Below are positions 1 to 64,000 of a DNA stretch of 64,000 nt, piece by piece. Under the pieces are notes generated by a model. It saw nothing but the letters and a program-made list of their open reading frames with translations. It was not told the origin of the DNA and ran no database searches. Where the stretch lies: NCBI RefSeq assembly GCF_007748035.1, contig NZ_CP036278.1, positions 1,860,001 to 1,924,000 of the forward strand, in the 5' to 3' direction. The stretch's first letter is position 1. Each line of letters begins with the position of its first letter. The DNA is from Aeoliella mucimassa. Lineage in GTDB: Bacteria > Planctomycetota > Planctomycetia > Pirellulales > Lacipirellulaceae. The translations under genes were made by a program, and so were the position numbers.

Positions 1-13
1 TAGCAATCAGGCA

Positions 14-179
14 GGCGGCAGAGTATCCCAACGATTCTAGTCTGGCGCGAAGCGACATGCGTGCAGCGCATTACGCTTCGCGCGACGAAACATCCATCTT
101 TCACGTTGCCCTGGGGTAACCCCAGAGAGGTAAGCCGAACCAAAGTTCGGGCATTACCAGCTTGGGATACTCTGTCGCC
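14..179 (+). ncRNA. candidate structured RNA, unidentified class
   Basis: An 18-bp closing helix pairs 14-31 with 162-179. It is Watson-Crick throughout except one pair, G18 with U175, that is G-U on the plus strand and would be A-C on the minus strand, so the plus strand is favoured. Three hairpins lie inside: 45-54 with 74-83 continuing into 57-61 with 67-71; 111-116 with 120-125 (loop TAA); and 129-133 plus 135-140 with 145-150 plus 154-158. Together they make a four-way junction of about 166 nt. It lacks the conserved motifs I know for RNase P, tmRNA, SRP RNA or cobalamin riboswitches. It ends about 215 nt before the glycosyltransferase start. It could be an independent RNA, a leader, or a transposon end. 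Confidence 0.55.
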
Positions 180-395
180 CAACGCTGCGAAAATCCACCA
201 TACACCAAGCCAGCATCGGTGTGCAGGAGCAAGGCAAAAAATCGCCCAGCGAATTAGCCGTCAAGCATAAACAGGGTTACTAAGTGGCTAAATATAACTG
301 TTGAAACGTTGGCTAGGTTTGTTCTAATGGGGGAACTCGGTGCCAAACAACCGGGGTAAAACCGCGTGTTTCGTTCTTCAACCCAATCTTCCAGC
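180..395. other. intergenic, no supported gene
   Basis: This stretch lies between the folded element and the glycosyltransferase. Reading frames here are short and look non-coding. A six-base inverted pair TTAGCC/GGCTAA sits near 253-285. I see no convincing promoter or terminator. Confidence 0.4.
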
Positions 396-1478
396 ATGTC
401 TACGATCTTCTACAGCGTCATGGGCGAAGGGCGTGGGCATGCAGCGCGGGCGCGGACCGTGGTGGAAGAGCTCCGCCACCGCCATCGCATCGTGCTCTAC
501 TCGTCGCACGACGCGTTGGAGTTTCTCTGGAAGCAATACGAAAACGCCGCCGATGTGGAAGTTCGCTCGATCGAGGGGCTTAAGTTCCATTACACCGAAA
601 AGCGTTTGAATCTTTATAAGACCATCAGCTCGGGATTGTCGCTCTGGATGCGTGTCGAAAAGCTGCTCGAGCCGCTGGTCGAAGCGATCAAGCAAGAGAA
701 GCCAGACTTGGTGATCAGCGATTTCGAACCACTCGTCGCCCGCGCGGCCCATCGCACGAACGTACCGGTGCTGAGCTTCGATCACCAGCACTTTCTGTTG
801 GCCTACGACCTTTCGATCCTGCCAACCCAACTTCGTTGGTGGGCCCGTAGTATGCGTTTGGCGGTCTGGATGTTTGGCATTGGGCAGCAAAAAACCATGG
901 TGAGTGCGTTCTATAGTCCTCCGCTCAAACGGGGGTACGAAGACGTGGTGCAGGTAGGTCCTTTGTTGCGTCCCACGATTCGCCAGCGCGAGACCAGCGA
1001 CCAGGGATTCTTGCTTTCGTACCTCCGGCGACAAACGCCCGAGGCCACGGTTCGTAAGCTTGGTAGCCTTGGCCTTCCGGTGCGAATCTATGGGCTCGGC
1101 AAACGTCCTCCGCAAGGCAATGCCGAGTTCTTTGAAGTCGACGAGCACTCGTTTACCGAATCGCTCGTCACCTGCAAGGCGGTGGTCGCCGCAGCAGGCA
1201 ATCAACTGCTTGGCGAAGCGTTGTACCTGGGCAAGCCATTTTTTGCGATGCCTGAGCGAAAGCACTTCGAGCAACGCATCAACGCTTGTTTTCTGAAGGA
1301 ACTCGGCGGTGGCGATTGGGCTTACGTTGAACGCGTGGAGCAGTCGCAGTTGGATGCGTTCATGGCCAACATAGAAATGTACCGTGAGAACCTGAAAGGC
1401 CGCCAGGAGGAGTTTGACGGAACCCCCAAAGCGGTGGCAACCATCGAAGCGATACTTAGTGAGACTCGTGCCAAGTAA
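396..1478 (+). CDS. glycosyltransferase, MurG/GT1-like (GT-B fold)
   Basis: This is a 360-residue protein that probably transfers a sugar from a nucleotide donor in the cytoplasm; acceptor and donor cannot be read from the sequence. The N-terminus has the acceptor-side glycine loop MGEGRGHAARA, typical of MurG and UDP-glycosyltransferase relatives. The C-terminal half has a donor-side region with VVAAAGNQLLGEALYLGKP and a following His/Glu stretch, as in the family's GGxxxxxEA site. I chose the ATG at 396, which starts MSTIFYSVMGEG, over one 30 bases upstream because the family begins directly with the first beta strand. The next gene converges on it, 24 bases away. No signal peptide or membrane segment is visible. 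Confidence 0.75.
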   Translation: MSTIFYSVMGEGRGHAARARTVVEELRHRHRIVLYSSHDALEFLWKQYENAADVEVRSIEGLKFHYTEKRLNLYKTISSGLSLWMRVEKLLEPLVEAIKQEKPDLVISDFEPLVARAAHRTNVPVLSFDHQHFLLAYDLSILPTQLRWWARSMRLAVWMFGIGQQKTMVSAFYSPPLKRGYEDVVQVGPLLRPTIRQRETSDQGFLLSYLRRQTPEATVRKLGSLGLPVRIYGLGKRPPQGNAEFFEVDEHSFTESLVTCKAVVAAAGNQLLGEALYLGKPFFAMPERKHFEQRINACFLKELGGGDWAYVERVEQSQLDAFMANIEMYRENLKGRQEEFDGTPKAVATIEAILSETRAK

Positions 1479-1502
1479 GTGGTAACTCTTAGCGAAGCTC
1501 AC

Positions 1503-2408
1503 TCATTGCTTCGCAGCCAGTTTGGCAAGCTCGCTCACGGTGACCAATCGATAGCCCTGTTGTTGAAGCTGCGGAATGATCTCGCGGAGTACCGCCAGCG
1601 TGCGCTCCCCGCGGGCTCCCTGATCGTGCAGCACGACCACCGCCCCCGGGCGGACACGCCCCATGACATAACGAGAGGAGAACGAAACCGAAGTATGATG
1701 ACTATCCCAAGGAAAAACGTTGCCCAGCAGTAGCTGCAAGTCTTGCGATTCTGCGGCACCGGCCATCGAAAGAGTAAGCACCCCCGCGCCCGGTCGGAGC
1801 CACCGCACCGAACCAAAATCGCTAAGCGTATGCTGTGCTTCCGCAACGTCGGCCGCAAAGGTGTCGGCCGACATCTGCCATGCCGGTTGGTCGCGAGTTT
1901 GATGATTGCCGAGTTCGTGAGTCTCGGCGATACGCTGCAAGATAGTCGACGATAATTCGGGCTGTTCGCCCGTTGTGTCGGTCATCACAAAGAAAGTAGC
2001 TTGCACCGCGTGCTCGTCGAGCAAATCAAGAATGGCCGAGGTCGTCACCGGATCGATGGCATCATCGATCGTAATCGCCAGCACTTTATCGCTGGTGTCA
2101 AAGCAAAAAGTAGCTGCGGTAAAGTAGTCGACCGTATTCAGCAGCCATAACGGAGGAAAAATGGCAATCAACAAGCAAGAGAGTGGAAGCACCAAGCCCC
2201 CAGCAAGCAGCTTGAGTCTCCGGCGGTGTTTGCTCGCGAACAACCAGACTGCGCAGCCCAGCAGGACCCCTGCGGAGAGCATGCCAATCCCCAGCCAGCT
2301 ATCGCGAAAGGCCCAGTCGTTCCCCAGTCCTAACGCGGCCATAGCAAACCGAGCCATCGCAGCGACGAGCAGACTGATGGTCAGCCAACCAAACAACCGG
2401 GCGATCAT
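1503..2408 (-). CDS. membrane-anchored polysaccharide deacetylase (NodB domain)
   Basis: The 301-residue protein has three hydrophobic segments in its first 95 residues and then a NodB-type deacetylase domain, so the enzyme domain likely acts outside the membrane on N-acetylated sugars. Motif 1 is TIDDAIDP instead of TFDDGP, keeping both aspartates. Motif 2 is GNHQTRDQ, where the second metal histidine of HxxxH is Asp. Motif 3 (WLRPGAG) and the final VVLHDQ motif fit the family. The altered metal site may mean changed specificity or reduced activity. It faces the glycosyltransferase tail to tail, so a joint role is possible but not shown. Confidence 0.75.
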   Translation of the reverse strand: MIARLFGWLTISLLVAAMARFAMAALGLGNDWAFRDSWLGIGMLSAGVLLGCAVWLFASKHRRRLKLLAGGLVLPLSCLLIAIFPPLWLLNTVDYFTAATFCFDTSDKVLAITIDDAIDPVTTSAILDLLDEHAVQATFFVMTDTTGEQPELSSTILQRIAETHELGNHQTRDQPAWQMSADTFAADVAEAQHTLSDFGSVRWLRPGAGVLTLSMAGAAESQDLQLLLGNVFPWDSHHTSVSFSSRYVMGRVRPGAVVVLHDQGARGERTLAVLREIIPQLQQQGYRLVTVSELAKLAAKQ

Positions 2409-2434
2409 GACGATTGGGCCATCGTGGTGTCGGG

Positions 2435-4537
2435 CTACTGGACTTCCGCCGAATCGACATGTTCGAATTGCTCCGCTTCGAGCGGATGCACTGTGGTCGC
2501 GTCGAGATGTTCCATCAAGTAGTCCCGCTTTCGGCGAATGATGTAAGGCGTGTCGGTGTTATGCCCTCGCCCAGGCACGACAAGCATGTCGAAGTCCTTG
2601 TCGGCCTTCATCAGTGCATCGACCACTTGCATGGTGGAGGACGGATCGACGTTCTTATCGAGTTCGCCAACGATCAAAAGCAGATCGCCTTTGAGCAGGT
2701 GGGCGTTGGTCACGTTCGACTGGTCGGCGTAATGTGGACCGATCGGCCACCCCATCCACAGTTCGTTCCACCAGATCTTATCCATGCGATTGTCGTGACA
2801 ACCACAGCCAGCCACAGCCACCTTGTAGAAATCGTTATGCCAGAGCAAGGCCGCCATCGCACTCTGCGCCCCAGCCGAGTGCCCCATCACCCCCACCCGC
2901 GAAAGGTCGAGCTGAGGATACTTCTCAGCGGCCGCTTGCATCCACAGTTTGCGATCCGGCAGCCCGGCATCCACCAGGTTCTTGCTGGCAACATCATGGA
3001 ACGCCTTCGAGCGATACGAAGTTCCCATGCCATCGATTTTCACGACAATAAACCCAAGCTCCGCCCAACGTTGCAACCATGGAATCGAGGAGAAACCCTT
3101 TGGCACAAACGCACTGTGCGGGCCAGCATACAGATCTTCGAGCACGGGGTATTTGCGATTGGGATCGAAATCGGTGGGGCGATAGATCACGCCATAGATG
3201 TCGGTCTTGCCATCCCGTGCCTTGGCAACAAATCGCTCGGGAGCTTGCCAGCCAGCCGCTTTTACCGGCTCGATATCGGTTTGCTCGAGCGTGGCCACCA
3301 ACTCGCCATCGCTGGTGCGACGCACTTCCGTCACCGGCGGCATATCGACCCGCGAGTAGCGATCGATCACGTAATCGCGTTCCGGCGAGTGACCCACCTC
3401 GTGGGTGCCGTCGCCCGCGGTGATAACCACCAAGCCGGTGCCGTCGAAGTTCACCTTGCAGCAATGAACATAGTAAGGGTCCTGGTCGGCATGAATGCCG
3501 CCGGCGTGGAACCACACCTGACGGTTTTCAACATCCACAAAGTCGACCCCTCGCACCACCCACTCGCCGGAGGTGATCTGGTGCTTCACTTCGCCAGACT
3601 TCAGATCGATAAGGTAAAGATGATTCCAGCCGTCGCGTTCCGACATCCACACCACTTCGTCGGTATCGTTCAGGTAGTAGGCGAAGTGCTTGTGGGCGTA
3701 GTCGATAAACGTCGGTTGCTCATCGTTCACTACCGGAGTGACTTCACCAGAAGTGGAGTCGACCTTTATCACGCGGGCGACCTGATGACCGCGTTGATTG
3801 TAGTAGAACGTGAAAAACTCGCTCTCGGCGTCCCAGAGCAACTCGTCAAGGCTCCAGGGATTGTCGAACAGCTCGTTGGATACTTCGATCTCGCTCTTCG
3901 ATTCGACATCGAACAAGCGGGGGCGACGCAGTTCGATATCGTCCCCTGGCTTCAAGTAGTAATACGAATCGAGCTTGGGTTGCAGTTGATCTTCGGGCGA
4001 CGATTCCACCAGGTACACCCGTCGATCGCCAGCGGCTTTCACGTGCATGGCGACCAGCTTCTTGGAGTCGGGCGACCAGAACACCCGGGGCTCGTAGCCA
4101 TGGCGGTCCTCGCCATTGGTGGTGAGCTGCGATTCCTCATTGTTCTCGGTATTAATGAGCCAGAGATTGTGGTCTCGCTGCTCAACTTTCCACATGCCAT
4201 CCGGCGAGGTCTCCGACGGAACACTCGTTCGCTGGCGGGCATCAGGACGCCAGGGACTACGCAGCCCGTTGGGCAGCTCGCTTCGTTTCGCGAATACCTT
4301 GGTCTCGCCTTGTTGGCAGTTGACCAATACGAACTCTTCGTTGCCTTCTGCTGCAGGGCGGCGATACCAAAACTCGTGCGGCGAAATCCAGTGAGGCTTC
4401 ACCTTGACTTCTTGGTATTTGTCGCGAAAACGCTCGTCGAGTTTATCGGCCGCCGACTGGTCGAAAGCCATGGTCGGTGGAGTGATGAGAAAGAGGGCGA
4501 GACCAACGAACAGCAACGGGCTAAGCGAGTACTTCAT
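2435..4537 (-). CDS. secreted S9 family peptidase (dipeptidyl-peptidase IV-like)
   Basis: A 700-residue serine peptidase with an N-terminal signal peptide (MKYSLSPLLFVGLALFLI, cleavage after about residue 26). The first two thirds are a DPP IV beta-propeller, including the typical WMSERDGWNHLYLI blade. The C-terminal third is an alpha/beta-hydrolase peptidase domain with the nucleophile in GHSAG (near residue 555), acid in GELDKNVDP and histidine in GRGHNTD. The usual GxSYGG elbow is GHSAGA here, so the substrate may differ from classical DPP IV. The start at 4537 was chosen because it places the signal peptide at the N-terminus; the frame stays open 27 codons upstream. It probably trims peptides in the periplasm. 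Confidence 0.88.
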   Translation of the reverse strand: MKYSLSPLLFVGLALFLITPPTMAFDQSAADKLDERFRDKYQEVKVKPHWISPHEFWYRRPAAEGNEEFVLVNCQQGETKVFAKRSELPNGLRSPWRPDARQRTSVPSETSPDGMWKVEQRDHNLWLINTENNEESQLTTNGEDRHGYEPRVFWSPDSKKLVAMHVKAAGDRRVYLVESSPEDQLQPKLDSYYYLKPGDDIELRRPRLFDVESKSEIEVSNELFDNPWSLDELLWDAESEFFTFYYNQRGHQVARVIKVDSTSGEVTPVVNDEQPTFIDYAHKHFAYYLNDTDEVVWMSERDGWNHLYLIDLKSGEVKHQITSGEWVVRGVDFVDVENRQVWFHAGGIHADQDPYYVHCCKVNFDGTGLVVITAGDGTHEVGHSPERDYVIDRYSRVDMPPVTEVRRTSDGELVATLEQTDIEPVKAAGWQAPERFVAKARDGKTDIYGVIYRPTDFDPNRKYPVLEDLYAGPHSAFVPKGFSSIPWLQRWAELGFIVVKIDGMGTSYRSKAFHDVASKNLVDAGLPDRKLWMQAAAEKYPQLDLSRVGVMGHSAGAQSAMAALLWHNDFYKVAVAGCGCHDNRMDKIWWNELWMGWPIGPHYADQSNVTNAHLLKGDLLLIVGELDKNVDPSSTMQVVDALMKADKDFDMLVVPGRGHNTDTPYIIRRKRDYLMEHLDATTVHPLEAEQFEHVDSAEVQ

Positions 4538-4642
4538 GGCGAGAGCGATGGGTGGTGTCGATCGAATAAAGAAATCGAGCGATGCCAGTTGGCAACGCAA
4601 GCTCTCATTGTACACCACTTCGCTCGGCGACGCGCTACACAG

Positions 4643-5254
4643 TTAGTAGCCTGGACCCCGCAAGTCTATCGGACCGGTCGGCCAGTCGCGGTTGCGCCCC
4701 GGATAGCGGACAATGTGGTCGTCCTTAAAGGGGCACGCGGTAGGATCCTCCGCGGTGGAGTCGGTCACCTGATTTTCCACCAGCAGGCACCCGAAGCGGT
4801 CGTAGAACTGCTTGGCAGTCTGGCTAGTTTGAAACAGCGAGAAAGGCAGCAGTCCTTCGTCGACTCCCCGCCATGCGGATTGCACCAATCGCTCGCCCAG
4901 TTTTTGGCCACGGTAGTTCGGATCGGTGCACACGGAGCCCAACGCGGCGATGGTCATCTCTCCGGCGGTGGTGCCGATGGTTCGAGGGAACACCAACGCG
5001 TGCCCGATCACCCGACCTGCGTCGCGGATCACAAAAGATCGGCTAGCGATCTCGGGCGGGGGATTTTGATCGCCCCGATTGGTTTGCAGTTTGTCGGCGC
5101 GATCTTCGACCGTGACCCCTGGGCGGGGCCAGATGCGGATCAGCAACTCGGCAATGGCCAACGCGTCGGCGCGCGACATGTCGGCGGTCAAAATGGTCTC
5201 GATCTGCGGCATGACCACATTCGTGGCATCGGATTGTCGAAAAGTCATTTGCAT
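4643..5254 (-). CDS. GNAT family N-acetyltransferase
   Basis: A 203-residue cytoplasmic acetyltransferase that would move an acetyl group from acetyl-CoA to an unknown amine. The acetyl-CoA motif A is seen in SVCTDPNYRGQKLGERLV (RGQKLG being the Q/RxxGxG/A loop), followed by a C-terminal beta strand with FYDRFGC typical of the fold. The first ATG at 5254 is used; another ATG two codons later is equally possible. The upstream S9 peptidase gene lies just beyond its stop, on the same strand, with about 100 bases between them. Confidence 0.75.
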   Translation of the reverse strand: MQMTFRQSDATNVVMPQIETILTADMSRADALAIAELLIRIWPRPGVTVEDRADKLQTNRGDQNPPPEIASRSFVIRDAGRVIGHALVFPRTIGTTAGEMTIAALGSVCTDPNYRGQKLGERLVQSAWRGVDEGLLPFSLFQTSQTAKQFYDRFGCLLVENQVTDSTAEDPTACPFKDDHIVRYPGRNRDWPTGPIDLRGPGY

Positions 5255-5434
5255 ACAGGAAGTATAGGCCCTGTTGCCACCGTCGAACGGCAGCCTGCTG
5301 GCGTAACTTCCAGGTCGCGGCTCGGTAGCGGCAGCCTGGTGCAGCCTATACCGATACCGGCAATTCTAACGGATCGACTTAAAAATTCCGTGAAGAGCAC
5401 TGCGGGAGGCCGACAGTTGGCCTCTCGCTACGTG

Positions 5435-5932
5435 CTAGCGAATGCCCATCACCCCACAGGTGGCCGATTTCCAATCGAGCTCGGCGTGGGTCGCCGCCGT
5501 GGCTTCGAATGCTTCGGTGAGATGCGGCGGCATCTCGGCCATTCGGCGATGGTTCAGGTCGACGTGCGCACTCACGGTTTCCATGGTCGAGGCCAGCTTC
5601 TGCTGCGTCTCATTCACCAGATATTGCATTAGGTGGTAGAGGCGTCCGTTGCAGTCGACCAGTCGCGTGTAAACCGCTACGTTCTCACCAACCCGTACTT
5701 CCGACAGATAACGCACGTGCTTTTCGAGAGCAAAGGTGCCGCACCGTTGCTCCTCAATATACTGTCGGTCAAAGCCCACAGAATTGAGAAAGCCTCGAAT
5801 GCCCTGTCCATACAGGTGGGTGTACCACATGACATTCATGTGGCCCATCTCGTCGAGGTAGTCGCTTGGAATATCCGCCTCATACGTATGAGGCAACTGC
5901 TTGATCTGTTCGATCGAAGGTTTCAGTAGCAT
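5435..5932 (-). CDS. acyl-CoA thioesterase (4HBT hotdog fold)
   Basis: A 165-residue hotdog-fold protein resembling YbgC/FcbC thioesterases, which hydrolyse acyl-CoA or acyl-carrier thioesters. The catalytic region reads DYLDEMGHMNVMWYTHLY, with the expected D-x-x-G-H-x-N pattern, followed by the long central helix and the core sheet (HVRYLSEVRVGENVAVYTR). The length fits the family. It lies between the GNAT gene and the sugar-isomerase-like gene on the same strand; spacing of about 13 bases to the latter suggests a shared transcript. The substrate is not known. Confidence 0.82.
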   Translation of the reverse strand: MLLKPSIEQIKQLPHTYEADIPSDYLDEMGHMNVMWYTHLYGQGIRGFLNSVGFDRQYIEEQRCGTFALEKHVRYLSEVRVGENVAVYTRLVDCNGRLYHLMQYLVNETQQKLASTMETVSAHVDLNHRRMAEMPPHLTEAFEATAATHAELDWKSATCGVMGIR

Positions 5933-5945
5933 GGAGGGTCGCAGA

Positions 5946-6917
5946 TCAAGTGGTCGGATCGAGGGCGCTTCGCAGAAGTGCCAGGCTCTTGGGAATCGCT
6001 TCCTTCCAAGGCGCTTTGCCTTCGAACTCCAGCGAAACGTAGCCGTGGTAGTTGTGCTTACGAATCAGTTTGCCAATACGGGGATAGTCGAGGTCGAGCG
6101 TGTACCACAAACCACCGCCGTAGTAGGTTTTGGCTTGTACGTACACCGCCTTGGGAGCCAGGATCTCCAAGCGGTCGTAGGGATCTTCCAGAAAGTTGCC
6201 AGTGTCCATCGTGACTTGCAACCAAGGCGAGTCGACCGCGTCGACAATGCGCATCACGCCTTCGGCGGTGCGGCCGAGGCCCCAGTGGTTTTCGAGTCCC
6301 ATGAGCACGCCGTACTTTTCAGCAGCCGGCAGCAGCTTCTCGAAGCTGTCGATCACCCAACCATAGCCATCTTCTTCGGTGTAACCGGGCAGGGTGGGTT
6401 CGATACCGCGGTTTGCCATCAGCTCGTCGAAGTCCTTCGAGGTTCCCCAACGGCCGGTGTTCACTCGCATGGTCGGAATACCCAGCTCGTGGGCCAGTTG
6501 CATGCAGCGGATGGTGTGGTCGATGTTCTTCTTCCGCTCATCTTCGTCCGGCGAGACGAAGCCTTGATGCGTGGAGAACCCGCACAGATCGAGGCCGTTG
6601 ATCAGCGCCTGACGCTTGAGGTTCTGCAGACGCGAGGGGGACTCTTCGTCGAACATCTGCATGTGCAGGATTTCCACCGCATCGAACCCCATGCGGGCGG
6701 CTTCGTCGATGCATTGCTCGATGCTCAAGCGGTCGGTTGGATTGTCGCGGAAACGCCAAAACGAGTAAGTCGAAATAGCGATTGGATTCGCTTTCGCCGG
6801 CGTGGCCTGGATCGTTTCGGCCTGAGCACTCTGTCCGAGCAGGGTGGTAGCACCACCAACAGCGGCGAGTTTGGCGAAGCTACGGCGGTCGAGAGCGGAA
6901 GAGGATTGTGGATTCAT
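5946..6917 (-). CDS. Tat-exported sugar phosphate isomerase/epimerase-like TIM barrel
   Basis: A 323-residue protein with a twin-arginine signal (LDRRSFAKLAAVGGATTLL) and a xylose-isomerase-like TIM barrel (AP endonuclease 2 family). Metal-site landmarks include EILHMQMF, GLENHWG, MDTGNF and the C-terminal VSLEFEG. Such proteins are numerous in planctomycetes and usually act on sugars or cyclitols. The ATG at 6917 is chosen; a TTG three codons upstream is the only earlier option. Export by Tat implies folding with its metal in the cytoplasm. The thioesterase gene follows closely downstream. Confidence 0.82.
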   Translation of the reverse strand: MNPQSSSALDRRSFAKLAAVGGATTLLGQSAQAETIQATPAKANPIAISTYSFWRFRDNPTDRLSIEQCIDEAARMGFDAVEILHMQMFDEESPSRLQNLKRQALINGLDLCGFSTHQGFVSPDEDERKKNIDHTIRCMQLAHELGIPTMRVNTGRWGTSKDFDELMANRGIEPTLPGYTEEDGYGWVIDSFEKLLPAAEKYGVLMGLENHWGLGRTAEGVMRIVDAVDSPWLQVTMDTGNFLEDPYDRLEILAPKAVYVQAKTYYGGGLWYTLDLDYPRIGKLIRKHNYHGYVSLEFEGKAPWKEAIPKSLALLRSALDPTT

Positions 6918-6979
6918 GGTGCTCAATTCCGGGATGGATATAGGAGGAAAAAGGCCTGCATATACGTCGGGAAAGATGC

Positions 6980-8536
6980 CTAGGGGGAACCAGCAGCCAA
7001 ACTGCTCGACTCCAACGCCAAGAGTTCTTTATAACGATTCACCACCTGGGGGGAACCCACCTTCGGCAGGTTGATCGACAGCACGATGCGTTTGAGCGTG
7101 CGATCCAGGCGTAAAACGAGGGCTTCGTCTTTGCGGTAGTTCAGGACGGCTTCGTCCGCTTTCGATTTCTCCTCGGCCAACCGAACCATCGACTTGTACG
7201 CCAGCATCGAGGTCACCTTCTTTTCGAACTCGTCGGCTCGCTCGGCCATCAACGAAGCGAGCATCGGCGACAGATCGGAGTCGAGCTCGGGCCATTCGCG
7301 GCGGACCTCGGCCAGCACGCGGTCGCGGGTGCGGCGGTAATTTCCGGTGGTGCGGCTCGAACTGCGGCGGGCCCGCTGCATGTCGCGTCGCACCCGGTTG
7401 AGCGCCTGCTTCACTTGACTCACGTTACCATCGAGGTCGAGGGAGAGTTTCTTGGAGATGCACTCCACGATGTACCGATCGACCGGATCGGCCTGCTCCA
7501 ACAACGCGGGAAGCGAGCCTTCGAGTTTCTGCAGTTCGGGCAGCGGGAGCCGGCGTGGTTCATTCGTCTTGCGGTCGCGATGGTACTGAGTCTCGATCGA
7601 GTTGCCATCGGTGCTGAAGTAATCGAGGTAAGCATCTGAAGTGCGAATCGGAATATCGACCGTCTCGCTCTCGCATACCGCGTAGGCGTGGGCTTCGGCA
7701 AACGAGGTCACACCGTCGCTATCGATATCCACTTTGTCGATGGTGCTGCCGAGCCGATCGTGGCCGGCGATCGCCGCCCAGAAGAACGAGCTGTACTCCT
7801 GATACGACTCTTCGTTCACGCCGGGCGTGCAGCCCGCTGCGGGGCGGTCGTGGACCTGGGCAAAGAAACCGGCTCGCAATTGCCGAGCGATGCCCTTGGT
7901 GGGATCGGCTTCGTTGAACATGGTGTGGGCGAAGCCCCCCGCGTAGCACTGCACCATCACCAGCACCACGGGAGTCTCCTCCGGCAGCTTACCGAGCCAG
8001 TTCGAAAACTCGGCTGCTGAGAATCGGCGGTGGTTCCAGGTGTAGACCGACGTGTTGTGCGGGGTCTTCTCGTCGCCAGAGCCGCCGTGGGCGGTTGCGT
8101 ACACGATGAGTCGGTCGTCGCCTTCCACGCGTCGGCCAAGTTGCTCGAGGTAATTGCTGATTACCCCTGGCGAGGTACTGCCCGTGACGTTGGAAAGGGA
8201 ATGGTTACGGTAGGCGATATCGAGATCATCGGCATCGCCAAACAGCTCAATGGCAATTCGCCGGCCTGGCGAGCATTCGAACGAGGGATCGCGATATTGC
8301 AGGTCACGATGGTCATCATCCCCATCGGCAAAAAACACCGTGTGCGCTGGGTCGTCGGGGCGTTGCTCGGCGAGCACTTGCCGAAAGAACTCGACATTTC
8401 GCTCCAGCGACACCTGGTTGCCTTGTGGGTCGTAACCACCCCCGATGGTGAGGAAATGGTCGTCCGCCAAAGTGTCGCTGATCATCAGCCATCCGCTGAT
8501 CATCAACAACAGCCAGAAGCATGCAGGACTCCGCAT
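6980..8536 (-). CDS. secreted caspase-fold (clan CD) cysteine protease-like protein
   Basis: A 518-residue protein with a signal peptide (MRSPACFWLLLMISGWLMI). The predicted catalytic dyad is His150 in LIVYATAHGG and Cys197 in LVMVQCYAGG, each after a hydrophobic strand as in legumains (C13) and caspases (C14). Beyond residue 260 comes a short acidic calcium-like loop (DKVDIDSDGVTS) and then a helical C-terminal region without a known domain. The start at 8536 is preferred because GAAGGA lies seven bases upstream; an ATG seven codons earlier has none. It is divergent from mtnB. Target and processing are unknown. Confidence 0.72.
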   Translation of the reverse strand: MRSPACFWLLLMISGWLMISDTLADDHFLTIGGGYDPQGNQVSLERNVEFFRQVLAEQRPDDPAHTVFFADGDDDHRDLQYRDPSFECSPGRRIAIELFGDADDLDIAYRNHSLSNVTGSTSPGVISNYLEQLGRRVEGDDRLIVYATAHGGSGDEKTPHNTSVYTWNHRRFSAAEFSNWLGKLPEETPVVLVMVQCYAGGFAHTMFNEADPTKGIARQLRAGFFAQVHDRPAAGCTPGVNEESYQEYSSFFWAAIAGHDRLGSTIDKVDIDSDGVTSFAEAHAYAVCESETVDIPIRTSDAYLDYFSTDGNSIETQYHRDRKTNEPRRLPLPELQKLEGSLPALLEQADPVDRYIVECISKKLSLDLDGNVSQVKQALNRVRRDMQRARRSSSRTTGNYRRTRDRVLAEVRREWPELDSDLSPMLASLMAERADEFEKKVTSMLAYKSMVRLAEEKSKADEAVLNYRKDEALVLRLDRTLKRIVLSINLPKVGSPQVVNRYKELLALESSSLAAGSP

Positions 8537-8744
8537 AGATGGTTCCTTCACTTGCATTCAATTTTGCCTGAATTAGTAGTTATAGAGCAGTGACCAGCGT
8601 CCTGCCACATTTTCTGGGGAAAGTATTGGATTGATTTCTACCCGTGGGGCGTCGGTATGGTAATCGTGGCAAAGTACGTATACTAATGCTCTCGGCGATG
8701 TTGTTTTCGCCAACCGATTGCCCCCTATTCGCTTACGTATTCCC

Positions 8745-9461
8745 ATGTCCGGACGAAGTACGACGATCGACATCGACCCCGCTGAAGTGGAACGCCAGCT
8801 ACAAGCGAACGCGGAAATGCTGCGTACCCAGCTCGATGGACTTCGCGAAACCGGCAACATGTTGCACGCTCGGGGGTGGTCGCTCGGTACCAGCAGCAAT
8901 TACAGCGTAGTGCTCGAGCGGGGGCCTCTGGAGCTCCTCCTGACTGCTAGTGGTAAAGATAAAGGACGCCTGGAGCGGACCGATTTTGTGCGGGTGAACG
9001 ACCGCGGGCAGCGGATTGAACGCCCTGGCGACGATTTTCCCGCCGAAAACAAACCCTCGGCCGAAACGCTGCTGCACGTAGTGCTGTCCGAACTCCCCGA
9101 CACCGGCGCGGTGCTGCACACCCACTCGGTGTGGGGCACGCTGCTCTCCGACCGATTTTTCGAGCAAGGGTATGTCGAGATCTCCGGCTTTGAGATGCTC
9201 AAAGGGCTCGAGGGGATCCCCACCCACGAAACTACCAAGCGGGTGACCATTTTCGAAAACACGCAAGACATCGCTAGCCTGGCAGCCGAGGTCCGTGAGC
9301 GTTTGCGTGATGCCGAGAACCCCCTGGAGCATGGTTTCTTGATCCGCAAGCATGGCCTGTACACCTGGGGACGCGACTTGGCAGCCGCACGCCGACACAT
9401 CGAAGTGTTCGAGTTTCTGTTTGAGTGCGTCGGTCGGCTCGAATTCTCAGCGAAATCGTAA
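8745..9461 (+). CDS. mtnB: methylthioribulose-1-phosphate dehydratase
   Basis: A 238-residue class II aldolase-fold enzyme that dehydrates 5-methylthioribulose-1-phosphate in methionine salvage. Zinc ligands are the pair in LHTHSVWGT (His125 and His127) and a later His in RKHGLYTWG; the catalytic acid is in SAETLLHV. The N-terminal NMLHARGWSLGTSSNYSV block is typical of MtnB. The ATG at 8745 is used; the frame begins with a TTG nine codons earlier. It heads an operon with mtnD 23 bases downstream and mtnC overlapping that. Together the three give the dehydratase, enolase-phosphatase and dioxygenase steps. Confidence 0.9.
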   Translation: MSGRSTTIDIDPAEVERQLQANAEMLRTQLDGLRETGNMLHARGWSLGTSSNYSVVLERGPLELLLTASGKDKGRLERTDFVRVNDRGQRIERPGDDFPAENKPSAETLLHVVLSELPDTGAVLHTHSVWGTLLSDRFFEQGYVEISGFEMLKGLEGIPTHETTKRVTIFENTQDIASLAAEVRERLRDAENPLEHGFLIRKHGLYTWGRDLAAARRHIEVFEFLFECVGRLEFSAKS

Positions 9462-9484
9462 ACCCTATCCCAACGGATAAACCT

Positions 9485-10066
9485 ATGGCAACTCTCACGA
9501 TCGCGGACAACGAACGACGAACCAGCGATGTTCAAGAGATTGAACAGTTCCTGTCGCCGTTTGGTATTTGGTACGAACATTGGGCCGTGGAAGGGCGTTT
9601 GACCGAACAGGCAACGGCCGACGATATTCTGCAGGAGTACGCTCCTGAGATCGAACGCCTCAAGACTCAAGGCGGATACGTGACCGCCGACGTGATCAAC
9701 GTTGCGCCCGACACCCCGAACCTGGATGCGATGCTCGCCAAGTTTGATAAAGAGCATACGCACAGCGAGGATGAGGTGCGGTTCACGGTCGAAGGTCGCG
9801 GGGTGTTCTGGGTGAATCCCGAGAATGGACCGGTGTTCTCGATCGAAGTCGAAGCGGGCGACCTGATCAACGTGCCAGCTGGCGTGAAGCACTGGTTCCA
9901 TCTGTGCGACGATCGCCACATACGCTGCATTCGGTTGTTCCAGGATCCCACGGGGTGGACTCCGGAGTATATCGATCAAGGTGTGCACGAGAAGCATCCG
10001 CCTGTCTGTTGGGGAAATAGTTACTTGCCAAGTGAATCGAAGTTTAAACCGCCGGTGGAGCTGTAA
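9485..10066 (+). CDS. mtnD: acireductone dioxygenase
   Basis: A 193-residue cupin that cleaves acireductone with oxygen to the keto acid precursor of methionine (iron form) or to CO and methylthiopropionate (nickel form). All metal ligands are present: His91, His93 and Glu97 in HTHSEDEVRF, and His136 in AGVKHWFH. The length fits bacterial MtnD. The ATG at 9485 starts MATLTIADN. Its stop codon overlaps the mtnC start by one base (TAATG), which indicates translational coupling. Confidence 0.93.
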   Translation: MATLTIADNERRTSDVQEIEQFLSPFGIWYEHWAVEGRLTEQATADDILQEYAPEIERLKTQGGYVTADVINVAPDTPNLDAMLAKFDKEHTHSEDEVRFTVEGRGVFWVNPENGPVFSIEVEAGDLINVPAGVKHWFHLCDDRHIRCIRLFQDPTGWTPEYIDQGVHEKHPPVCWGNSYLPSESKFKPPVEL

Positions 10067-10764
10067 TGAGCGATAAGCCGCGAGGCATTCTGCTGGACGT
10101 CGAGGGAACCACCTCGATGGTTTCGTACGTGTACGACGTGATGTTTCCGTTCGCCCGTCGTGGGCTGGGTGAGTATCTCGATACGAATTGGGACTCCGAT
10201 GCCCTGACTGAGGTGCGACAACAAGTGGCCAGCGATGCCAAAAGCACCGCGCTGGGGTGCGATCGTCAGGCGTTCGAGGCCGAAATCGTGCGGCTGATGG
10301 ATGCCGACATCAAAGCGACCGGACTCAAGCAGCTGCAAGGGCTCGTCTGGCAAGCCGGCTTCGCCAGCGGCGAGTTGGTAGCCCACGTGTTCGACGATGT
10401 GCCGCCGGCGTTCGAGCAGTGGAAGTCGCAAGGAATCGACCTCCGCGTCTACTCGTCGGGCAGTGCCCACGCTCAGCGGTTGTTTTTCGCTCACAGCAAG
10501 GCGGGCAACCTGCTTGGTTACTTCAGCGGTCACTACGACACGACGATCGGACCCAAACGCGAAGCCGAAAGCTACGAGCGGATCGCCAAGGACTGGGAAC
10601 TTGCCCCCGGCGAGATCCTGTTCCTCAGCGACGTCGTCGCCGAACTCGATGCGGCTCGCGAAGCGGGCATGCAAACCGGCCTCTGCCTGCGCCCCGGAAA
10701 TGCCGAGGTCGAACCCGGCCACGGGCATGCAGAGTTGCAAACTTTTGCGGAAGTAGTTGATTAA
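10066..10764 (+). CDS. mtnC: enolase-phosphatase E1 (acireductone synthase)
   Basis: A 232-residue HAD-superfamily enzyme that enolises and dephosphorylates diketomethylthiopentyl-1-phosphate to acireductone, the substrate of the preceding mtnD. HAD motif 1 is ILLDVEGTTS (Asp11 and Glu13, the E1 signature), motif 2 is VYSSGSA, motif 3 the lysine in IGPKREAE, and motif 4 FLSDVVAELDAA. The gene starts in the mtnD stop codon. No mtnA, mtnK or mtnN is next to it, so the upstream steps must be encoded elsewhere. Confidence 0.93.
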   Translation: MSDKPRGILLDVEGTTSMVSYVYDVMFPFARRGLGEYLDTNWDSDALTEVRQQVASDAKSTALGCDRQAFEAEIVRLMDADIKATGLKQLQGLVWQAGFASGELVAHVFDDVPPAFEQWKSQGIDLRVYSSGSAHAQRLFFAHSKAGNLLGYFSGHYDTTIGPKREAESYERIAKDWELAPGEILFLSDVVAELDAAREAGMQTGLCLRPGNAEVEPGHGHAELQTFAEVVD

Positions 10765-10878
10765 CTGAGGTTGGCTTGTACCATTCGAGCGGGCTTCAAG
10801 TCGCTCTCGGTTTGCCTGAGTTCGACAGTGCGAATGAGAGAGTAGCTCCGAACTAGTGTTTTTCGATGGATTACAGCG

Positions 10879-12990
10879 ATGCCCCAATTTCAATTGACTT
10901 CCGAATTCGCGCCTGCCGGCGATCAGCCTGCTGCCATCAAGCAATTGGTCGAGGGCCTGCAGCAAGGGCGTCGCGAGCAATGTTTGATGGGTGTGACCGG
11001 CTCGGGCAAGACGTTCACCATGGCCAACATCATCCAGCAGTTGCAGAAGCCAACGCTGGTGCTCTCGCACAACAAAACGCTGGCCGCCCAGTTGTATGGT
11101 GAGTTCCGAGATTTCTTTCCGAACAACGCGGTAAGTTACTTCGTGAGCTACTACGACTACTACCAGCCGGAAGCGTACATTCCGCAGCGCGATATCTACA
11201 TCGAGAAGGATGCCTCGATCAACGAAGAGATCGATCGTATGCGTTTGGCCACGACTAGCTCGCTGGTCAGTCGCCGCGACGTGATCGTCGTGGCCAGCGT
11301 GAGTTGCATTTACGGTTTGGGCTCGCCGGAAGACTACAAGCAGATGATGATTGGATTGGCGGTCGGCGACGTGGTAGAACGCGACGAGATGCTCGGCAAG
11401 TTGATCGACATTCAATACGAACGCAAGGACTTCGATCCCGAGCGGGGCAAGTTCCGTGTGCGTGGTGACTCGGTCGAGGTCTGGCCGAGCTACGAAGAGT
11501 TTGCTTACCGCATCGAGTTCTGGGGCGACGAAATCGAGGCCTTGTCGATCATCAACCCAACCAGCGGAACGGTCGTCGACAAACTGCAGGAAGTTTACGT
11601 CTACCCTGCGAAGCACTTTGTGCTGCCGGAGGAGCGGATTGAAAACGCGGTGGATCAGATCCGCAAAGAACTGTCGGGCCGGCTGCAACTGTTCAAAGAG
11701 CAAGGCAAGATGCTCGAAGCCCAGCGGCTGAACGCCCGCACTCGGTACGACATTGAGATGATGCTCGAAATGGGCTACTGCCCCGGCATCGAAAACTATA
11801 GCCAGCCATTGAGTGGTCGCCCGCCAGGTTCGCCGCCGAACACGCTGTTCGACTTCTTTCCCGACGACTTCTTGTTGTTCATCGACGAGTCTCATGCGAC
11901 GATCCCCCAGATCGGTGCCATGTACAACGGCGACCGCGCCCGCAAGACCACGCTGGTCGAGCATGGTTTCCGGCTGCCAAGTGCACTCGACAACCGCCCG
12001 CTCAAGTTCGACGAATGGCACGAGCGCGCGAAGCAAGCGGTGTACGTCTCAGCGACGCCCGGCAAGTGGGAACTCGAACAAACCGGCGGCGAAGTCGTCG
12101 AGCAGGTGGTCCGCCCCACGGGGTTGCTCGATCCGGTGATCGAAGTGGTCCCCGCTCGCGGGCAGGTGCCCCACTTGCTGGAAGAGATCCGCGAGCGGGC
12201 CGCCAAGGACGAGCGGGTGCTGGTAACCACGCTTACCAAACGCCTGGCCGAGGATCTGTCGACGTACTTGAACGAGCAAGGGGTGTTGTGCAAATGGTTG
12301 CATAGCGAACTCGATGCGTTCGAGCGGGTAGAGTTGCTCCGCGACTTGCGGCAAGGGCGGTTCGAGGCCCTGATCGGCGTGAACTTGTTGCGGGAAGGTT
12401 TGGACTTGCCCGAAGTGTCGCTCGTCGCGATTCTCGACGCCGACAAGGAGGGCTTCCTCCGCAGCGAAACCTCGCTGATGCAGACCATCGGACGAGCCGC
12501 GCGAAATGTGAACTCGAAGGTCATTCTGTATGCCGACAAGGTGACCGACAGCATGCAACGCTCGATCGACGAAACCGAGCGCCGTCGCAAGTTGCAGCAG
12601 GAGTACAACGAAAAGCATGGCATCACTCCGCAAACGATTAAAAAGGCCATTCGCATGGGCATCGAAGCCGAGCAGGAAGCCCACGCAGCGGCCAACGCCG
12701 CGGTCGGGCGGAGCGACGAAACACAGTACATTACCGAAGAGTACATTGCGGAACTCGAAAAAGAGATGTACGAAGCAGCCGAAGCGATGGAGTTCGAACG
12801 GGCGGCAGCCATTCGTGATCGGATTGGGCAAATGAAGGACAGCATGGGCCAGCCGGTCGATTCGGTGCGCGAGCGGAAAGGCAAAGTGAAACGCGGCCGG
12901 CGTGGCTCGAATCAACGCAACCTGTCCGACGGCGAAGGTGGCACCCGCCGAGCGACAGGTCGCATCCCCAAGCCGAAACGCGGTGTCTAA
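10879..12990 (+). CDS. uvrB: UvrABC system protein B
   Basis: A 703-residue excision-repair helicase that verifies damage passed on by UvrA and loads UvrC. Walker A is GVTGSGKT (residues 38-45); the beta-hairpin that inserts into DNA is the [15 protein letters not shown] stretch; helicase motifs such as [11 protein letters not shown] and the QTIGRAARN motif VI follow. The UVR domain that binds UvrC is near residues 635-670. The last 40 residues form an extra basic tail ([12 protein letters not shown] and more), longer than in E. coli UvrB. ATG at 10879. It lies 114 bases after mtnC, same strand. Confidence 0.97.
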
Positions 12991-13003
12991 GCTGTTTGGT
13001 TGA

Positions 13004-13028
13004 CGCACCAGTATGCAGTGCTGGTGCG
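13004..13028. terminator. hairpin after uvrB, terminator-like but without T-tract
   Basis: An 8-bp perfect inverted repeat CGCACCAG/CTGGTGCG with a 9-nt loop sits 14 bases after the uvrB stop. There is no U-rich tail, so it may stabilise the 3' end rather than terminate. Confidence 0.35.
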
Positions 13029-13143
13029 ATGCTTCTCAGGGGAAAGTTCTACTGGTCCTCCACTGGTGGGTGCGGTAAACTGGCGTTTTCGGCATATTGC
13101 TCGTCGATTCATTCCTGCGATCGCAGGTGGGGAGGTACTCTGT

Positions 13144-14412
13144 ATGTTGCGTACATGGTCTTTGGCGATTCTCTGTAGTTTCTCGATGTTGGCCGTCCTC
13201 GGTTGCGGAGGAGATCCCGCCCTCGAGTCGGACGGGAATGCCAGCGCCGACGAGTCGGCTGTCGAGACGAACTCGGCTGCTGCACCGCGAGAGCGCGAGG
13301 TGCGCCCGGTCGCCGCACGGATGGTAACGACCGAAGAAGCCCAGCAATTCGCCGACAAAATGAAGCAAGCGTACGACGACAACGACACGCGCACGTTCGA
13401 CGGCATGATCGACTGGGACACCATGGCGATGCGAGCGACAGCGGGGCTGGATCTTAGTGAATCGGATCGCACGGAGGTCATGAATGGATTGCAGGTTGGC
13501 ATGCGTTCGGTCGGTTCGTTCGTCACGCAGATTCGCCGAGGGGGTGGGAACACTGCGGACTACCAGTTGGTCAACATCCTGGAGAAGGATGGCAACCGGG
13601 TCGTCATCTTTCGTGCCTCCGGCGATAATGGGGTGAACTACCATCAATACACCTTGCAACGCGTCGATGGGCAACTCAAGGCGGTCGATCTGTACGTGTT
13701 CCTCACCGGCGAGACCATTACCGAAACCTGGCGACGTGGACTGCTGCCGCATGTTGCCGAGATGAATAAAAACTGGCTCCAACGAGCCACGTCGAAGGAG
13801 TCGGCCTACGTGCAGAGTATTGATAAGGTGAGTCAATTTCAAAACCTTGTCTTAAGTGGCCAGAGCGATGCTCAAGCGTGGAACCTGTTTTATTCGCTAC
13901 CGGAGGAAGTCCGTTTTTCAAAGGGGATGTTGATCCAAGCCTACGCGCTTTCGAACCGGACCGGCGAAGACAAAATCATGGAGATCTCGAACGCGATTCG
14001 TACGCACCATTCCGATGCAACAGGGCTGGAGTTAATGTTGATTGATTCGCTACTCATTGCTGAAAAATACGACGAAGCCTTGCAGGCGTTGGATGCGGTC
14101 GACCAGGCCGTTGGTGGCGATCCTTATGTCGACGCACTCCGCGGCAATACCTACCTGTTGCAAGAGAATTATCCCAAGGCGATGGAGTACTTCGATAAGG
14201 TCATGGAAACGGGCCTCGATATGGATACCGCGTTCTACGGAACCGTTGCTGCTGGTTTGCCACTGAAGGAGTTCACCAAGGTGGCCGCAGCCATGGAAAC
14301 CTTGGAAGAACGCTACGGAGTGGTCTGGGGCGATTTGCGATCGCTTGCAGAGTACCGGGAGTTTCTCGAGTCGCCTGAGGGGCAGTACTGGATGGAAACC
14401 CACAACTATTGA
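13144..14412 (+). CDS. TPR-containing lipoprotein
   Basis: A 422-residue predicted lipoprotein with a signal peptide ending in the lipobox LAVLGC (Cys21). A low-complexity acidic/Ala stretch follows, then a middle domain of unknown family, and at about residues 290-370 TPR-like repeats (IAEKYDEALQALDAVDQ; LLQENYPKAMEYFDKVME). The ATG at 13144 is chosen because it gives the lipoprotein signal and has GGGGAGG upstream; an open frame reaches back to 13000. It probably scaffolds proteins at the cell envelope. Its stop directly abuts the stop of the convergent folA. Confidence 0.72.
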   Translation: MLRTWSLAILCSFSMLAVLGCGGDPALESDGNASADESAVETNSAAAPREREVRPVAARMVTTEEAQQFADKMKQAYDDNDTRTFDGMIDWDTMAMRATAGLDLSESDRTEVMNGLQVGMRSVGSFVTQIRRGGGNTADYQLVNILEKDGNRVVIFRASGDNGVNYHQYTLQRVDGQLKAVDLYVFLTGETITETWRRGLLPHVAEMNKNWLQRATSKESAYVQSIDKVSQFQNLVLSGQSDAQAWNLFYSLPEEVRFSKGMLIQAYALSNRTGEDKIMEISNAIRTHHSDATGLELMLIDSLLIAEKYDEALQALDAVDQAVGGDPYVDALRGNTYLLQENYPKAMEYFDKVMETGLDMDTAFYGTVAAGLPLKEFTKVAAAMETLEERYGVVWGDLRSLAEYREFLESPEGQYWMETHNY

Positions 14413-14889
14413 TCATGTGTTCCTCGCTTGGTTGCGGCGCACCCATCGTCGGAACAAGTAGTGCTCTTCATCTCGCTCTTCGGCAACTTGCCATTCGAAC
14501 GCGTTGAACTCGGGGAAGTACGTATCGCCGGGGTGCTCTCCTTTGATGGTCGACAGCAGCATCTCGCTGGCGAGCGGAATGGTCTGTGCGTAGATCGATG
14601 CTCCCCCGCAACTGAAGATGGGTTTGCCGTACGCGGCGGCGGTGCTCAGTGCTTGCTGCAAATTCGTGCAGACCGCCCCGCCGGCTACCGGGCGGGGAGT
14701 ATGGCTGAGCACCACGATGTGGTCGGCCGTGGTGTCGGCACCGAAAATCTCGAACGTCCGGCGGCCCATTAGCACGGTCGTGCCACGCACGAATTCCAGG
14801 TACTGCTGGTACTCGTCCGGCACATCCCACGGCATTCCGTCGCCCTGGCCGATCACTCGGTTTTCGCTCATCGCAGCAATGATTTTCAT
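14413..14889 (-). CDS. folA: dihydrofolate reductase
   Basis: A 158-residue enzyme reducing dihydrofolate to tetrahydrofolate with NADPH. Landmarks are the MSENRVIGQGDGMPW loop (Met20 loop), the acid for protonation at the position after the PWDVP turn (Glu instead of E. coli Asp27), the VLMGRRTFEI nucleotide-binding helix, and FSCGGASIY of the cofactor site. The length is normal. No thymidylate synthase gene is adjacent. Its stop codon directly follows that of the TPR lipoprotein on the other strand, with no base between. Confidence 0.93.
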   Translation of the reverse strand: MKIIAAMSENRVIGQGDGMPWDVPDEYQQYLEFVRGTTVLMGRRTFEIFGADTTADHIVVLSHTPRPVAGGAVCTNLQQALSTAAAYGKPIFSCGGASIYAQTIPLASEMLLSTIKGEHPGDTYFPEFNAFEWQVAEERDEEHYLFRRWVRRNQARNT

Positions 14890-15013
14890 GGGCTCCTCAC
14901 GTAACAGGGCGTTGGTAGATACAATGGAAGGTTTGGGCCACCAGCGGGGCGGCTGCCGAGCATGCAGCCGACCGTGGATCTTCCCACCGTACGACGATCA
15001 TGCAACTGCCATC

Positions 15014-16285
15014 ATGAAACTGCAATTCTCTCAAATCGGCGAGCGTCTTTCTGGTCAGTCTGGCATTGTGGAGTTGATGGACGATCTCGGCGCGGCCATG
15101 GCAGGCGGCGGCGACATGCGGATGCTCGGCGGCGGAAACCCGGCTCACATTCCCGAGTTGCAGCAGCTCTGGCGCGAGCGGCTTTCGGAAATCGTGGCCG
15201 ACACCACGTATTGCGATCGCATGCTGGCCAACTACGATGGCCCGGCCGGCAGTCCCAAGTTTCGCGAAGCGTTTGCGACATCGCTCCGTGAACTTTACGG
15301 CTGGGATGTTGGTCCCGAGAACATTGCGGTGACCAACGGGGGGCAAACCGCGTTCTTCTTCCTGTTCACGCTGCTGGCAGGCGAGATGCCCAACGGCGGT
15401 TTTCGGCACGTGATGTTTCCGATCGTTCCGGAGTACATTGGTTACGCCGATCAGAAGCTCGACCCGCGGACGTTCCGCAGCTACCGCCCGCGCATCGAGA
15501 TACTCGAGAATCATTCGTTCAAGTACCGCATCGATTTCGACGCGATCGAAGTCACCGACGAGACCGCCGCGATTTGCGTCAGCCGCCCGACCAACCCCAC
15601 GGGCAACGTGCTGACCGACGACGAAGTGTCGCGTCTGGCCGGCATGGCGGCCAGCCATGATATTCCGCTGATCATCGACAACGCGTATGGCGAACCGTAC
15701 CCCGGTGCGGTGTTCGAGCCGATTGCTCCGGTGTGGGATCGCAATCGAGTGATGACGTTCAGCCTTTCGAAGCTTGGTTTGCCTGGCACTCGCACCGGCA
15801 TCGTGTTGGCCGACGAGCAAATCGCCTCGCGAATTCGTGCGATGACCGGCGTCGTTGGACTGGCCAATAACAACATTGGGCAAGCGTTGGTCGAACCGCT
15901 GCTGGCGAATGGCAAACTGCGGGCGATCTCGCAGGAAGTGATTTTGCCGTTCTACCAAGCCAAGTCGACGGCCGCGCGTCAGTGGATCGATCAGTACTTT
16001 GCCGACGAGTTTCCGTACCAGGTGCATCGCAGCGAAGGGGCGTTCTTCCTGTGGCTGTGGTTCCCGGAGCTGCCGGTCTCGACGCAGGAGCTGTACGCCC
16101 GACTCAAGCAGCGGGGCGTGCTGATCGTGCCAGGCGAGTACTTCTTCTTTGGGCTCAACGACCAGGAGGATGCCGACTGGCCGCACCGCCGGCAGTGCAT
16201 TCGGCTTACTTTTTCGCAATCGGAAGAAGTGGTCGAAAGCGGCATTCGCATCCTGGCCGACGAGCTGCGTCGGCTGCACGGCTGA
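15014..16285 (+). CDS. avtA: valine-pyruvate aminotransferase-like PLP enzyme
   Basis: A 423-residue fold-type I aminotransferase resembling AvtA, which makes alanine and 2-ketoisovalerate from valine and pyruvate. The PLP lysine is in FSLSKLGLPGTRTG; other landmarks are TNGGQTAFFF (phosphate-binding turn), SRPTNPTGN and IIDNAYGEP. The Met at 15014 (MKLQFSQIGERLSG) is the AvtA-like N-terminus; an open frame reaches further upstream but lacks similarity to the family. It is divergent from folA. The exact amino donor is inferred from overall resemblance. Confidence 0.83.
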   Translation: MKLQFSQIGERLSGQSGIVELMDDLGAAMAGGGDMRMLGGGNPAHIPELQQLWRERLSEIVADTTYCDRMLANYDGPAGSPKFREAFATSLRELYGWDVGPENIAVTNGGQTAFFFLFTLLAGEMPNGGFRHVMFPIVPEYIGYADQKLDPRTFRSYRPRIEILENHSFKYRIDFDAIEVTDETAAICVSRPTNPTGNVLTDDEVSRLAGMAASHDIPLIIDNAYGEPYPGAVFEPIAPVWDRNRVMTFSLSKLGLPGTRTGIVLADEQIASRIRAMTGVVGLANNNIGQALVEPLLANGKLRAISQEVILPFYQAKSTAARQWIDQYFADEFPYQVHRSEGAFFLWLWFPELPVSTQELYARLKQRGVLIVPGEYFFFGLNDQEDADWPHRRQCIRLTFSQSEEVVESGIRILADELRRLHG

Positions 16286-16708
16286 CCCCTGCTGGCGAAT
16301 TGCCCCCAAAGTACGGAAATCGATTCGTGGGGGCAAAATCGAGTGTTGAGAAGGGGCCGCAGAGTTTGAAAAATCGCTTGATTTATAGCGTTTGTCAGCC
16401 ATTCGCGGATGCGGTCTAAGTTTCGTTTCGCCCCACCCCACTTCGAGTGGGGGCAAAAAGGTCGACTGGGGGCACTTGCCATGCGTGCGACACCGGCGGT
16501 CCCACTCACGCGGGACAACCAACGAGCGCGCAGCACTCACCATCAGTCGCTTGGCTCGTCGACGCTGCCAATCTCCGAGATCAGCAACCTCGATAGGCCC
16601 AGCGGGCAGCCTGAACGTAGTTTCAGGTTGTTATTCATTGGACCATACCAGGTGGCCAATTTCTACAACAAACTGCCATGTTTACGGATGTTGACGCGGG
16701 ACAATTGG
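16286..16708. other. intergenic region with inverted repeats, no gene
   Basis: Both flanking genes point into this stretch. It carries one copy of the GCCCCC/GGGGGC repeat (16300-16336), a second hairpin CCCCAC/GTGGGG at 16436-16452, and CCTGAA/TTCAGG near 16610-16630. No coding frame is convincing. Confidence 0.5.
16300..16336. repeat. dispersed palindromic repeat, copy 1
   Basis: TTGCCCCC and GGGGGCAA form an 8-bp perfect stem around a core with GGAAATCGATTCGT. A closely related copy with the same core lies at 45781-45815. Both are just beyond the ends of genes, so they may act as 3'-end structures or be REP-like elements. Confidence 0.55.
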
Positions 16709-17998
16709 CTACCGTCGCCACTGCTTCGAAGCGAGGATGTTGGCCCCAATCAGAATGCCAAGAATCGAGAATCGGACCAGCAGCAGGCAGAGTCGCGTGA
16801 CCGCTTGATACAGGGCAGGGGGCAGCAGGAGTTCCCCTGCCGACCATTGGATTTCCGCCACTAAATACAAGCTAATGCAAGCCAGCACCGCTGCCGTTGC
16901 TTGCAGGATGCGGCGTGGTTGAAGGGGATCGAACTTAAAGCTCATGGCTACCGCCAGGGCGGGGGAACCAATCAAGACAGCATAAGTAAGATAGATTCCC
17001 TCGTTCGTGAGCAGGCCAGCGGTCACGAATCCAACGACCACCAGCACCAACAGTGTGACGATCGATCCTTCGCGCTTTTCTTGCCCGGTGAGTGCCATGC
17101 GACCGAAGGGATGCAACAATAGCGCGGTATCGGCCAGCGGCTTGGCAAACCAGGTAGCCAGGGCAAACAGTACGTACAAAATAAGTAGCGGGGCCAGAAA
17201 CGGCGCCAGTTGCGGATTGTTTGCCGCGACGCCTCCCAAGATGCGATAGGCAATGAACAACCCAATGACGATCGCCCACTGCGCGCCGGCCGCTTTGGTT
17301 TGCATCCACAAAAAGTAATTGAGGATCCACCGATAGAAGGGAACCTTCGCTTTCAACGTTTCAAGCACTCCGACGCGGGCGACCTCAAGTTCTGGGTCGA
17401 GCCGCAACGCTTCGCGAAAATGCTCCTCGGCCTTGGCTAGCTCGCCTCGTTGCAGGTGGGTCCAGCCGAGATTGGCATGCGAGTAGGCGTCGTCGGGATC
17501 GACCTGCAAGGCTGCGCGCAATTCGCGGGTAGCAGCTTCGGTGTCGCCTGTTGCACGACGGGCGTGCGAGCGGACGTTGATCGCCTCGACGTTCTCGGGA
17601 TCCAATTCGAGCGCGGCCTCGCAGTCGGCCAGCGATTCTTTCCACTTCTTGCGACGGGCGTGAATCAATGCTCGCGCCGAGTAGTACTCCGGCGTATGAG
17701 GCTCGAAGGCAATCGCCTCGTTGATGGTTTGCAGTGCGGCCGGCAGGTCGTTGCGAGCCATTTGAATGCGGGCGACCAGGTAACGGATTTCGGCCGAGTC
17801 GGGTGCTAACGCCAGGGCTTGCTGACCAAGCTCTTCGGCCTTGGAAAAATCGTCTTGCGCGGCCCGGCAAGCTCCCAATAGCGCGTAGGCCCAGGCTTCG
17901 TGCGGATCGAGTTGCAAGGCCATGCCAAGTTCCCGCTCCGCATCGGCATAGCGAGAACGATTGTAAAGCATCTGGGCGCGTTGGATATGTGGGTTCAT
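16709..17998 (-). CDS. TPR membrane protein (third gene of AAA/TPR operon)
   Basis: A 429-residue protein. About six TPR units fill residues 1-215 (for example LYNRSRYADAERELGMALQL and LQRGELAKAEEHFREALRL). From about 220 on there are six to seven hydrophobic segments. The Met at 17998 begins the first TPR. It is paralogous to the gene just upstream: both have TPRs followed by a Trp-rich entry to the membrane (FYRWILNYFLWM here) and a similar segment pattern. The gap to that gene is 22 bases, so they are cotranscribed with the AAA ATPase. No function is known; TPRs point to protein binding on the cytoplasmic side. Confidence 0.75.
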   Translation of the reverse strand: MNPHIQRAQMLYNRSRYADAERELGMALQLDPHEAWAYALLGACRAAQDDFSKAEELGQQALALAPDSAEIRYLVARIQMARNDLPAALQTINEAIAFEPHTPEYYSARALIHARRKKWKESLADCEAALELDPENVEAINVRSHARRATGDTEAATRELRAALQVDPDDAYSHANLGWTHLQRGELAKAEEHFREALRLDPELEVARVGVLETLKAKVPFYRWILNYFLWMQTKAAGAQWAIVIGLFIAYRILGGVAANNPQLAPFLAPLLILYVLFALATWFAKPLADTALLLHPFGRMALTGQEKREGSIVTLLVLVVVGFVTAGLLTNEGIYLTYAVLIGSPALAVAMSFKFDPLQPRRILQATAAVLACISLYLVAEIQWSAGELLLPPALYQAVTRLCLLLVRFSILGILIGANILASKQWRR

Positions 17999-18020
17999 GA
18001 TGGCTTGTGGTCGAATGGTT

Positions 18021-19349
18021 TCAGCTACTTGGCTTTTTGTTTCGAAGGAGCAACGCATTGAAGGATGCGTAGATGGCGAAAGGGATTAGGGCAAGGTATT
18101 TGGCCCATTTCGAAAGATCGGACTCTGCCATGCTGGTGATTTGGGAAAGTGATTCGCCGCCAACTCCGATGAACAAACAGCCGTAGCATCCAACGCTCAG
18201 GCACACCGTAAACGCAAAGGCGCGCTCCAGGAGGGGGACCTTCTTGCGGGAGACGCTCCACATTCCGGCGCCCTCGAGCACGAGGCCAAGGGCAATTGCG
18301 GTTGCTATGAGCGGTGGGGAGGCAGTCAGCAGTGCACTAATAATGAGTAAGACGAATAAAGCATGGATGACTATCAGTAAATAGCCTCGGCGTATGCGTG
18401 CGGAATCGAGAATAGCGCGAACCAGCGGGTCGTTACTGATTAAGGCTGCGGAGATCGCCCCGTAGAAAGCCAGGCAAGAGAGCGGGAATACCAACGAAGC
18501 AAGCGGCAGTGGGGCAAATCTCCAGGCCATGGGAAAGTAAAATCCGGTGGTCAGCACCACTGCGAACACCAGTGCAGAGAGTAGAATGTTTGCCCATAGT
18601 GCCGTGATCGCATGTGGGTTCTGCAAGCCAACCCAGAGGAGTCCCTTTCGCCAAAAATTGATCAGCCACCGATTCGATTTCTGGGTTTCAACCAATCCTT
18701 TGATGGCATACGAACTGTTAGGGTCGATAGTGAGCGATTCGCAAAAAGCCTGGCGTGCTTCGTCAACGTGTCCACTCTCCAGCAACGCCCAGCCGAGCGA
18801 TGCATGGGCAGTACTATCTTCAGGGTCCAAGGCTAACGCACTTGCCGCGCTCTCGCTGGCGGCCGTATTGTTCTTAAGCATGAGTTGCGCTGTTGACCGC
18901 AACGAATGGGCGCTGACGAATGAGGGATCTAAGCTTAGGGCCTCGTTGGCGGATGCCAGCGCGGCGTCCCAGTCCTTTGACGCGATTTTCAATCTCGACT
19001 GGAGCACAAAAAATGCTGGTTCGTCTGGCGATAGTTCCATGGCAACTGCCAAAGCAGCTTCGGCGGCTTCTAACTGATCTGCGAATAGGAGGCCAAAAGT
19101 TAGTAGATAGTGTGTATAGGGGTCGCTTGGGGCGAGGCTGACCGCCGCGCGGCCAATCTGCAGACCATTCTCGTGCTCGCCTTGCGCAACTTTGCAGAAC
19201 CCAATCATCGCCAGTGGTTGGGCGCTGTTTGGATTGTGCTCCAAAATCTGGGTTAGTTGCTCGATCGCACGTGGAAACTCGCCACGATCGATCAAGAGCA
19301 TGACGTACTCCCAGCGAGTGTCGATAAGGCCGGCTGCTGGATCGAACAA
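18021..19349 (-). CDS. TPR membrane protein (second gene of AAA/TPR operon)
   Basis: A roughly 442-residue protein with about six TPR units in the first 220 residues (RGEFPRAIEQLTQILEHNP; LESGHVDEARQAFCESL) and then seven hydrophobic segments, the same layout as the next gene. The start is uncertain. TTG at 19349 has GGAG about ten bases upstream inside the end of the AAA gene. GTG at 19370 would overlap the AAA gene by 16 bases, and ATG at 19301 is also possible. The much longer open frame beyond this only antisense-free overlaps the AAA gene in another frame and is not coding. Tight spacing implies translational coupling to the AAA gene. Confidence 0.72.
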   Translation of the reverse strand: MFDPAAGLIDTRWEYVMLLIDRGEFPRAIEQLTQILEHNPNSAQPLAMIGFCKVAQGEHENGLQIGRAAVSLAPSDPYTHYLLTFGLLFADQLEAAEAALAVAMELSPDEPAFFVLQSRLKIASKDWDAALASANEALSLDPSFVSAHSLRSTAQLMLKNNTAASESAASALALDPEDSTAHASLGWALLESGHVDEARQAFCESLTIDPNSSYAIKGLVETQKSNRWLINFWRKGLLWVGLQNPHAITALWANILLSALVFAVVLTTGFYFPMAWRFAPLPLASLVFPLSCLAFYGAISAALISNDPLVRAILDSARIRRGYLLIVIHALFVLLIISALLTASPPLIATAIALGLVLEGAGMWSVSRKKVPLLERAFAFTVCLSVGCYGCLFIGVGGESLSQITSMAESDLSKWAKYLALIPFAIYASFNALLLRNKKPSS

Positions 19350-19354
19350 TGCGT

Positions 19355-20710
19355 CTACTTCTCCAGCCACTTCAGTACGTCGTCGTATAAACCACCTTGA
19401 TTGGCGTACAGGGCGTAGTTTCTGGCCGACGAGAACCACTCCTGCGTGGTCGCGCGGTGCGATTTGATCGCCTTTAGCAGGTCTTTGCCGGTGATCGGCT
19501 GGGGAGGGCCGCCGAGTTTGATCGAGTCGGTCAGTTTGGCCTCGATGGCCAGGTCGAGAATCGCCTTGAGATCCGCGCCCGAGTACTTGGCGGTTTTCTT
19601 TGCCAAGTGCTTGTAGTCGATGTCGCGGGTCGGCTTGTTCGCGCACTGTAGTTGCAGGATGTCGGCGCGGGCGGCTTCGTCTGGTGGCGGCACGAACAGC
19701 ACCCGATCGAACCGGCCCGGACGGCGGAACGCCGGATCGACGTGCCAGGGAGCATTGGTAGCGGCCAGCACCAGCACGCCATCGTTGGAGTGCTCGGCCC
19801 CGTCGAGTTCGGCGAGAAACTGGTTGATCAACTGGCGAGCGGTGCCGCTGTTCATGTCGGAACGCTTGCCGCCGAGGGCGTCGACTTCGTCGAAGAACAG
19901 CACGCAGGGGGCATTGGCCCGCGCCTGCTCGAAGATGCTGTGCAGTCGTTTTTCGCTGTTGCCCATCCACATGTCGAGCACGTCGTTGATGCCGATGGAA
20001 AGGAAGGCCGCGTCGATTTCGCCAGCGGTGGCCCGCGCTAAGAATGTTTTGCCACATCCGGGAGGGCCGTACATCATGATGCCGCCGCCGAGCGATTTGC
20101 CGTACGCCTGGTAGATCTCGGGGTGCTCGAGCGGATAGATGATCTTCACGCGGATCTCTTCTTTGAGATCGGCCATGCCGCCGACGTTCTCAAAGCGAAC
20201 CTTGGGCCGCTCGAGTTCGGTCTCGAAGGCATCGTCGCCGCCGGAACCACGCATGCGGACACGCCCTTCGAACACCTCGTTCTCTTCCTCCTCGAAACCA
20301 CGAGGCGACACGCCGAGCCGCAATGTGAGTTCGTCGTCGGCTGCTTCGGGATTGATGTCGAGCGCCTGCTTGTAAGCGGCCACCGCGTCGTCGATGCGGC
20401 CTTCGCCGAGGGCGAGCCGGGCGTAGAGCACGCACGCGATCGCAGGCGGATTGGGCTTGGCGATCAGCGACTCGAGAATCACGGCCGCTTCGCTGGGATG
20501 GCCCGATTGGTAGTAGGCGTCGGCCAGCGAGTATTGCAGTTGCGGATCGCCCGGCGACTGCTCGAGCACGGTGCGATATTCCTGCACCGCTTCGTCGTAA
20601 CGCGCCAGGCTGGCCAGCGTGTCGGCCAGATGGCGACGGAGCGGAACGTTATCGGGAGTGACTTCAAGAGCAGCCCGCAGCGGGGCGGTGGGGTCGGATT
20701 CGGGAGGCAT
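19355..20710 (-). CDS. AAA+ ATPase with N-terminal TPR domain
   Basis: A 451-residue protein. Residues 10-125 hold TPR repeats, 140-165 an acidic linker, and from 170 an AAA domain of the Cdc48/FtsH type: GGMADLKEEI entry, Walker A GPPGCGKT (215-222), Walker B LFFDEVDA, sensor ATNAPWHVD, and arginine fingers in FRRPGRFDR. There is no protease or second ATPase domain, so it may remodel or extract partner proteins. The Met at 20710 starts MPPESDPTAP. It is the first gene of a minus-strand operon with two TPR membrane proteins, which could be its membrane docking partners. Confidence 0.88.
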   Translation of the reverse strand: MPPESDPTAPLRAALEVTPDNVPLRRHLADTLASLARYDEAVQEYRTVLEQSPGDPQLQYSLADAYYQSGHPSEAAVILESLIAKPNPPAIACVLYARLALGEGRIDDAVAAYKQALDINPEAADDELTLRLGVSPRGFEEEENEVFEGRVRMRGSGGDDAFETELERPKVRFENVGGMADLKEEIRVKIIYPLEHPEIYQAYGKSLGGGIMMYGPPGCGKTFLARATAGEIDAAFLSIGINDVLDMWMGNSEKRLHSIFEQARANAPCVLFFDEVDALGGKRSDMNSGTARQLINQFLAELDGAEHSNDGVLVLAATNAPWHVDPAFRRPGRFDRVLFVPPPDEAARADILQLQCANKPTRDIDYKHLAKKTAKYSGADLKAILDLAIEAKLTDSIKLGGPPQPITGKDLLKAIKSHRATTQEWFSSARNYALYANQGGLYDDVLKWLEK

Positions 20711-20766
20711 CGTATTTATATCAATTGAATGAACAGTGTTTCTTACCACAGCTTAGCACAAGGAGC

Positions 20767-21309
20767 TTAAGCGCCGGTTGTGAGATCATAGAGATAATCA
20801 GGATGAAAGCCTTTGATCCAGAACATACCATTATCGTGATGAGCGATTTTTATCGTTCCATTGGTAGTGAAGGCAAACGCGATGAGCGAAAGTAGGAACA
20901 ACATGACCATGGTCCACACTCCGAAAGGCATCTCCAGAACGGTCATTCCACAGATGCCCAGGAAGAAAGCCAGCGAAGCCAATGCATTCACAAGCACCAT
21001 GTTTCGTCGTCGGCTTCGCACCTCGCGAGATTCGCTGTATTCGATCAGGCATTCCTTGCGTGTAACGAAATAGCCAATGAGGAATGGAAATGGGCCGAGC
21101 AGAAGCAGTAAGTAAATCATCGACGGAACCCAGGCAATTTTCTTGCGTACCGCGTCGTCAGCCTGCGTAGGGGCATTGGTCGCAACGCAGCGGGGAGGAA
21201 GTCGCACACCGCTTGGGACGACGAGGGCATTGTCGACTACGCGAATGGCGTCGGCCAGCGATGGCGCTGCCGGGGCTTCCAGCGGCGCCTGGAACGGGTT
21301 GTTACTCAT
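20767..21309 (-). CDS. membrane protein of unknown function, tandem copy A
   Basis: A 180-residue protein starting MSNNPFQAPLE, a Pro/Ala-rich cytoplasmic head, four probable hydrophobic segments in two hairpins (about 75-95 and 115-155), and a C-terminal soluble strand (IKIAHHDNGMFWIKGFHPDYL). It is about 35-40 percent similar by eye to the next gene, which has the same start and the same C-terminal block. GAGGGGGG lies upstream of the ATG at 21309. The ~190-bp leader is repeated before copy B. I do not recognise the family. Confidence 0.65.
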   Translation of the reverse strand: MSNNPFQAPLEAPAAPSLADAIRVVDNALVVPSGVRLPPRCVATNAPTQADDAVRKKIAWVPSMIYLLLLLGPFPFLIGYFVTRKECLIEYSESREVRSRRRNMVLVNALASLAFFLGICGMTVLEMPFGVWTMVMLFLLSLIAFAFTTNGTIKIAHHDNGMFWIKGFHPDYLYDLTTGA

Positions 21310-21502
21310 CGCGTGTATCCCCCCTCTCGAATCTGCATGAATCTCCATGTGGCGAACCGCCGTTGGGGTGGAGCATAACTTGCGGGGTTCCTCGTGGCAA
21401 TCAAGGAATCCTTGGTTGGGCAAAAGAGAGTAAAAGGTCGTGATTTAAAATGGACCCGTTTTCCCCGCGATGCCTATAGTTCCCACCGTATTCGAGTATC
21501 GT
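21310..21502. repeat. duplicated leader, copy A
   Basis: This stretch matches 22079-22270 with only about six single changes and one short substituted run (near 21414-21420). It covers the region from the start codon outward, including the ribosome-binding site and probably the promoter of the membrane protein gene. Confidence 0.85.
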
Positions 21503-21514
21503 GGCGGCCTGCAA

Positions 21515-22078
21515 TCAGAGAGGGCCGCTCTCGAGGGCGCTGATGTATTCGGAGCTAAAGCCGTTAATCCAGAAGCGGTTATTGTTGTGTCGAGTGATCT
21601 TGAGTGGGCCTCGCGCGGCAAAGGCAGTGACAATCAAAGTGAATAGGAAGCCCACGGTTGTTACTACACTAGCGTTCCACATGCCGTGTGAAGTGGAAAT
21701 GAGCATTCCCAAGAACAACCCAATCCCAACGAGAATAGCATGAACCACGAAAGCATGCCGACGGGCTCTGGACTTTCTTGACTCACTATAGGTGATGGTA
21801 CAAACCTTGCGAGTTCCAAAATAGACGATTGGCAGCAGCGGCAAGGTCAGAACAGCAACTACCACCAGCCAAACTGGTAACCAATACAGCGTTTGGCGAC
21901 GTCGATCTTGTGGGGGGGTGGGTTCGTTCGTGCGGATGCATCGGTTGGGCAATACGGCGCCTGGCTTTACGACAAGGCAGTTGCCATCGACTTGGATATC
22001 ATTGGTGGCTGGTTTGTCGGCGATCGCAGTGGGGGGATGAGTCTGCTCCAGCGGCGACTGGAATGGGTTGTTACTCAT
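21515..22078 (-). CDS. membrane protein of unknown function, tandem copy B
   Basis: A 187-residue paralogue of the gene at 20767-21309: same N-terminus (MSNNPFQSPLE), same Cys/Asn-rich pre-membrane strand (PNRCIRTNEPTPP versus PPRCVATNAPTQA), two hydrophobic hairpins, and an alike C-terminus (ITRHNNNRFWINGFSSEYI). The start at 22078 is in the same context as copy A. It lies on the same strand and is separated by the repeated leader. No functional clue beyond membrane location. Confidence 0.65.
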   Translation of the reverse strand: MSNNPFQSPLEQTHPPTAIADKPATNDIQVDGNCLVVKPGAVLPNRCIRTNEPTPPQDRRRQTLYWLPVWLVVVAVLTLPLLPIVYFGTRKVCTITYSESRKSRARRHAFVVHAILVGIGLFLGMLISTSHGMWNASVVTTVGFLFTLIVTAFAARGPLKITRHNNNRFWINGFSSEYISALESGPL

Positions 22079-22270
22079 CGCGTGTATCCCCCCTCTCGAA
22101 TCTGCATGAATCTCCATGTGGCGAACCGCTGTTGGGGTGGAGCATAGCTTGCGGGGTTCCTCGAGGCAATCAAGGAATCCTCGGATAGCAAAAGAGAGCA
22201 AAAGGTCGTGATTTAAATTGGACCCGTTTTCCCCGCGATGCCTATAATTCCCACCGTATTCGAGTATCGT
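22079..22270. repeat. duplicated leader, copy B
   Basis: Second copy of the leader at 21310-21502, nearly identical. The VWA gene starts 62 bases beyond it on the other strand, so the duplicate may also hold the divergent promoter of that gene. Confidence 0.85.
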
Positions 22271-22331
22271 CGGAACGGCCGTCATCGAGGGACGAGCCGA
22301 TTTTGGCAGAGCTTACACTTGCGGATGATTT

Positions 22332-24122
22332 ATGGCCACGCGCGACACGTTAGGGGGTGTGATTCACACCTATCAGAAGTTCGACCCAGTGCGGTTTCCG
22401 AGCCCGACACAGCCGCCGCCCGATTTGGTGAGCGGAGCCTTTGAGCACATACTGATGTTCGGCGAGCATCGCGAGCTGACCGACGAGGAACTCGCCCGCG
22501 CGGTGCGGATTGATCCCAGCCAGATTGCCGGGCTGGGGCCGAGTATCGACGCATTGCGGGCGATGCTCGAAGAGCGGAAGCGGAAGATTCTAGAGAGATA
22601 CGAAACCCGCAAAGTGCTGAAGCGGGCTCGCAAGGCCGTGAGCAACGCCGCGTCGCAGACCCGCCCGCCGGCCGAGTTCGCCGACGCGCTGCATCGGGCG
22701 GTCGCCAACCAGCAGCTCCGCGACTTGCAGCGTTTGTGGTATGCCGCAGAAGACGATAACTCTCCCTTCGCCCGCCAGATGATGCAGCTGATCGAACGGA
22801 TGGGCGACAAGTACCAGGTGGACGAGCTAGCCGCCAAGTACATGTTCACGGGTCGCGAGACGATGACGGTTCCCCAGGCGCTCGAGATCAAGGAGGAACT
22901 GGAGCAGATCGACGAACTGTTGGAGCAACTCGAAGAAGCAGCCGAGACCGCCCAGATTGGGGTGATCGACCTGGAGATGCTCAGCGAGTTTGCCGAGCCG
23001 GGCGACGTCGACCAGTTGAGCGCGTTGCAGCAGCAGGTGCAGGATTACATGCGCGAGGTTGCCGAGCAGCAAGGGCTCAAACAGTCGGGCAGTGGGTATC
23101 AGTTGACGCCGCACGCGTATCGGGTGTTTCAAGGCAAGCTGCTCGCCCGCTTGTTCAGCGAGTTGGAAGCCTCCCGCACCGGCCGGCACCAAGGCGACAT
23201 CGTCGGCGACGGGGCCGTCGAAATGCAAGCGACCAAACCGTTTGAGTTTGGCGACTCGGTGGCCAACATGGACGTGGTCGGCACGGTGACCAACGCCTTG
23301 CTACGTCACTCGAAGGACGATAGCGCCTTTGCTGCAGCAGACGACGACTCGGCCGCCGGATCCGACCACTCCAACGGCAACGCAGCGACCTCCCCCCGCC
23401 GACCAGCGCGGCCGGTACGTTTGCGATCGGACGATATCGAGATCCACAAAACTCGCAATCAGCCGAAGTGCGCCACTTGCGTGGTGATGGATATGAGCGG
23501 GTCGATGCGGTACGACGGGCAGTACATCAACGTCAAACGCATGGCCCTCGCGCTGCAGGGCTTGCTGCGGACCGAGTACCCGGGCGACTACCTGTCGTTC
23601 ATCGAGATGTTTAGCTTCGCTAAATTGGTGGAGCCAGGGCGGGTCGTGAATCTGATGCCGAAGCCGGTGACCATTACCAATCCGGTAGTGCAGCTCAAGG
23701 CCGACATGAGTCGCGACGACATCAGCGAGTCGATGGTGCCGCTGCACTTCACGAACATTCAACACGGCCTCTCGACCGCCCGGCGGTTGCTGGCCGCGCA
23801 GGATACCCCCAACCGACAGATCGTGTTAATCACCGACGGACTGCCAACTGCCCACTTCGAGCAAGAGACACTGTATCTTTTGTACCCGCCAGATCCGCGG
23901 ACCGAGCAGGCGACCATGCGCGAGGGGGCGCTCTGCAAGCGGGAAGGGATCACCATCAACTTGTTCTTGCTGCCGAGCTGGTCGCAAACCGAAGAAGACG
24001 TGCGGTTCGCCTACCGCCTGGCGGAGTCGACCTCGGGGCGGGTTTTCTTCACGGCTGGTCGCGACCTTGATCGCTACGTGGTCTGGGACTACTTGACCCG
24101 TCGACGAGACATTTTGAGCTAA
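22332..24122 (+). CDS. VWA (von Willebrand factor A) domain protein
   Basis: A 596-residue cytoplasmic protein. The first 320 residues are helical and charged, with coiled-coil-like stretches (LEIKEELEQIDELLEQLEEA). The C-terminal third is a VWA domain with a complete MIDAS: DMSGSM near residue 386, a Thr/Ser in the middle, and ITDGLPTAH. It resembles CoxE/YehP-type VWA proteins that pair with MoxR AAA ATPases, but no MoxR gene is adjacent. The only AAA gene nearby (19355-20710) is of a different type. ATG at 22332. Confidence 0.78.
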   Translation: MATRDTLGGVIHTYQKFDPVRFPSPTQPPPDLVSGAFEHILMFGEHRELTDEELARAVRIDPSQIAGLGPSIDALRAMLEERKRKILERYETRKVLKRARKAVSNAASQTRPPAEFADALHRAVANQQLRDLQRLWYAAEDDNSPFARQMMQLIERMGDKYQVDELAAKYMFTGRETMTVPQALEIKEELEQIDELLEQLEEAAETAQIGVIDLEMLSEFAEPGDVDQLSALQQQVQDYMREVAEQQGLKQSGSGYQLTPHAYRVFQGKLLARLFSELEASRTGRHQGDIVGDGAVEMQATKPFEFGDSVANMDVVGTVTNALLRHSKDDSAFAAADDDSAAGSDHSNGNAATSPRRPARPVRLRSDDIEIHKTRNQPKCATCVVMDMSGSMRYDGQYINVKRMALALQGLLRTEYPGDYLSFIEMFSFAKLVEPGRVVNLMPKPVTITNPVVQLKADMSRDDISESMVPLHFTNIQHGLSTARRLLAAQDTPNRQIVLITDGLPTAHFEQETLYLLYPPDPRTEQATMREGALCKREGITINLFLLPSWSQTEEDVRFAYRLAESTSGRVFFTAGRDLDRYVVWDYLTRRRDILS

Positions 24123-24444
24123 AAATTCGAAAACCGCCCAAAATACCCTGCCTGCGTGCGAAATGTCGATTGCGGAACATTTGCATCGCTGCCGGGCGAT
24201 TTCCTTAATCGTTGCGATTGCGATATATTATGCACCTTACCAAGCCCGTTTCTTGAGTATGTCCGTCAAACATTAGCGAATCCGTACAGGAAAAAGCGAT
24301 TCGCCAAAAAGATGGAAGACTACTAGCAGTACTCAACCGATGATGAATAGGGACGGTGTTTGCTTGCATTTGCCATAGGTAATGGATGTGTTTGCAAGTA
24401 AGAAGTCGACGTGTCGACCAAATCAGGGTTGGAGGAGTTGCAAC
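24123..24444. other. intergenic, leader of exported protein gene
   Basis: No coding frame is supported. A 7-bp inverted pair GCGAATC/GATTCGC lies near 24275-24306. The promoter of the following gene should be here, but I cannot place it with confidence. Confidence 0.4.
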
Positions 24445-26352
24445 GTGAAACATGCGATTCGGACTATCGGTGTGCGCCTTTTGGCTATCGTTTTGTCGGT
24501 GCAAATCGTCGGCCATACGCAGGCCGCGGTTCCTAGTAGCGAGTCGCTACTGCCGGCCAGTACGGTTGCCTATTTGAGTGTCGCCAACCCGGCCGACCTC
24601 GAACAACGCTTCGACCGCACCCAGCTTGGGCAGTTCGCCCAAGACCCGAGCCTCGAGCCATTCGTCGAGCAGGTGCGCGACAGCATCACCGAGAAGATGG
24701 GCGACTTCCGCGAGCGCATCGGCATCACCATGGACGATCTCCGCGGCGTAGCCGGCGGCGAGTTGGCCTGGTCGATCGTCGCCCGCGAGAAAGGGACCGC
24801 TGGTTCGGTGTTGCTCGTCGATACCACCGGCAACGCTGCTGCTCGCGATGCTCTGATCAAGAAGATTGATAGCTACCTGGCCGATCGCAAAGCCACCAAA
24901 GACTCGGTGCAAGCTTCGGGCCAGACGATTACCAGCTACACGGTTCCGGCTCAAAATGCCGACGACAAAACTCGCTACGCGGCTTACTTTGTCGCAGGCG
25001 ATTTACTGTGCGTTACCGATCAGCTGGCCGTAGCCGAACAACTGGCGAGCCGGTTGGGTGGCACCGCACCGAATCCGCTGAAGTCGCTGCCAGAATACGC
25101 GGCCGTAATGAGCAACTGCAAAGACAGTGGCGATTTCAGTGACGGTCACGTGCGGTGGTTCATTCAGCCGTTCAAGCTGGTGGACGCCATTCGTACGATC
25201 CGCCCCCGCACCCGCGAGGGCGAAGATCGCATGGCCCAGTTCCGTGAACAAGGCTTCGATGCCATCCAAGGCATCGGCGGCCTGATCAAAGTGAGCCCCG
25301 ACGCGAAGCGCGACTTCATCCACCGCACGTTCATCTACGCCCCCGCAGCTACGGGAACCGAAGCCGGAGAAAAGTATCGCTTGGCGATGAACATGTTCAA
25401 AACGCCCAATAGCAGCGACATGCAGCTGCACAATTGGACTCCGCGGATGATCGCTCGCTACACCACGCTGAACATCGACCTGCTGAATGCGTTTGATCAT
25501 TTCGGCACCCTGTTCGATAGCATGATTGCAGGCTATCCCGACGCGTTCGAAACCGCCATGGACCGCTTTAAGAACGATCCCTTTGGTCCTGGCATTGATT
25601 TCCGCAACGAGATCATCGCCTCGCTCGGCACCCGTATTTGTGCGATGACCGACTACACGCTGCCGATCGACACGACCAGCGAGCGATTCCTGGTGGCCAT
25701 CGAAGTAAAGCCGAATAAAATGGCGACCCTTCAGGCGGCGATTGCCAAGTACCTGGAGAAAGATGGCTACATCAAGAAGGAACTCGAGGGGCACGACATC
25801 TGGGAGTTCCAGCCTCAAGAGGAAGAGGACTTCGACATCGGTCTCGATGGCGGATTGCTCGACGAACCGCAAGAAGAGGAAGAGCAACGTCTGCTCACCC
25901 GTTCGGCGGTTTGTGCTTCCGACGGTCAGCTGTTCATCGCTTCGGACGTGGAGTTCCTGCGGTTGGCATTCAAGCAAGCGACCGAAAACGAAGCCCTCGC
26001 CGAGAGCTTCGACTACCAGGCCGTGCAAGCCGCGCTCGAGAACTTGGCCGGCGGCCCGCAATGCAGCTGGACCTTCACGCGTACCGACGAAGCAATGCGT
26101 CCCACGTATGCTTTGCTGCGTGAGAACCGGTTGCCGCAAAGCGAGTCGTTCTTCGCCCGCATGCTGAATGAACTGCTCACTCCGCCGGAGGATCAGAAGA
26201 ACCAGCTGCTGCGTGAGCAAAAGCTCGATGGCAGCAAGCTGCCTTCGTTCGAACTCGCCCGGCGGTACTTCGGTCCGAGCGGCCGTACGGTGCGTGCCGA
26301 GGTAGATGGCTGGCTGATGACCGGCGTGTTGCTCAACAAGGCCGAGAACTAA
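24445..26352 (+). CDS. large exported protein of unknown function (DUF3352-like)
   Basis: A 635-residue protein with a signal peptide (VRLLAIVLSVQIVGHTQA). The GTG at 24445 is chosen because GGAGGAG sits seven bases upstream. The mature protein opens with LLPASTVAYLSVANPADL, resembling planctomycete DUF3352-type proteins, and contains a strongly acidic run near residues 455-485 (EEEDFDIGLDGG and following). No catalytic motif is seen. Two similarly organised halves are possible (LAGGP and GGELAW blocks), which I could not confirm. Location is periplasmic or outer surface. Confidence 0.65.
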   Translation: MKHAIRTIGVRLLAIVLSVQIVGHTQAAVPSSESLLPASTVAYLSVANPADLEQRFDRTQLGQFAQDPSLEPFVEQVRDSITEKMGDFRERIGITMDDLRGVAGGELAWSIVAREKGTAGSVLLVDTTGNAAARDALIKKIDSYLADRKATKDSVQASGQTITSYTVPAQNADDKTRYAAYFVAGDLLCVTDQLAVAEQLASRLGGTAPNPLKSLPEYAAVMSNCKDSGDFSDGHVRWFIQPFKLVDAIRTIRPRTREGEDRMAQFREQGFDAIQGIGGLIKVSPDAKRDFIHRTFIYAPAATGTEAGEKYRLAMNMFKTPNSSDMQLHNWTPRMIARYTTLNIDLLNAFDHFGTLFDSMIAGYPDAFETAMDRFKNDPFGPGIDFRNEIIASLGTRICAMTDYTLPIDTTSERFLVAIEVKPNKMATLQAAIAKYLEKDGYIKKELEGHDIWEFQPQEEEDFDIGLDGGLLDEPQEEEEQRLLTRSAVCASDGQLFIASDVEFLRLAFKQATENEALAESFDYQAVQAALENLAGGPQCSWTFTRTDEAMRPTYALLRENRLPQSESFFARMLNELLTPPEDQKNQLLREQKLDGSKLPSFELARRYFGPSGRTVRAEVDGWLMTGVLLNKAEN

Positions 26353-26391
26353 ACGTTCGTCTGGCCTAGAGCCTACCTTACTCGCAGCCGC

Positions 26392-27093
26392 TTACCCACC
26401 GATGAACATCTCGGGCGGGGCGGTCATGCGGATCACGTGGAACCCTTCACCGTACCCGAACCCGGCCTGGCTGCCGCGGAACAGGGCCAGTGCCTTGAGG
26501 GCCTCGACCGAGCGTGGTTGGGGGAACGTGTGCACCTGGCTTTCGTAGCACGCCATGGCAGCGAGCTTGGTCTCAATGGTGTCGGTGATGTCGACCACCC
26601 AGTTAGGCGTGAAATTTGGCTCGATGTGCGGGGCGTTCCAGTGCGTTTCGCTGATCGTCTCGTAGGCGGCGACCAGCTTGATGCCGCGGCCCATGCCGAC
26701 CGGTCGCGAGACGACCATCGCGGCGTCGAAAATCAGGCGGTGGTCGATGTGCCGATCGGGGTAGGGGATCAGTAGCACGTCGGGGGCCACCTGCTGCACG
26801 ACCTCGTGAATGCGGCGATTGAAGTCGGGCACGCGGACGTCGTCCATTAGCGCGGCAGGGTAGTCGAGAAACTCCGATCGGCAGGCTCCCACCACCGCGT
26901 GGGCCTGATGCGCCTCGGCGACGGTTTGCTCGTGGACCTCCTTGGGATACAACGGAGGCATATGAGCCGCAACCGTAAGTACGGTCAGCTCCCCGCCGGC
27001 CTGGGTAAAGCGGGCCATGGTGCCGCCGACCCCGAGAATTTCGTCGTCGGGGTGGGGAGCGATCACTAACATCCGTGGCGAGGTGCTGCTCAT
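26392..27093 (-). CDS. PIG-L/LmbE family zinc deacetylase
   Basis: A 233-residue cytoplasmic enzyme of the family that removes acetyl groups from N-acetylglucosaminyl compounds (PIG-L, MshB, BshB). The zinc site is APHPDDEILGVGG near residue 12 and the later DRHIDHR (HxxH). The length matches BshB1-like proteins. AAAGGA lies ten bases before the ATG at 27093. It is divergent from the dihydroorotase gene. No other bacillithiol or mycothiol gene is nearby, so the substrate is open. Confidence 0.85.
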   Translation of the reverse strand: MSSTSPRMLVIAPHPDDEILGVGGTMARFTQAGGELTVLTVAAHMPPLYPKEVHEQTVAEAHQAHAVVGACRSEFLDYPAALMDDVRVPDFNRRIHEVVQQVAPDVLLIPYPDRHIDHRLIFDAAMVVSRPVGMGRGIKLVAAYETISETHWNAPHIEPNFTPNWVVDITDTIETKLAAMACYESQVHTFPQPRSVEALKALALFRGSQAGFGYGEGFHVIRMTAPPEMFIGG

Positions 27094-27243
27094 GAGTTGA
27101 ACGTCCTTTGAACATGAGTAAACGGGCGGGCTGGCACTGATCGTAAAACGTAGGGCCCAAAAGGGCAATCATCGGCGGGCCTCCGCCGAGTGAGTTGCCC
27201 CAAGAACCAACCGAACACTTCGACCGAGAACCAGGAATCCAAA

Positions 27244-28575
27244 TTGCGTACGCGAATCAAGAATGCTCAGGTGGTGTTTCCCGACATGATTGCTGCGGTC
27301 GACGTGGTGATCGAAAATGGCAAGATTGCCGACATCGACCCGGCAGTGCAGACGCCGGCCGACGAGATTGTCGACGCATCAGGCTTGCATCTGTTGCCGG
27401 GGATGATCGACGATCAAGTGCACTTTCGCGAACCGGGCCTGACCCACAAGGAAGACCTCGCCCACGCTTCGCGGGCGTGTGCCAAGGGTGGCATCACCAC
27501 GTTCCTCGAGATGCCCAACACGGTGCCGAACGCGACCACTCGGGAACTGCTCGAGCAGAAGCTGAACCTGGCAGCTGAGAAGTCGATTGTGAACTACGGC
27601 TTCTACATCGGTGCGACCCCCGACAATATCGACGAGCTGAAGCAAGCCACGCGAACGCCTGGCATCAAGATCTTCATCGGCTCGAGCACTGGCGACTTGC
27701 TGGTTGACGAACAGGAAGCGTTGGAACGCATCTTTGCCGAAACCACGTTGCCGCTCACCGCTCACTGCGAGGACGAAAGCACCGTGCGGGCGAATCGCGA
27801 GCAGGTGGGCGAGACCACCGATGTGGCCGATCACTCGCGGATTCGCGATCATCGGGCGGCCGTGATCGCGACCACCCGGGCGATGGACCTGGCCTTTCGG
27901 CACGACCATCGATTCCACGTGCTGCACGTGTCGACCGCTGCGGAGTGCAATTTTCTGGCCGACCACCAGGAACTCGTCACCGGCGAAGCCTGCCCGCACC
28001 ATCTGTTCTTCAACGTCGACGACTACGAGCGGCTCGGCACGCTGGTGCAGATGAATCCTTCGCTCAAGACCGCCGACGACAACGAGGCCATCTGGCAGGC
28101 GCTGCTCGACGGACGCCTGCAGGTGGTGGCCACCGACCACGCCCCGCACACGCTCGACGAGAAGCGTCAGTCGTATCCCAAGAGTCCCTCGGGATTGCCA
28201 GCGGTCGAAAACTCGCTGGCCCTGATGCTCAACGAGGTGAATCGTGGTCGCTGCACGATCGACCAGGTCGTGCATTGGATGGCCGACGCCCCCGCGCGGG
28301 TTTGGGACATCGTGGGCAAAGGGCGAATCGAAGGGGGCTACGATGCCGATCTGGTGCTGGTCGACATGAATAAGACCCAAACTGTTAGCAATCTCACACA
28401 ACTCACTAAGTGTGGTTGGAGCCCCTGGGATGGGGTCGAACTCACCGGATGGCCGGTCCGTACCTGGGTGCATGGCCATACGGTTTTCGCGGAAGGTAAG
28501 ATTACGGCCGAACAACCGGGCCGCGAAGCGAAATACGACCATCCACGTGGCGGTTACTGGGCGACGCAGTACTAA
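27244..28575 (+). CDS. pyrC: dihydroorotase
   Basis: A 443-residue amidohydrolase that closes carbamoyl-aspartate to dihydroorotate in pyrimidine synthesis. Seen: first metal motif [16 protein letters not shown] (the usual first His of HxH is Gln), [27 protein letters not shown], and the catalytic Asp in ATDHAPHT. The QVH variant also occurs in related bacterial dihydroorotases, as far as I recall. The TTG at 27244 is chosen for the AGGA eight bases upstream and a family-like N-terminus; a GTG at 27190 lacks a binding site. It stands alone rather than in a pyr operon. Confidence 0.87.
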
Positions 28576-28724
28576 GCGCGGTACCGCGGATCCCCGGCAA
28601 AGTGCGGCTTTTGCCATCACCGTTGCCGACCGGTGGTCATATGGTACATATTTAAGTAGGCCCATTGCTGGATGGGCTTGCCAACTGTCGTCCGATCGTC
28701 GTTGAGTCGTCCGAGCATTCCTGC

Positions 28725-29453
28725 ATGACTGAGAAGCTATGGTTCCTGAAGAGCTGTGAGCTATTCCGCCGACTCGAGGCGGACGATCTCGCCATGCTCG
28801 AACGACGCTGCCTGTCGAGGCGGTTCGCCAGAGCGGCACCGATCTACATGCCGGCCGACGAAGCGTCGGGCGTGCTCTTGATGGCCGAAGGTCGCGCAAA
28901 GATCTGTAGTTACACCGACGAAGGCAAGCAGGCCATCCTGGCGTTTGTCGAGCCAGGCGAAATTTTCGGCGAGCTAGCATTGCTCGACTCCGGCGAACGC
29001 GAAGAGTACGCCGAAGCGGTCGAAAAATCGAACATCATCTTCATTCCGCAGGACGTGATCGAGAGCCTGGCCGAGCGTCATGCCCACGTTTCGCTCGGCA
29101 TTACCAAGCTGATTGGGTTGCGGCGGCGTCGCATCGAACGTCGGCTGAAGTCGCTCTTGTTCCGCTCGAATCGCGAACGCCTGGTCAGTTTGCTCCTGGA
29201 ACTGGCCGAACAGTACGGCCAGCCCACTCCTGACGGGGTGCAGCTTGCCATTAAGCTATCGCACCAGGACCTGGCTAGCGTGATTGGTAGCACCCGCGAA
29301 ACCGTGACCGTGCTGCTCGGCGAACTGCAGACCGAGGAGTTTCTGACACTCGGCCGGCGAAAAATCACGATTACCGCCCTCGATAACCTGGCCAGTAGCA
29401 TCAAGGCTCCTGTGCCGCGATTGCCCAGGCGAGCGCTTTTTCCCACAGTGTGA
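28725..29453 (+). CDS. Crp/Fnr family transcriptional regulator
   Basis: A 242-residue regulator. The N-terminal cyclic-nucleotide-binding fold spans about residues 10-125, with GEIFGELALLDSGEREEYA as the phosphate-binding cassette. A dimerisation helix follows, and a C-terminal winged helix-turn-helix (LSHQDLASVIGSTRETVTVLL). The cassette resembles Crp, but the arginine that binds the cAMP phosphate is not in the usual place, and no FNR cysteines are present, so the signal is unknown. ATG at 28725; a longer open frame starts at 28665. Confidence 0.88.
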   Translation: MTEKLWFLKSCELFRRLEADDLAMLERRCLSRRFARAAPIYMPADEASGVLLMAEGRAKICSYTDEGKQAILAFVEPGEIFGELALLDSGEREEYAEAVEKSNIIFIPQDVIESLAERHAHVSLGITKLIGLRRRRIERRLKSLLFRSNRERLVSLLLELAEQYGQPTPDGVQLAIKLSHQDLASVIGSTRETVTVLLGELQTEEFLTLGRRKITITALDNLASSIKAPVPRLPRRALFPTV

Positions 29454-29532
29454 ATCGCTTTACAGACAAACCCCGACCGCTTGCGGATAATCAAACGTAG
29501 TTGCTTTCCTTTTCCGCCTTGCACGAACACGC

Positions 29533-29967
29533 ATGTCGCACGAAACTCGACAAGATGAATGGCACCCTTGCTCGTCCGGCGAGCTGTCTAAACTTACGGC
29601 TCGGCTCGAACGCCAGTACCGCCGCGAGCAGGTCGGCGCGTTCATGCCGGTGATCACTGCGGCGGCGCTGTTGATCGCGGTCGTGGGACTCGGCATGTTC
29701 TGGACGAGCGACCCGCCGGTCGCGCGCATTACCTGCACTGAGTGTCACGATCACTTCACCGCGTATCACGACCACCTGCTCGGCACCACGCCGATGGCGG
29801 ATCCCGAAGCCCACAGCATGCAGGCGCATCTCGAGCATTGCCAGCGATGCCGCGAAGCGTTCGAGCAGCAGTTCCCCGGCTTGCTGGCCGATGGCTTGCA
29901 TCAGTCAGGCGAGTGGCTCGCCCGCCGCGACGTGCAACTGCCGCTGGCCGTATCGCTGCGTTTGTAG
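29533..29967 (+). CDS. single-pass membrane protein with zinc-finger-like (zf-HC2) domain
   Basis: A 144-residue protein with a charged N-terminus (residues 1-37), one membrane span (about 38-58), then CTECHDHFTAYHDHLL and HLEHCQRCREAFEQ, which resemble the two halves of an anti-sigma zinc finger (zf-HC2). By the positive-inside rule the finger would be outside, which is the reverse of normal anti-sigma factors. CTECH also matches a c-type haem motif. It follows the Crp/Fnr gene by about 80 bases. Role unknown; ATG at 29533. Confidence 0.6.
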   Translation: MSHETRQDEWHPCSSGELSKLTARLERQYRREQVGAFMPVITAAALLIAVVGLGMFWTSDPPVARITCTECHDHFTAYHDHLLGTTPMADPEAHSMQAHLEHCQRCREAFEQQFPGLLADGLHQSGEWLARRDVQLPLAVSLRL

Positions 29968-30000
29968 CCCCGCCCGACGATTCGCACGCAATCGATTCGA

Positions 30001-32187
30001 CTACTCGCGGGTGATCAGCAGGTAGATGTCCTCCGATTCTTTCATGTGTTCTTGAGGAATCCGCGTGAGAAACGACTCGCCAGCGTTCAGGGCAAACGTG
30101 CTTTTGCTCTCGGACGAGCCCCCTGCGAGTCCGGTGACACTCACCTCGGCGTCGAAAATCACCAGCTTGCCGCTATGGTGATTGAGCAGCTTGATGGCCA
30201 GGTTTGGGGTGTCAGACGACTCGTTGCTGTCGATGCCAACCTGGGCGACTTGACCATTCCGCACGGTAATCGAGGGAGTCGCGAGTACCTTGGAGAGATC
30301 GTTCTTATCCAGTACTCCGAGTAGCCCCTCAAGGATTTGCGACTCACCGGTGATGGAGGTGCCACTTTTAAGTCCTTCGATAGCACGAAGGTTTTGCTTG
30401 GGATCGGTGACGATGCGAGTGCGGACGGTCACCGTCTGCGAATCGGATGCTTGGGGTTGCTCATCATAGGCAAACGGAGTGGGAGGAGCGACGGTGTCCG
30501 ACTCCTTTTCTACCTGAAACAAACCTGACTCGGTACGTCGTAATTTGGCGATCGTTTGACTATCTGCTTCCAAGGCTTGTCGAAGGCGAGTTGGATCGGG
30601 GTATTCGATGAACAGCCGGTCGCTGGGGAGTAGCTGGAAGTTAGTGCTGGTGTCTTCGCCTTGGGTAAGGGCCTGGTAATCGACCTGCTTGATGAGACTA
30701 TCGGTTGCTTTCTCTGCCGGACGATCGATCCACAGCTTCGCCTGACCTTTGACCCCGCCGATGCGAGCGATTGCATCGAGTACGGTTTCGTTGCCAGTAA
30801 TGGGGATGGAGACCACGTTGTCGCCGCTGGGATGTTTGGTGATCACGTAGCATTTTTTGCTGTTGTAGGCGAACACATCCACCGACACGACAGGAGCGTG
30901 GTAGTAGGGCGATAGTTTCTTCTCAACCGCTTGCTTGGCTTCCTCCAGCGTGCAACCTGTAACGCTTACCGAGCCAAAGGAGCCCAGGTTCACCCGACCA
31001 TCGGGGCCTACCAGGTGTTCGCCGGAGACTTGCTCGTCGCCAGTGACGTTGATAAGCAGGATGTCTGGCGGTTCGATCACATAGGGTTGATCGAATGAAT
31101 ACTTGGACTTAGGAGTTGGAGCGGCAGCAGGTTCGTCGGAAGTAAGCGGATTCAGCGCAGCGTTGGTGGCTGGCTCCTCGGCCTCCACGCGTTCGATACG
31201 GATGACCTGAAACAGTCCGATTACGATCAACATCAGCAGCAGTAGATAGCTTCGCATTTCCCGAACCTCCATGTTTGGTGAATGAATGAGTCGTTGAATC
31301 CGTCTCGAAAGCTGCCCGCCTGTCAGCCCCACGGTGCCTGCGGGAACTTGTGTCGCGTAGTCGGCCACGTGCAACAACACGCGGGCGTAGTCGGTCGCGG
31401 GCGAGGCTCCGCTGGCCCGGGCGACTTGCTCGTCGCACGCCCACTCGCCCGCTTCTTCAAATCGCCGGACTGCGAGCCAGACGAGGGGATTGAACCATTG
31501 CGGCAGCGCAAGCAATCGCACGACGAGGTTCTTCCACAGGTCGCCCCGCTGACAGTGGGCCAACTCGTGTCGTAGGATCGCTTGGCGTTCGGTCCGTTCG
31601 AGCTTCGCCCATAGGGACTTCGGCACCAATACCAGCAGTATCCAAGGCACCCAGCAGACGAGCGGACCCGTATCGCGGGTGGTGCGAAGTTCGGCCGCGC
31701 TCCTCAGACCGCACTCCTGGCGGACTTGATCCCATTCGGCAAACCAATGTGGCTCGCTTACCAGCTCACCAGGTCGGCCGCTGGAATAAACTCGCAGATA
31801 GCGAACCACGCTCAGCAGCACGAGTGATAGAACCCCAATTCCCCACGTCGCCAACACGATTCGCGTGAGCAGCAGCGGCATGTCGAACGCTGGTTCCCCG
31901 GACGATCTGGGGAGCGAACTGGATGCAACCAAGGGGCCATCCGCATAACTTGCTTCGATGGTTGGGGACACAATAACCGACGTTTGCACCGGTGCGACTT
32001 CCACGCTCCAGGTGTATGGCCACAACAGCCATCCCTGGGCGAGGACCAACAGCCATACGATGCGATGCGTGCGGGCGCGGTGGATTTTGAGCAGCCTCAG
32101 CAGTGCCATCGCTGCTACTGCAGCGACGCTCGTGACCAACGTGGTTCGTAGCAAGGCAATCGCGATCGATTCCAGCGAGTCATTCAT
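30001..32187 (-). CDS. M56 BlaR1-like membrane peptidase fused to polysaccharide-export and secretin-like domains
   Basis: A 728-residue protein. Residues 1-330 resemble BlaR1/MecR1: several membrane segments, the gluzincin site RHELAH (His207, Glu208, His211), and GEWACDEQ with the third ligand near 248. Then comes a polysaccharide-export (Wza/SLBB-like) domain at about 370-530 (IEPPDILLINVTGDEQVSGE), and at about 615-728 a tail like secretin C-terminal domains (VLATPSITVRNGQVAQVGI). The BlaI-type repressor gene overlaps its start by four bases. Thus it probably senses an envelope signal through the long outer part and inactivates the repressor by proteolysis. Confidence 0.8.
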   Translation of the reverse strand: MNDSLESIAIALLRTTLVTSVAAVAAMALLRLLKIHRARTHRIVWLLVLAQGWLLWPYTWSVEVAPVQTSVIVSPTIEASYADGPLVASSSLPRSSGEPAFDMPLLLTRIVLATWGIGVLSLVLLSVVRYLRVYSSGRPGELVSEPHWFAEWDQVRQECGLRSAAELRTTRDTGPLVCWVPWILLVLVPKSLWAKLERTERQAILRHELAHCQRGDLWKNLVVRLLALPQWFNPLVWLAVRRFEEAGEWACDEQVARASGASPATDYARVLLHVADYATQVPAGTVGLTGGQLSRRIQRLIHSPNMEVREMRSYLLLLMLIVIGLFQVIRIERVEAEEPATNAALNPLTSDEPAAAPTPKSKYSFDQPYVIEPPDILLINVTGDEQVSGEHLVGPDGRVNLGSFGSVSVTGCTLEEAKQAVEKKLSPYYHAPVVSVDVFAYNSKKCYVITKHPSGDNVVSIPITGNETVLDAIARIGGVKGQAKLWIDRPAEKATDSLIKQVDYQALTQGEDTSTNFQLLPSDRLFIEYPDPTRLRQALEADSQTIAKLRRTESGLFQVEKESDTVAPPTPFAYDEQPQASDSQTVTVRTRIVTDPKQNLRAIEGLKSGTSITGESQILEGLLGVLDKNDLSKVLATPSITVRNGQVAQVGIDSNESSDTPNLAIKLLNHHSGKLVIFDAEVSVTGLAGGSSESKSTFALNAGESFLTRIPQEHMKESEDIYLLITRE

Positions 32188-32597
32188 GGTCTGCCTCCCT
32201 GAGGTTTCGAACCTTTGGTGCGACGCTCGGCCTCTGCAACCAGGGACTTGAGCTCGGCGATTTCATCGGCCGTCACGCCCTGGCGATTGATCAGATGAGC
32301 CACCAGCGGAACGACTCGCCCATCGCTGACGCGCTCGACGAGGGTGTCGAGATCACGCTGGCGGACCTCTTCAGGCGTCACCGCGGCCGAGTACTGAGCC
32401 GGGCGGGTCTTCGATTTCGCAACCAGCCCTTTTTCTACCAACCGATTCAGCCGAGTCTGCACGGTGGTATAGCCAATCGGCTGCCCAAGTGCTGTCTGTG
32501 CTTGCTGAATGGTCACCGCCGACTCGCGCCATAGCATTTCGAGAATCTCGATTTCACCTTCCGGCAGTCGAGGCATCTTCGCCCGCTTCTTGCCCAT
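32184..32597 (-). CDS. blaI: BlaI/MecI family transcriptional repressor
   Basis: A 137-residue winged-helix repressor. EGEIEILEMLWRESAVTIQQ and YTTVQTRLNRLVEKGLV give the DNA-binding domain, and the C-terminal VSDGRVVPLVAHLI is the dimerisation part. MGKKRAKM at 32597 is the start; the frame extends 20 codons further without family likeness. It overlaps the M56 gene by ATGA, so the two are coupled. The family is cleaved upon signal by the M56 peptidase. A near-palindrome 36 bases upstream is the probable autoregulatory site. Antibiotic resistance is not implied: no beta-lactamase is near. Confidence 0.9.
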   Translation of the reverse strand: MGKKRAKMPRLPEGEIEILEMLWRESAVTIQQAQTALGQPIGYTTVQTRLNRLVEKGLVAKSKTRPAQYSAAVTPEEVRQRDLDTLVERVSDGRVVPLVAHLINRQGVTADEIAELKSLVAEAERRTKGSKPQGGRP

Positions 32598-32632
32598 GGC
32601 ATCGTCCTTTCTGTTGATCGACGGCGTTAGTT

Positions 32633-32650
32633 TTACGACATGTGTAGTAA
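32633..32650. promoter_or_regulatory. probable BlaI operator
   Basis: An 18-bp dyad (TTACGACA TG TGTAGTAA) has seven of eight symmetric pairs and an ACA-NN-TGT core like known BlaI/MecI operators. It lies 36 bases before the blaI start, where it would allow autoregulation. Confidence 0.7.
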
Positions 32651-32819
32651 ATGGCAAGGGCAGTTTTTCATTACTGCCGGATTATGTCGACGCCCTTTCT
32701 TTTCCTTGAGGCAAACAGCCACTCCGTGAACGTCTTGCTCTATACTGCGGACTAGCTTGTTGAGTGAGGAATCACTCGTAGGCGGATGCAATCGATTCAA
32801 GCTGTGCGAAAGGGCAACG

Positions 32820-34247
32820 ATGCGATTTCTATTACTCTGTTGGATGATGCTCTTTGTTGGTGCTGCGATGACGCAGTCGACATCGTGGGCCGAGACTCCG
32901 GTTGCTGTATCGCAGAAGCCCAATATCTTGTTCATCCTGGTCGACGACTTGGGCAAGGAGTGGATCCATTGCTATGGCGGCGAAGGCATCGACACCAAGC
33001 ATATCGACCGCCTAGCCGACGAAGGCATGAAGTTCAACAACGCCTGGTGCATGCCGCAGTGCACGCCGACCCGGGTGACGCTGCTAACCGGGCAGTATCC
33101 CTTTCGACATGGCTGGACGAATCACTGGGACGTGCCGCGGTGGGGGGCCGGGTGCCATTTCGACGCCCCGCAGCATACGACCTTCGCCAAGGTGCTGCGC
33201 GAAGCAGGTTACACCACCTGCGCGGCGGGTAAATGGCAGATCGACGACTTTCGCGTGGAGCCCAACGCCATGGACGAAGCGGGATTCGACGATTGGTGCA
33301 TGTGGACCGGTTACGAAACCGGCAATCCGCCGAGCGGGAATCGGTACTGGGACCCCTACATCAATACTCGCGGGCAGGGTTCGCGCACCCATCAAGGTCA
33401 GTTCGGCCCCGACATTTACTGCGACTACCTGATCAAGTTCATTCGCGAGCACAAGTCGCAGCCGATGCTGCTGTACTATCCCATGGCATTAACCCACAGC
33501 CCGCTCACCACCACGCCCGACACGAAAGACGAAACCGGCAAACGCCAGCAGTTTGTCGGCATGGTGCAATACACCGACGAACTGGTCGGTAGACTTATGG
33601 CAACGTTGGAAGAAGAGGGTATCCGCGAAAACACCATCGTGTTCTTCACCACCGACAACGGCACCGGGCGTGCGTCGTGGACACGCAACCAACGGTTAGG
33701 GCGGATGGTCCGTGGTGGCAAAGCACGCAAGGACGAACAAACCGGCGTTGCCCAGCCGCTGATCGTCAGTTGCCCAGGACGCATTGCACAAGGAGCGACT
33801 ACCGACGCACTGGTCGACTTTACCGATATGCTGCCAACCTTCGCCGAGCTAGCAGGTGGCACTCTGCCGGCGGAGCGGAAGGTCGACGGCGCAAGCTTTG
33901 CCGGTCTGCTGCTGGGCGACGAGGACTACCAGCCGCGAGAGTGGATCCTCTCGATGGGAGGCGGGCCGGCTGTGCTTCGCCAGGGGCGTGTGCATCCGGA
34001 GTTAAGCTATGACGAACGAGTGGTCCGTAACGACCGTTATAAGCTTTGGGTCGATGCGAATCACCAGCCTGAGCAGCTATACGACTTGCAGCAAGATCCT
34101 TGGGAAGAAGCGAATCTGATCGACTCCAGCGCGCCTCCGGTGCTGGCAGCCAAGCGAGCATTGATGCAGGTTGTCGAGTCGCTGCCAGAGCAGGACGCGT
34201 CGCCGAAGTACCAGAAGAATCCACCCCAACCGTGGGACAAAAAGTAA
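32820..34247 (+). CDS. secreted type I sulfatase
   Basis: A 475-residue sulfatase with a signal peptide (MRFLLLCWMMLFVGAAM). LFILVDDLG supplies the two metal aspartates, and MPQCTPTRVTLLTG contains the Cys that becomes formylglycine (CxPxR). GKWQIDDF and FFTTDNGTG are further metal and sulfate contacts. The Met at 32820 heads the signal peptide. It is divergent from blaI. The substrate is likely a sulfated glycan, but the family is too broad to say more. No maturase gene is in the window. Confidence 0.92.
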   Translation: MRFLLLCWMMLFVGAAMTQSTSWAETPVAVSQKPNILFILVDDLGKEWIHCYGGEGIDTKHIDRLADEGMKFNNAWCMPQCTPTRVTLLTGQYPFRHGWTNHWDVPRWGAGCHFDAPQHTTFAKVLREAGYTTCAAGKWQIDDFRVEPNAMDEAGFDDWCMWTGYETGNPPSGNRYWDPYINTRGQGSRTHQGQFGPDIYCDYLIKFIREHKSQPMLLYYPMALTHSPLTTTPDTKDETGKRQQFVGMVQYTDELVGRLMATLEEEGIRENTIVFFTTDNGTGRASWTRNQRLGRMVRGGKARKDEQTGVAQPLIVSCPGRIAQGATTDALVDFTDMLPTFAELAGGTLPAERKVDGASFAGLLLGDEDYQPREWILSMGGGPAVLRQGRVHPELSYDERVVRNDRYKLWVDANHQPEQLYDLQQDPWEEANLIDSSAPPVLAAKRALMQVVESLPEQDASPKYQKNPPQPWDKK

Positions 34248-34363
34248 GGCGTGATTGTTTTCTTGGAGGCTAATCGGTCAGGCCAATCGAGACGCCTGAA
34301 TTGACCAGGAGAACCTCGCGCGAGATGTGGCTTCCCGCCTAAACTGGTGGTACACTGGCAGCC

Positions 34364-36247
34364 ATGTTACTGGGACCCGTATTTCAGACCGAACTAGTTG
34401 CCAACGCCCGACGCCGGCGGTATTACTTGCTGCGTGTGTTGTTCGCCGGCATGCTCCTGTTTTCGCTCTGGATGTGCTACGAAGGGGTCGCCGGTTGGTA
34501 TGGCAACGATCGCCTTTCGATTCGCGAAGCGGCCAATCTCGCTTCTGGGTTCTTCGTGACGTTTGCCTGGTTGTCGATGATTCTCACCCTGCTCGTCGCC
34601 CCGGCCGTAGCGGCAGGAGCCATTGCCACCGAGCGGGAGCGGCGGACCATCGAGTACCTGTTCGCCACCGATTTGTCGAACGCCGAGATCGTGTTGTCAA
34701 AGCTCTTCGGAAAGCTGCTGCTCGTCGGCAAACTGGTGATGGTCGCATTGCCAGTGCTTGCGATTTTCCGCTTGATGGGGGGCATCCCAGGCTCGTTGTT
34801 GCTTACTTACTTTGCCATGCTCGCGAGTACCGCCACGCTGGTGACCGTGGGGTCGATGTGTATCTCGGTGTGGTCTCCCCGCGCCCGCGATGCGTTGATT
34901 CGCGTCTATCTGGTTGAAGCATTGGTGTTTTTGCTTCCCTTTTTTCTAGGGTCGTGGATGATGGCCCTCGGTATGCAGGGCGGGGTGCTTGGCACCATCC
35001 TCACTTTGTTTGGCTACGTCGTGGATTGGTGCTTGGCGATCAATCCATTACCGGTGATGTTCAGTCAGATGATTGGTTCCGGTCTCGGCATGGGATACGG
35101 GGCGAGCGAAGTGTGGCAACTCGTTGGCTGGCAACTATTGCTTTCACTAGTACTCTGTTGCATCGCAGTAATCGCGGTTCGTCGGGTGCATCTGCGTTCG
35201 GTGAGCAGCGCCGGGGCGACGACCAGATCGTGGAAGTGGGAACTGCCACGCATTCGGTTGCCGCTCGGAGAGCATCCGATGCTCTGGAAGGAGTTATTCG
35301 CCCGCACCTCGGCGACAAAACTGGGGTTCCTCGGCCGAGTCTGCATGGGAATCATCATGCTCGGCACCCTGAGCATAGCGATCTATCAATACGCGGTAGC
35401 GGTCGGCGTGGTCCGTGGCGGCTGGGGAGGCTCACCCGGCAATCAATACATCGCCGTTAGCATGTCGATCTCCACGCTGATCGGAGTCGGTGGGGTAATC
35501 CTCATGGGCCTGCGGGCTGCGAGTTTGATTACTAACGAGAAAGAGCACGATTCCTGGCTATCGTTGATCTCCACGCCGCTCACCGGTAGCGACATCATTT
35601 TGGCCAAGGCGTTAGGCAATTTCTACGCGTTCCGCTGGCTGGCAGCGCCGCTCGCGCTGGTCTGGTTCCTGCAATTGACGCTCTCGCCAGAGTTCATGCT
35701 CGCAATCCCGTTTCATGTGCTGGCCGTGCTGACAACCGGGCTATTCGCGACCTCGGTTGGTTTGGCCTACTCGCTAAAGTTCAAAGGCTCACTTCGATCG
35801 ATCGGGGCAACTATCGGTACGCTGTTCTTCTTCGGCGGTGGTTACATGATGTGTTGCTGCATGCCGCTACTCGTTACTGGCGGCGACGATGAGATCATGA
35901 AACTTGCCCTCGTGCTGTTCGTACCCTTCCTGCACTTTGCCCCCGGCATGATCATGATCGAGGGAGTCCACGGCGAAGAGTGGGTGGTGGTCGATATGAT
36001 TCTAGGTCTGATGATCTACGCGGCCGCGGGAATCATGATTCTTGCAACCCTGGTCTCGCGTTTCGACGAGCTCGTGGGGCGCACCTTCCGTCCTGAATAC
36101 GCGGCCCCGTTGCGCCCGCAGGCTCCTGGCGAGGGGATGCCAAGTAATATGCCTCCGCTGCCGCCACGCACTTCAAAGGTATTGCCTTTGCTGGACCCTC
36201 CGCAGGAGCCAGCGCCGGATACTCCACAAGACGATACGACTCACTAG
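34364..36247 (+). CDS. ABC-2 type transporter permease
   Basis: A 627-residue membrane protein with about twelve hydrophobic segments. It has the ABC-2 permease pattern: an N-terminal cytoplasmic helix with basic residues (NARRRRYYLLR), the TERERRTIEYLF segment that follows the first hairpin, and NEKEHDSWLSLISTPLTGS repeated in the second half, which suggests two ABC-2 units in tandem. The C-terminus is Pro-rich. No ATPase gene is adjacent, so it must use one encoded elsewhere. Substrate unknown. ATG at 34364. Confidence 0.82.
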   Translation: MLLGPVFQTELVANARRRRYYLLRVLFAGMLLFSLWMCYEGVAGWYGNDRLSIREAANLASGFFVTFAWLSMILTLLVAPAVAAGAIATERERRTIEYLFATDLSNAEIVLSKLFGKLLLVGKLVMVALPVLAIFRLMGGIPGSLLLTYFAMLASTATLVTVGSMCISVWSPRARDALIRVYLVEALVFLLPFFLGSWMMALGMQGGVLGTILTLFGYVVDWCLAINPLPVMFSQMIGSGLGMGYGASEVWQLVGWQLLLSLVLCCIAVIAVRRVHLRSVSSAGATTRSWKWELPRIRLPLGEHPMLWKELFARTSATKLGFLGRVCMGIIMLGTLSIAIYQYAVAVGVVRGGWGGSPGNQYIAVSMSISTLIGVGGVILMGLRAASLITNEKEHDSWLSLISTPLTGSDIILAKALGNFYAFRWLAAPLALVWFLQLTLSPEFMLAIPFHVLAVLTTGLFATSVGLAYSLKFKGSLRSIGATIGTLFFFGGGYMMCCCMPLLVTGGDDEIMKLALVLFVPFLHFAPGMIMIEGVHGEEWVVVDMILGLMIYAAAGIMILATLVSRFDELVGRTFRPEYAAPLRPQAPGEGMPSNMPPLPPRTSKVLPLLDPPQEPAPDTPQDDTTH

Positions 36248-36265
36248 CAAAGCCAAGCTTTTGGG

Positions 36266-36640
36266 CTAATTGCCCGCCACCGCGGTATCGTCGGGCAGTG
36301 GCAATAAATGCGGAGCCATTCGCAGTAGCTTGATTTGGCCGATACCACGAACTTTGAGTAGATCCTGCTGGGTGCGATACGGCCCTTCGGTCTCGCGAGT
36401 CTCGACAATGCGCCGAGCGAGGATCTCCCCCACTTCAGGCAACTGAGCCAACTCGGGCCAGGTGGCCGTGTTTAGATCGACCATAAATTCGTAGGGCACC
36501 GGCTCTGCCTGGTCGATTTCGATCAACCGCCCCGACTGACCCCCGGCCACGACCCACCATACCAGCCCAATAGCCAAGCCCACCGCCGCCAGACTGGCAA
36601 CCGTCGACTGCTGTCGGGCATCGAGCATCGGCTTGGGCAT
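36266..36640 (-). CDS. ComEA-like helix-hairpin-helix DNA-binding protein
   Basis: A 124-residue protein with one membrane span (about residues 15-33) and a tandem helix-hairpin-helix region: DLNTATWPELAQLPEVGEI and DLLKVRGIGQIKLL. This is the ComEA layout, where the anchored protein binds incoming DNA outside the membrane during transformation. The usual linker is short. The ATG at 36640 is chosen; an ATG at 36727 would add 29 residues before the span. No other competence gene is nearby, so uptake of DNA is only an inference. Confidence 0.82.
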   Translation of the reverse strand: MPKPMLDARQQSTVASLAAVGLAIGLVWWVVAGGQSGRLIEIDQAEPVPYEFMVDLNTATWPELAQLPEVGEILARRIVETRETEGPYRTQQDLLKVRGIGQIKLLRMAPHLLPLPDDTAVAGN

Positions 36641-36818
36641 TTCGGCGGACGACCGGTGGGGAGAGGGCAGGGGGCAGGCTCCATTAAAGCAGCCCACAGC
36701 AGCCGAATCCAGCTTTGCACCCGGCAATTTCGCCGCTCTGCCGCCCCTTCGTCACTCGACCTCTGAAACTCTACAATAGAGGCTTCGGCAATTCGATTTA
36801 TCTGGCGGAGGCTTCGCA

Positions 36819-37733
36819 ATGAACGGACAATTTCAGCAACTCGATTGGGGCAGCGAGGTCGCCGAATCGGCTACAGAACTCATTCGCCTGGCGGTTGCCG
36901 AAGATCTGGGGGGCCAGCGCGACTGGACCACCGCCATGCTGGTGCCCGACGGGGCGCCAGGCTCCGTCGACGTCGTAGCTCGCCAGGATGGGGTGGTGGC
37001 CGGACTCAAGGTCGTGGAGCTGTTGATCGAGCAGCTTGCCAGCGACGTGCGGTTGACGCTCTCGAGCCAGGATGGCGACCAAGTCGCTCCCGGGCGGGTG
37101 CTCGCCAACCTGACGGGTTCGGCGGCCGACATCCTGACCGCCGAGCGGGTGCTGCTGAACTTTTTAGGACGACTCTCCGGAGTCGCCACACTCACGCGGA
37201 CCTATGTCGACGCAGTGGTCGGCGCCAAAGCCGAGGTGTACGACACTCGCAAGACGACACCAGGCTGGCGATTACTGGAAAAGTACGCGGTTCGGTGCGG
37301 CGGCGGGCAGAACCATCGACTCGGTTTGAATCGGGCGGTGATGATTAAAGACAATCACGTGGCCCTCGCCAGCCAGCAGGGACTTACCCTGGCGGAAGCC
37401 ACCGAAAAGGTGCGGAGCCGACTGGCCGATCAGCAAATTGCGGTCGAGGCCATTGAGGTTGAGGTCGATACCCTCGAGCAATTCGCCCAGGTGCTGCCAA
37501 CCCAACCCGACATTGTGCTGCTCGACAACATGACAAATGACCACCTGCGGGCGGCCGTGGAGCTTCGCGATGCATCTGCTCCCCAAATGTTGCTCGAAGC
37601 CTCTGGCGGCGTATCGCTCGCTACGATCGGAGCAATCGCAAAAACCGGCGTCGATCGCATCAGCGTGGGGGCTCTGACCCACTCGGCACCCTGTTTGGAT
37701 ATCGGCCTCGATTGGCACGATTCCGGGCGGTAG
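36819..37733 (+). CDS. nadC: nicotinate-nucleotide pyrophosphorylase (carboxylating)
   Basis: A 304-residue quinolinate phosphoribosyltransferase, making nicotinate mononucleotide in de novo NAD synthesis. Characteristic blocks are ERVLLNFLGRLSGVATLT, DTRKTTPGWRLLEKYAV, CGGGQNHRLGL, MIKDNH, EVEVDTLEQF and IVLLDNM, ending with EASGGVSLATI and DRISVGALTHS. All active-site Arg, Lys and His positions I know are kept. GGAGG is eight bases before the ATG at 36819. nadA and nadB are not adjacent. Confidence 0.96.
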   Translation: MNGQFQQLDWGSEVAESATELIRLAVAEDLGGQRDWTTAMLVPDGAPGSVDVVARQDGVVAGLKVVELLIEQLASDVRLTLSSQDGDQVAPGRVLANLTGSAADILTAERVLLNFLGRLSGVATLTRTYVDAVVGAKAEVYDTRKTTPGWRLLEKYAVRCGGGQNHRLGLNRAVMIKDNHVALASQQGLTLAEATEKVRSRLADQQIAVEAIEVEVDTLEQFAQVLPTQPDIVLLDNMTNDHLRAAVELRDASAPQMLLEASGGVSLATIGAIAKTGVDRISVGALTHSAPCLDIGLDWHDSGR

Positions 37734-37743
37734 GCCAGGGGTT

Positions 37744-37842
37744 CTACAGCTTCGCGGCCAGCGCGATGGCTTCCTCCGCCAAAGGCTTGGCAATGCTTGC
37801 GATCCCAATTTCTGGCGGGTCGGCGGCTGCGCTTCTGTGCAT
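37744..37842 (-). CDS. possible tiny gene or gene remnant
   Basis: A 32-codon frame ending in IGIASIAKPLAEEAIALAA and a Lys-Leu end before a stop. It looks like the C-terminal helix of a larger protein, with no upstream part. It starts at an ATG with a G-rich stretch before it. It is either a relic or a very small protein; confidence is low. Confidence 0.2.
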   Translation of the reverse strand: MHRSAAADPPEIGIASIAKPLAEEAIALAAKL

Positions 37843-37920
37843 CCTGGAAATCCCCATATTTGACATCCACGAGCAACATCCTAGCTTTGGAAAGTAGGCT
37901 CTCCGGGGAGGAGGCTCACG

Positions 37921-37974
37921 GACGTGGCGGGCTTTGGCGAGGCTCCAGAGGGGACCCCGCCACGTCTATTTTTG
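37921..37974 (+). terminator. intrinsic terminator-like stem-loop after nadC
   Basis: GACGTGGCGGG (37921-37931) pairs perfectly with CCCGCCACGTC (37956-37966), followed by TATTTTTG. The loop is long (24 nt). It fits the plus strand, 190 bases after the nadC stop. Confidence 0.55.
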
Positions 37975-38672
37975 GGCTTTTGAAAACTGAGAAAAACCGC
38001 AACAACTTGTTGACATGGGACTTCAAACTACTTAGTCTGTCATTATGGCTTAGGAGTATTTTCCTGAGCAGGTCATTTATTTTCTTCATGCTACCGGGAG
38101 CTGTGCTCATGAATGTCGACAAAGCGGCGTGTAAGTGGCGTTGCCACTTCGCTCGCTTGGCATTCACTATCCACGGCTTCCAGACCTCTTTGTAGCTCCT
38201 CAATCCAATTGCGTGGTGGAGTGTTGCTCCTCAGATACTCTGGTGGCGATGGTTTGCCTGTTGGTCCTCGGGCTAGCAAACATCCTTTCGCGTTTTCCGT
38301 GGAGTGATCCGTTTTCTATTGGTTGGTAATTGCTGTAAGACGCCTGATTTCAAGGTGCAATTCCGGCGGACCTACCAGGTAGAACGGTCGTGGTGCCCGG
38401 CGTGCCGTGGTGCGTAGCGTTGCGCGCTGCAGGTTCCTGTAGGGAGCCTTGCAGTATCACATGCCGCTTTCTGAAGTGCTGCCAGCAAGCAAACGCTTGC
38501 TTCCTAGTTCACCTGCAACAACGTGATGTCTGGCAGCCGTATTGGACCCCAAAGCCCACACCTCTCTTGGGATGTGTGTGCGAGTTGCTACATGAGTTTT
38601 ACCCAAAGAGCACGCACCCAAGGTTTTTCGTGATGGGATGCTGCACGAATATCCATTTTGAGGGAAATACAG

Positions 38673-39497
38673 ATGATTCTTAACAACTTTGCCATACGTA
38701 CTTGGCGTTCCCTTGTGAACCTAAGTTTTATTGCACTCGTCATGCTTTGCATTTCGTCGTCGGCTCGGGCCGAGTTGGACGAAGTAGGTTTCCAGATCAA
38801 GATCTCTGAAAAAGAGATGATTCTGGAGCACCCCGATGATCCTGATTACAAAATGTACGCCATGTGGGATACGGCCTATCAGCGTATCCAGAACCGCAAC
38901 ATGCCTTGGATCGAAGTCGAGAATCTCGAAGAGTCGACCGGCAATCTGACCGAGTTCAGCATCACGATTGGCGACACCGACTACAACTTTGGTGATACCA
39001 ACTACGGCACCTACGCGCTATTGAGTGATTCAACTCCTGGTATTTCGATTTCATCGACTTCCACCGGCGACGAACTCGTGGTGTCTATCGGTAACGGCGG
39101 TCTAGCCCCTGGCGAGATTGTTCGTTTCGGTATCGATATCGATCCCGACGCAGGAGTCGACGGATTGTTCCCCTATCCTGACTTCCGTCTGGTATTGTTC
39201 GACATGAACGGTAGCGATGCGAGCGACAATGCCATTGCTTCGGCGCTGTTCGTCGATACCAATGACCAATCGATCACTAAAACCGCTGCTGCCCAACTCG
39301 AAGACTACGAGGTATCCGGCAACCAGTCGTTGTACTACAACCAGATCCTTCGTCCGTACGGCGTGATGGAAGGCATCGATACCTTTGTAGCCGGTACCCT
39401 TACCGATCCCACTCAGGTGCCTGAGCCTTCGTCCGTGGTGCTAGTTGGCCTGGCACTCGTCGGCTCGACCATCTGGTATCGTCGGAAAACTGCTTAA
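38673..39497 (+). CDS. PEP-CTERM sorting-domain protein
   Basis: A 274-residue exported protein. An N-terminal signal peptide (LVNLSFIALVMLCISSSARA) is followed by a beta-rich Asp/Ser/Thr body and a C-terminal PEP-CTERM tail: VPEPSSVVLVGLALVGSTIW then YRRKTA. The tail is recognised and removed by an exosortase, usually during export of extracellular polymer-associated proteins. No exosortase is in the window. GAGGG lies upstream of the ATG at 38673. The mid-region shows no known domain. Confidence 0.88.
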   Translation: MILNNFAIRTWRSLVNLSFIALVMLCISSSARAELDEVGFQIKISEKEMILEHPDDPDYKMYAMWDTAYQRIQNRNMPWIEVENLEESTGNLTEFSITIGDTDYNFGDTNYGTYALLSDSTPGISISSTSTGDELVVSIGNGGLAPGEIVRFGIDIDPDAGVDGLFPYPDFRLVLFDMNGSDASDNAIASALFVDTNDQSITKTAAAQLEDYEVSGNQSLYYNQILRPYGVMEGIDTFVAGTLTDPTQVPEPSSVVLVGLALVGSTIWYRRKTA

Positions 39498-40147
39498 CCG
39501 CGGTTAGGCGATTTATCCTACGAACGAGTTCCTCCCTCGTGGGGGAGGAGGTGATCTTTCCGTTCACTCGGGAAGAGCATTGAGAGGTTTTTGCCATGCT
39601 AGCTCAAAGAGGTCACGTGCAATCGGTGGCTGGGTGCGAGCGTGAACGTCAGTGCGTGCCCACTTGCACCGATATGGTGGCCGAGCGGCATCGTACTCGC
39701 AAGAGTAGCGAGTCGAGTCGCCGACGGTGCCGAGCGATTCCCAGTCGCCGGCGGTGCCGCCCACCCTCTAGGCCGCCCCGCCGTTAGGCGAAAAGGTTGT
39801 CGTCGAAATTTGTTTAAGGCGGTGTTGTGGTTTTCCCTCGACCACAGCACCGTCTTTTTGTGTGCGCAGATGGTCAACTTGGCGGGATGCGGGTTGCGGT
39901 GAGTTTACGGACTTTGCCCATTTATCCAGTTGTAAGGAGAAACACCAAAGTTGCGGTTCTAGCGATACCGATTACTTTCCATGTTCCGAAAGCATACGGG
40001 ACAGGGGAGGATATACCGACGCAGTGCTGCCCGTTAAGCCTGTGGTTGGTCCCGCTCTCCATTTAGACCTAACTGCAAGGCTTGGTACGGATGTCTCAAA
40101 GGGGGGGCAGCGTAGCCGGCATGCTACTGATTCTGGGGGGAATCTAG
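39498..40147. other. intergenic of 650 bases
   Basis: No coding frame is supported. Near its start are a 12-bp palindrome TAACCGCGGTTA (39495-39506) at the stop codon and a hairpin CCTCCC/GGGAGG at 39531-39548. A 5-bp stem GTAGC/GCTAC is near 40108-40126, just before the next gene. It probably holds the leader of the outer-membrane protein. Confidence 0.45.
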
Positions 40148-41308
40148 ATGAAATATGTATTTGCATGCGCTACCGTAGCGCTCAGCATGGCCATGGCCTC
40201 GCTGGCATGTGCCCAAGAAGAAACTCAGGCGGGTTTCAGCACCGATCAATCAGGCGAGGGAGTCGTGTGGTCGGATACGCTGGCTCAGCTCGATACCGGC
40301 GTACAGATGGCAAGTTGCGATACTTGCGGGCCAGGCGTGGCCGATCTTGCCCTGCTGCCGACTGGCCGGGGAAACCGTTTGTTTGTCGGTGGCGAGGCCC
40401 TGTGGGTGCGTGCCAATCCGAGCGAAGCGGTGGCTTACCTCGAGCGGGACATTCCGAACCTGACCGATACGTTCCACGAGCTCGATTTCGACTACAGTAG
40501 CTCGTTCCGCGTCTACGGCGGCATTCGCAACTGCTGTGGCGAAGAAGTACGCTTTACCTACACTCGCTTCGATACGGATAGCGGATTCGAAAGCCCCGCT
40601 TTTTCGTCGACCAATCAGATCATCTCGCCGCTTGAGCAGACTCCGTTACTCGATGGCTCTCGTGTTGTCGGTACCGCTGATATAGCCCTCAACTCGTTCG
40701 ACATCGGCTGGTCGAAGACCATCCCGTTGGGCTCGCCTTTGGGCTGCTGTGATACCGGTTGTGGCGACTGCTGCGACACTTGTTGTGATGGCTGGTGTCC
40801 TGCTTGGGATATCACCTTCACTGGTGCGTTCCGTGCGGTCGATTTCGATACCACTCGCATCTACAGCACGATCGATGGTTCGGACGAACTGCTGGAGCGG
40901 GGAACTTCGGTTTCTGACTTCCAGGGTGCTGGTGGTCGCGTAGGGCTGCTGGGGCGTCGTTACCTGGGTCGTCAAGGTATCTGCAGCCTGTACATGAAGG
41001 GCGATATCTCCCTGCTCGTCGGCGACTACAGCACTACTCAGTCGTCGGTCGACTACTCCGGCTCCGCGCCGGTAGGAGCTGGTACGCAGACCATTAGCGG
41101 TCGTCGTCTCATTCCGGTTACCGAAATCGAAATGGGTGGTACCGTATTCGTGACCTGCAACACTAGCATTAGCGGTGGTTACTTCTTCTCTGCATGGCAC
41201 GACCTTGGCTTCCGCGACGAGTACGACTTCCAACTGCAGACCAGCTACGACGACGCCAACATCATGGGCTTCGACGGGTTCTTCCTGCGGGCTGAGACCG
41301 CCTTCTAG
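40148..41308 (+). CDS. Lpg1974-like outer-membrane beta-barrel protein, Cys-rich
   Basis: A 386-residue protein with a signal peptide (MKYVFACATVALSMAMASLA). It is beta-rich and ends LRAETAF, with the terminal Phe of outer-membrane barrels. It resembles planctomycete Lpg1974-type pore proteins (GNRLFVGGEALWVRANP near the front, GRVGLLGRRYLG in the middle). An unusual cysteine cluster, CCDTGCGDCCDTCCDGWC, sits near residue 200 on a predicted loop, with further Cys pairs at the front. A GGGGG stretch precedes the ATG at 40148. Confidence 0.75.
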   Translation: MKYVFACATVALSMAMASLACAQEETQAGFSTDQSGEGVVWSDTLAQLDTGVQMASCDTCGPGVADLALLPTGRGNRLFVGGEALWVRANPSEAVAYLERDIPNLTDTFHELDFDYSSSFRVYGGIRNCCGEEVRFTYTRFDTDSGFESPAFSSTNQIISPLEQTPLLDGSRVVGTADIALNSFDIGWSKTIPLGSPLGCCDTGCGDCCDTCCDGWCPAWDITFTGAFRAVDFDTTRIYSTIDGSDELLERGTSVSDFQGAGGRVGLLGRRYLGRQGICSLYMKGDISLLVGDYSTTQSSVDYSGSAPVGAGTQTISGRRLIPVTEIEMGGTVFVTCNTSISGGYFFSAWHDLGFRDEYDFQLQTSYDDANIMGFDGFFLRAETAF

Positions 41309-41341
41309 GCTCTGCCTGGAAGCGGAACTTGCTGACTCAAT

Positions 41342-41381
41342 AAAAAGACAGCCGACCCAAATGGGTCGGCTGTCTTTTTTT
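41342..41381. terminator. bidirectional intrinsic terminator
   Basis: A perfect 12-bp stem, GACAGCCGACCC/GGGTCGGCTGTC, with loop AAAT, is flanked by AAAAA on the left and TTTTTTT on the right. It can serve the outer-membrane protein gene and the convergent rpsU. Confidence 0.93.
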
Positions 41382-41489
41382 AATTTCGTTCTTCAGTCGC
41401 TCACGCGGCACGCTAACAGCTAAACTGATGGGTACGCGTGGCGAACCTGGTATCGACTCGCCGAAAGCCGGCGGAGTGCAGCAGCTGGA

Positions 41490-41687
41490 TTAGGCGCGGC
41501 CGAGCATGCGCTCGCGGCGATTACGGCGCTCGGCGCGGATCTTCGCGCGGCGCTTCGTTTCGCTGGGCTTCTCGTAGAACTCGCGAACACGGATTTCCTT
41601 TTTGATGCCAGAGCGTTCCACCAGTTTACGGAACCGACGGACTGCCTCTTGGGCCGTTTCACGTTCGCGAAGCGTTAACTTTACCAC
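41490..41687 (-). CDS. rpsU: ribosomal protein bS21
   Basis: A 65-residue small-subunit protein that helps mRNA start-site pairing. The sequence [18 protein letters not shown] and [15 protein letters not shown] are typical S21. I used the GTG at 41687, whose product starts with the family's usual (M)VKLTLRE; GGAG is about 12 bases before it. An open frame continues 16 codons upstream. A second, longer S21-like protein is encoded at 47324-47614. Confidence 0.93.
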
Positions 41688-41884
41688 GGGTAATCTCAAC
41701 TCCTGAGGAATGGAAAGGTTCGGTGCGGTCCTCACTAGAGGAACAAGTCACGTAATATAGCCTAACACACGGGTCCCCGTCCAGGCGTGGTCGGCAGGGG
41801 TAAACGTGGCAAATTCGACCGGTTTGTCCGGTTTTGGCGACTGCTGGCCGGGTGGGGGCGTCGCGGGCCCCCGCGTGGGGAAAC

Positions 41885-41921
41885 AAAAAACTCGCTCAAC
41901 CGGGCGGGCCGGTCGAGCGAG
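41885..41921 (-). terminator. intrinsic terminator of the cold-shock gene
   Basis: On the minus strand a 13-bp stem (one G-U pair) closes a 5-nt loop and is followed by six Ts. It lies 30 bases after the cold-shock gene stop. On the plus strand the G-U pair would be an A-C mismatch. Confidence 0.88.
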
Positions 41922-41950
41922 CCTTTGAATCCGAAGATCCTGTTTACTGC

Positions 41951-42151
41951 TTACGAGACGATTTTCACGTTCTCGGCACGAGGACCCTTAGGGCCTTGGC
42001 CCTCGGTGTACTCGACCTGCTGTCCTTCACGGAGATTGTCGAAGCGAATCTCCCCCTCGACGGCGGAGCTGTGGAAAAAGATATCCCCCCGCTCTCCCTC
42101 GATGAATCCAAATCCCTTGTCCGTCAGCTTCTTAATCGTACCTTGCGACAC
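41951..42151 (-). CDS. cold-shock domain protein
   Basis: A 66-residue CspA-type nucleic-acid chaperone. RNP1 is KGFGFIEG and RNP2 is DIFFHSS. The usual Trp of the first strand is Leu (TIKKLTDKGFGF), seen in some CspA relatives. The GTG at 42151 is used; AGGAG lies ten bases upstream, and an ATG nearby is out of frame. It has a long (about 400 bases) upstream stretch without a gene, which may act as a temperature-sensitive leader, and a strong terminator right after it. Confidence 0.93.
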   Translation of the reverse strand: MSQGTIKKLTDKGFGFIEGERGDIFFHSSAVEGEIRFDNLREGQQVEYTEGQGPKGPRAENVKIVS

Positions 42152-42571
42152 TGCATAACACTCCTGGTACGTAGCAACAAATGAAAACACGACCCACAGG
42201 CCGTACCATCTACCAGTGGGTTGAGCAACTAGCGGATTTACGGAAACGTGATCCCCCATCGGTGTCTGAGCTTCCAGAGCTGGTTAACCCAAGAAAGAGG
42301 AGAGGGCCTGCTGCAGGAAACTAAGGCAATTTGGAAGTTCTGAGAACGTGGAGCCAAGCCAGCGATCGCATCGCTTCAGGAACACCATTGCCACCGTAAT
42401 TCCACCGAGCATCGTAACGCCGGGTTTTGGGCCAGTCAAGTTTTTGCAAGTCCCTTTGTCGGTATTTTGCCTTAACGAAACTCAGTCTCAGTTTTCCCTC
42501 TCAAAATGGGATTTCCAAAGCATTCTAAAGGTGCCATTGGTTGCAAAACCCAACATTATTAGGCACCTCTT
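42152..42571. other. intergenic, upstream of cold-shock gene and after sulfatase
   Basis: No gene seen. It should carry the cold-shock promoter and a long leader. A weak inverted pair CCCAC/GTGGG is near 42190-42220. I could not place a promoter with confidence. Confidence 0.4.
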
Positions 42572-44119
42572 TTAACCTCCCGCCTGATTGGCATCGTCCA
42601 GTCGCGGGGCGCTGTGGCCGGCTTCGCGAATCTGTTGAAGTTGCGCTGCCATGCGTTGGGCAATGTCTTCATGGGAATCGACGACGTTATGTCGTTGACC
42701 CAGGTCGGTCGAGAGATCGAACAACTGTTGAGGGTGATCGTCGGATGGGTAGTCGTGTCGAGCTTCCCATGCTTTGTTTGCAGGGCGATGATAGCCGTTG
42801 GGGGCGTTGATCCATAACCACTTTCCATCGCGTAGTGCGTAGCGATCGCGATACGTATTATGCACGAGTGTCGTTCGAACAGGCGAACCACCTTCAAGCA
42901 TGCTGAGCTGGCTATAAGAGTCTTCGGCCGCGCCGTCGGGCAGGTCGAAGCCAACCACTTCGGCCAGCGTGGCCATCACGTCGATTTGCGAGATCAGCGC
43001 TTCGTTGGTAGTGTCGGCCGGTACTCTGCCAGGCCAGCGAACGATGAACGGCACGTGATGCCCCCCTTCGTAGATGTCGCGTTTAATGCCCCGCAGGGGA
43101 TTGTTCGAACGATGGCCAAAGCGTTCTTCGCGAGCGTAGCAATAGATCTCGGGGCCATTGTCGGAGGTGAACACCACGATGGTGTTCTCAGCCAGCCCAA
43201 TCTTATCGAGCGTCTTGAGCAGTTCGCCACACGACCAGTCACTCTGTACCACGTAGTCGCCATAGGCTCCGGCCTGCGAGGCGTTGTCGAACTTATCGAT
43301 CGGAATGATCGGCGCGTGTGGCGATGGCAACGCGAAGTACAGGAAGAACGGCTTCGTCTGATCCTTGCGCGATGCCAGCCAACTCACGGCCTTGTTGGTG
43401 AGCGTCGGCAAGTCGTCGTAAAAGTCCCAATCGCTCCGCGCTGGGCCGGGGCGGGCTTCCCAGTTGCCTTCCTTGGTCTTCGCGGTGATCTCTAAGTTGG
43501 CATCTGGCGGCGAGATCAACCGATCGTTCTCAATCCACGCGTACGGCGGGAAGTTAATCACCGTGTCGCCGAAGTAGTAGTCGAACCCGTGCGCGAGCGG
43601 ACCATCTGGCACCGGCTTCGACCAGTCGAACGCATCGTATCCCCAGTACTTTTGTTTGCCACCAGCGGCCGTGGTTTTCTTGGCGTTGGGGTGACGAATC
43701 GCATTCCAGTCCCAACCGAGATGCCACTTGCCGACGCACGCGGTGTCGTATCCCTTTTGCTGAAGCATCTCAGGAAGCGTCAATCGCTCGGCATCAAACC
43801 GCGAGGCTCCGAGCGCGCCGACGATGTCGTGAAACTTGCGCCAGTGGTACCGCCCCGTGAGCAGTGCGTAACGACTGGGAGTGCAGATGCCAGAAGACGA
43901 ATGCCCATCGACGAACCGCATGCCTTCGCGGGCCAGGCGGTCGATGTTAGGAGTGGTGATTTTTGATTCGGGGTTATAGCAACTCGCGTCGCCGAAGCCC
44001 ATGTCGTCGGCGTACAGGATCAGCACGTTCGGCAGCGAGGCCGCTTCGTCGGCTGCTGCGAGCGGGCAGGTCGAGACCATAGAGAAGAGGGCCAGCAGGG
44101 GGAGAAATCGCATGTTCAT
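42572..44119 (-). CDS. secreted type I sulfatase (arylsulfatase A-like)
   Basis: A 515-residue sulfatase with a signal peptide (MRFLPLLALFSMVSTCPLAA). LILYADDMGFGD gives the metal aspartates, SSGICTPSRYALLTG the CxPxR formylglycine motif, GKWHLGW and FTSDNGPEIY the remaining conserved contacts. The Met at 44119 is used; another Met two codons later is possible. It is on the opposite strand from the YecH-like gene. It differs clearly from the sulfatase at 32820-34247, so the two likely act on different sulfate esters. Confidence 0.92.
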   Translation of the reverse strand: MNMRFLPLLALFSMVSTCPLAAADEAASLPNVLILYADDMGFGDASCYNPESKITTPNIDRLAREGMRFVDGHSSSGICTPSRYALLTGRYHWRKFHDIVGALGASRFDAERLTLPEMLQQKGYDTACVGKWHLGWDWNAIRHPNAKKTTAAGGKQKYWGYDAFDWSKPVPDGPLAHGFDYYFGDTVINFPPYAWIENDRLISPPDANLEITAKTKEGNWEARPGPARSDWDFYDDLPTLTNKAVSWLASRKDQTKPFFLYFALPSPHAPIIPIDKFDNASQAGAYGDYVVQSDWSCGELLKTLDKIGLAENTIVVFTSDNGPEIYCYAREERFGHRSNNPLRGIKRDIYEGGHHVPFIVRWPGRVPADTTNEALISQIDVMATLAEVVGFDLPDGAAEDSYSQLSMLEGGSPVRTTLVHNTYRDRYALRDGKWLWINAPNGYHRPANKAWEARHDYPSDDHPQQLFDLSTDLGQRHNVVDSHEDIAQRMAAQLQQIREAGHSAPRLDDANQAGG

Positions 44120-44252
44120 GACAACCGGCTCGGGAGGAGGGAAAAGCGGTGAGGGCGGTGCGATGGCCTTGCGTTCGCTGGCCAACACGATCATCTTAAA
44201 GGTTCTCGGCAGGTAAATCTCGACTTTTCTCGAATTAGGGAGTTTCTCAGGT

Positions 44253-44507
44253 ATGGAATCCAGCACCACCGACATCCATGGGCATGAAGTGATGCGGATG
44301 ATGGTTGAATCGGGCGAGCAGTACGATCGCGAGTCGCTCGAGGCTGCGATTCACAACCGCTTTGGCACTGAGGCGCGATTCTGCACCTGCAGCGCGAGTG
44401 GCATGAATGCCAGCCAGCTGATCGACTTCCTCGCCGATCGTGGCAAGTTCGTACCGACCAGCGAAGGCTTCTCGACCGAAGCAGGCAAGATTTGTGATCA
44501 TGAGTAG
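44253..44507 (+). CDS. YecH family small metal-binding protein
   Basis: An 84-residue protein close to E. coli YecH (DUF2492): IHGHEVMRMM, CTCSASGMNASQLIDFL and a C-terminal KICDHE. The conserved His, Cys and Asp residues suggest a bound metal ion, but its role is unknown. ATG at 44253. It is divergent from the sulfatase and lies just before the convergent LarA-like gene. Confidence 0.85.
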   Translation: MESSTTDIHGHEVMRMMVESGEQYDRESLEAAIHNRFGTEARFCTCSASGMNASQLIDFLADRGKFVPTSEGFSTEAGKICDHE

Positions 44508-44531
44508 GGGGCTCCTGGCTAGTTAGCAGAG

Positions 44532-45749
44532 TTAAAACGCCAGCTTCATCCGCCCGTCGACAAACTCTACTTCCACCGGCTCGTCGGCGACCGTGCATTG
44601 GGGATTCGATTTCAACTCGTCGACCAGCCCTTCGCTGGCGTACATCGAGTCGAGGTGCAACGTGTTGGGTACCACCAACCAGCGGTCGGTGCCGCTGCGA
44701 TCGCCGCACCAGTTAAACGCATCGACATCGTCCTTCACGATGTGATTCATGCGAATGCGATCCATGTCGCCGGTGGTCTCGGCATTGATGCGAGTCTTCT
44801 CGAAGTCGATCGCGTCGTACAAGCGTTGCGTAATGCAATCGCCGAGACCGAAGCCGAGTGCGTTGCCTTGCGAAGCGGTGGTGAGTTCCAAGGCGGCGAT
44901 GCTGCCGATCCTCGGCGAAGGAAAATCGGGCACTCCGGCCAAGCCGCGGCGGCCGATCACGTTAGGGTCCATGCCGAGGCCGCTGAAGGTCTTGCCGATC
45001 TGGTCGACGATCAGCACATCGAATTCCTCGGCCGGTAGCTTGGGGAAGTAATCGTTCGTGTAGTGGTCGAGCAGTTTAGGTTCTTCGCTCGCGAATTGCT
45101 CGGGGGCCAGCGCGTGAAGTTCGGCCGTTTGGTCGTAACCATCTTCGATAATGCCCAGGCCAGCGAAGATTTTGCCGGTGCCGATGATCGCTTCGCCGAG
45201 GGCGATGATCGCGTCGGCTTTCTTCAAGCAGGGAACCTGATGGAAGGTGCGGGCGCCGTTGATCTTGCCCATGCCGATGGTCATCATCTTCATCAGCCCA
45301 CTTTGAATCGGGCCCACGAAGCAGGTGTGGGGTTTGATGCGATTGAGCACCAGCACCCCATCCGATTCATGGCAGAACTTGTCCATGGTGATCGGGCCGG
45401 TGAAGGTCTCGCCGATCTCGACGACATCCATCGACGCCCGAATTGGCATGTCCATCGCTTCTTCGGTGATGCCGAGCGACTCGATCATCGCCCGCTGACC
45501 ATGGGCGGTCGCCCCGTTGTGCGACCCCATGGCCGGCACGATGAACGGCTTCGCCCCACGACTCTTGAGCCAGTCGCCAGCCGCGCGGGTGATTGCGGCG
45601 ATATTCGAAATGCCGCGACTGCCAGCGGTGATGGCAATCTCGCCGGCGGGCACTGGGTGGGCGAGCTTGTCGAGCGCTGCATGCACGGCAGCCGGAATGT
45701 CGGCAATCGGGTGGTTGGCGAGTTGTTGTTGAACGTGGTGCAGTTTCAT
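44532..45749 (-). CDS. LarA_N (DUF2088) domain protein, nickel-pincer isomerase-like
   Basis: A 405-residue protein whose first half resembles the lactate racemase N-terminal domain: ITAGSRGISNIAAITRA, VPAMGSHNGATAHGQ, and SDGVLVLNRIKPHTCF. In LarA these loops hold the nickel-pincer cofactor and substrate. The family includes racemases and epimerases of hydroxy acids. The second half (IRMNHIVKDD, WLVVPNTLHLDSM) is less diagnostic. The Met at 45749 is chosen; the frame runs 22 codons further through a repeat. No larB/larC/larE is adjacent. Confidence 0.72.
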   Translation of the reverse strand: MKLHHVQQQLANHPIADIPAAVHAALDKLAHPVPAGEIAITAGSRGISNIAAITRAAGDWLKSRGAKPFIVPAMGSHNGATAHGQRAMIESLGITEEAMDMPIRASMDVVEIGETFTGPITMDKFCHESDGVLVLNRIKPHTCFVGPIQSGLMKMMTIGMGKINGARTFHQVPCLKKADAIIALGEAIIGTGKIFAGLGIIEDGYDQTAELHALAPEQFASEEPKLLDHYTNDYFPKLPAEEFDVLIVDQIGKTFSGLGMDPNVIGRRGLAGVPDFPSPRIGSIAALELTTASQGNALGFGLGDCITQRLYDAIDFEKTRINAETTGDMDRIRMNHIVKDDVDAFNWCGDRSGTDRWLVVPNTLHLDSMYASEGLVDELKSNPQCTVADEPVEVEFVDGRMKLAF

Positions 45750-45780
45750 GAATCGGAGGTCCCAAGGATTGGATTCAAAA

Positions 45781-45815
45781 GCCCCCATTTCGCGGAAATC
45801 GATCCGTGGGGGCAA
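45781..45815. repeat. dispersed palindromic repeat, copy 2
   Basis: GCCCCC/GGGGGC arms surround a core with GGAAATCGATCCGT, matching the repeat at 16300-16336 in arms and core. This copy is just upstream of the LarA-like gene. Confidence 0.55.
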
Positions 45816-45896
45816 TTCTTACGGCGAGCGTTCCCTTCGTAAGTTGTTGGAACACCAGCAGTAACGGGATGAGTCATCGACGTAAGTGAGTTATTT

Positions 45897-45915
45897 TGCC
45901 CCCGGGGTGGGGGCA
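45897..45915. repeat. short hairpin related to the dispersed repeat
   Basis: TGCCCCC/GGGGGCA arms with a 5-base loop. It shares the arms but lacks the ATCGAT core, so kinship is uncertain. Confidence 0.35.
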
Positions 45916-46228
45916 TTAAACAAAGCGTGGCGTGCACCGGACGAAGCACTCTGCCAACGGTTAAACATGTATTAGAGCAGGTCGACGGCGCGTTTCAACA
46001 ACTGTTTTAAGCCACTTCGAGCCGCATGGGGGAAACCGGTGGGGCGACTGCACGTGCCATTTCTTGCACGTCCCGCTACACTGTTAATCCCCGTCTGTTC
46101 GTCCCCTCTCGTTTCTCACCCTTACGATCCACCGCAACGGTTCCGGCAGCAGGCGACTCATCGAAGTAGCGGCCGGAGCACCGCAGTTCGCAAGAATTCC
46201 CAAGCCCTCCGGTTGGTGACAGCACTAC

Positions 46229-47185
46229 ATGATCATTGCCAGAAGAATTCAGTGGAGCCACATCATCTTCTATACGTGGAAGAGCATGGCTTACTTTCTG
46301 ACGCTCTCTCTCATCGTGTACGTGTTGCATCACGAATTCGATTTGACCTGGGTGGCCATTCCCTTTAATGCGGTTGCCACGCTCAGTACCGCACTGGCGA
46401 TCTTCTTGGGGTTTAAGAACAACAGTGCGTACGACCGCTGGTGGGAAGCCCGAAAAATCTGGGGCAAGCTGGTGAACTACAGTCGGGCGTGGGGGCGTGA
46501 GGTGCTGAACCTGGCCATCGACGACAATCAGCCGGGCAGCGAGGAGCTGAAGCAATGGCAGCATCGCATGATCTATCGGCACATTGCCTTTGTGCATGCG
46601 CTGCGTGTGTTCCTGCGTCAGCGGCATGCTTACAACGAGATCGAAAACGAACTACTCGAAACGCACAACCAGTATCACGACATCGAGCCGTTCTTGGCGA
46701 ATAACGACCTTGAAATGGTACTCAGCAAACGCAATCCACCGAACTACTTATTGATGGAACAAGGCGACGACCTGCTCCGTGCGTACCAGCGGGGGTGGCT
46801 CTCGGATTATCGCTATGTAAAGCTGCACGAGACGCTTACCGAGTTCAACAACCATCAAGGCATGTGCGAGCGGATTAAGAACACTCCGTTCCCGCGGCCC
46901 TACAGTTTCTTCTCGCGACTGTTCGTGTTCATCCATGGTACGCTGGTGCCATTTGCGTTTATCGAAGTACTGGGGCCGTTCAATATTCCGCTGGCCTTGG
47001 TGATTAACTTCGTGTTCATTACGCTCGATTACATTGGTGAACGTACCGAAGACCCCTTCGAAAACCGCCCGGGCGACACGCCGCTTACGAGCATCAGCCT
47101 GACGATCGAAGAGAACCTGAAAGAAATGATGGGCGATCCCAACCTGCCCACCAAGCCGGTGCCGATTCATGGCATCGTGTTCTAG
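46229..47185 (+). CDS. bestrophin-like chloride channel protein
   Basis: A 318-residue membrane protein of the bestrophin/UPF0187 (YneE) family, an anion channel forming a pentamer. Early landmarks are the paired helices at residues 15-70 (FNAVATLSTALAIFLGFKNN and SAYDRWWEARKIWG), a long cytoplasmic middle, and two further spans at about 240-275 (VPFAFIEVLGPFNIPLALV). The C-terminal DYIGERTEDPFENRPGDTPL stretch is highly diagnostic. ATG at 46229. It is divergent from the LarA-like gene. Confidence 0.9.
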   Translation: MIIARRIQWSHIIFYTWKSMAYFLTLSLIVYVLHHEFDLTWVAIPFNAVATLSTALAIFLGFKNNSAYDRWWEARKIWGKLVNYSRAWGREVLNLAIDDNQPGSEELKQWQHRMIYRHIAFVHALRVFLRQRHAYNEIENELLETHNQYHDIEPFLANNDLEMVLSKRNPPNYLLMEQGDDLLRAYQRGWLSDYRYVKLHETLTEFNNHQGMCERIKNTPFPRPYSFFSRLFVFIHGTLVPFAFIEVLGPFNIPLALVINFVFITLDYIGERTEDPFENRPGDTPLTSISLTIEENLKEMMGDPNLPTKPVPIHGIVF

Positions 47186-47323
47186 CAAGGGATAAGCGAG
47201 CATCCCTATTGTGACTTGCAGCCGACGAGTGGAATCGACTAACTTGAAGGCAGTACTTTGTGAATGGTAGGTCGAAACCGACCTCTAGAACTTGGCTCAG
47301 CGTCGGCCACGAAGACGCCATCG

Positions 47324-47614
47324 ATGCCCGGACGAATTGTCGTGCGTGAAGGGGAATTGTTACCCGACGCACTCCGCCGTTTCCGTAGAGTGGTTCATCG
47401 TTCGACTCGCAGGCAATGGTCCAAGACCAGGCCCGGTCACTACATGAAGCCGAGTGAATTGGCTCGCAACAAGCGGGCGCTGAGTCGCCGAAACGCCTGG
47501 CTCGCTGCTCATGGATACGATGGGTACAACACCGTGTACCTCACCATGCAGCATCTAATGGCTCGAGAGCCCCCTTTTAAGCGAGGGAGACGCAAGAAAC
47601 CGCACGCAGGTTAG
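47324..47614 (+). CDS. second bS21-like protein
   Basis: A 96-residue basic protein resembling bS21: GELLPDALRRFRRVVHRST matches the S21 start helix, and HYMKPSELARNKRALSRR matches its FYEKPSExRxR block, but with extra residues between. Its C-terminal 40 residues (AHGYDGYNTVYLTMQHL) are not found in S21. It could be a stress or specialised ribosome protein, or an RNA-binding S21 relative. The Met at 47324 is used. It overlaps the convergent DUF3239-like gene by four bases at the stops. Confidence 0.6.
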   Translation: MPGRIVVREGELLPDALRRFRRVVHRSTRRQWSKTRPGHYMKPSELARNKRALSRRNAWLAAHGYDGYNTVYLTMQHLMAREPPFKRGRRKKPHAG

Positions 47615-48642
47615 TAGTCGTTCTTGTTGTTGATCTTGCGACCAATCGCTTTGCCTGGGGCTTCCCACAAAGCGTACAGCCCAGGAGCGTAAGGACGCTC
47701 GATCAACTGCAGGGCTTCGTGTAGGAACGCGTATTGCTCCTCGGGAAAGCTGGCCGCCAGTCGTTCGAGCGTGGCCTGATCGCCGGTGGCGTACTCGGCC
47801 GGATCGGGATAGAAGTCGCTCCAATGCTCGGCATGCTTGTTGTGCGGGGCACCATAGTAAGCGATGGTGGGAACAACGCTGCCGATTTCGAGAGGCTTGC
47901 CGCACGACGACTTGAGTTTGATCGGTAGAATCTTGACCGCCAGGTACTCGCCGACTCCTTGCGAAAGGTCGGTCGGTACCGCAATGAGTGCTGGCTCAAG
48001 CGAAACCACGATGCCAGGATTCGCGTCGCCGCGGCGGAACTTATGCGACTTGTTCCAGGTGAAGTAAGCGAGCGTGCCGAGTATCGCGGGGCTGAATAGC
48101 CAGATCGGGGTGGCCCCTCCATCCTTGGTGGCCAAGGTGCCGGAGTGCCCGCTAAGAACGAGTCCCAGCCAGATCAACAGCACGAGCGCCGCGGATCCAA
48201 CGCCAGCGATGAGTCCCAGTGGTTGGTACTTCCACCATTGCAACGGATTGAAGCGGATGAGTCCCGGGTTGCTGGCCACGGTCTCTTGGAACACGCCGGT
48301 AGAAGGCCGGGGAGCCTCGCGCTCGAGTTCTGATAGAAAGTCGTTATCGAACAGCGGACCTTCGTCTTCAGGTGGAGTCGCTTTGGGTTTCGGCGGTGCT
48401 GGCTTTGCAGCTGGCTTCGGAGGGGCTGGTTTCGCAGCTTTTGGTTTTGGTGTCGGTTTCGCCGCGGCGGGCGTTGGTTGCTTGTCCGGCGAAGCTGCTT
48501 CGGCCGCAGGTATCTGGAACGACTGCCCGCACTCTTTCGAGGCACACTTCACCTTTCGCCCTGCGTACTCGAGGGGGGCTTTGGCCTTGGCTCCACAGTG
48601 AGGACAAGTCACACGAATACGTTGCGGCGCGGGATCGGACAT
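47611..48642 (-). CDS. membrane protein with zinc-ribbon N-terminus (DUF3239-like)
   Basis: A 343-residue protein. The first 45 residues have a zinc-ribbon-like CPHCGAKAKAP ... CASKECG. Then comes a long Pro/Ala/Lys-rich linker (residues about 50-95), two membrane spans near 145-205, and a C-terminal soluble domain (LIAVPTDLSQGVGEYLAVKI) resembling DUF3239. The function is unknown. The start at 48642 is MSDPAPQRI; an open frame continues upstream without likeness to the rest. Similar low-complexity linkers are common in planctomycete membrane proteins. Confidence 0.65.
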   Translation of the reverse strand: MSDPAPQRIRVTCPHCGAKAKAPLEYAGRKVKCASKECGQSFQIPAAEAASPDKQPTPAAAKPTPKPKAAKPAPPKPAAKPAPPKPKATPPEDEGPLFDNDFLSELEREAPRPSTGVFQETVASNPGLIRFNPLQWWKYQPLGLIAGVGSAALVLLIWLGLVLSGHSGTLATKDGGATPIWLFSPAILGTLAYFTWNKSHKFRRGDANPGIVVSLEPALIAVPTDLSQGVGEYLAVKILPIKLKSSCGKPLEIGSVVPTIAYYGAPHNKHAEHWSDFYPDPAEYATGDQATLERLAASFPEEQYAFLHEALQLIERPYAPGLYALWEAPGKAIGRKINNKNDY

Positions 48643-48760
48643 AAGCAATGCAGAAGGCGAGGCGTTGACAGTGTTGCAGGAAACCACAAGCTGCCGATTG
48701 TAGCAGCCAGACTGGCTTGCTGCAGAAAAAACCAAGCCTCGCTCCGCGCGCGGGGAGCGG

Positions 48761-48955
48761 TTACCGGTCGACGTCCGGTTTTTCGTTGCCGTTTTCGTCG
48801 TAGCGGTTAAACGCAAAGTAGACGAACATGCCAGGCAGCGCCGGCAGCATCACGAAATAGAACCAGGTGACCAGCACCCCCAGCACAATGACCAGCACGG
48901 CCAGAATGAGCCAAACCCACCAAGTGTCACGCCACAGCCCGACTAAAGGTCCCAT
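48761..48955 (-). CDS. small membrane protein of unknown function
   Basis: A 64-residue protein with one or two hydrophobic stretches (WVWLILAVLVIVLGVLVTWF) and a charged C-terminus (DENGNEKPDVDR). ATG at 48955. It sits between the guaA end and the zinc-ribbon membrane gene on the same strand. No known family recognised. Confidence 0.5.
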   Translation of the reverse strand: MGPLVGLWRDTWWVWLILAVLVIVLGVLVTWFYFVMLPALPGMFVYFAFNRYDENGNEKPDVDR

Positions 48956-49006
48956 GATCGTTGCGAATCAAATAAGGTTGTAGGTAAAGGGAGCCAACCT
49001 CGCGGG

Positions 49007-50557
49007 CTACTCCCATTCGATCGTTGCAGGAGGTTTGCTACTGATGTCGTAGACCACGCGATTGACGCCTTTGACTTCGTTGATGATCCGCGTGGCAATG
49101 CGACTTAGCAGTTCGTGCGGCAAATGGCTCCAGTCGGCGGTCATGAAGTCGTCGGTATTCACGCTGCGAACGCAGATGGCGTTGTCGTAGGTGCGACTAT
49201 CGCCCATTACGCCGACGCTTTGCACCGGCAGCAACACCGCAAACGACTGACTGGTGGAGCGGTACAGACCTTCGGCTTTAATCTCGCCGACCACGATGGC
49301 GTCGGCCTCGCGGAGCATCGCCAGCTTGTCGCGCGTGACCTCGCCCAGGCAGCGAACCGCCAGGCCTGGGCCGGGGAACGGATGACGCCAGACAATCTCT
49401 TCGGGCAAGCCGAGTTGCAAACCGAGTTGGCGGACTTCGTCCTTAAAAAGGTCGCGAAGCGGCTCGATCAGGTCGAAGCCGAGTTCTTCGGGCAGGCCGC
49501 CGACGTTGTGGTGCAGCTTGATTGTATCCGCAGGACCATCGGCCGAGGCCCCGCTCTCGATCACGTCGGGATACAGGGTGCCTTGGGCCAGGTACTTGGC
49601 TCCAGTAATTTTGTCGGCTTCTTCCTTGAAGCAAGCGATGAACTCATGCCCGATCCGGCGACGCTTTTCTTGTGGGTCGACGATGCCAGCGAGTTTGTCG
49701 AGAAAGCGGTCTTCGGCCTCGACCACATGCAGGTCCGATTTGAAGTGGCCCGAAAACTCCTGAACCACCAACCGGGCTTCGTCTTTGCGGAGCAAGCCGT
49801 TGTCGACCAGGATGCAGGAGAGTTGCGACCCGATGGCCCGCGACAGCAATGCGGCAACCACCGACGAGTCGACCCCGCCCGAGAGTCCGCAGATCACGCG
49901 ATTGTCGCCTACCTGCTCGCGAATGCGCTCGATGGTTTCGTCGGCAAAGTCGCCGAGACGCCAGGTGCCATCGCAGTCGCACACGTTGCGAACGAAGTTG
50001 GCCAGCAAGGTTTTGCCTTCGACCGTGTGGGTGACTTCGGGATGGAACTGCAGCCCGTACACCGGGCGGGTCTTGTGACGCACGGCCGCGTAGGGGCAGG
50101 TGCCCGTGCTGGCGAGCGGCACAAACGTCTCGTCGATGGCGGTAACCTGGTCGCCGTGGCTCATCCAGACTTCCGTCTTGGGGTGCACATCGGCAAACAG
50201 ATCGCTGTGGTCGAGCACATCGACATGGGCGCGGCCATACTCGCGACTATTAACGCTCTTTACTTCGCCACCCAACGCCTGGCAGGCAAGCTGCATGCCG
50301 TAGCAGATACCGAGCACGGGGATGCCGAGTTCGAACAGCTCGGGATCGCACTTCGGGGCACCGTCGGCGTACACGCTGCTGGGACCGCCGGAGAGGATGA
50401 TGCCTTTGGGGGCAAGCTCGCGGAGTCGGTCGGCAGTAATATCGTGGCGGACGATTTCGCAGTAGACGTGCTGCTCCCGTACCCGGCGGGCGATGAGCTG
50501 TGCAAGTTGCGACCCAAAATCGAGTACCAGAACACGCTGGTTAGCAAGGCTGGACAT
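49007..50557 (-). CDS. guaA: GMP synthase (glutamine-hydrolysing)
   Basis: A 516-residue enzyme turning XMP to GMP with glutamine. The class I amidotransferase domain has the nucleophile Cys85 in GICYGMQ and the His/Glu pair in FHPEV (172-174). The synthetase domain has the ATP PP-loop GLSGGVDSS (224-232). The C-terminal dimer domain ends [16 protein letters not shown], as in other GuaA. The start [10 protein letters not shown] at 50557 fits the family. The small membrane gene follows about 50 bases downstream; guaB is not near. Confidence 0.97.
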
Positions 50558-50727
50558 GCAGGGTAGGGGAGGGGGCTGGGAGGATGGGGAACCGGGAAAA
50601 CCTATGATTGTAGCAAGTTTGCGTCGCCCGCCTATCCGCACCGTTGTCCGACCCCAAACCCGCGCGCTATAGTGAGGACTCGCTCCCCTACGCTTCACCG
50701 TACTCCGACGAAACTAGCTGCTGCACG

Positions 50728-51498
50728 ATGCTTATATTGCTGACGAACGACGATGGTATTTATGCTCCCGGCCTGGCGGCGATGGAGCGGGAATTGCAGA
50801 AACTGGGCGACGTGGTAGTCGTGGCTCCGGCCACCGAACAGAGCGGCGTCGGGCACTCGATCACCTTTCTCACCCCTCTGATGGCCAAAGAAGCCTCGTT
50901 TGGCGACGATCGCCGCGGGTGGGCCGTTGAGGGAAGCCCGGCCGACTGCGTGAAGTTGGCAATCGCCAAGTTCTGCCCGCAGCAGCCCGATCTCGTGGTC
51001 AGCGGTATCAACGGCGGGCTGAACGTCGGCATTAACGTGCTGTATTCCGGCACCGTGGCGGCCGCCACCGAGGGGGCGCTGCACGGGATTCCCAGCATTG
51101 CAGTGTCGCTCGAGTACGACGACAACCCACGCTTCGACCGAGCCGCCGAGATGGGGGTGCAGGTCATCGAGCAATTGCTCGAAAAGCGTGCTTTCGACAA
51201 GCAAAAGCTGTATAGTTTCAATATGTCGACGGCAGCCTCGCTGCGGTCGGTGGACGATCCGCCCGAACTGCACGTGGTGCCGATGGGCGTGGCCCGCTGG
51301 CCGGCCGAGTTCGAGGAACGCCGCGATCCGAAAGGGCGGCGGTACTATTGGGCAACCGGAACTCCCCCCACCGGGTTTCCCCAAGAGACCGACCTCAACG
51401 CGATTCAACAGGGACACGTTACCCTCACCCCGCTGGAGTTCGATCGGACTCGGGCGGATTACCTCGCGGAGATGAAAACATGGGACATCAAAATCTGA
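50728..51498 (+). CDS. surE: 5'/3'-nucleotidase SurE
   Basis: A 256-residue metal-dependent phosphatase acting on nucleoside monophosphates. LTNDDGIYAPGL provides the metal Asp pair (Asp8, Asp9), and the remaining metal ligands lie in APATEQSGVGHSIT and SGINGGLNVG. The C-terminal YWATGTPPT is also conserved. The Met at 50728 is the family start. It overlaps the next lipoprotein gene by 19 bases. It is divergent from guaA, and both act in nucleotide metabolism, though this may be coincidence. Confidence 0.95.
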   Translation: MLILLTNDDGIYAPGLAAMERELQKLGDVVVVAPATEQSGVGHSITFLTPLMAKEASFGDDRRGWAVEGSPADCVKLAIAKFCPQQPDLVVSGINGGLNVGINVLYSGTVAAATEGALHGIPSIAVSLEYDDNPRFDRAAEMGVQVIEQLLEKRAFDKQKLYSFNMSTAASLRSVDDPPELHVVPMGVARWPAEFEERRDPKGRRYYWATGTPPTGFPQETDLNAIQQGHVTLTPLEFDRTRADYLAEMKTWDIKI

Positions 51499-51944
51499 GT
51501 CTGCTTGCCGCGTTCATGCTGCTGGTCGCTACTGGTTGCGACTCCGGTGTCGAGATGTCGATCGACCCGGTACCTCAGAATTCTCAGGCTGAGGTTACTG
51601 AACCGGTGGAAAATGAAGTTGTTAATAGACCAATCAAAGTATTAGCAAGTGAACCCATTGAAGGGGTCGAAGTCAAAGGTCTTCTAAGTGCCAAAGCGGG
51701 TGCCCATCGCCAAGTAGAAGCTTGGGCTGGGACCGAACGCTTCGGCCAAGCGATTAATCAGTTTTACGCCTCAAACGGTAGATATCCCAAGTCGCATGAG
51801 GAGTTTATGAAGAAAGCTTGGGAGCCACAGTTGATGGCCATGCCGAAAATTGAGGAAGGCTACGAGTTCCGCTACTTTGCCGATGATCACCAAGTCTACA
51901 AGGTACTCATTGGTCACGAGGATGAATGGGCCGACAGCGAGTAG
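51480..51944 (+). CDS. lipoprotein of unknown function
   Basis: A 154-residue protein with a lipoprotein signal (LLAAFMLLVATGC, Cys near residue 20). A Ser/Glu-rich linker is followed by a compact domain (FGQAINQFYASNGRYPKSHE, YEFRYFADDHQVYKVLIG), with a motif like pilin-type 'NGRYP' strands. The ATG at 51480 lies inside the end of surE, with GGAG eight bases upstream, so it is coupled. No family recognised. Confidence 0.65.
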   Translation: MGHQNLSLLAAFMLLVATGCDSGVEMSIDPVPQNSQAEVTEPVENEVVNRPIKVLASEPIEGVEVKGLLSAKAGAHRQVEAWAGTERFGQAINQFYASNGRYPKSHEEFMKKAWEPQLMAMPKIEEGYEFRYFADDHQVYKVLIGHEDEWADSE

Positions 51945-52086
51945 TCTGGCCCCGTAGAATCGTCACAACCGGTGCCAGCTACGCAAGTAGCGGCCGAATT
52001 ACTGGCTTTTGCTTGGGGCAAACGCGCGCGGTGATTAATCTGGAAGTAGGTTCTCGCCTTTTTACTTCCAGCTAGATGTGCTCCTC

Positions 52087-52569
52087 ATGTTTGCTACTCG
52101 TCATGCTTTGTTGGTCGCTACCCTGTTTACTTCGGTTGCCGGTTGGTCGGTAGCCGCTCATGCGGAAGATTGCTGCGAACAGCCGACTTGGATGTTCCAA
52201 CGCAGCACCTACTCGCACGCCCCCGAGTCCGGGGCCCGCGTCGCCCAGTACGAACGACATGCGTACGTCGAAGAGTTGCCAGACCCTCGCCTAGTCACCA
52301 GCGGCTATCGCACCACCCGCACCAGCTTGCGGGGCGTGAACGGTAGCGTTGACAATTACTACCAGGTGCAGAGCTGGGGCAATGGTCGCGGCGGGATCGA
52401 TGCCGAATGGGAGCGGTTCCACGACGCCTGGAAAGAGTCGTACCTGTCGGGCGGATACTACAATGGCTCCGCGTACGGCGGCTATGGTGGATACGGCTAC
52501 GGCGGATACGGTGGCTATCCAAATCGCAGCTACGGTTATGGTTACCGAGGTGGCTTCGGCCAACCTTAA
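52087..52569 (+). CDS. exported Gly/Tyr-rich protein of unknown function
   Basis: A 160-residue protein with a signal peptide (LLVATLFTSVAGWSVAAHA), an early Cys pair (DCCEQP), and a C-terminal Gly/Tyr repeat region (GGYGGYGYGGYGGYP and more). Such tails occur in structural or surface proteins. The ATG at 52087 is used; a GTG three codons earlier is possible. It stands apart from surE and its lipoprotein. Confidence 0.6.
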   Translation: MFATRHALLVATLFTSVAGWSVAAHAEDCCEQPTWMFQRSTYSHAPESGARVAQYERHAYVEELPDPRLVTSGYRTTRTSLRGVNGSVDNYYQVQSWGNGRGGIDAEWERFHDAWKESYLSGGYYNGSAYGGYGGYGYGGYGGYPNRSYGYGYRGGFGQP

Positions 52570-52592
52570 CAAGTCGAGTAGGGATCGACTCG

Positions 52593-53144
52593 CTAGTTGA
52601 TTAGTTGATTAATCAATTGCTCGAAGTCGGGATCAGATACAACATTCTCGATCAACCAGCGATGCTCTCCGCGGACTAGGCTCACGGTAACCGAAGAACG
52701 CCCCGCCCCTGGCGTACCCGTCTTTTTGTATTTACCCGCAAAGTATCCTTCGAACCGCGCGGTCGCGTGCTTGGGATTCTTGGGGTCATCGAGTTCGATC
52801 TTGATATCGCTGATCACGTTCGCCTTTTCGACTTGGATGATCGGCATCAACTTGTCGACCATCTTCCGTGTCTCGGTCGCCGAGGCCGCAAGGTGGGCGC
52901 GAACGTCTTCGATGTCGTTATTCTCCGCCGCATCGCAGATGCTGGTCACTGCGACCTCCACCAGCTCACGCTCGGTGTAGACGATTTGCTCCATCACCAG
53001 CCCGCAGAGCGTCAGCACCGCGATAAGCACCGTTGCCAAGAAGGACCCCACGCTGCGGGTGGAGTAGTACATCACTCCACTAAAGGTGAGCAGCACCAGG
53101 CCAATCATTAAGAGCGGAATCGGATTTTCGAAGAGGTAGATCAT
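52593..53144 (-). CDS. membrane protein of unknown function
   Basis: A 183-residue protein with two or three membrane spans in its first 55 residues (PLLMIGLVLLTFSGVMYY and FLATVLIAVLTLCGLV), then a soluble domain of alternating helix and strand (IICDAAENNDIEDVRAHL region; GRSSVTVSLVRGEHRWLIEN). The C-terminal strand pattern resembles SnoaL/NTF2-like folds, but this is a guess. ATG at 53144. It converges with the preceding Gly/Tyr gene. Confidence 0.6.
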   Translation of the reverse strand: MIYLFENPIPLLMIGLVLLTFSGVMYYSTRSVGSFLATVLIAVLTLCGLVMEQIVYTERELVEVAVTSICDAAENNDIEDVRAHLAASATETRKMVDKLMPIIQVEKANVISDIKIELDDPKNPKHATARFEGYFAGKYKKTGTPGAGRSSVTVSLVRGEHRWLIENVVSDPDFEQLINQLIN

Positions 53145-53540
53145 GGCTATATCTTAGAGCGTTCGGAAGGAATTGGCGAGCCGACTCCCGGCTTTGAAGC
53201 TTAGTTTTGGGCGTGGGCCGGGAACTAGTTAGGGGACCCCCTTATTCGGGATAAGCGGCTCCTTAATTGCCGTCGAGGCGACTGCCGGGTGGTATATTGA
53301 CGCTACCCGCAGCGGGCTGCGTCGGTACGATCGACCACTATGTTAGGAAAAGGTGGGCCAAGGCCGAAGCGGTTGGCCAAGAACCTATTCGGCATATTTG
53401 CCGGAGTTATTCGCCAGCGGCGGCGAAAGAGTTCGCCAAACACTCCGGATTAACTTTACTCGAAGTGGGAGTGCCCACCCTGTTCAAAAATCCTGGCCCT
53501 GTGAAAGCCACTTGCCTGGTGGAAGGGCGAGTTCGAACAT
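53145..53540. other. intergenic of about 400 bases
   Basis: No gene is supported. A small hairpin CTTAT/ATAAG is near 53250-53265. Short open frames show no codon bias. Confidence 0.4.
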
Positions 53541-54284
53541 CTAGTGAACTCCCCGAACCCACACTCTGATCCGCTCCAGCATCATCCGAATCCAGCGATT
53601 CGATTTCGGTGGGGTGAGGGTCCATGGACTGTCGCGAATCCACAATGGCGTCGGGCGATGGTCGGCCGGATTTAGCTCCGGCGGCTGACTCACATGCTCG
53701 GCGTAGCGGGCGATGCGGCTTGCCAGCGACCGGCGAAACGGGCAGCTCTTCATCGCGGCCACAAACGGGTCGTTCGGGTAGTCGTTTGCCAGCCGTCGCA
53801 GCCGCGGCCAGGCTTCCACCCGGTAGAGCGCCTTCGCGAAATGCTTGCGCAAAGTGGGCGTCGCCTCGGCAGGCAGTGACTCGAGGTCGTGGCTCTTCAT
53901 TCGGGTCGAACACCGTCCTTGCAGCCAGAGGGCGACCGGAAACACCGGAGACTCGGGCGGTAGCTTTTGGAGCACCTGTTGCAGTCCCCTGCAAGGAGCG
54001 AGCGAGAGAATCGCCTGGAAATCTCGGCGGAACGCTAGCAGCCAGTTCCCCGTAGGTGTCGAGTCGGCCAGTTGTTGCTCGCGAAATTCGGCCAGTTCCA
54101 GCAAAAAACGCTCGGTTGCCAGATCGCCGCTGCGATAGGTGGTGCGGAGCGGTTTGTTCTTCTTGCGTGCCGCCCAATGGTCGGACGCAGCGATCTCAAA
54201 CTTCGGCCGATCTGGAAAGACGCCTGCCACGATTGGTCCCTCGTGTGTAAAATTGCCGATCCGCAATCCCGAGCCGCGAGTCAT
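53541..54284 (-). CDS. hypothetical protein, helical
   Basis: A 247-residue soluble protein, rich in Arg, Leu and Ala, predicted mostly helical. No catalytic motif is seen. [19 protein letters not shown] and [18 protein letters not shown] look like repeat helices. The competing minus-strand frame (53407-54177) has poor composition and is a shadow. ATG at 54284, divergent from ettA. No family recognised; a HEAT-like repeat protein is possible. Confidence 0.55.
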
Positions 54285-54364
54285 TGTACCACTCTGGCCT
54301 TCGCCGGCCGAGGCAATTTCGCAAGCTTTCCGTTTCCCGCCCCCAGAACCTACGCTCTTTGCAT

Positions 54365-56041
<1,677 letters not shown>

Positions 56042-56077
56042 CTTGGCACAGGCAGTCGATTCGGGAGGGGCCCAGCG

Positions 56078-57058
56078 ATGTCGACTTGGACCGCATGCGG
56101 GACCTTGGATCTCGACCTGGCGCTCCCGGTACGTCGGCGGTTTCTTGTGCATCGTGAGACCTACCAGCAAGCGGCCGAGGAGTTGCTGGTCGCCATGAAG
56201 CAGGAGATGCCGAGCTGGTTGCCGCGGATTGCCCACCTGGTCGATCTGCGGACCGCCCGCCGGTTCCACTCGCTGGCCAAGGCTCAGGCCGAAGTGATGG
56301 GCATCGACTGGCGCGACTTGATGATTGCTGGCGTGGCCTACGACCTGACGCTCGCGTACTTCGGCTGCTCGACGATGGCCCACGCCACTCAGGAGGGGCC
56401 CGTGCTGGCGCGGAACATGGACTGGTGGCCCGAACGCCCGCTCGCCAGGCATAGCTACGTGTTTCGCGAACTCGACGGCCCCATGGCCCGCACCACCGTG
56501 GCTGGCTGGCCCGGGGCCATTGGGCTGGTGACCGGGATGTCGCAGCACGGATTCGCCTTGGCGATGAACGCGGTCGGCGACGGAACCGGGCTCAACAAAA
56601 CCGGCTACCCGGTGATGCTGCACCTGCGGCGGGTGATCGACGATTGCCGCTCGTTCGATCAGGCGGTCGAGCGCGTCGCCCAACAGTCGCTCGCTGCGCC
56701 TTGCCTGGTGACGATCGTCGGCACCGAGAACCACCAGCGGGTCTGTGTGGAGCGGACTCCGACCACGTGCTGCATCCGACGCGCGGAAGGGGACGATCCG
56801 CTGCTGACCACCAACCACTACCAGGCGGACGAAGACGACCTGGAGCTCGACGCGGGGAGCTTGGGTTCTACCAGCTGCGGGCGACTTGCCGCTATGCAGC
56901 AGTTGCTTCCGACTGATTGTCGAGCGATGCCTGACGACGAGTTGCTGTATGTGCTGAGCGACTCGCAAGTTCGTTTGGGTATTACCGCGCAGCACATCGT
57001 GATGCGTCCTCGCGAGAATCGTATGCAGCTCTGCGTTCCCACGAGTCTGGTTTCGTAA
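56078..57058 (+). CDS. Ntn-hydrolase (C45/acid ceramidase-like)
   Basis: A 326-residue protein resembling acyltransferase/amidase Ntn hydrolases (C45, acid ceramidase, choloylglycine hydrolase). The presumed nucleophile is Cys97 in YFGCSTMAHAT, which would be freed by self-cleavage; GPVLARNMDWWP supplies the substrate Arg/Asn/Asp. Further conserved parts are GLVTGMSQHGFALAMNAVG and LTTNHY. There is no signal peptide, so it is likely cytoplasmic. It follows ettA by about 36 bases on the same strand. The acyl amide it uses is unknown. Confidence 0.75.
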   Translation: MSTWTACGTLDLDLALPVRRRFLVHRETYQQAAEELLVAMKQEMPSWLPRIAHLVDLRTARRFHSLAKAQAEVMGIDWRDLMIAGVAYDLTLAYFGCSTMAHATQEGPVLARNMDWWPERPLARHSYVFRELDGPMARTTVAGWPGAIGLVTGMSQHGFALAMNAVGDGTGLNKTGYPVMLHLRRVIDDCRSFDQAVERVAQQSLAAPCLVTIVGTENHQRVCVERTPTTCCIRRAEGDDPLLTTNHYQADEDDLELDAGSLGSTSCGRLAAMQQLLPTDCRAMPDDELLYVLSDSQVRLGITAQHIVMRPRENRMQLCVPTSLVS

Positions 57059-57193
57059 CCGGTCGCGTGGATCGATTCCGAGTAACTCTTGGTTTGCACA
57101 CGGCTCCGCGGTTGTTCTTCGAGGTTGCATTCCTTAAACTCGGTCTCCTTATAACGTTGAAACTGGTTTGAATTTTTGAGGAGCGAATTAACA

Positions 57194-57442
57194 ATGAGTG
57201 TTGTTCGAGTAGGCTCGACTCAACAGTATGCCGATAACTGGGACTCGATCTTCAGTGGTCCAAAAGGCAAGAAGAAGGCGACCACCGCGAAGCAGAAGGC
57301 TGCCAAGAAGACCGCGAAGAAGAAGTCGACCAATAAGAAAGCCGTAGCCGCGGCCACGCCGGCCAAGGCGAAGAAGGCGACCAAGAAGAAGGCCTCGCCG
57401 AAGAAAGCTGCCAAGAAGAAGACGGCGAAGAAGAAAAAATAG
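57194..57442 (+). CDS. histone H1-like Lys/Ala-rich protein
   Basis: An 82-residue protein. The first 27 residues (MSVVRVGSTQQYADNWDSIF) are non-basic; the rest is a KKA/KKK repeat (AKKTAKKKSTNKKAVAAA and following) like histone H1 tails and bacterial H1-like proteins. It likely binds nucleic acid non-specifically and may compact DNA. GAGGAG precedes the ATG at 57194. Planctomycetes have several such genes. An opposite-strand frame here is an artefact. Confidence 0.75.
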   Translation: MSVVRVGSTQQYADNWDSIFSGPKGKKKATTAKQKAAKKTAKKKSTNKKAVAAATPAKAKKATKKKASPKKAAKKKTAKKKK

Positions 57443-57554
57443 TGCAAGGCTAGGCGTTCCTTCTGCGGGCGAGCTTCGTCCCGCGGCGCGTTAAAATCGG
57501 AAGAATGGGTAGTGCTGCGGGTTTTCAAGCGGCATTTTCCCCGGTTCTCTTATC

Positions 57555-57563
57555 CAATCCCCA
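57555..57563. repeat. target-site duplication, left
   Basis: CAATCCCCA, identical to 59074-59082. The two flank the insertion sequence directly. Confidence 0.9.
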
Positions 57564-57587
57564 GTGTAAGCGTCACAATTGTGGGCA
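57564..57587. repeat. left terminal inverted repeat of insertion sequence
   Basis: 24 bases beginning GTGTAAGCGTC, the inverse of 59050-59073 with 18 of 24 positions matching, including the first 11. Confidence 0.85.
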
Positions 57588-57593
57588 GTTTGC

Positions 57594-58847
57594 TTAAGCT
57601 GCGTACTTTTGCCAGTAGTCTTCCCAGCAGCCGCGTTGGCTGAGGTAGAGGGCGCGGAGGTGGCACACGGCGTTCGAGCCGTGTTGGCTCCATCGCATGC
57701 CGCTTTGTTTCAATCGCCCCGCCACGACGGTTTTGCACGCGCTCTCGACCGGGCCGCTGCCGATCTGCCAGCCGTGGGCCACGTAGCGGGGGTAGTTCAT
57801 CTTGTGCTGGTGGTTTTGGAAGTATCGCAGGCAGGTCGCATGAGCTTCGCGTTGAGCGGAAGACCAGTTGGTCTTTTCCAGCGACTGCAACATCCACACG
57901 ATGCTCAAGCCTCCTTGGTGCTTCAGCCGGTGACACCACGATGCCAACTGAGCGGTGCGGTGCTCCTCGTCGTCCGGATAGAGCGACTGGCTTAATTCCA
58001 CCAGGTACTCACTCGCGTGCCAGAAGTCGAGGATCCGCTCCGCACACGGGAAGTGCACTCGCAAGAACTCTTCTAAACCAGCACCACCATCCGAGATCGC
58101 GATCTGCTGCTCCGCCTCGTCCCACCCAACCGCGGCCGCTTGGCGACGCAGTTGTCGCCCGAGTTCCGGGAGTTCATAAAACCCCGATAAATACCGCACC
58201 GAATGCGGGTCGGGCATTCGCTCATCATGCTCGCTATTCGTGTTGTAGACCATCCCGACGTACGCCATGCGGCCCTCGGCCTGCGCGCCACGAGGGCCTT
58301 GCTGTCGCACGCCTGTGGCGTCGAGACTCACGTACGCGCACGTCTTGCCATGCGCATCGCGTTGCCAGGCGAACGGCTCTGTGTTGCCAAATGTCTCGCC
58401 TTCGGCGAGTAGCGATTTCAATCGCTCCCCGGCGTCTTCGGTGACTCGCTCGACGGTCGACTCGCTGACCTTCAGTCCACACAGTTTACGAAGTGTCACT
58501 TCGCTCGACTGAGCGAAGCTCGTTTGCACGCCGGCAATGCTCACCACTTGGGCCGCGGCCGGACTAAACTTTCGCTTGCCAAGTCCCAGCGTTTTGTCAC
58601 GCGGACAGAGACCACGACGACACTTGTGACAGTGATAGTAATGACGCCTCACTTGCAATGGGCCAAGCAGGCTATCGACCCACCGCTGGCGAATACTAAC
58701 ACAACGAGCATCGCCATCGCAGGTCGGGCAGACGCAGCTAGCTTTCTCGTACCCGCCCCTTTTTTTGTCGCTCGTCGGCGACTGTTTCCAAGGCCTTGGC
58801 TCCGAGTGCATGCACTCGGTCGCGGAGGTCAAACTCCGTCTGCCCAA
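57594..58847 (-). CDS. ISKra4-like transposase, C-terminal part (frameshifted)
   Basis: The main frame gives most of the transposase: a zinc-ribbon with CPTCDGDARC and CHKCRRGLC, AYVSLDATGV with the first catalytic Asp, the DFWHASEYL motif, and WQIGSGPVESACKTVVAGR with the last acid, then LKQSGMRWSQHGSNAV near the end. Its true N-terminus is in the overlapping frame 58738-58983. The frames meet at a run of seven As on the coding strand (58760-58766). Removing one A would restore one open frame, so it is either inactive or needs slippage. Confidence 0.85.
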   Translation of the reverse strand: MGRRSLTSATECMHSEPRPWKQSPTSDKKRGGYEKASCVCPTCDGDARCVSIRQRWVDSLLGPLQVRRHYYHCHKCRRGLCPRDKTLGLGKRKFSPAAAQVVSIAGVQTSFAQSSEVTLRKLCGLKVSESTVERVTEDAGERLKSLLAEGETFGNTEPFAWQRDAHGKTCAYVSLDATGVRQQGPRGAQAEGRMAYVGMVYNTNSEHDERMPDPHSVRYLSGFYELPELGRQLRRQAAAVGWDEAEQQIAISDGGAGLEEFLRVHFPCAERILDFWHASEYLVELSQSLYPDDEEHRTAQLASWCHRLKHQGGLSIVWMLQSLEKTNWSSAQREAHATCLRYFQNHQHKMNYPRYVAHGWQIGSGPVESACKTVVAGRLKQSGMRWSQHGSNAVCHLRALYLSQRGCWEDYWQKYAA

Positions 58848-58983
58848 ACAGATTCGAGTCCTCCTTGCCAGCGAGCGCCTTCGCGATCCGCCGGCGTTCC
58901 TGCTCGAAGCAATCTCCCAGCAGCTCGTAAACTCGCTGCTCCTCTTCGTTTAGCTCGATTGGCTCACGCGGCGAATAGGCCAT
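58738..58983 (-). CDS. ISKra4-like transposase, N-terminal part (frameshifted)
   Basis: An 81-residue frame starting MAYSPREPIELNEEEQ, with AGGAG six bases before the ATG at 58983. It is the N-terminal part of the transposase: it leads directly into the zinc-ribbon frame after the A7 run. It contains EQERRRIAKALAG and TEFDLRDRVHALG. The final residues after the run (GRVRES) are out of frame. Possible expression by transcript slippage at A7 would fuse the two parts. Confidence 0.75.
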   Translation of the reverse strand: MAYSPREPIELNEEEQRVYELLGDCFEQERRRIAKALAGKEDSNLFGQTEFDLRDRVHALGAKALETVADERQKKGRVRES

Positions 58984-59049
58984 GATCATCTCCTGGCGTG
59001 TGGCAAAATAGGAAGAGTCACCCGGCACAATATATTAGAACCGATTTCA

Positions 59050-59073
59050 TGCCTACTTTCGAGACGCTTACAC
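59050..59073. repeat. right terminal inverted repeat of insertion sequence
   Basis: 24 bases ending GACGCTTACAC, the inverse of the left end at 57564-57587. Confidence 0.85.
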
Positions 59074-59082
59074 CAATCCCCA
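59074..59082. repeat. target-site duplication, right
   Basis: CAATCCCCA, identical to 57555-57563. Confidence 0.9.
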
Positions 59083-59219
59083 AACTTTGGACGATTGGTC
59101 TAGCTATCTGTATGCCCCAGCGCTATACTGTGGGGCTGTATCTAAATTTCGGCCGCGCGGCATTTGTTCCAAGCCCCACCGGCCAAACCCAAACCACCGC
59201 GTGTTTAGGAGTGACGACC

Positions 59220-59546
59220 ATGGGTATGTTCAAGGCAGCATGGGAGGATGAAGAAAACAACCGCCGAGTCGACTTGGTAGTGGCCTACCAAGTGGCTGAT
59301 GGACAGGTTGAAATCGATAACGTCACTCCCCATCGCGTTCATTTTCGCGACCCCGAATCGGGCGAGACCACTCGTTCGATCCGCGTGCACACCGAATCGG
59401 GCAAGCAGTTGCTGCTCGACCGCGCTTTGTCGGCCGGTGCTGTTGATCGCATTCGTCATCAGCTCAGCGATGCCGATGTGCACGAAGTTCGCCACGACCT
59501 GGACATGGTGCACGATCCTCATACCGAGCCTAGCCTGACTGTCTAA
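59220..59546 (+). CDS. small conserved protein of unknown function
   Basis: A 108-residue protein, acidic and His-rich (VHEVRHDLDMVHDPHTE). Its middle has a beta-strand pattern (RRVDLVVAYQVADGQVEIDN) and RVHFRDPESGETTRSIRVH. No family is recognised. AGGAG is eight bases before the ATG at 59220. It ends in a terminator at 59578-59616. The insertion sequence lies about 140 bases upstream, so its promoter may have been left on this side. Confidence 0.6.
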   Translation: MGMFKAAWEDEENNRRVDLVVAYQVADGQVEIDNVTPHRVHFRDPESGETTRSIRVHTESGKQLLLDRALSAGAVDRIRHQLSDADVHEVRHDLDMVHDPHTEPSLTV

Positions 59547-59577
59547 GTCTCCTGGTTCGAGTTGCAAAACACACACA

Positions 59578-59616
59578 GCAGACCGTCGTTCCCGCAGGAA
59601 CGACCGTCTGTTTTTT
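59578..59616 (+). terminator. intrinsic terminator
   Basis: A 13-bp stem (59580-59592 with 59597-59609, one mismatch) with a CGCA loop is followed by GTTTTTT. It ends the gene at 59220-59546. Confidence 0.82.
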
Positions 59617-59646
59617 ATATACCCATCGCACTCCGCAGTCCCCGGC

Positions 59647-60210
59647 TTAGGCGCGGCCGAGGAACTCATGGGTGCGGGTGTCGACTTTGATCTTTTCGCC
59701 TTGTTTCAGGTACTCTGGCACCTGAATCAAGCAGCCGGTTTCGAGCGTGGCCGGCTTGGTGCGGCCAGTGGCGCTGTTGCCTTTCACGCCGGGGTCGGTC
59801 TGAGTGATCGTCAGCTCCACGGTCGCTGGCACCTGCAGGCCGACGCATTCGCCTTCGTAGATGAGTGCGACCAGACCTTCGAGTCCCTCGCACACGTACT
59901 TCATTTCGTTTTCGACATCTGCCAGGGCGATGGAGTACTGGTTGTAGTCGGCCGAGTCGAGCAGGTGCACTGCTTCGATGTCGCTATACATCAGCGAGAC
60001 TTCCCGCTTCTGAAAATCGGCTTCTTCCAAGTTGTCGGTTCCCTTGCAAGTCAGGTCGGCTTTCTGCTTCGAGACCAGATTGCGGGCACGGAACTTGTAG
60101 AGCGTGTTGCCACCTCGGGCGGAGGGGGACTGCACGGTTACGCTCTCAAGGATGTGGGGGGCTCCGTTGTGGACAAACACGGAACCAGGTTTCAGGTCTT
60201 TGGCGAGCAT
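59647..60210 (-). CDS. efpL: elongation factor P-like protein (YeiP/EfpL type)
   Basis: A 187-residue protein of the EF-P family that helps the ribosome at stalling peptide sequences. The tip loop reads QSPSARGGNTLYKF with Arg32 where EF-P has a modified lysine, the same as in E. coli YeiP (QSPTARGAATLYK). The end EYLKQGEKIKVDTRT and the GRA terminus also fit YeiP. The start MLAKDLKPG at 60210 is normal for the family. A standard EF-P with lysine is not in the window. Confidence 0.85.
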   Translation of the reverse strand: MLAKDLKPGSVFVHNGAPHILESVTVQSPSARGGNTLYKFRARNLVSKQKADLTCKGTDNLEEADFQKREVSLMYSDIEAVHLLDSADYNQYSIALADVENEMKYVCEGLEGLVALIYEGECVGLQVPATVELTITQTDPGVKGNSATGRTKPATLETGCLIQVPEYLKQGEKIKVDTRTHEFLGRA

Positions 60211-60346
60211 CTTGCGACAGGGGAATGTAGGGGAGGAATATCGTAGCTGGCTACGGAAAATGGCTCCGCATGATACCACTTGGGAGCGAATCTGGGGAAG
60301 CTCGGGCGGAGCCGAAATCCCTTAACTTAACGGGCTGCGTGCGGGC

Positions 60347-60859
60347 CTAGACCATCAAATCGCCGCTCGCGGGGTCGAAGGCCAGCCCGCGGGTGATTTG
60401 GGTCAATGCGTCGACCACCGTGATCAGGCTGGCGGGATCCAGCGACTCGTCGAGCAGTTCGTCGTCGTCGTCGCCGAACTCGTCGCCCAGATCGTACTGG
60501 TCGCCGGAGTCGGCAAGTCGCTCGAAGTGCATGACGTCGAGCCGGGCGTCGGCCCGGATGAGCTGCGCGAGTTGGTCGCCGTCGAGTTGTTTGCGAAGCT
60601 TCTGCGCCAGGTCGGTGCTTTGTTCCACGACCGACTCGCCTGCTTCGTAGCTGATTTCCATCGCGGCGTTGTCTTCCGGCGCCTGCACCACGGCCGAGAT
60701 GAAGAGTCCATCTTCGGTCGATTGCAGATCGGTAACGCGCAAGCGGGAACTGGCCCTGCTAATGGCTTTCTCAACCTTCGCCATGGTCGGTCGGCGCTCA
60801 GTCGAGAACAGCACGAAATAGGTTTCGCGCCAAGCTAGTTGTTCTCCGTCGCTGTTCAT
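60347..60859 (-). CDS. conserved hypothetical protein with acidic region
   Basis: A 170-residue soluble protein. The N-terminal 90 residues look like an alpha/beta fold (YFVLFSTERRPTMAKVEKAI, LFISAVVQAPEDNAAMEISY), then a strongly acidic loop (DEFGDDDDELLDESLD) and a C-terminal helix. No catalytic motif. ATG at 60859. Probably in one operon with the small gene at 60914-61150 and proC upstream. Confidence 0.6.
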   Translation of the reverse strand: MNSDGEQLAWRETYFVLFSTERRPTMAKVEKAISRASSRLRVTDLQSTEDGLFISAVVQAPEDNAAMEISYEAGESVVEQSTDLAQKLRKQLDGDQLAQLIRADARLDVMHFERLADSGDQYDLGDEFGDDDDELLDESLDPASLITVVDALTQITRGLAFDPASGDLMV

Positions 60860-60913
60860 TCCGTGGAATCCTTGAAACGTGTGGTTCCTGTGTATCGTGA
60901 CTTTTTCAAAGGG

Positions 60914-61150
60914 TTACCAGTCTTCCTCTTCTTCCGGCAGGCCTTCGCCACCTTGCCAGGCTTCGAGCATCTTGATCATGTCGTCGCGTTCTTTCTGGTT
61001 GGCCCAGACGCTTTCGCCTTGCTCAAGTCGGATTTCGTAGTAGCCTTCGCGGACGCAGTCTTCTTCGCCACAAAAGTGCGGCGTAGCTGCGACCCACATA
61101 ACCCGATAAAGAGGGATCTGTTTATCGTCGACCAGGCAAAGAATCGACAT
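60914..61150 (-). CDS. small conserved protein of unknown function
   Basis: A 78-residue protein: a strand-rich start (MSILCLVDDKQIPLYRVMW), a Cys pair (FCGEEDC), and an acidic C-terminus (GLPEEEEDW). It sits between proC and the acidic protein on the same strand with gaps of about 55 bases, which suggests cotranscription. No family recognised. ATG at 61150. Confidence 0.6.
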   Translation of the reverse strand: MSILCLVDDKQIPLYRVMWVAATPHFCGEEDCVREGYYEIRLEQGESVWANQKERDDMIKMLEAWQGGEGLPEEEEDW

Positions 61151-61204
61151 CGGTTGGACTCCCGTGCGTTGGTTGAGTTCGGATGTGGGGGGCGTTTGTT
61201 CTCG

Positions 61205-62017
61205 TTAGTTGCGACCGAGTTGTTGCGATCGCTCGGCCGCGGCTTTCACCGCTCCGATCACAGTCGATCGCAGGCTTCCCTGTTCCAGGGCGGCCAAACC
61301 GGCGATGGTCGTCCCGCCAGGGCTGGCGACCGCTTCGCGGAGCAACGCAGGGTGCTCTCCGGTCTCCAGCACCATGGCAGCTGCACCCGACACCGTCTGA
61401 GCAGCCAGCTGATGGGCGACCGCTCGCGGCAAACCGGCCAGCACTCCGCCGTCGCTAAGTGCTTCGATCATAGTATACACGAACGCAGGGCCTGAGCCCG
61501 AGAGCCCGGTGACCGCATCGAGCAGCGATTCCGGCACTTCAAAGGCGATTCCGACCGCTTCGAGCAGCTGCAAAACCGAAGCGAGATCGTCGGCCGTGGC
61601 GTGCGTTCCCCCGCTAAAACCGCTCGCTCCTCGTCCGATGAGGGCCGGCGTGTTCGGCATCACCCGCACTACGTGGGTTCCTTCGGCCAGGCCCGCTTCG
61701 AGCTTGGCGATCGGCACCCCCGCGGCGATGGACACTACCAGCGGAGCCGACTCGCCGAGCGGCAGATTGCCGAGTACCGCACCCATGACCTGCGGTTTCA
61801 CGGCCAGGATCAGCATGCTCGCATGGCGACTTACCGCGGCGTTGTCGCCGTGTAAGTGGGCGCCGGGCAAACGCTCGGCGAACGCCTGACGCACCTCGGC
61901 GTTGGGGTCGCTGGCAGCTATCTCCGAAGCCGCCGCCAGGCCAGCGTCGACTAATCCTCCAGCCAAGGCCGAGGCCATGCGGCCGGCACCGATGAATCCG
62001 TATTTGTACTGTGGCAT
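61205..62017 (-). CDS. proC: pyrroline-5-carboxylate reductase
   Basis: A 270-residue NAD(P)H-dependent enzyme, last step of proline synthesis. The Rossmann start is YGFIGAGRMASALAGGL; VVRVMPNTPALIGRGASG and the C-terminal ASPGGTTIAGLAALEQG are typical ProC. The length is normal. The start at 62017 (MPQYKYGF) is chosen; a frame upstream lacks homology. It leads a likely minus-strand operon with two small genes after it. Confidence 0.95.
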   Translation of the reverse strand: MPQYKYGFIGAGRMASALAGGLVDAGLAAASEIAASDPNAEVRQAFAERLPGAHLHGDNAAVSRHASMLILAVKPQVMGAVLGNLPLGESAPLVVSIAAGVPIAKLEAGLAEGTHVVRVMPNTPALIGRGASGFSGGTHATADDLASVLQLLEAVGIAFEVPESLLDAVTGLSGSGPAFVYTMIEALSDGGVLAGLPRAVAHQLAAQTVSGAAAMVLETGEHPALLREAVASPGGTTIAGLAALEQGSLRSTVIGAVKAAAERSQQLGRN

Positions 62018-62189
62018 AGCTATGTGATGATCGATGTGAACGCGAGCCGCAAGGCCCAAAAAGCCCGCAAACTCTAGGGGCGAGTCGCTGCTAGCAGTCT
62101 ACGTTGGAATTGGCCTGGACGCGATAGCCATCCCTTGGCAAACTCCCCGCCGAATTGTTGTTTCCCGTTTCCCGAAGGAAATCAGTACG

Positions 62190-62768
62190 ATGAATTCCTA
62201 TTCGCGAAGTGTCGCCTGTTTCGTTTTGTTCCTTAGTTCCGCTTTCTCTGGCTCGTCGTTGTGCGTTGCCGAGGAGGGAGGAATTCGCAATCTGTTCCCA
62301 TTCGGAAAGTCCGAAGAGAAGCAGACCGAGCCGGTGCAAAGCGATCCTGTATTGTTGGGCGACCCCACGTTGCAGCAGCCTGCTGCGGTTGAAGCCGAAA
62401 AGTCCAACTGGTGGGTCGATTCGCCGATTGCCAAGGTGAGCTGGCCCGAAGTAAAGATGCCGAAAGTCGAGTGGAATCCTCCTTGGAAACCCTCGGAGAC
62501 CGGCGAACCGAGCTGGTTGCAGAAGCAAACCGCCAAGGCCAAGTCCGGCGCTCGCAACGTAGCCGAGAAGACCAAGACTGCCTGGAACGGCTCGCTCGAC
62601 AAGATGAAGCTCGTGCTGCCTGGTCAGAAGCAGGATGGCACCCAGCTGGCCGAGGGGGACTCGGAACCTGGTTTCTGGCACAAGCTGTTTGCTCCCGACG
62701 AACCGGAGTTGCCGGAGACCGAAACGCCGATGGTCGCCCAGCAACCGGGGCAAACCCTACAGCGTTAG
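62190..62768 (+). CDS. exported protein of unknown function
   Basis: A 192-residue protein with a signal peptide (VACFVLFLSSAFSGSSLCVA). The mature part is Lys/Trp/Pro-rich (ISWPEVKMPKVEWNPPWK-like block) and has a charged helix (KQTAKAKSGARNVAEKTK). The C-terminus is acidic and Gln-rich. No fold recognised. It is divergent from proC. ATG at 62190. Confidence 0.6.
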   Translation: MNSYSRSVACFVLFLSSAFSGSSLCVAEEGGIRNLFPFGKSEEKQTEPVQSDPVLLGDPTLQQPAAVEAEKSNWWVDSPIAKVSWPEVKMPKVEWNPPWKPSETGEPSWLQKQTAKAKSGARNVAEKTKTAWNGSLDKMKLVLPGQKQDGTQLAEGDSEPGFWHKLFAPDEPELPETETPMVAQQPGQTLQR

Positions 62769-62824
62769 TCGGCTCGCCGAACCGATGGGGGTAAACTCGA
62801 CTTCTCTTCTCTATTAGTAGGTTG

Positions 62825-63031
62825 ATGATGATCTTGCCTCGTTTTCGTAATGCGATGCTGCTGGCTGCTGTTCTGATGGTTTCGAGTACCGGATGCCAGA
62901 TGTACCGGCCTCCGGGAGCGATGCTCCCGAGCCTGGCGGCTGCCAAGCAGGATCGCGAGATCGAAAAATTCGCCGAGACCAGCTCGTTTCCGACCCCCGA
63001 GCAGGTGGGACTCACCGACGAAGACGAGTAA
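62825..63031 (+). CDS. short lipoprotein of unknown function
   Basis: A 68-residue protein with a lipoprotein signal (LLAAVLMVSSTGC, Cys about 24) and a short mature part (MYRPPGAMLPSLAAAKQD then SSFPTPEQVGLTDEDE). ATG at 62825; an ATG one codon later is equally possible. It follows the exported protein by about 56 bases on the same strand, so may be cotranscribed. No family recognised. Confidence 0.65.
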   Translation: MMILPRFRNAMLLAAVLMVSSTGCQMYRPPGAMLPSLAAAKQDREIEKFAETSSFPTPEQVGLTDEDE

Positions 63032-63161
63032 CCTCGTCGACTTCGGTTGCGGCTCACCCCTCCACGCGACACCCGAAAATCGGATAAACTAGCCGACTTG
63101 TCGATGTCACCATCAACCAAGTGGGCAGTGATCCGCTGCGCAAGGAAGGGTCTCGCACGTT

Positions 63162-64000
63162 TTGTATATTCTGTTTGGTATCGTCGGAGGTTTCGTCGCC
63201 TTGATCGCAGGAGGCGAACTCTTGGTTCGCGGGGCTTCGAACCTGGCGGCAGCTGCTAAAGTTTCTCCTCTCATCATTGGTCTCACTGTCGTTGCGTTCG
63301 GCACCAGTGCGCCGGAACTCGCCGTCTCCATCCAATCGTGCTACGAAGGCAAAACCGACCTGGCTGTCGGCAACGCGGTCGGTAGCAACATCTCGAACTT
63401 GTTGTTTATCCTCGGCGTGTCGGCCATCGCGGCTCCGCTGGCAGTAAGCTTGCGACTGTTCCGGTTGGACATTCCTGCGATGATCGTCGCGGCGCTCATG
63501 CTCCTCGGGTTCGGTTGGGACGGTAAACTCGATCGCGTCGAAGGAGCGGTCTGCTTCCTCACGCTGGTTTGCTATTTCATCTTTACTGTCCGGCAAGGTC
63601 GCCGCGAGTCGGCCATCGCTGCGGCCGAGTCGCAGATTGCCGTTCAGGAGATCACTTACGATCCCAAGAAAAGCACCGCGAAGGATACGATACTCGATGT
63701 CGTGAAACTCCTGATTGGGTTAGCCTTGTTGGTGAAGGGAGCTGACTGGCTGGTGAAAGCCTGCGTGTCGCTCGCCCAAGGATTTGGAGTGAGCGAACTG
63801 GTGATCGGGCTCACGGTCGTTGCGATCGGCACCTCGCTTCCGGAGCTGGTTACCTCGCTCATGGCTAGCCTGCGAGGCGAGCGCGACCTGGCGGTCGGCA
63901 ACGTGGTCGGTAGCAATATTCTAAATATTTTGTTGGTCCTCGGGCTTTCTTCCGTTGTGGCTCCAGATGGCATCAACGTCGATCGTCAGTCGCTGGCCTT
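63162..64000 (+). CDS. calcium/sodium antiporter (YrbG-like), partial
   Basis: The first 280 residues of a CaCA-superfamily exchanger, cut by the window end. Alpha-1 repeat: LTVVAFGTSAPELAVSIQ then VGNAVGSNISNLLFILG; alpha-2 repeat: LTVVAIGTSLPELVTSLM then GNVVGSNILNILLVLG. At least eight membrane spans are visible. The TTG at 63162 is the first start in this frame, 11 bases after AAGGAAGGG, and gives the family N-terminus (YILFGIVGGFVALIAGGELL). It exchanges calcium for sodium or protons. Confidence 0.9.
   Translation, partial: MYILFGIVGGFVALIAGGELLVRGASNLAAAAKVSPLIIGLTVVAFGTSAPELAVSIQSCYEGKTDLAVGNAVGSNISNLLFILGVSAIAAPLAVSLRLFRLDIPAMIVAALMLLGFGWDGKLDRVEGAVCFLTLVCYFIFTVRQGRRESAIAAAESQIAVQEITYDPKKSTAKDTILDVVKLLIGLALLVKGADWLVKACVSLAQGFGVSELVIGLTVVAIGTSLPELVTSLMASLRGERDLAVGNVVGSNILNILLVLGLSSVVAPDGINVDRQSLA

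Follow-up and report, generated by a model that had tools for sequence, protein, structure and literature searches.

Retrons are bacterial gene pairs that make small single-stranded DNAs, and those whose role in defence is understood possess effectors. The retrons of myxobacteria are not known to have a linked effector. According to a published account (PMC6868368), retrons were first found in myxobacteria, and the myxobacterial retron reverse transcriptases (RTs) have an extended N terminus with no function assigned to it. In the retron RNAs described there, the two ends (a1 and a2) are complementary over 8-30 nt, the guanosine that primes sits at the inner end of a1, within a conserved NAGC, the msr contains one to three hairpins of ~7-10 bp with loops of 3-10 nt, and the msd hairpin measures ~10-50 bp (PMC6868368). 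In Ec86 and Ec73, the RT binds a stem of 8-9 bp with a three-base loop, and NAxxH is found in 14 of 16 validated retron RTs, Mx65 and Ec48 being without the asparagine (PMC6868368).

In this study, we report an element at the left edge of the window, the stretch of 64,000 nucleotides of Aeoliella mucimassa that was analysed. It is very probably the msr-msd RNA of a retron, lying on the minus strand as leader of the adjoining RT gene, because it combines a1 and a2, AAGC, a hairpin with a three-base loop, an msd hairpin and an RT gene downstream (Table 1). The a1/a2 helix has 18 pairs, AAGC agrees with NAGC (G 161 being the predicted primer), two msr hairpins are present, one of them with a three-base loop, the msd hairpin P2 has 15-16 pairs in the window copy, and the RT is of retron type with YADD. 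By analogy with Ec86 and Ec73, P3 is likely to be the RT recognition hairpin. As a kind, the retron is known, including its N-terminally extended myxobacterial members; the family described here is a new member, unmatched in Rfam. The new RNA class proposed by an earlier, sequence-only reading was not sustained, the anatomy being that of a retron msr-msd even though Rfam gave no match.

The closest described systems are the myxobacterial retrons Mx65 (Mxa2), Mx162 (Mxa1), Sa163 (Sau1) and Ne144 (Nex2), which have an N-terminally extended RT like the present family, and Mx65 departs from the asparagine of NAxxH as the window RT does (PMC6868368). They also have an AGC-type priming motif in common with it, AAGC here as against GAGC in Mx65 and CAGC in Mx162 and Sa163 (PMC6868368); the likeness to Mx65 and Mx162 is drawn from published descriptions, and the host here differs in being a planctomycete. 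In the Myxococcus and Pyxidicoccus loci of our own set (L098 and L097), the RT was 45 and 43% identical and the RNA model scored 47.7 and 66.8 bits, respectively; the priming site reads CAGC in L098, and L097 has no AGC. The tripartite defence retrons Ec86, Ec78, Ec67 and Eco8 share the RT fold, a1/a2, msr hairpins and msd hairpin but have a linked or fused effector, whereas apart from the RT no neighbour cluster of the present family extended beyond 4 of the 80 loci. The PADLOC profiles RT_other and RT_outgroup are the best profile matches of the RT, a likeness at the protein level only. No report of a planctomycete retron RNA was found in the literature searched, which consisted largely of titles and the beginnings of abstracts and included PMC8867640, PMC12548924, PMC9252829, PMC8934634 and PMC12262390.

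Table 1. Features of the element and the adjoining gene in window coordinates.
Feature	Position	Strand	Basis or remark
Whole retron ncRNA (msr-msd), very probable	14..181, read 181 to 14	minus	R2 match of 155.8 bits, E 1.7e-39, the window row itself being among the 36 sequences used to build R2; 168 nt in model R2
a1, 5' strand of closing helix (P1)	162..179	minus	Covariation, 36 sequences
a2, 3' strand of closing helix (P1)	14..31	minus	Covariation and R2 match; stops 13 nt short of the RT start codon
AAGC motif	160..163	minus	Predicted priming guanosine is the G at 161, adjoining the inner end of a1; role from PMC6868368
msr stem-loop 1 (P4)	129..158	minus	Window fold; outer 4 pairs covary; inner part variable, unaligned
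msr stem-loop 2 (P3)	109..129	minus	GC-rich stem, 3-nt loop; most conserved part
msd template region, putative boundaries	32..107	minus	Placed between msr and a2 by analogy with known retrons
msd hairpin (P2)	45..83	minus	10 + 5-6 pairs with internal loop in the window copy
First base of RT ATG	1..1	minus	Gene of 440 aa that continues leftwards beyond the window (L002:8679-10001, minus)

Fold and Conservation of the RNA

The closing helix consists of 17 Watson-Crick pairs and the G18-T175 wobble. In the minimum-free-energy structure of the plus strand of window positions 1-200, this helix and the hairpins 45-83, 111-125 and 129-158 co-occur, just as the sequence-only reading had drawn an 18-pair helix with three compatible hairpins. 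The free energy was -90.6 kcal/mol, against a mean of -58.9 for shuffled sequences (z -7.55), and the minus strand formed the same helices (-92.7, z -5.27). None of 200 shuffles was as stable on either strand, which confirms that such a structure is unusual by chance, as had been supposed.

By blastn the element was found in 13 of the 97 genomes searched (own included), in one place each. RNAalifold gave the same main helices for these 13 loci, and for 16 of the 41 pairs one or more sequences had both partners altered. The covariance model R1, built from the 13 loci, matched 28 of 396 genomes of the order under strict filters, once each, and found all four genomes that the blastn survey had overlooked among its 97 (G001, G005, G046, and G092). 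In the survey of the phylum with the model R2, 19 of 392 genomes were matched, four of which were previously known (own included); at each of the 15 newly added loci, sequence homologous to the RT lay on the side and in the orientation expected.

For the analysis of covariation, MAFFT was used to align 36 minus-sense sequences with no structural information. The window copy supplied the pairs, of which those formed in 60% or more of the rows were retained, so that the percentages of paired cells are biased towards structure; 93.4% of cells were paired, and 30 of the 43 pairs showed changes on both sides. The covariation score was 0.390, compared with 0.163 after shuffling (none of 500 shuffles reached it) and no more than 0.107 after sliding. 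The 14 outer pairs of P1 had changes on both sides in 13 cases (89.1% of cells paired) and its 4 inner pairs in two (98.6%). Compensatory changes in the 14-31/162-179 helix had been named from the window alone as support for a structured RNA; 15 of the 18 pairs indeed vary on both sides, and a conserved structured RNA is supported. Each of the four outer pairs of P4 varied at both positions, with 82.3% of cells paired, while 99.0% of cells were paired in P3, and 96.2 and 96.6% in the two parts of P2. Within AAGC, the A, A and G were invariant in 36/36 rows and the C was present in at least 90%.

A wider set of 98 rows was obtained by aligning to R2, after removal of 22 short or antisense sequences from 120 matches; L054, L055, L057, L068, and L081, copies of loci already in the set, and L126, L130, and L132, at contig ends, were left out. 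AGC was present in 80 of the 98 rows and absent in 17 of the 97 that were readable, one row being incomplete at the motif; this absence counts against the retron reading. The three-base loop of P3 was UUA, CUA or AUA in 90 of 98.

Rfam yielded no family at the gathering threshold in the window. At a relaxed threshold, only a chance miRNA match (E 4.1) appeared in positions 1-400, and for 10 relatives the search returned only a tRNA elsewhere in one locus.

Strand of the RNA

G.U is an RNA pair. In the R2 alignment, read in the minus sense, P1 had 146 G.U against 32 A.C cells across the 98 sequences, and the outer four pairs of P4 had 53 against 22. Counted as changes along a FastTree phylogeny of 94 RTs (L045, L059, L034, and L048 of the 98 were omitted as they had no usable RT frame), the wobbles again favoured the minus sense (111 against 30 in P1, 41 against 15 in P4). 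The same asymmetry was found in a plus-leaning alignment of 97 sequences (P1, 115 against 21; P4, 43 against 9). Because of these counts, and of G.U being an RNA pair, we infer that P1 and the first msr hairpin, P4, act as minus-strand RNA.

A plus-strand transcript had been predicted instead, and these wobble pairs put the RNA on the opposite strand. The argument for it was that G18-U175 fits the plus strand only; this is true of that single pair, the only wobble of the closing helix in the window copy, but it is misleading for the family, in which P1 has 146 minus-sense G.U cells against 32 plus-sense. That the element is a plus-strand structured RNA, or the leader of the glycosyltransferase at 366-1478, is accordingly a reading to which we give practically no weight, in view of the wobble counts of both P1 and P4 across the family. 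The glycosyltransferase is moreover not a common neighbour in the 13 loci, and the divergent RT is, so that the suggested glycosyltransferase leader is not supported. The glycosyltransferase protein had no match in viral contigs, and a promoter scan of positions 1-420 found no promoter-like site, a point that counts against the retron reading.

Reverse Transcriptase

Against Pfam, the RT matched RVT_1 (9.4e-21) and no other domain at 0.001. The best PADLOC profiles were RT_other (5.8e-147) and RT_outgroup (described as retron, 4.9e-140), both matched over nearly the full length, followed by RT_XIII (1.3e-95). The retron St85 RT model of NCBIfam gave 1.6e-54 and Drt2 1.2e-8, each under the cut-off of its model, and the sequence search of the PDB found the retron Ec86 RT (2.5e-30). 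YADD is present in the window RT and invariant in an alignment of 19 rows, whose frames had been picked for YADD. In region X, the window RT and most relatives have FAxxH, and G001 has NAxxH. The retron motif of region Y is VTG; here the window RT has LTG and most relatives AG. It must be noted that FAxxH in place of NAxxH and the LTG or AG of region Y count against the retron reading.

AlphaFold was run on L066, a planctomycete relative whose best segment is 52% identical, along with 46 other sequences, and the mean pLDDT was 93.3. The N-terminal extension was predicted as helices 2-16, 22-33, 38-50, 59-67, and 70-79. When the predicted fold was compared with the PDB, the 18 best matches were retron RTs. 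Judged by these profiles and this model, the RT is of retron type and N-terminally extended.

It was also considered whether the element could serve a defence RT other than a retron RT (DRT type) as its template, to be copied many times over or into a different product, given that the RT of DRT2 is reported to bind a neighbouring non-coding RNA (PMC12039810). The likelihood of this is very small. The St85 model, even below its own cut-off, scores far better than Drt2, and among the PADLOC profiles those of retrons are far ahead; DRT2 came 21st among the fold matches, and a1/a2 with AAGC are marks of retrons (PMC6868368).

The own genome has a second, distinct retron-like RT of 609 aa (L186:1075-2904, plus strand, near C1:5,571,426). 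It carries both NAxxH and VTG, and its N-terminal part is long and rich in proline.

Partnership of the RNA and the RT

Among the ORFs within ~4.5 kb of the 13 first loci, the RT cluster was the one present in 13/13, and the next clusters reached at most two loci. The RT in these loci has ~440 aa and is encoded on the opposite strand, with its start next to the element's left end; it is in two pieces in L013 and a remnant in L016. In the own genome the gene extends past the edge of the window and was therefore out of sight of the sequence-only reading. In a protein-led test, the named genomes were scanned with the RT alignment. The best 80 of at least 577 relatives belonged, by record title, to Planctomycetota, Acidobacteria, Verrucomicrobia, Myxococcales, Burkholderiales and others, and 75 of these 80 had an upstream R1 match in the expected orientation. 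Of the 75, three (L054, L055, and L068) were already in the R1 training set. In four of the five loci without an R1 match (L112, L115, L126, L130, and L132), the RT match starts within 30 bases of the contig end and there is no upstream sequence. In the fifth, L115, the upstream sequence is present, neither R1 nor R2 found the RNA in it, and the stretch folds ordinarily (z 0.09).

The distance from the RNA to the chosen RT start was measured in 69 of the 70 genome-contig loci of the alignment and was below 40 nt in 60 of them, with 465 nt in L096; in L145, one of the new loci of the phylum survey, the RT homology lies ~650 nt away. Within the order, 26 of 296 genomes had the RT at E 1e-110 or better, and 24 of the 26 had an R1-found RNA beside it. 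Regarding the remaining two, the RNA of G218 was found by R2, and in G185 the RNA and RT are on different contigs. The RNA of G185 looks intact (L050:6008-6177) with no RT in the 10 kb around it, and a related RT is on another contig (L135) in which no RNA was found; this may be a split in assembly or binning, or an RNA acting at a distance. The absence of the RNA from L115, the separation in G185 and the gaps of 450-650 nt in L096 and L145 count against the retron reading. No such RNA was found at L182-L185, four loci of the order whose retron-like RTs are more distant. The comparisons made here show the RNA family, its structure, its minus strand and its close pairing with this RT clade.

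Two other explanations bear on this pairing. In the first, the RNA would act as a 5' leader, binding the RT and so regulating it, with reverse transcription lost. The RNA does end just before the RT start, as it does in most relatives, and some copies stand beside damaged RT genes (G054, G085, and G132). This explanation is improbable in our opinion, as AAGC and the msd hairpin are conserved and both have a known role in msDNA synthesis (PMC6868368), and YADD is invariant in the 19 rows, although their frames were selected for it. The damaged genes, at L016/L051 (G054), L023 (G085), and L043 (G132), retain nothing but the C-terminal part, contain a stop in frame or are disrupted in the N-terminal half.

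In the second, the element would be one end of a mobile DNA such as a transposon, a suggestion of the sequence-only reading that fits a long near-perfect inverted repeat and the patchy distribution over the order (28/396 genomes). The probability of this is minimal. The element has one copy in its own genome (a single contig of 6,608,792 bases), no shared mobility gene was found and the RT is the sole common neighbour; in addition, the covariation includes RNA-type wobbles, the partnership with the RT is steady, and no RT match at 1e-30 occurred in phage records. The element is better described as the RNA half of a retroelement. Plasmid records contained an RT match in 11 of 72,556 cases, the best in Burkholderia.

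Neighbourhood and Proposed Mechanism

A linked effector was sought within 3 kb on each side of 80 loci. The 472 other ORFs fell into 28 clusters (blastp, 1e-5), the largest of which spanned 4 loci, nearly all of Burkholderia or Paraburkholderia; very diverse effectors could slip past clustering at this threshold. As regards the linked or fused effector of tripartite retrons, there was no common neighbour in these loci, and RVT_1 was the sole Pfam domain of the RT. From these sequence comparisons, such an effector may be absent, unlinked or too diverse for clustering.

Taking known retrons as a guide, a1 and a2 would pair, and P3, with its three-base loop, would be bound by the RT. Reverse transcription of the stretch adjoining a2 would then start from the 2'-OH of the G of AAGC (161, minus), and synthesis would cross the P2 hairpin and halt near the msr. 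The expected product is an msDNA of ~65-75 nt with the plus-strand sequence of ~32-107, joined 2'-5' to the msr. The system would consist of the RNA and RT pair, and either a partner may be encoded at another genomic site or the N-terminal helical extension of the RT may play a part. By analogy, a role of the msDNA in phage or damage sensing appears most likely.

With respect to the msd hairpin, P2 showed 5 G.U against 215 alternative Watson-Crick cells and P1 146 against 393 (Fisher 1.5e-18 on cells, with relatedness ignored). One P2 pair had all four Watson-Crick types and no wobble across the 98 sequences. The rare wobbles of P2 in these sequences were mostly of the reverse sense (29 against 5 cells); as changes on the RT tree they were 16 against 5, but 10 of the 16 lay in a single pair, and without it the count was 6 against 5. 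The msr hairpin P3 likewise lacks G.U (3 against 67) and does not differ from P2 (Fisher 0.41). The base changes suggest that P2 may be selected as DNA, and this is put forward as a suggestion only because P3, RNA by the same model, is equally poor in G.U and because the reverse-wobble excess rests on one pair. The wobble pattern as proof of DNA-level selection was for the same two reasons withdrawn in part.

A broader reading would be that of a large cross-phylum retron lineage made of RNA and RT only, in which the msd hairpin is selected as single-stranded DNA, there is no linked effector, and the five-helix extension of the RT replaces the effector or binds one encoded elsewhere. We consider it possible but rather unlikely, and it is weakened because P3 lacks G.U too. 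The family nevertheless pairs an extended RT and an RNA, with no shared neighbour, across Planctomycetota, Acidobacteria, Verrucomicrobia, Burkholderiales and others (by record titles), and the RNA model now finds it, making the role of the msDNA of such retrons testable in many hosts.

Three unpaired stretches of the msd, 31-43, 86-89, and 100-103, were strongly conserved (in the plus sense, ACGA then a conserved GTC, GAAA, and TTCA, respectively), and they would sit near the predicted ends of the msDNA.
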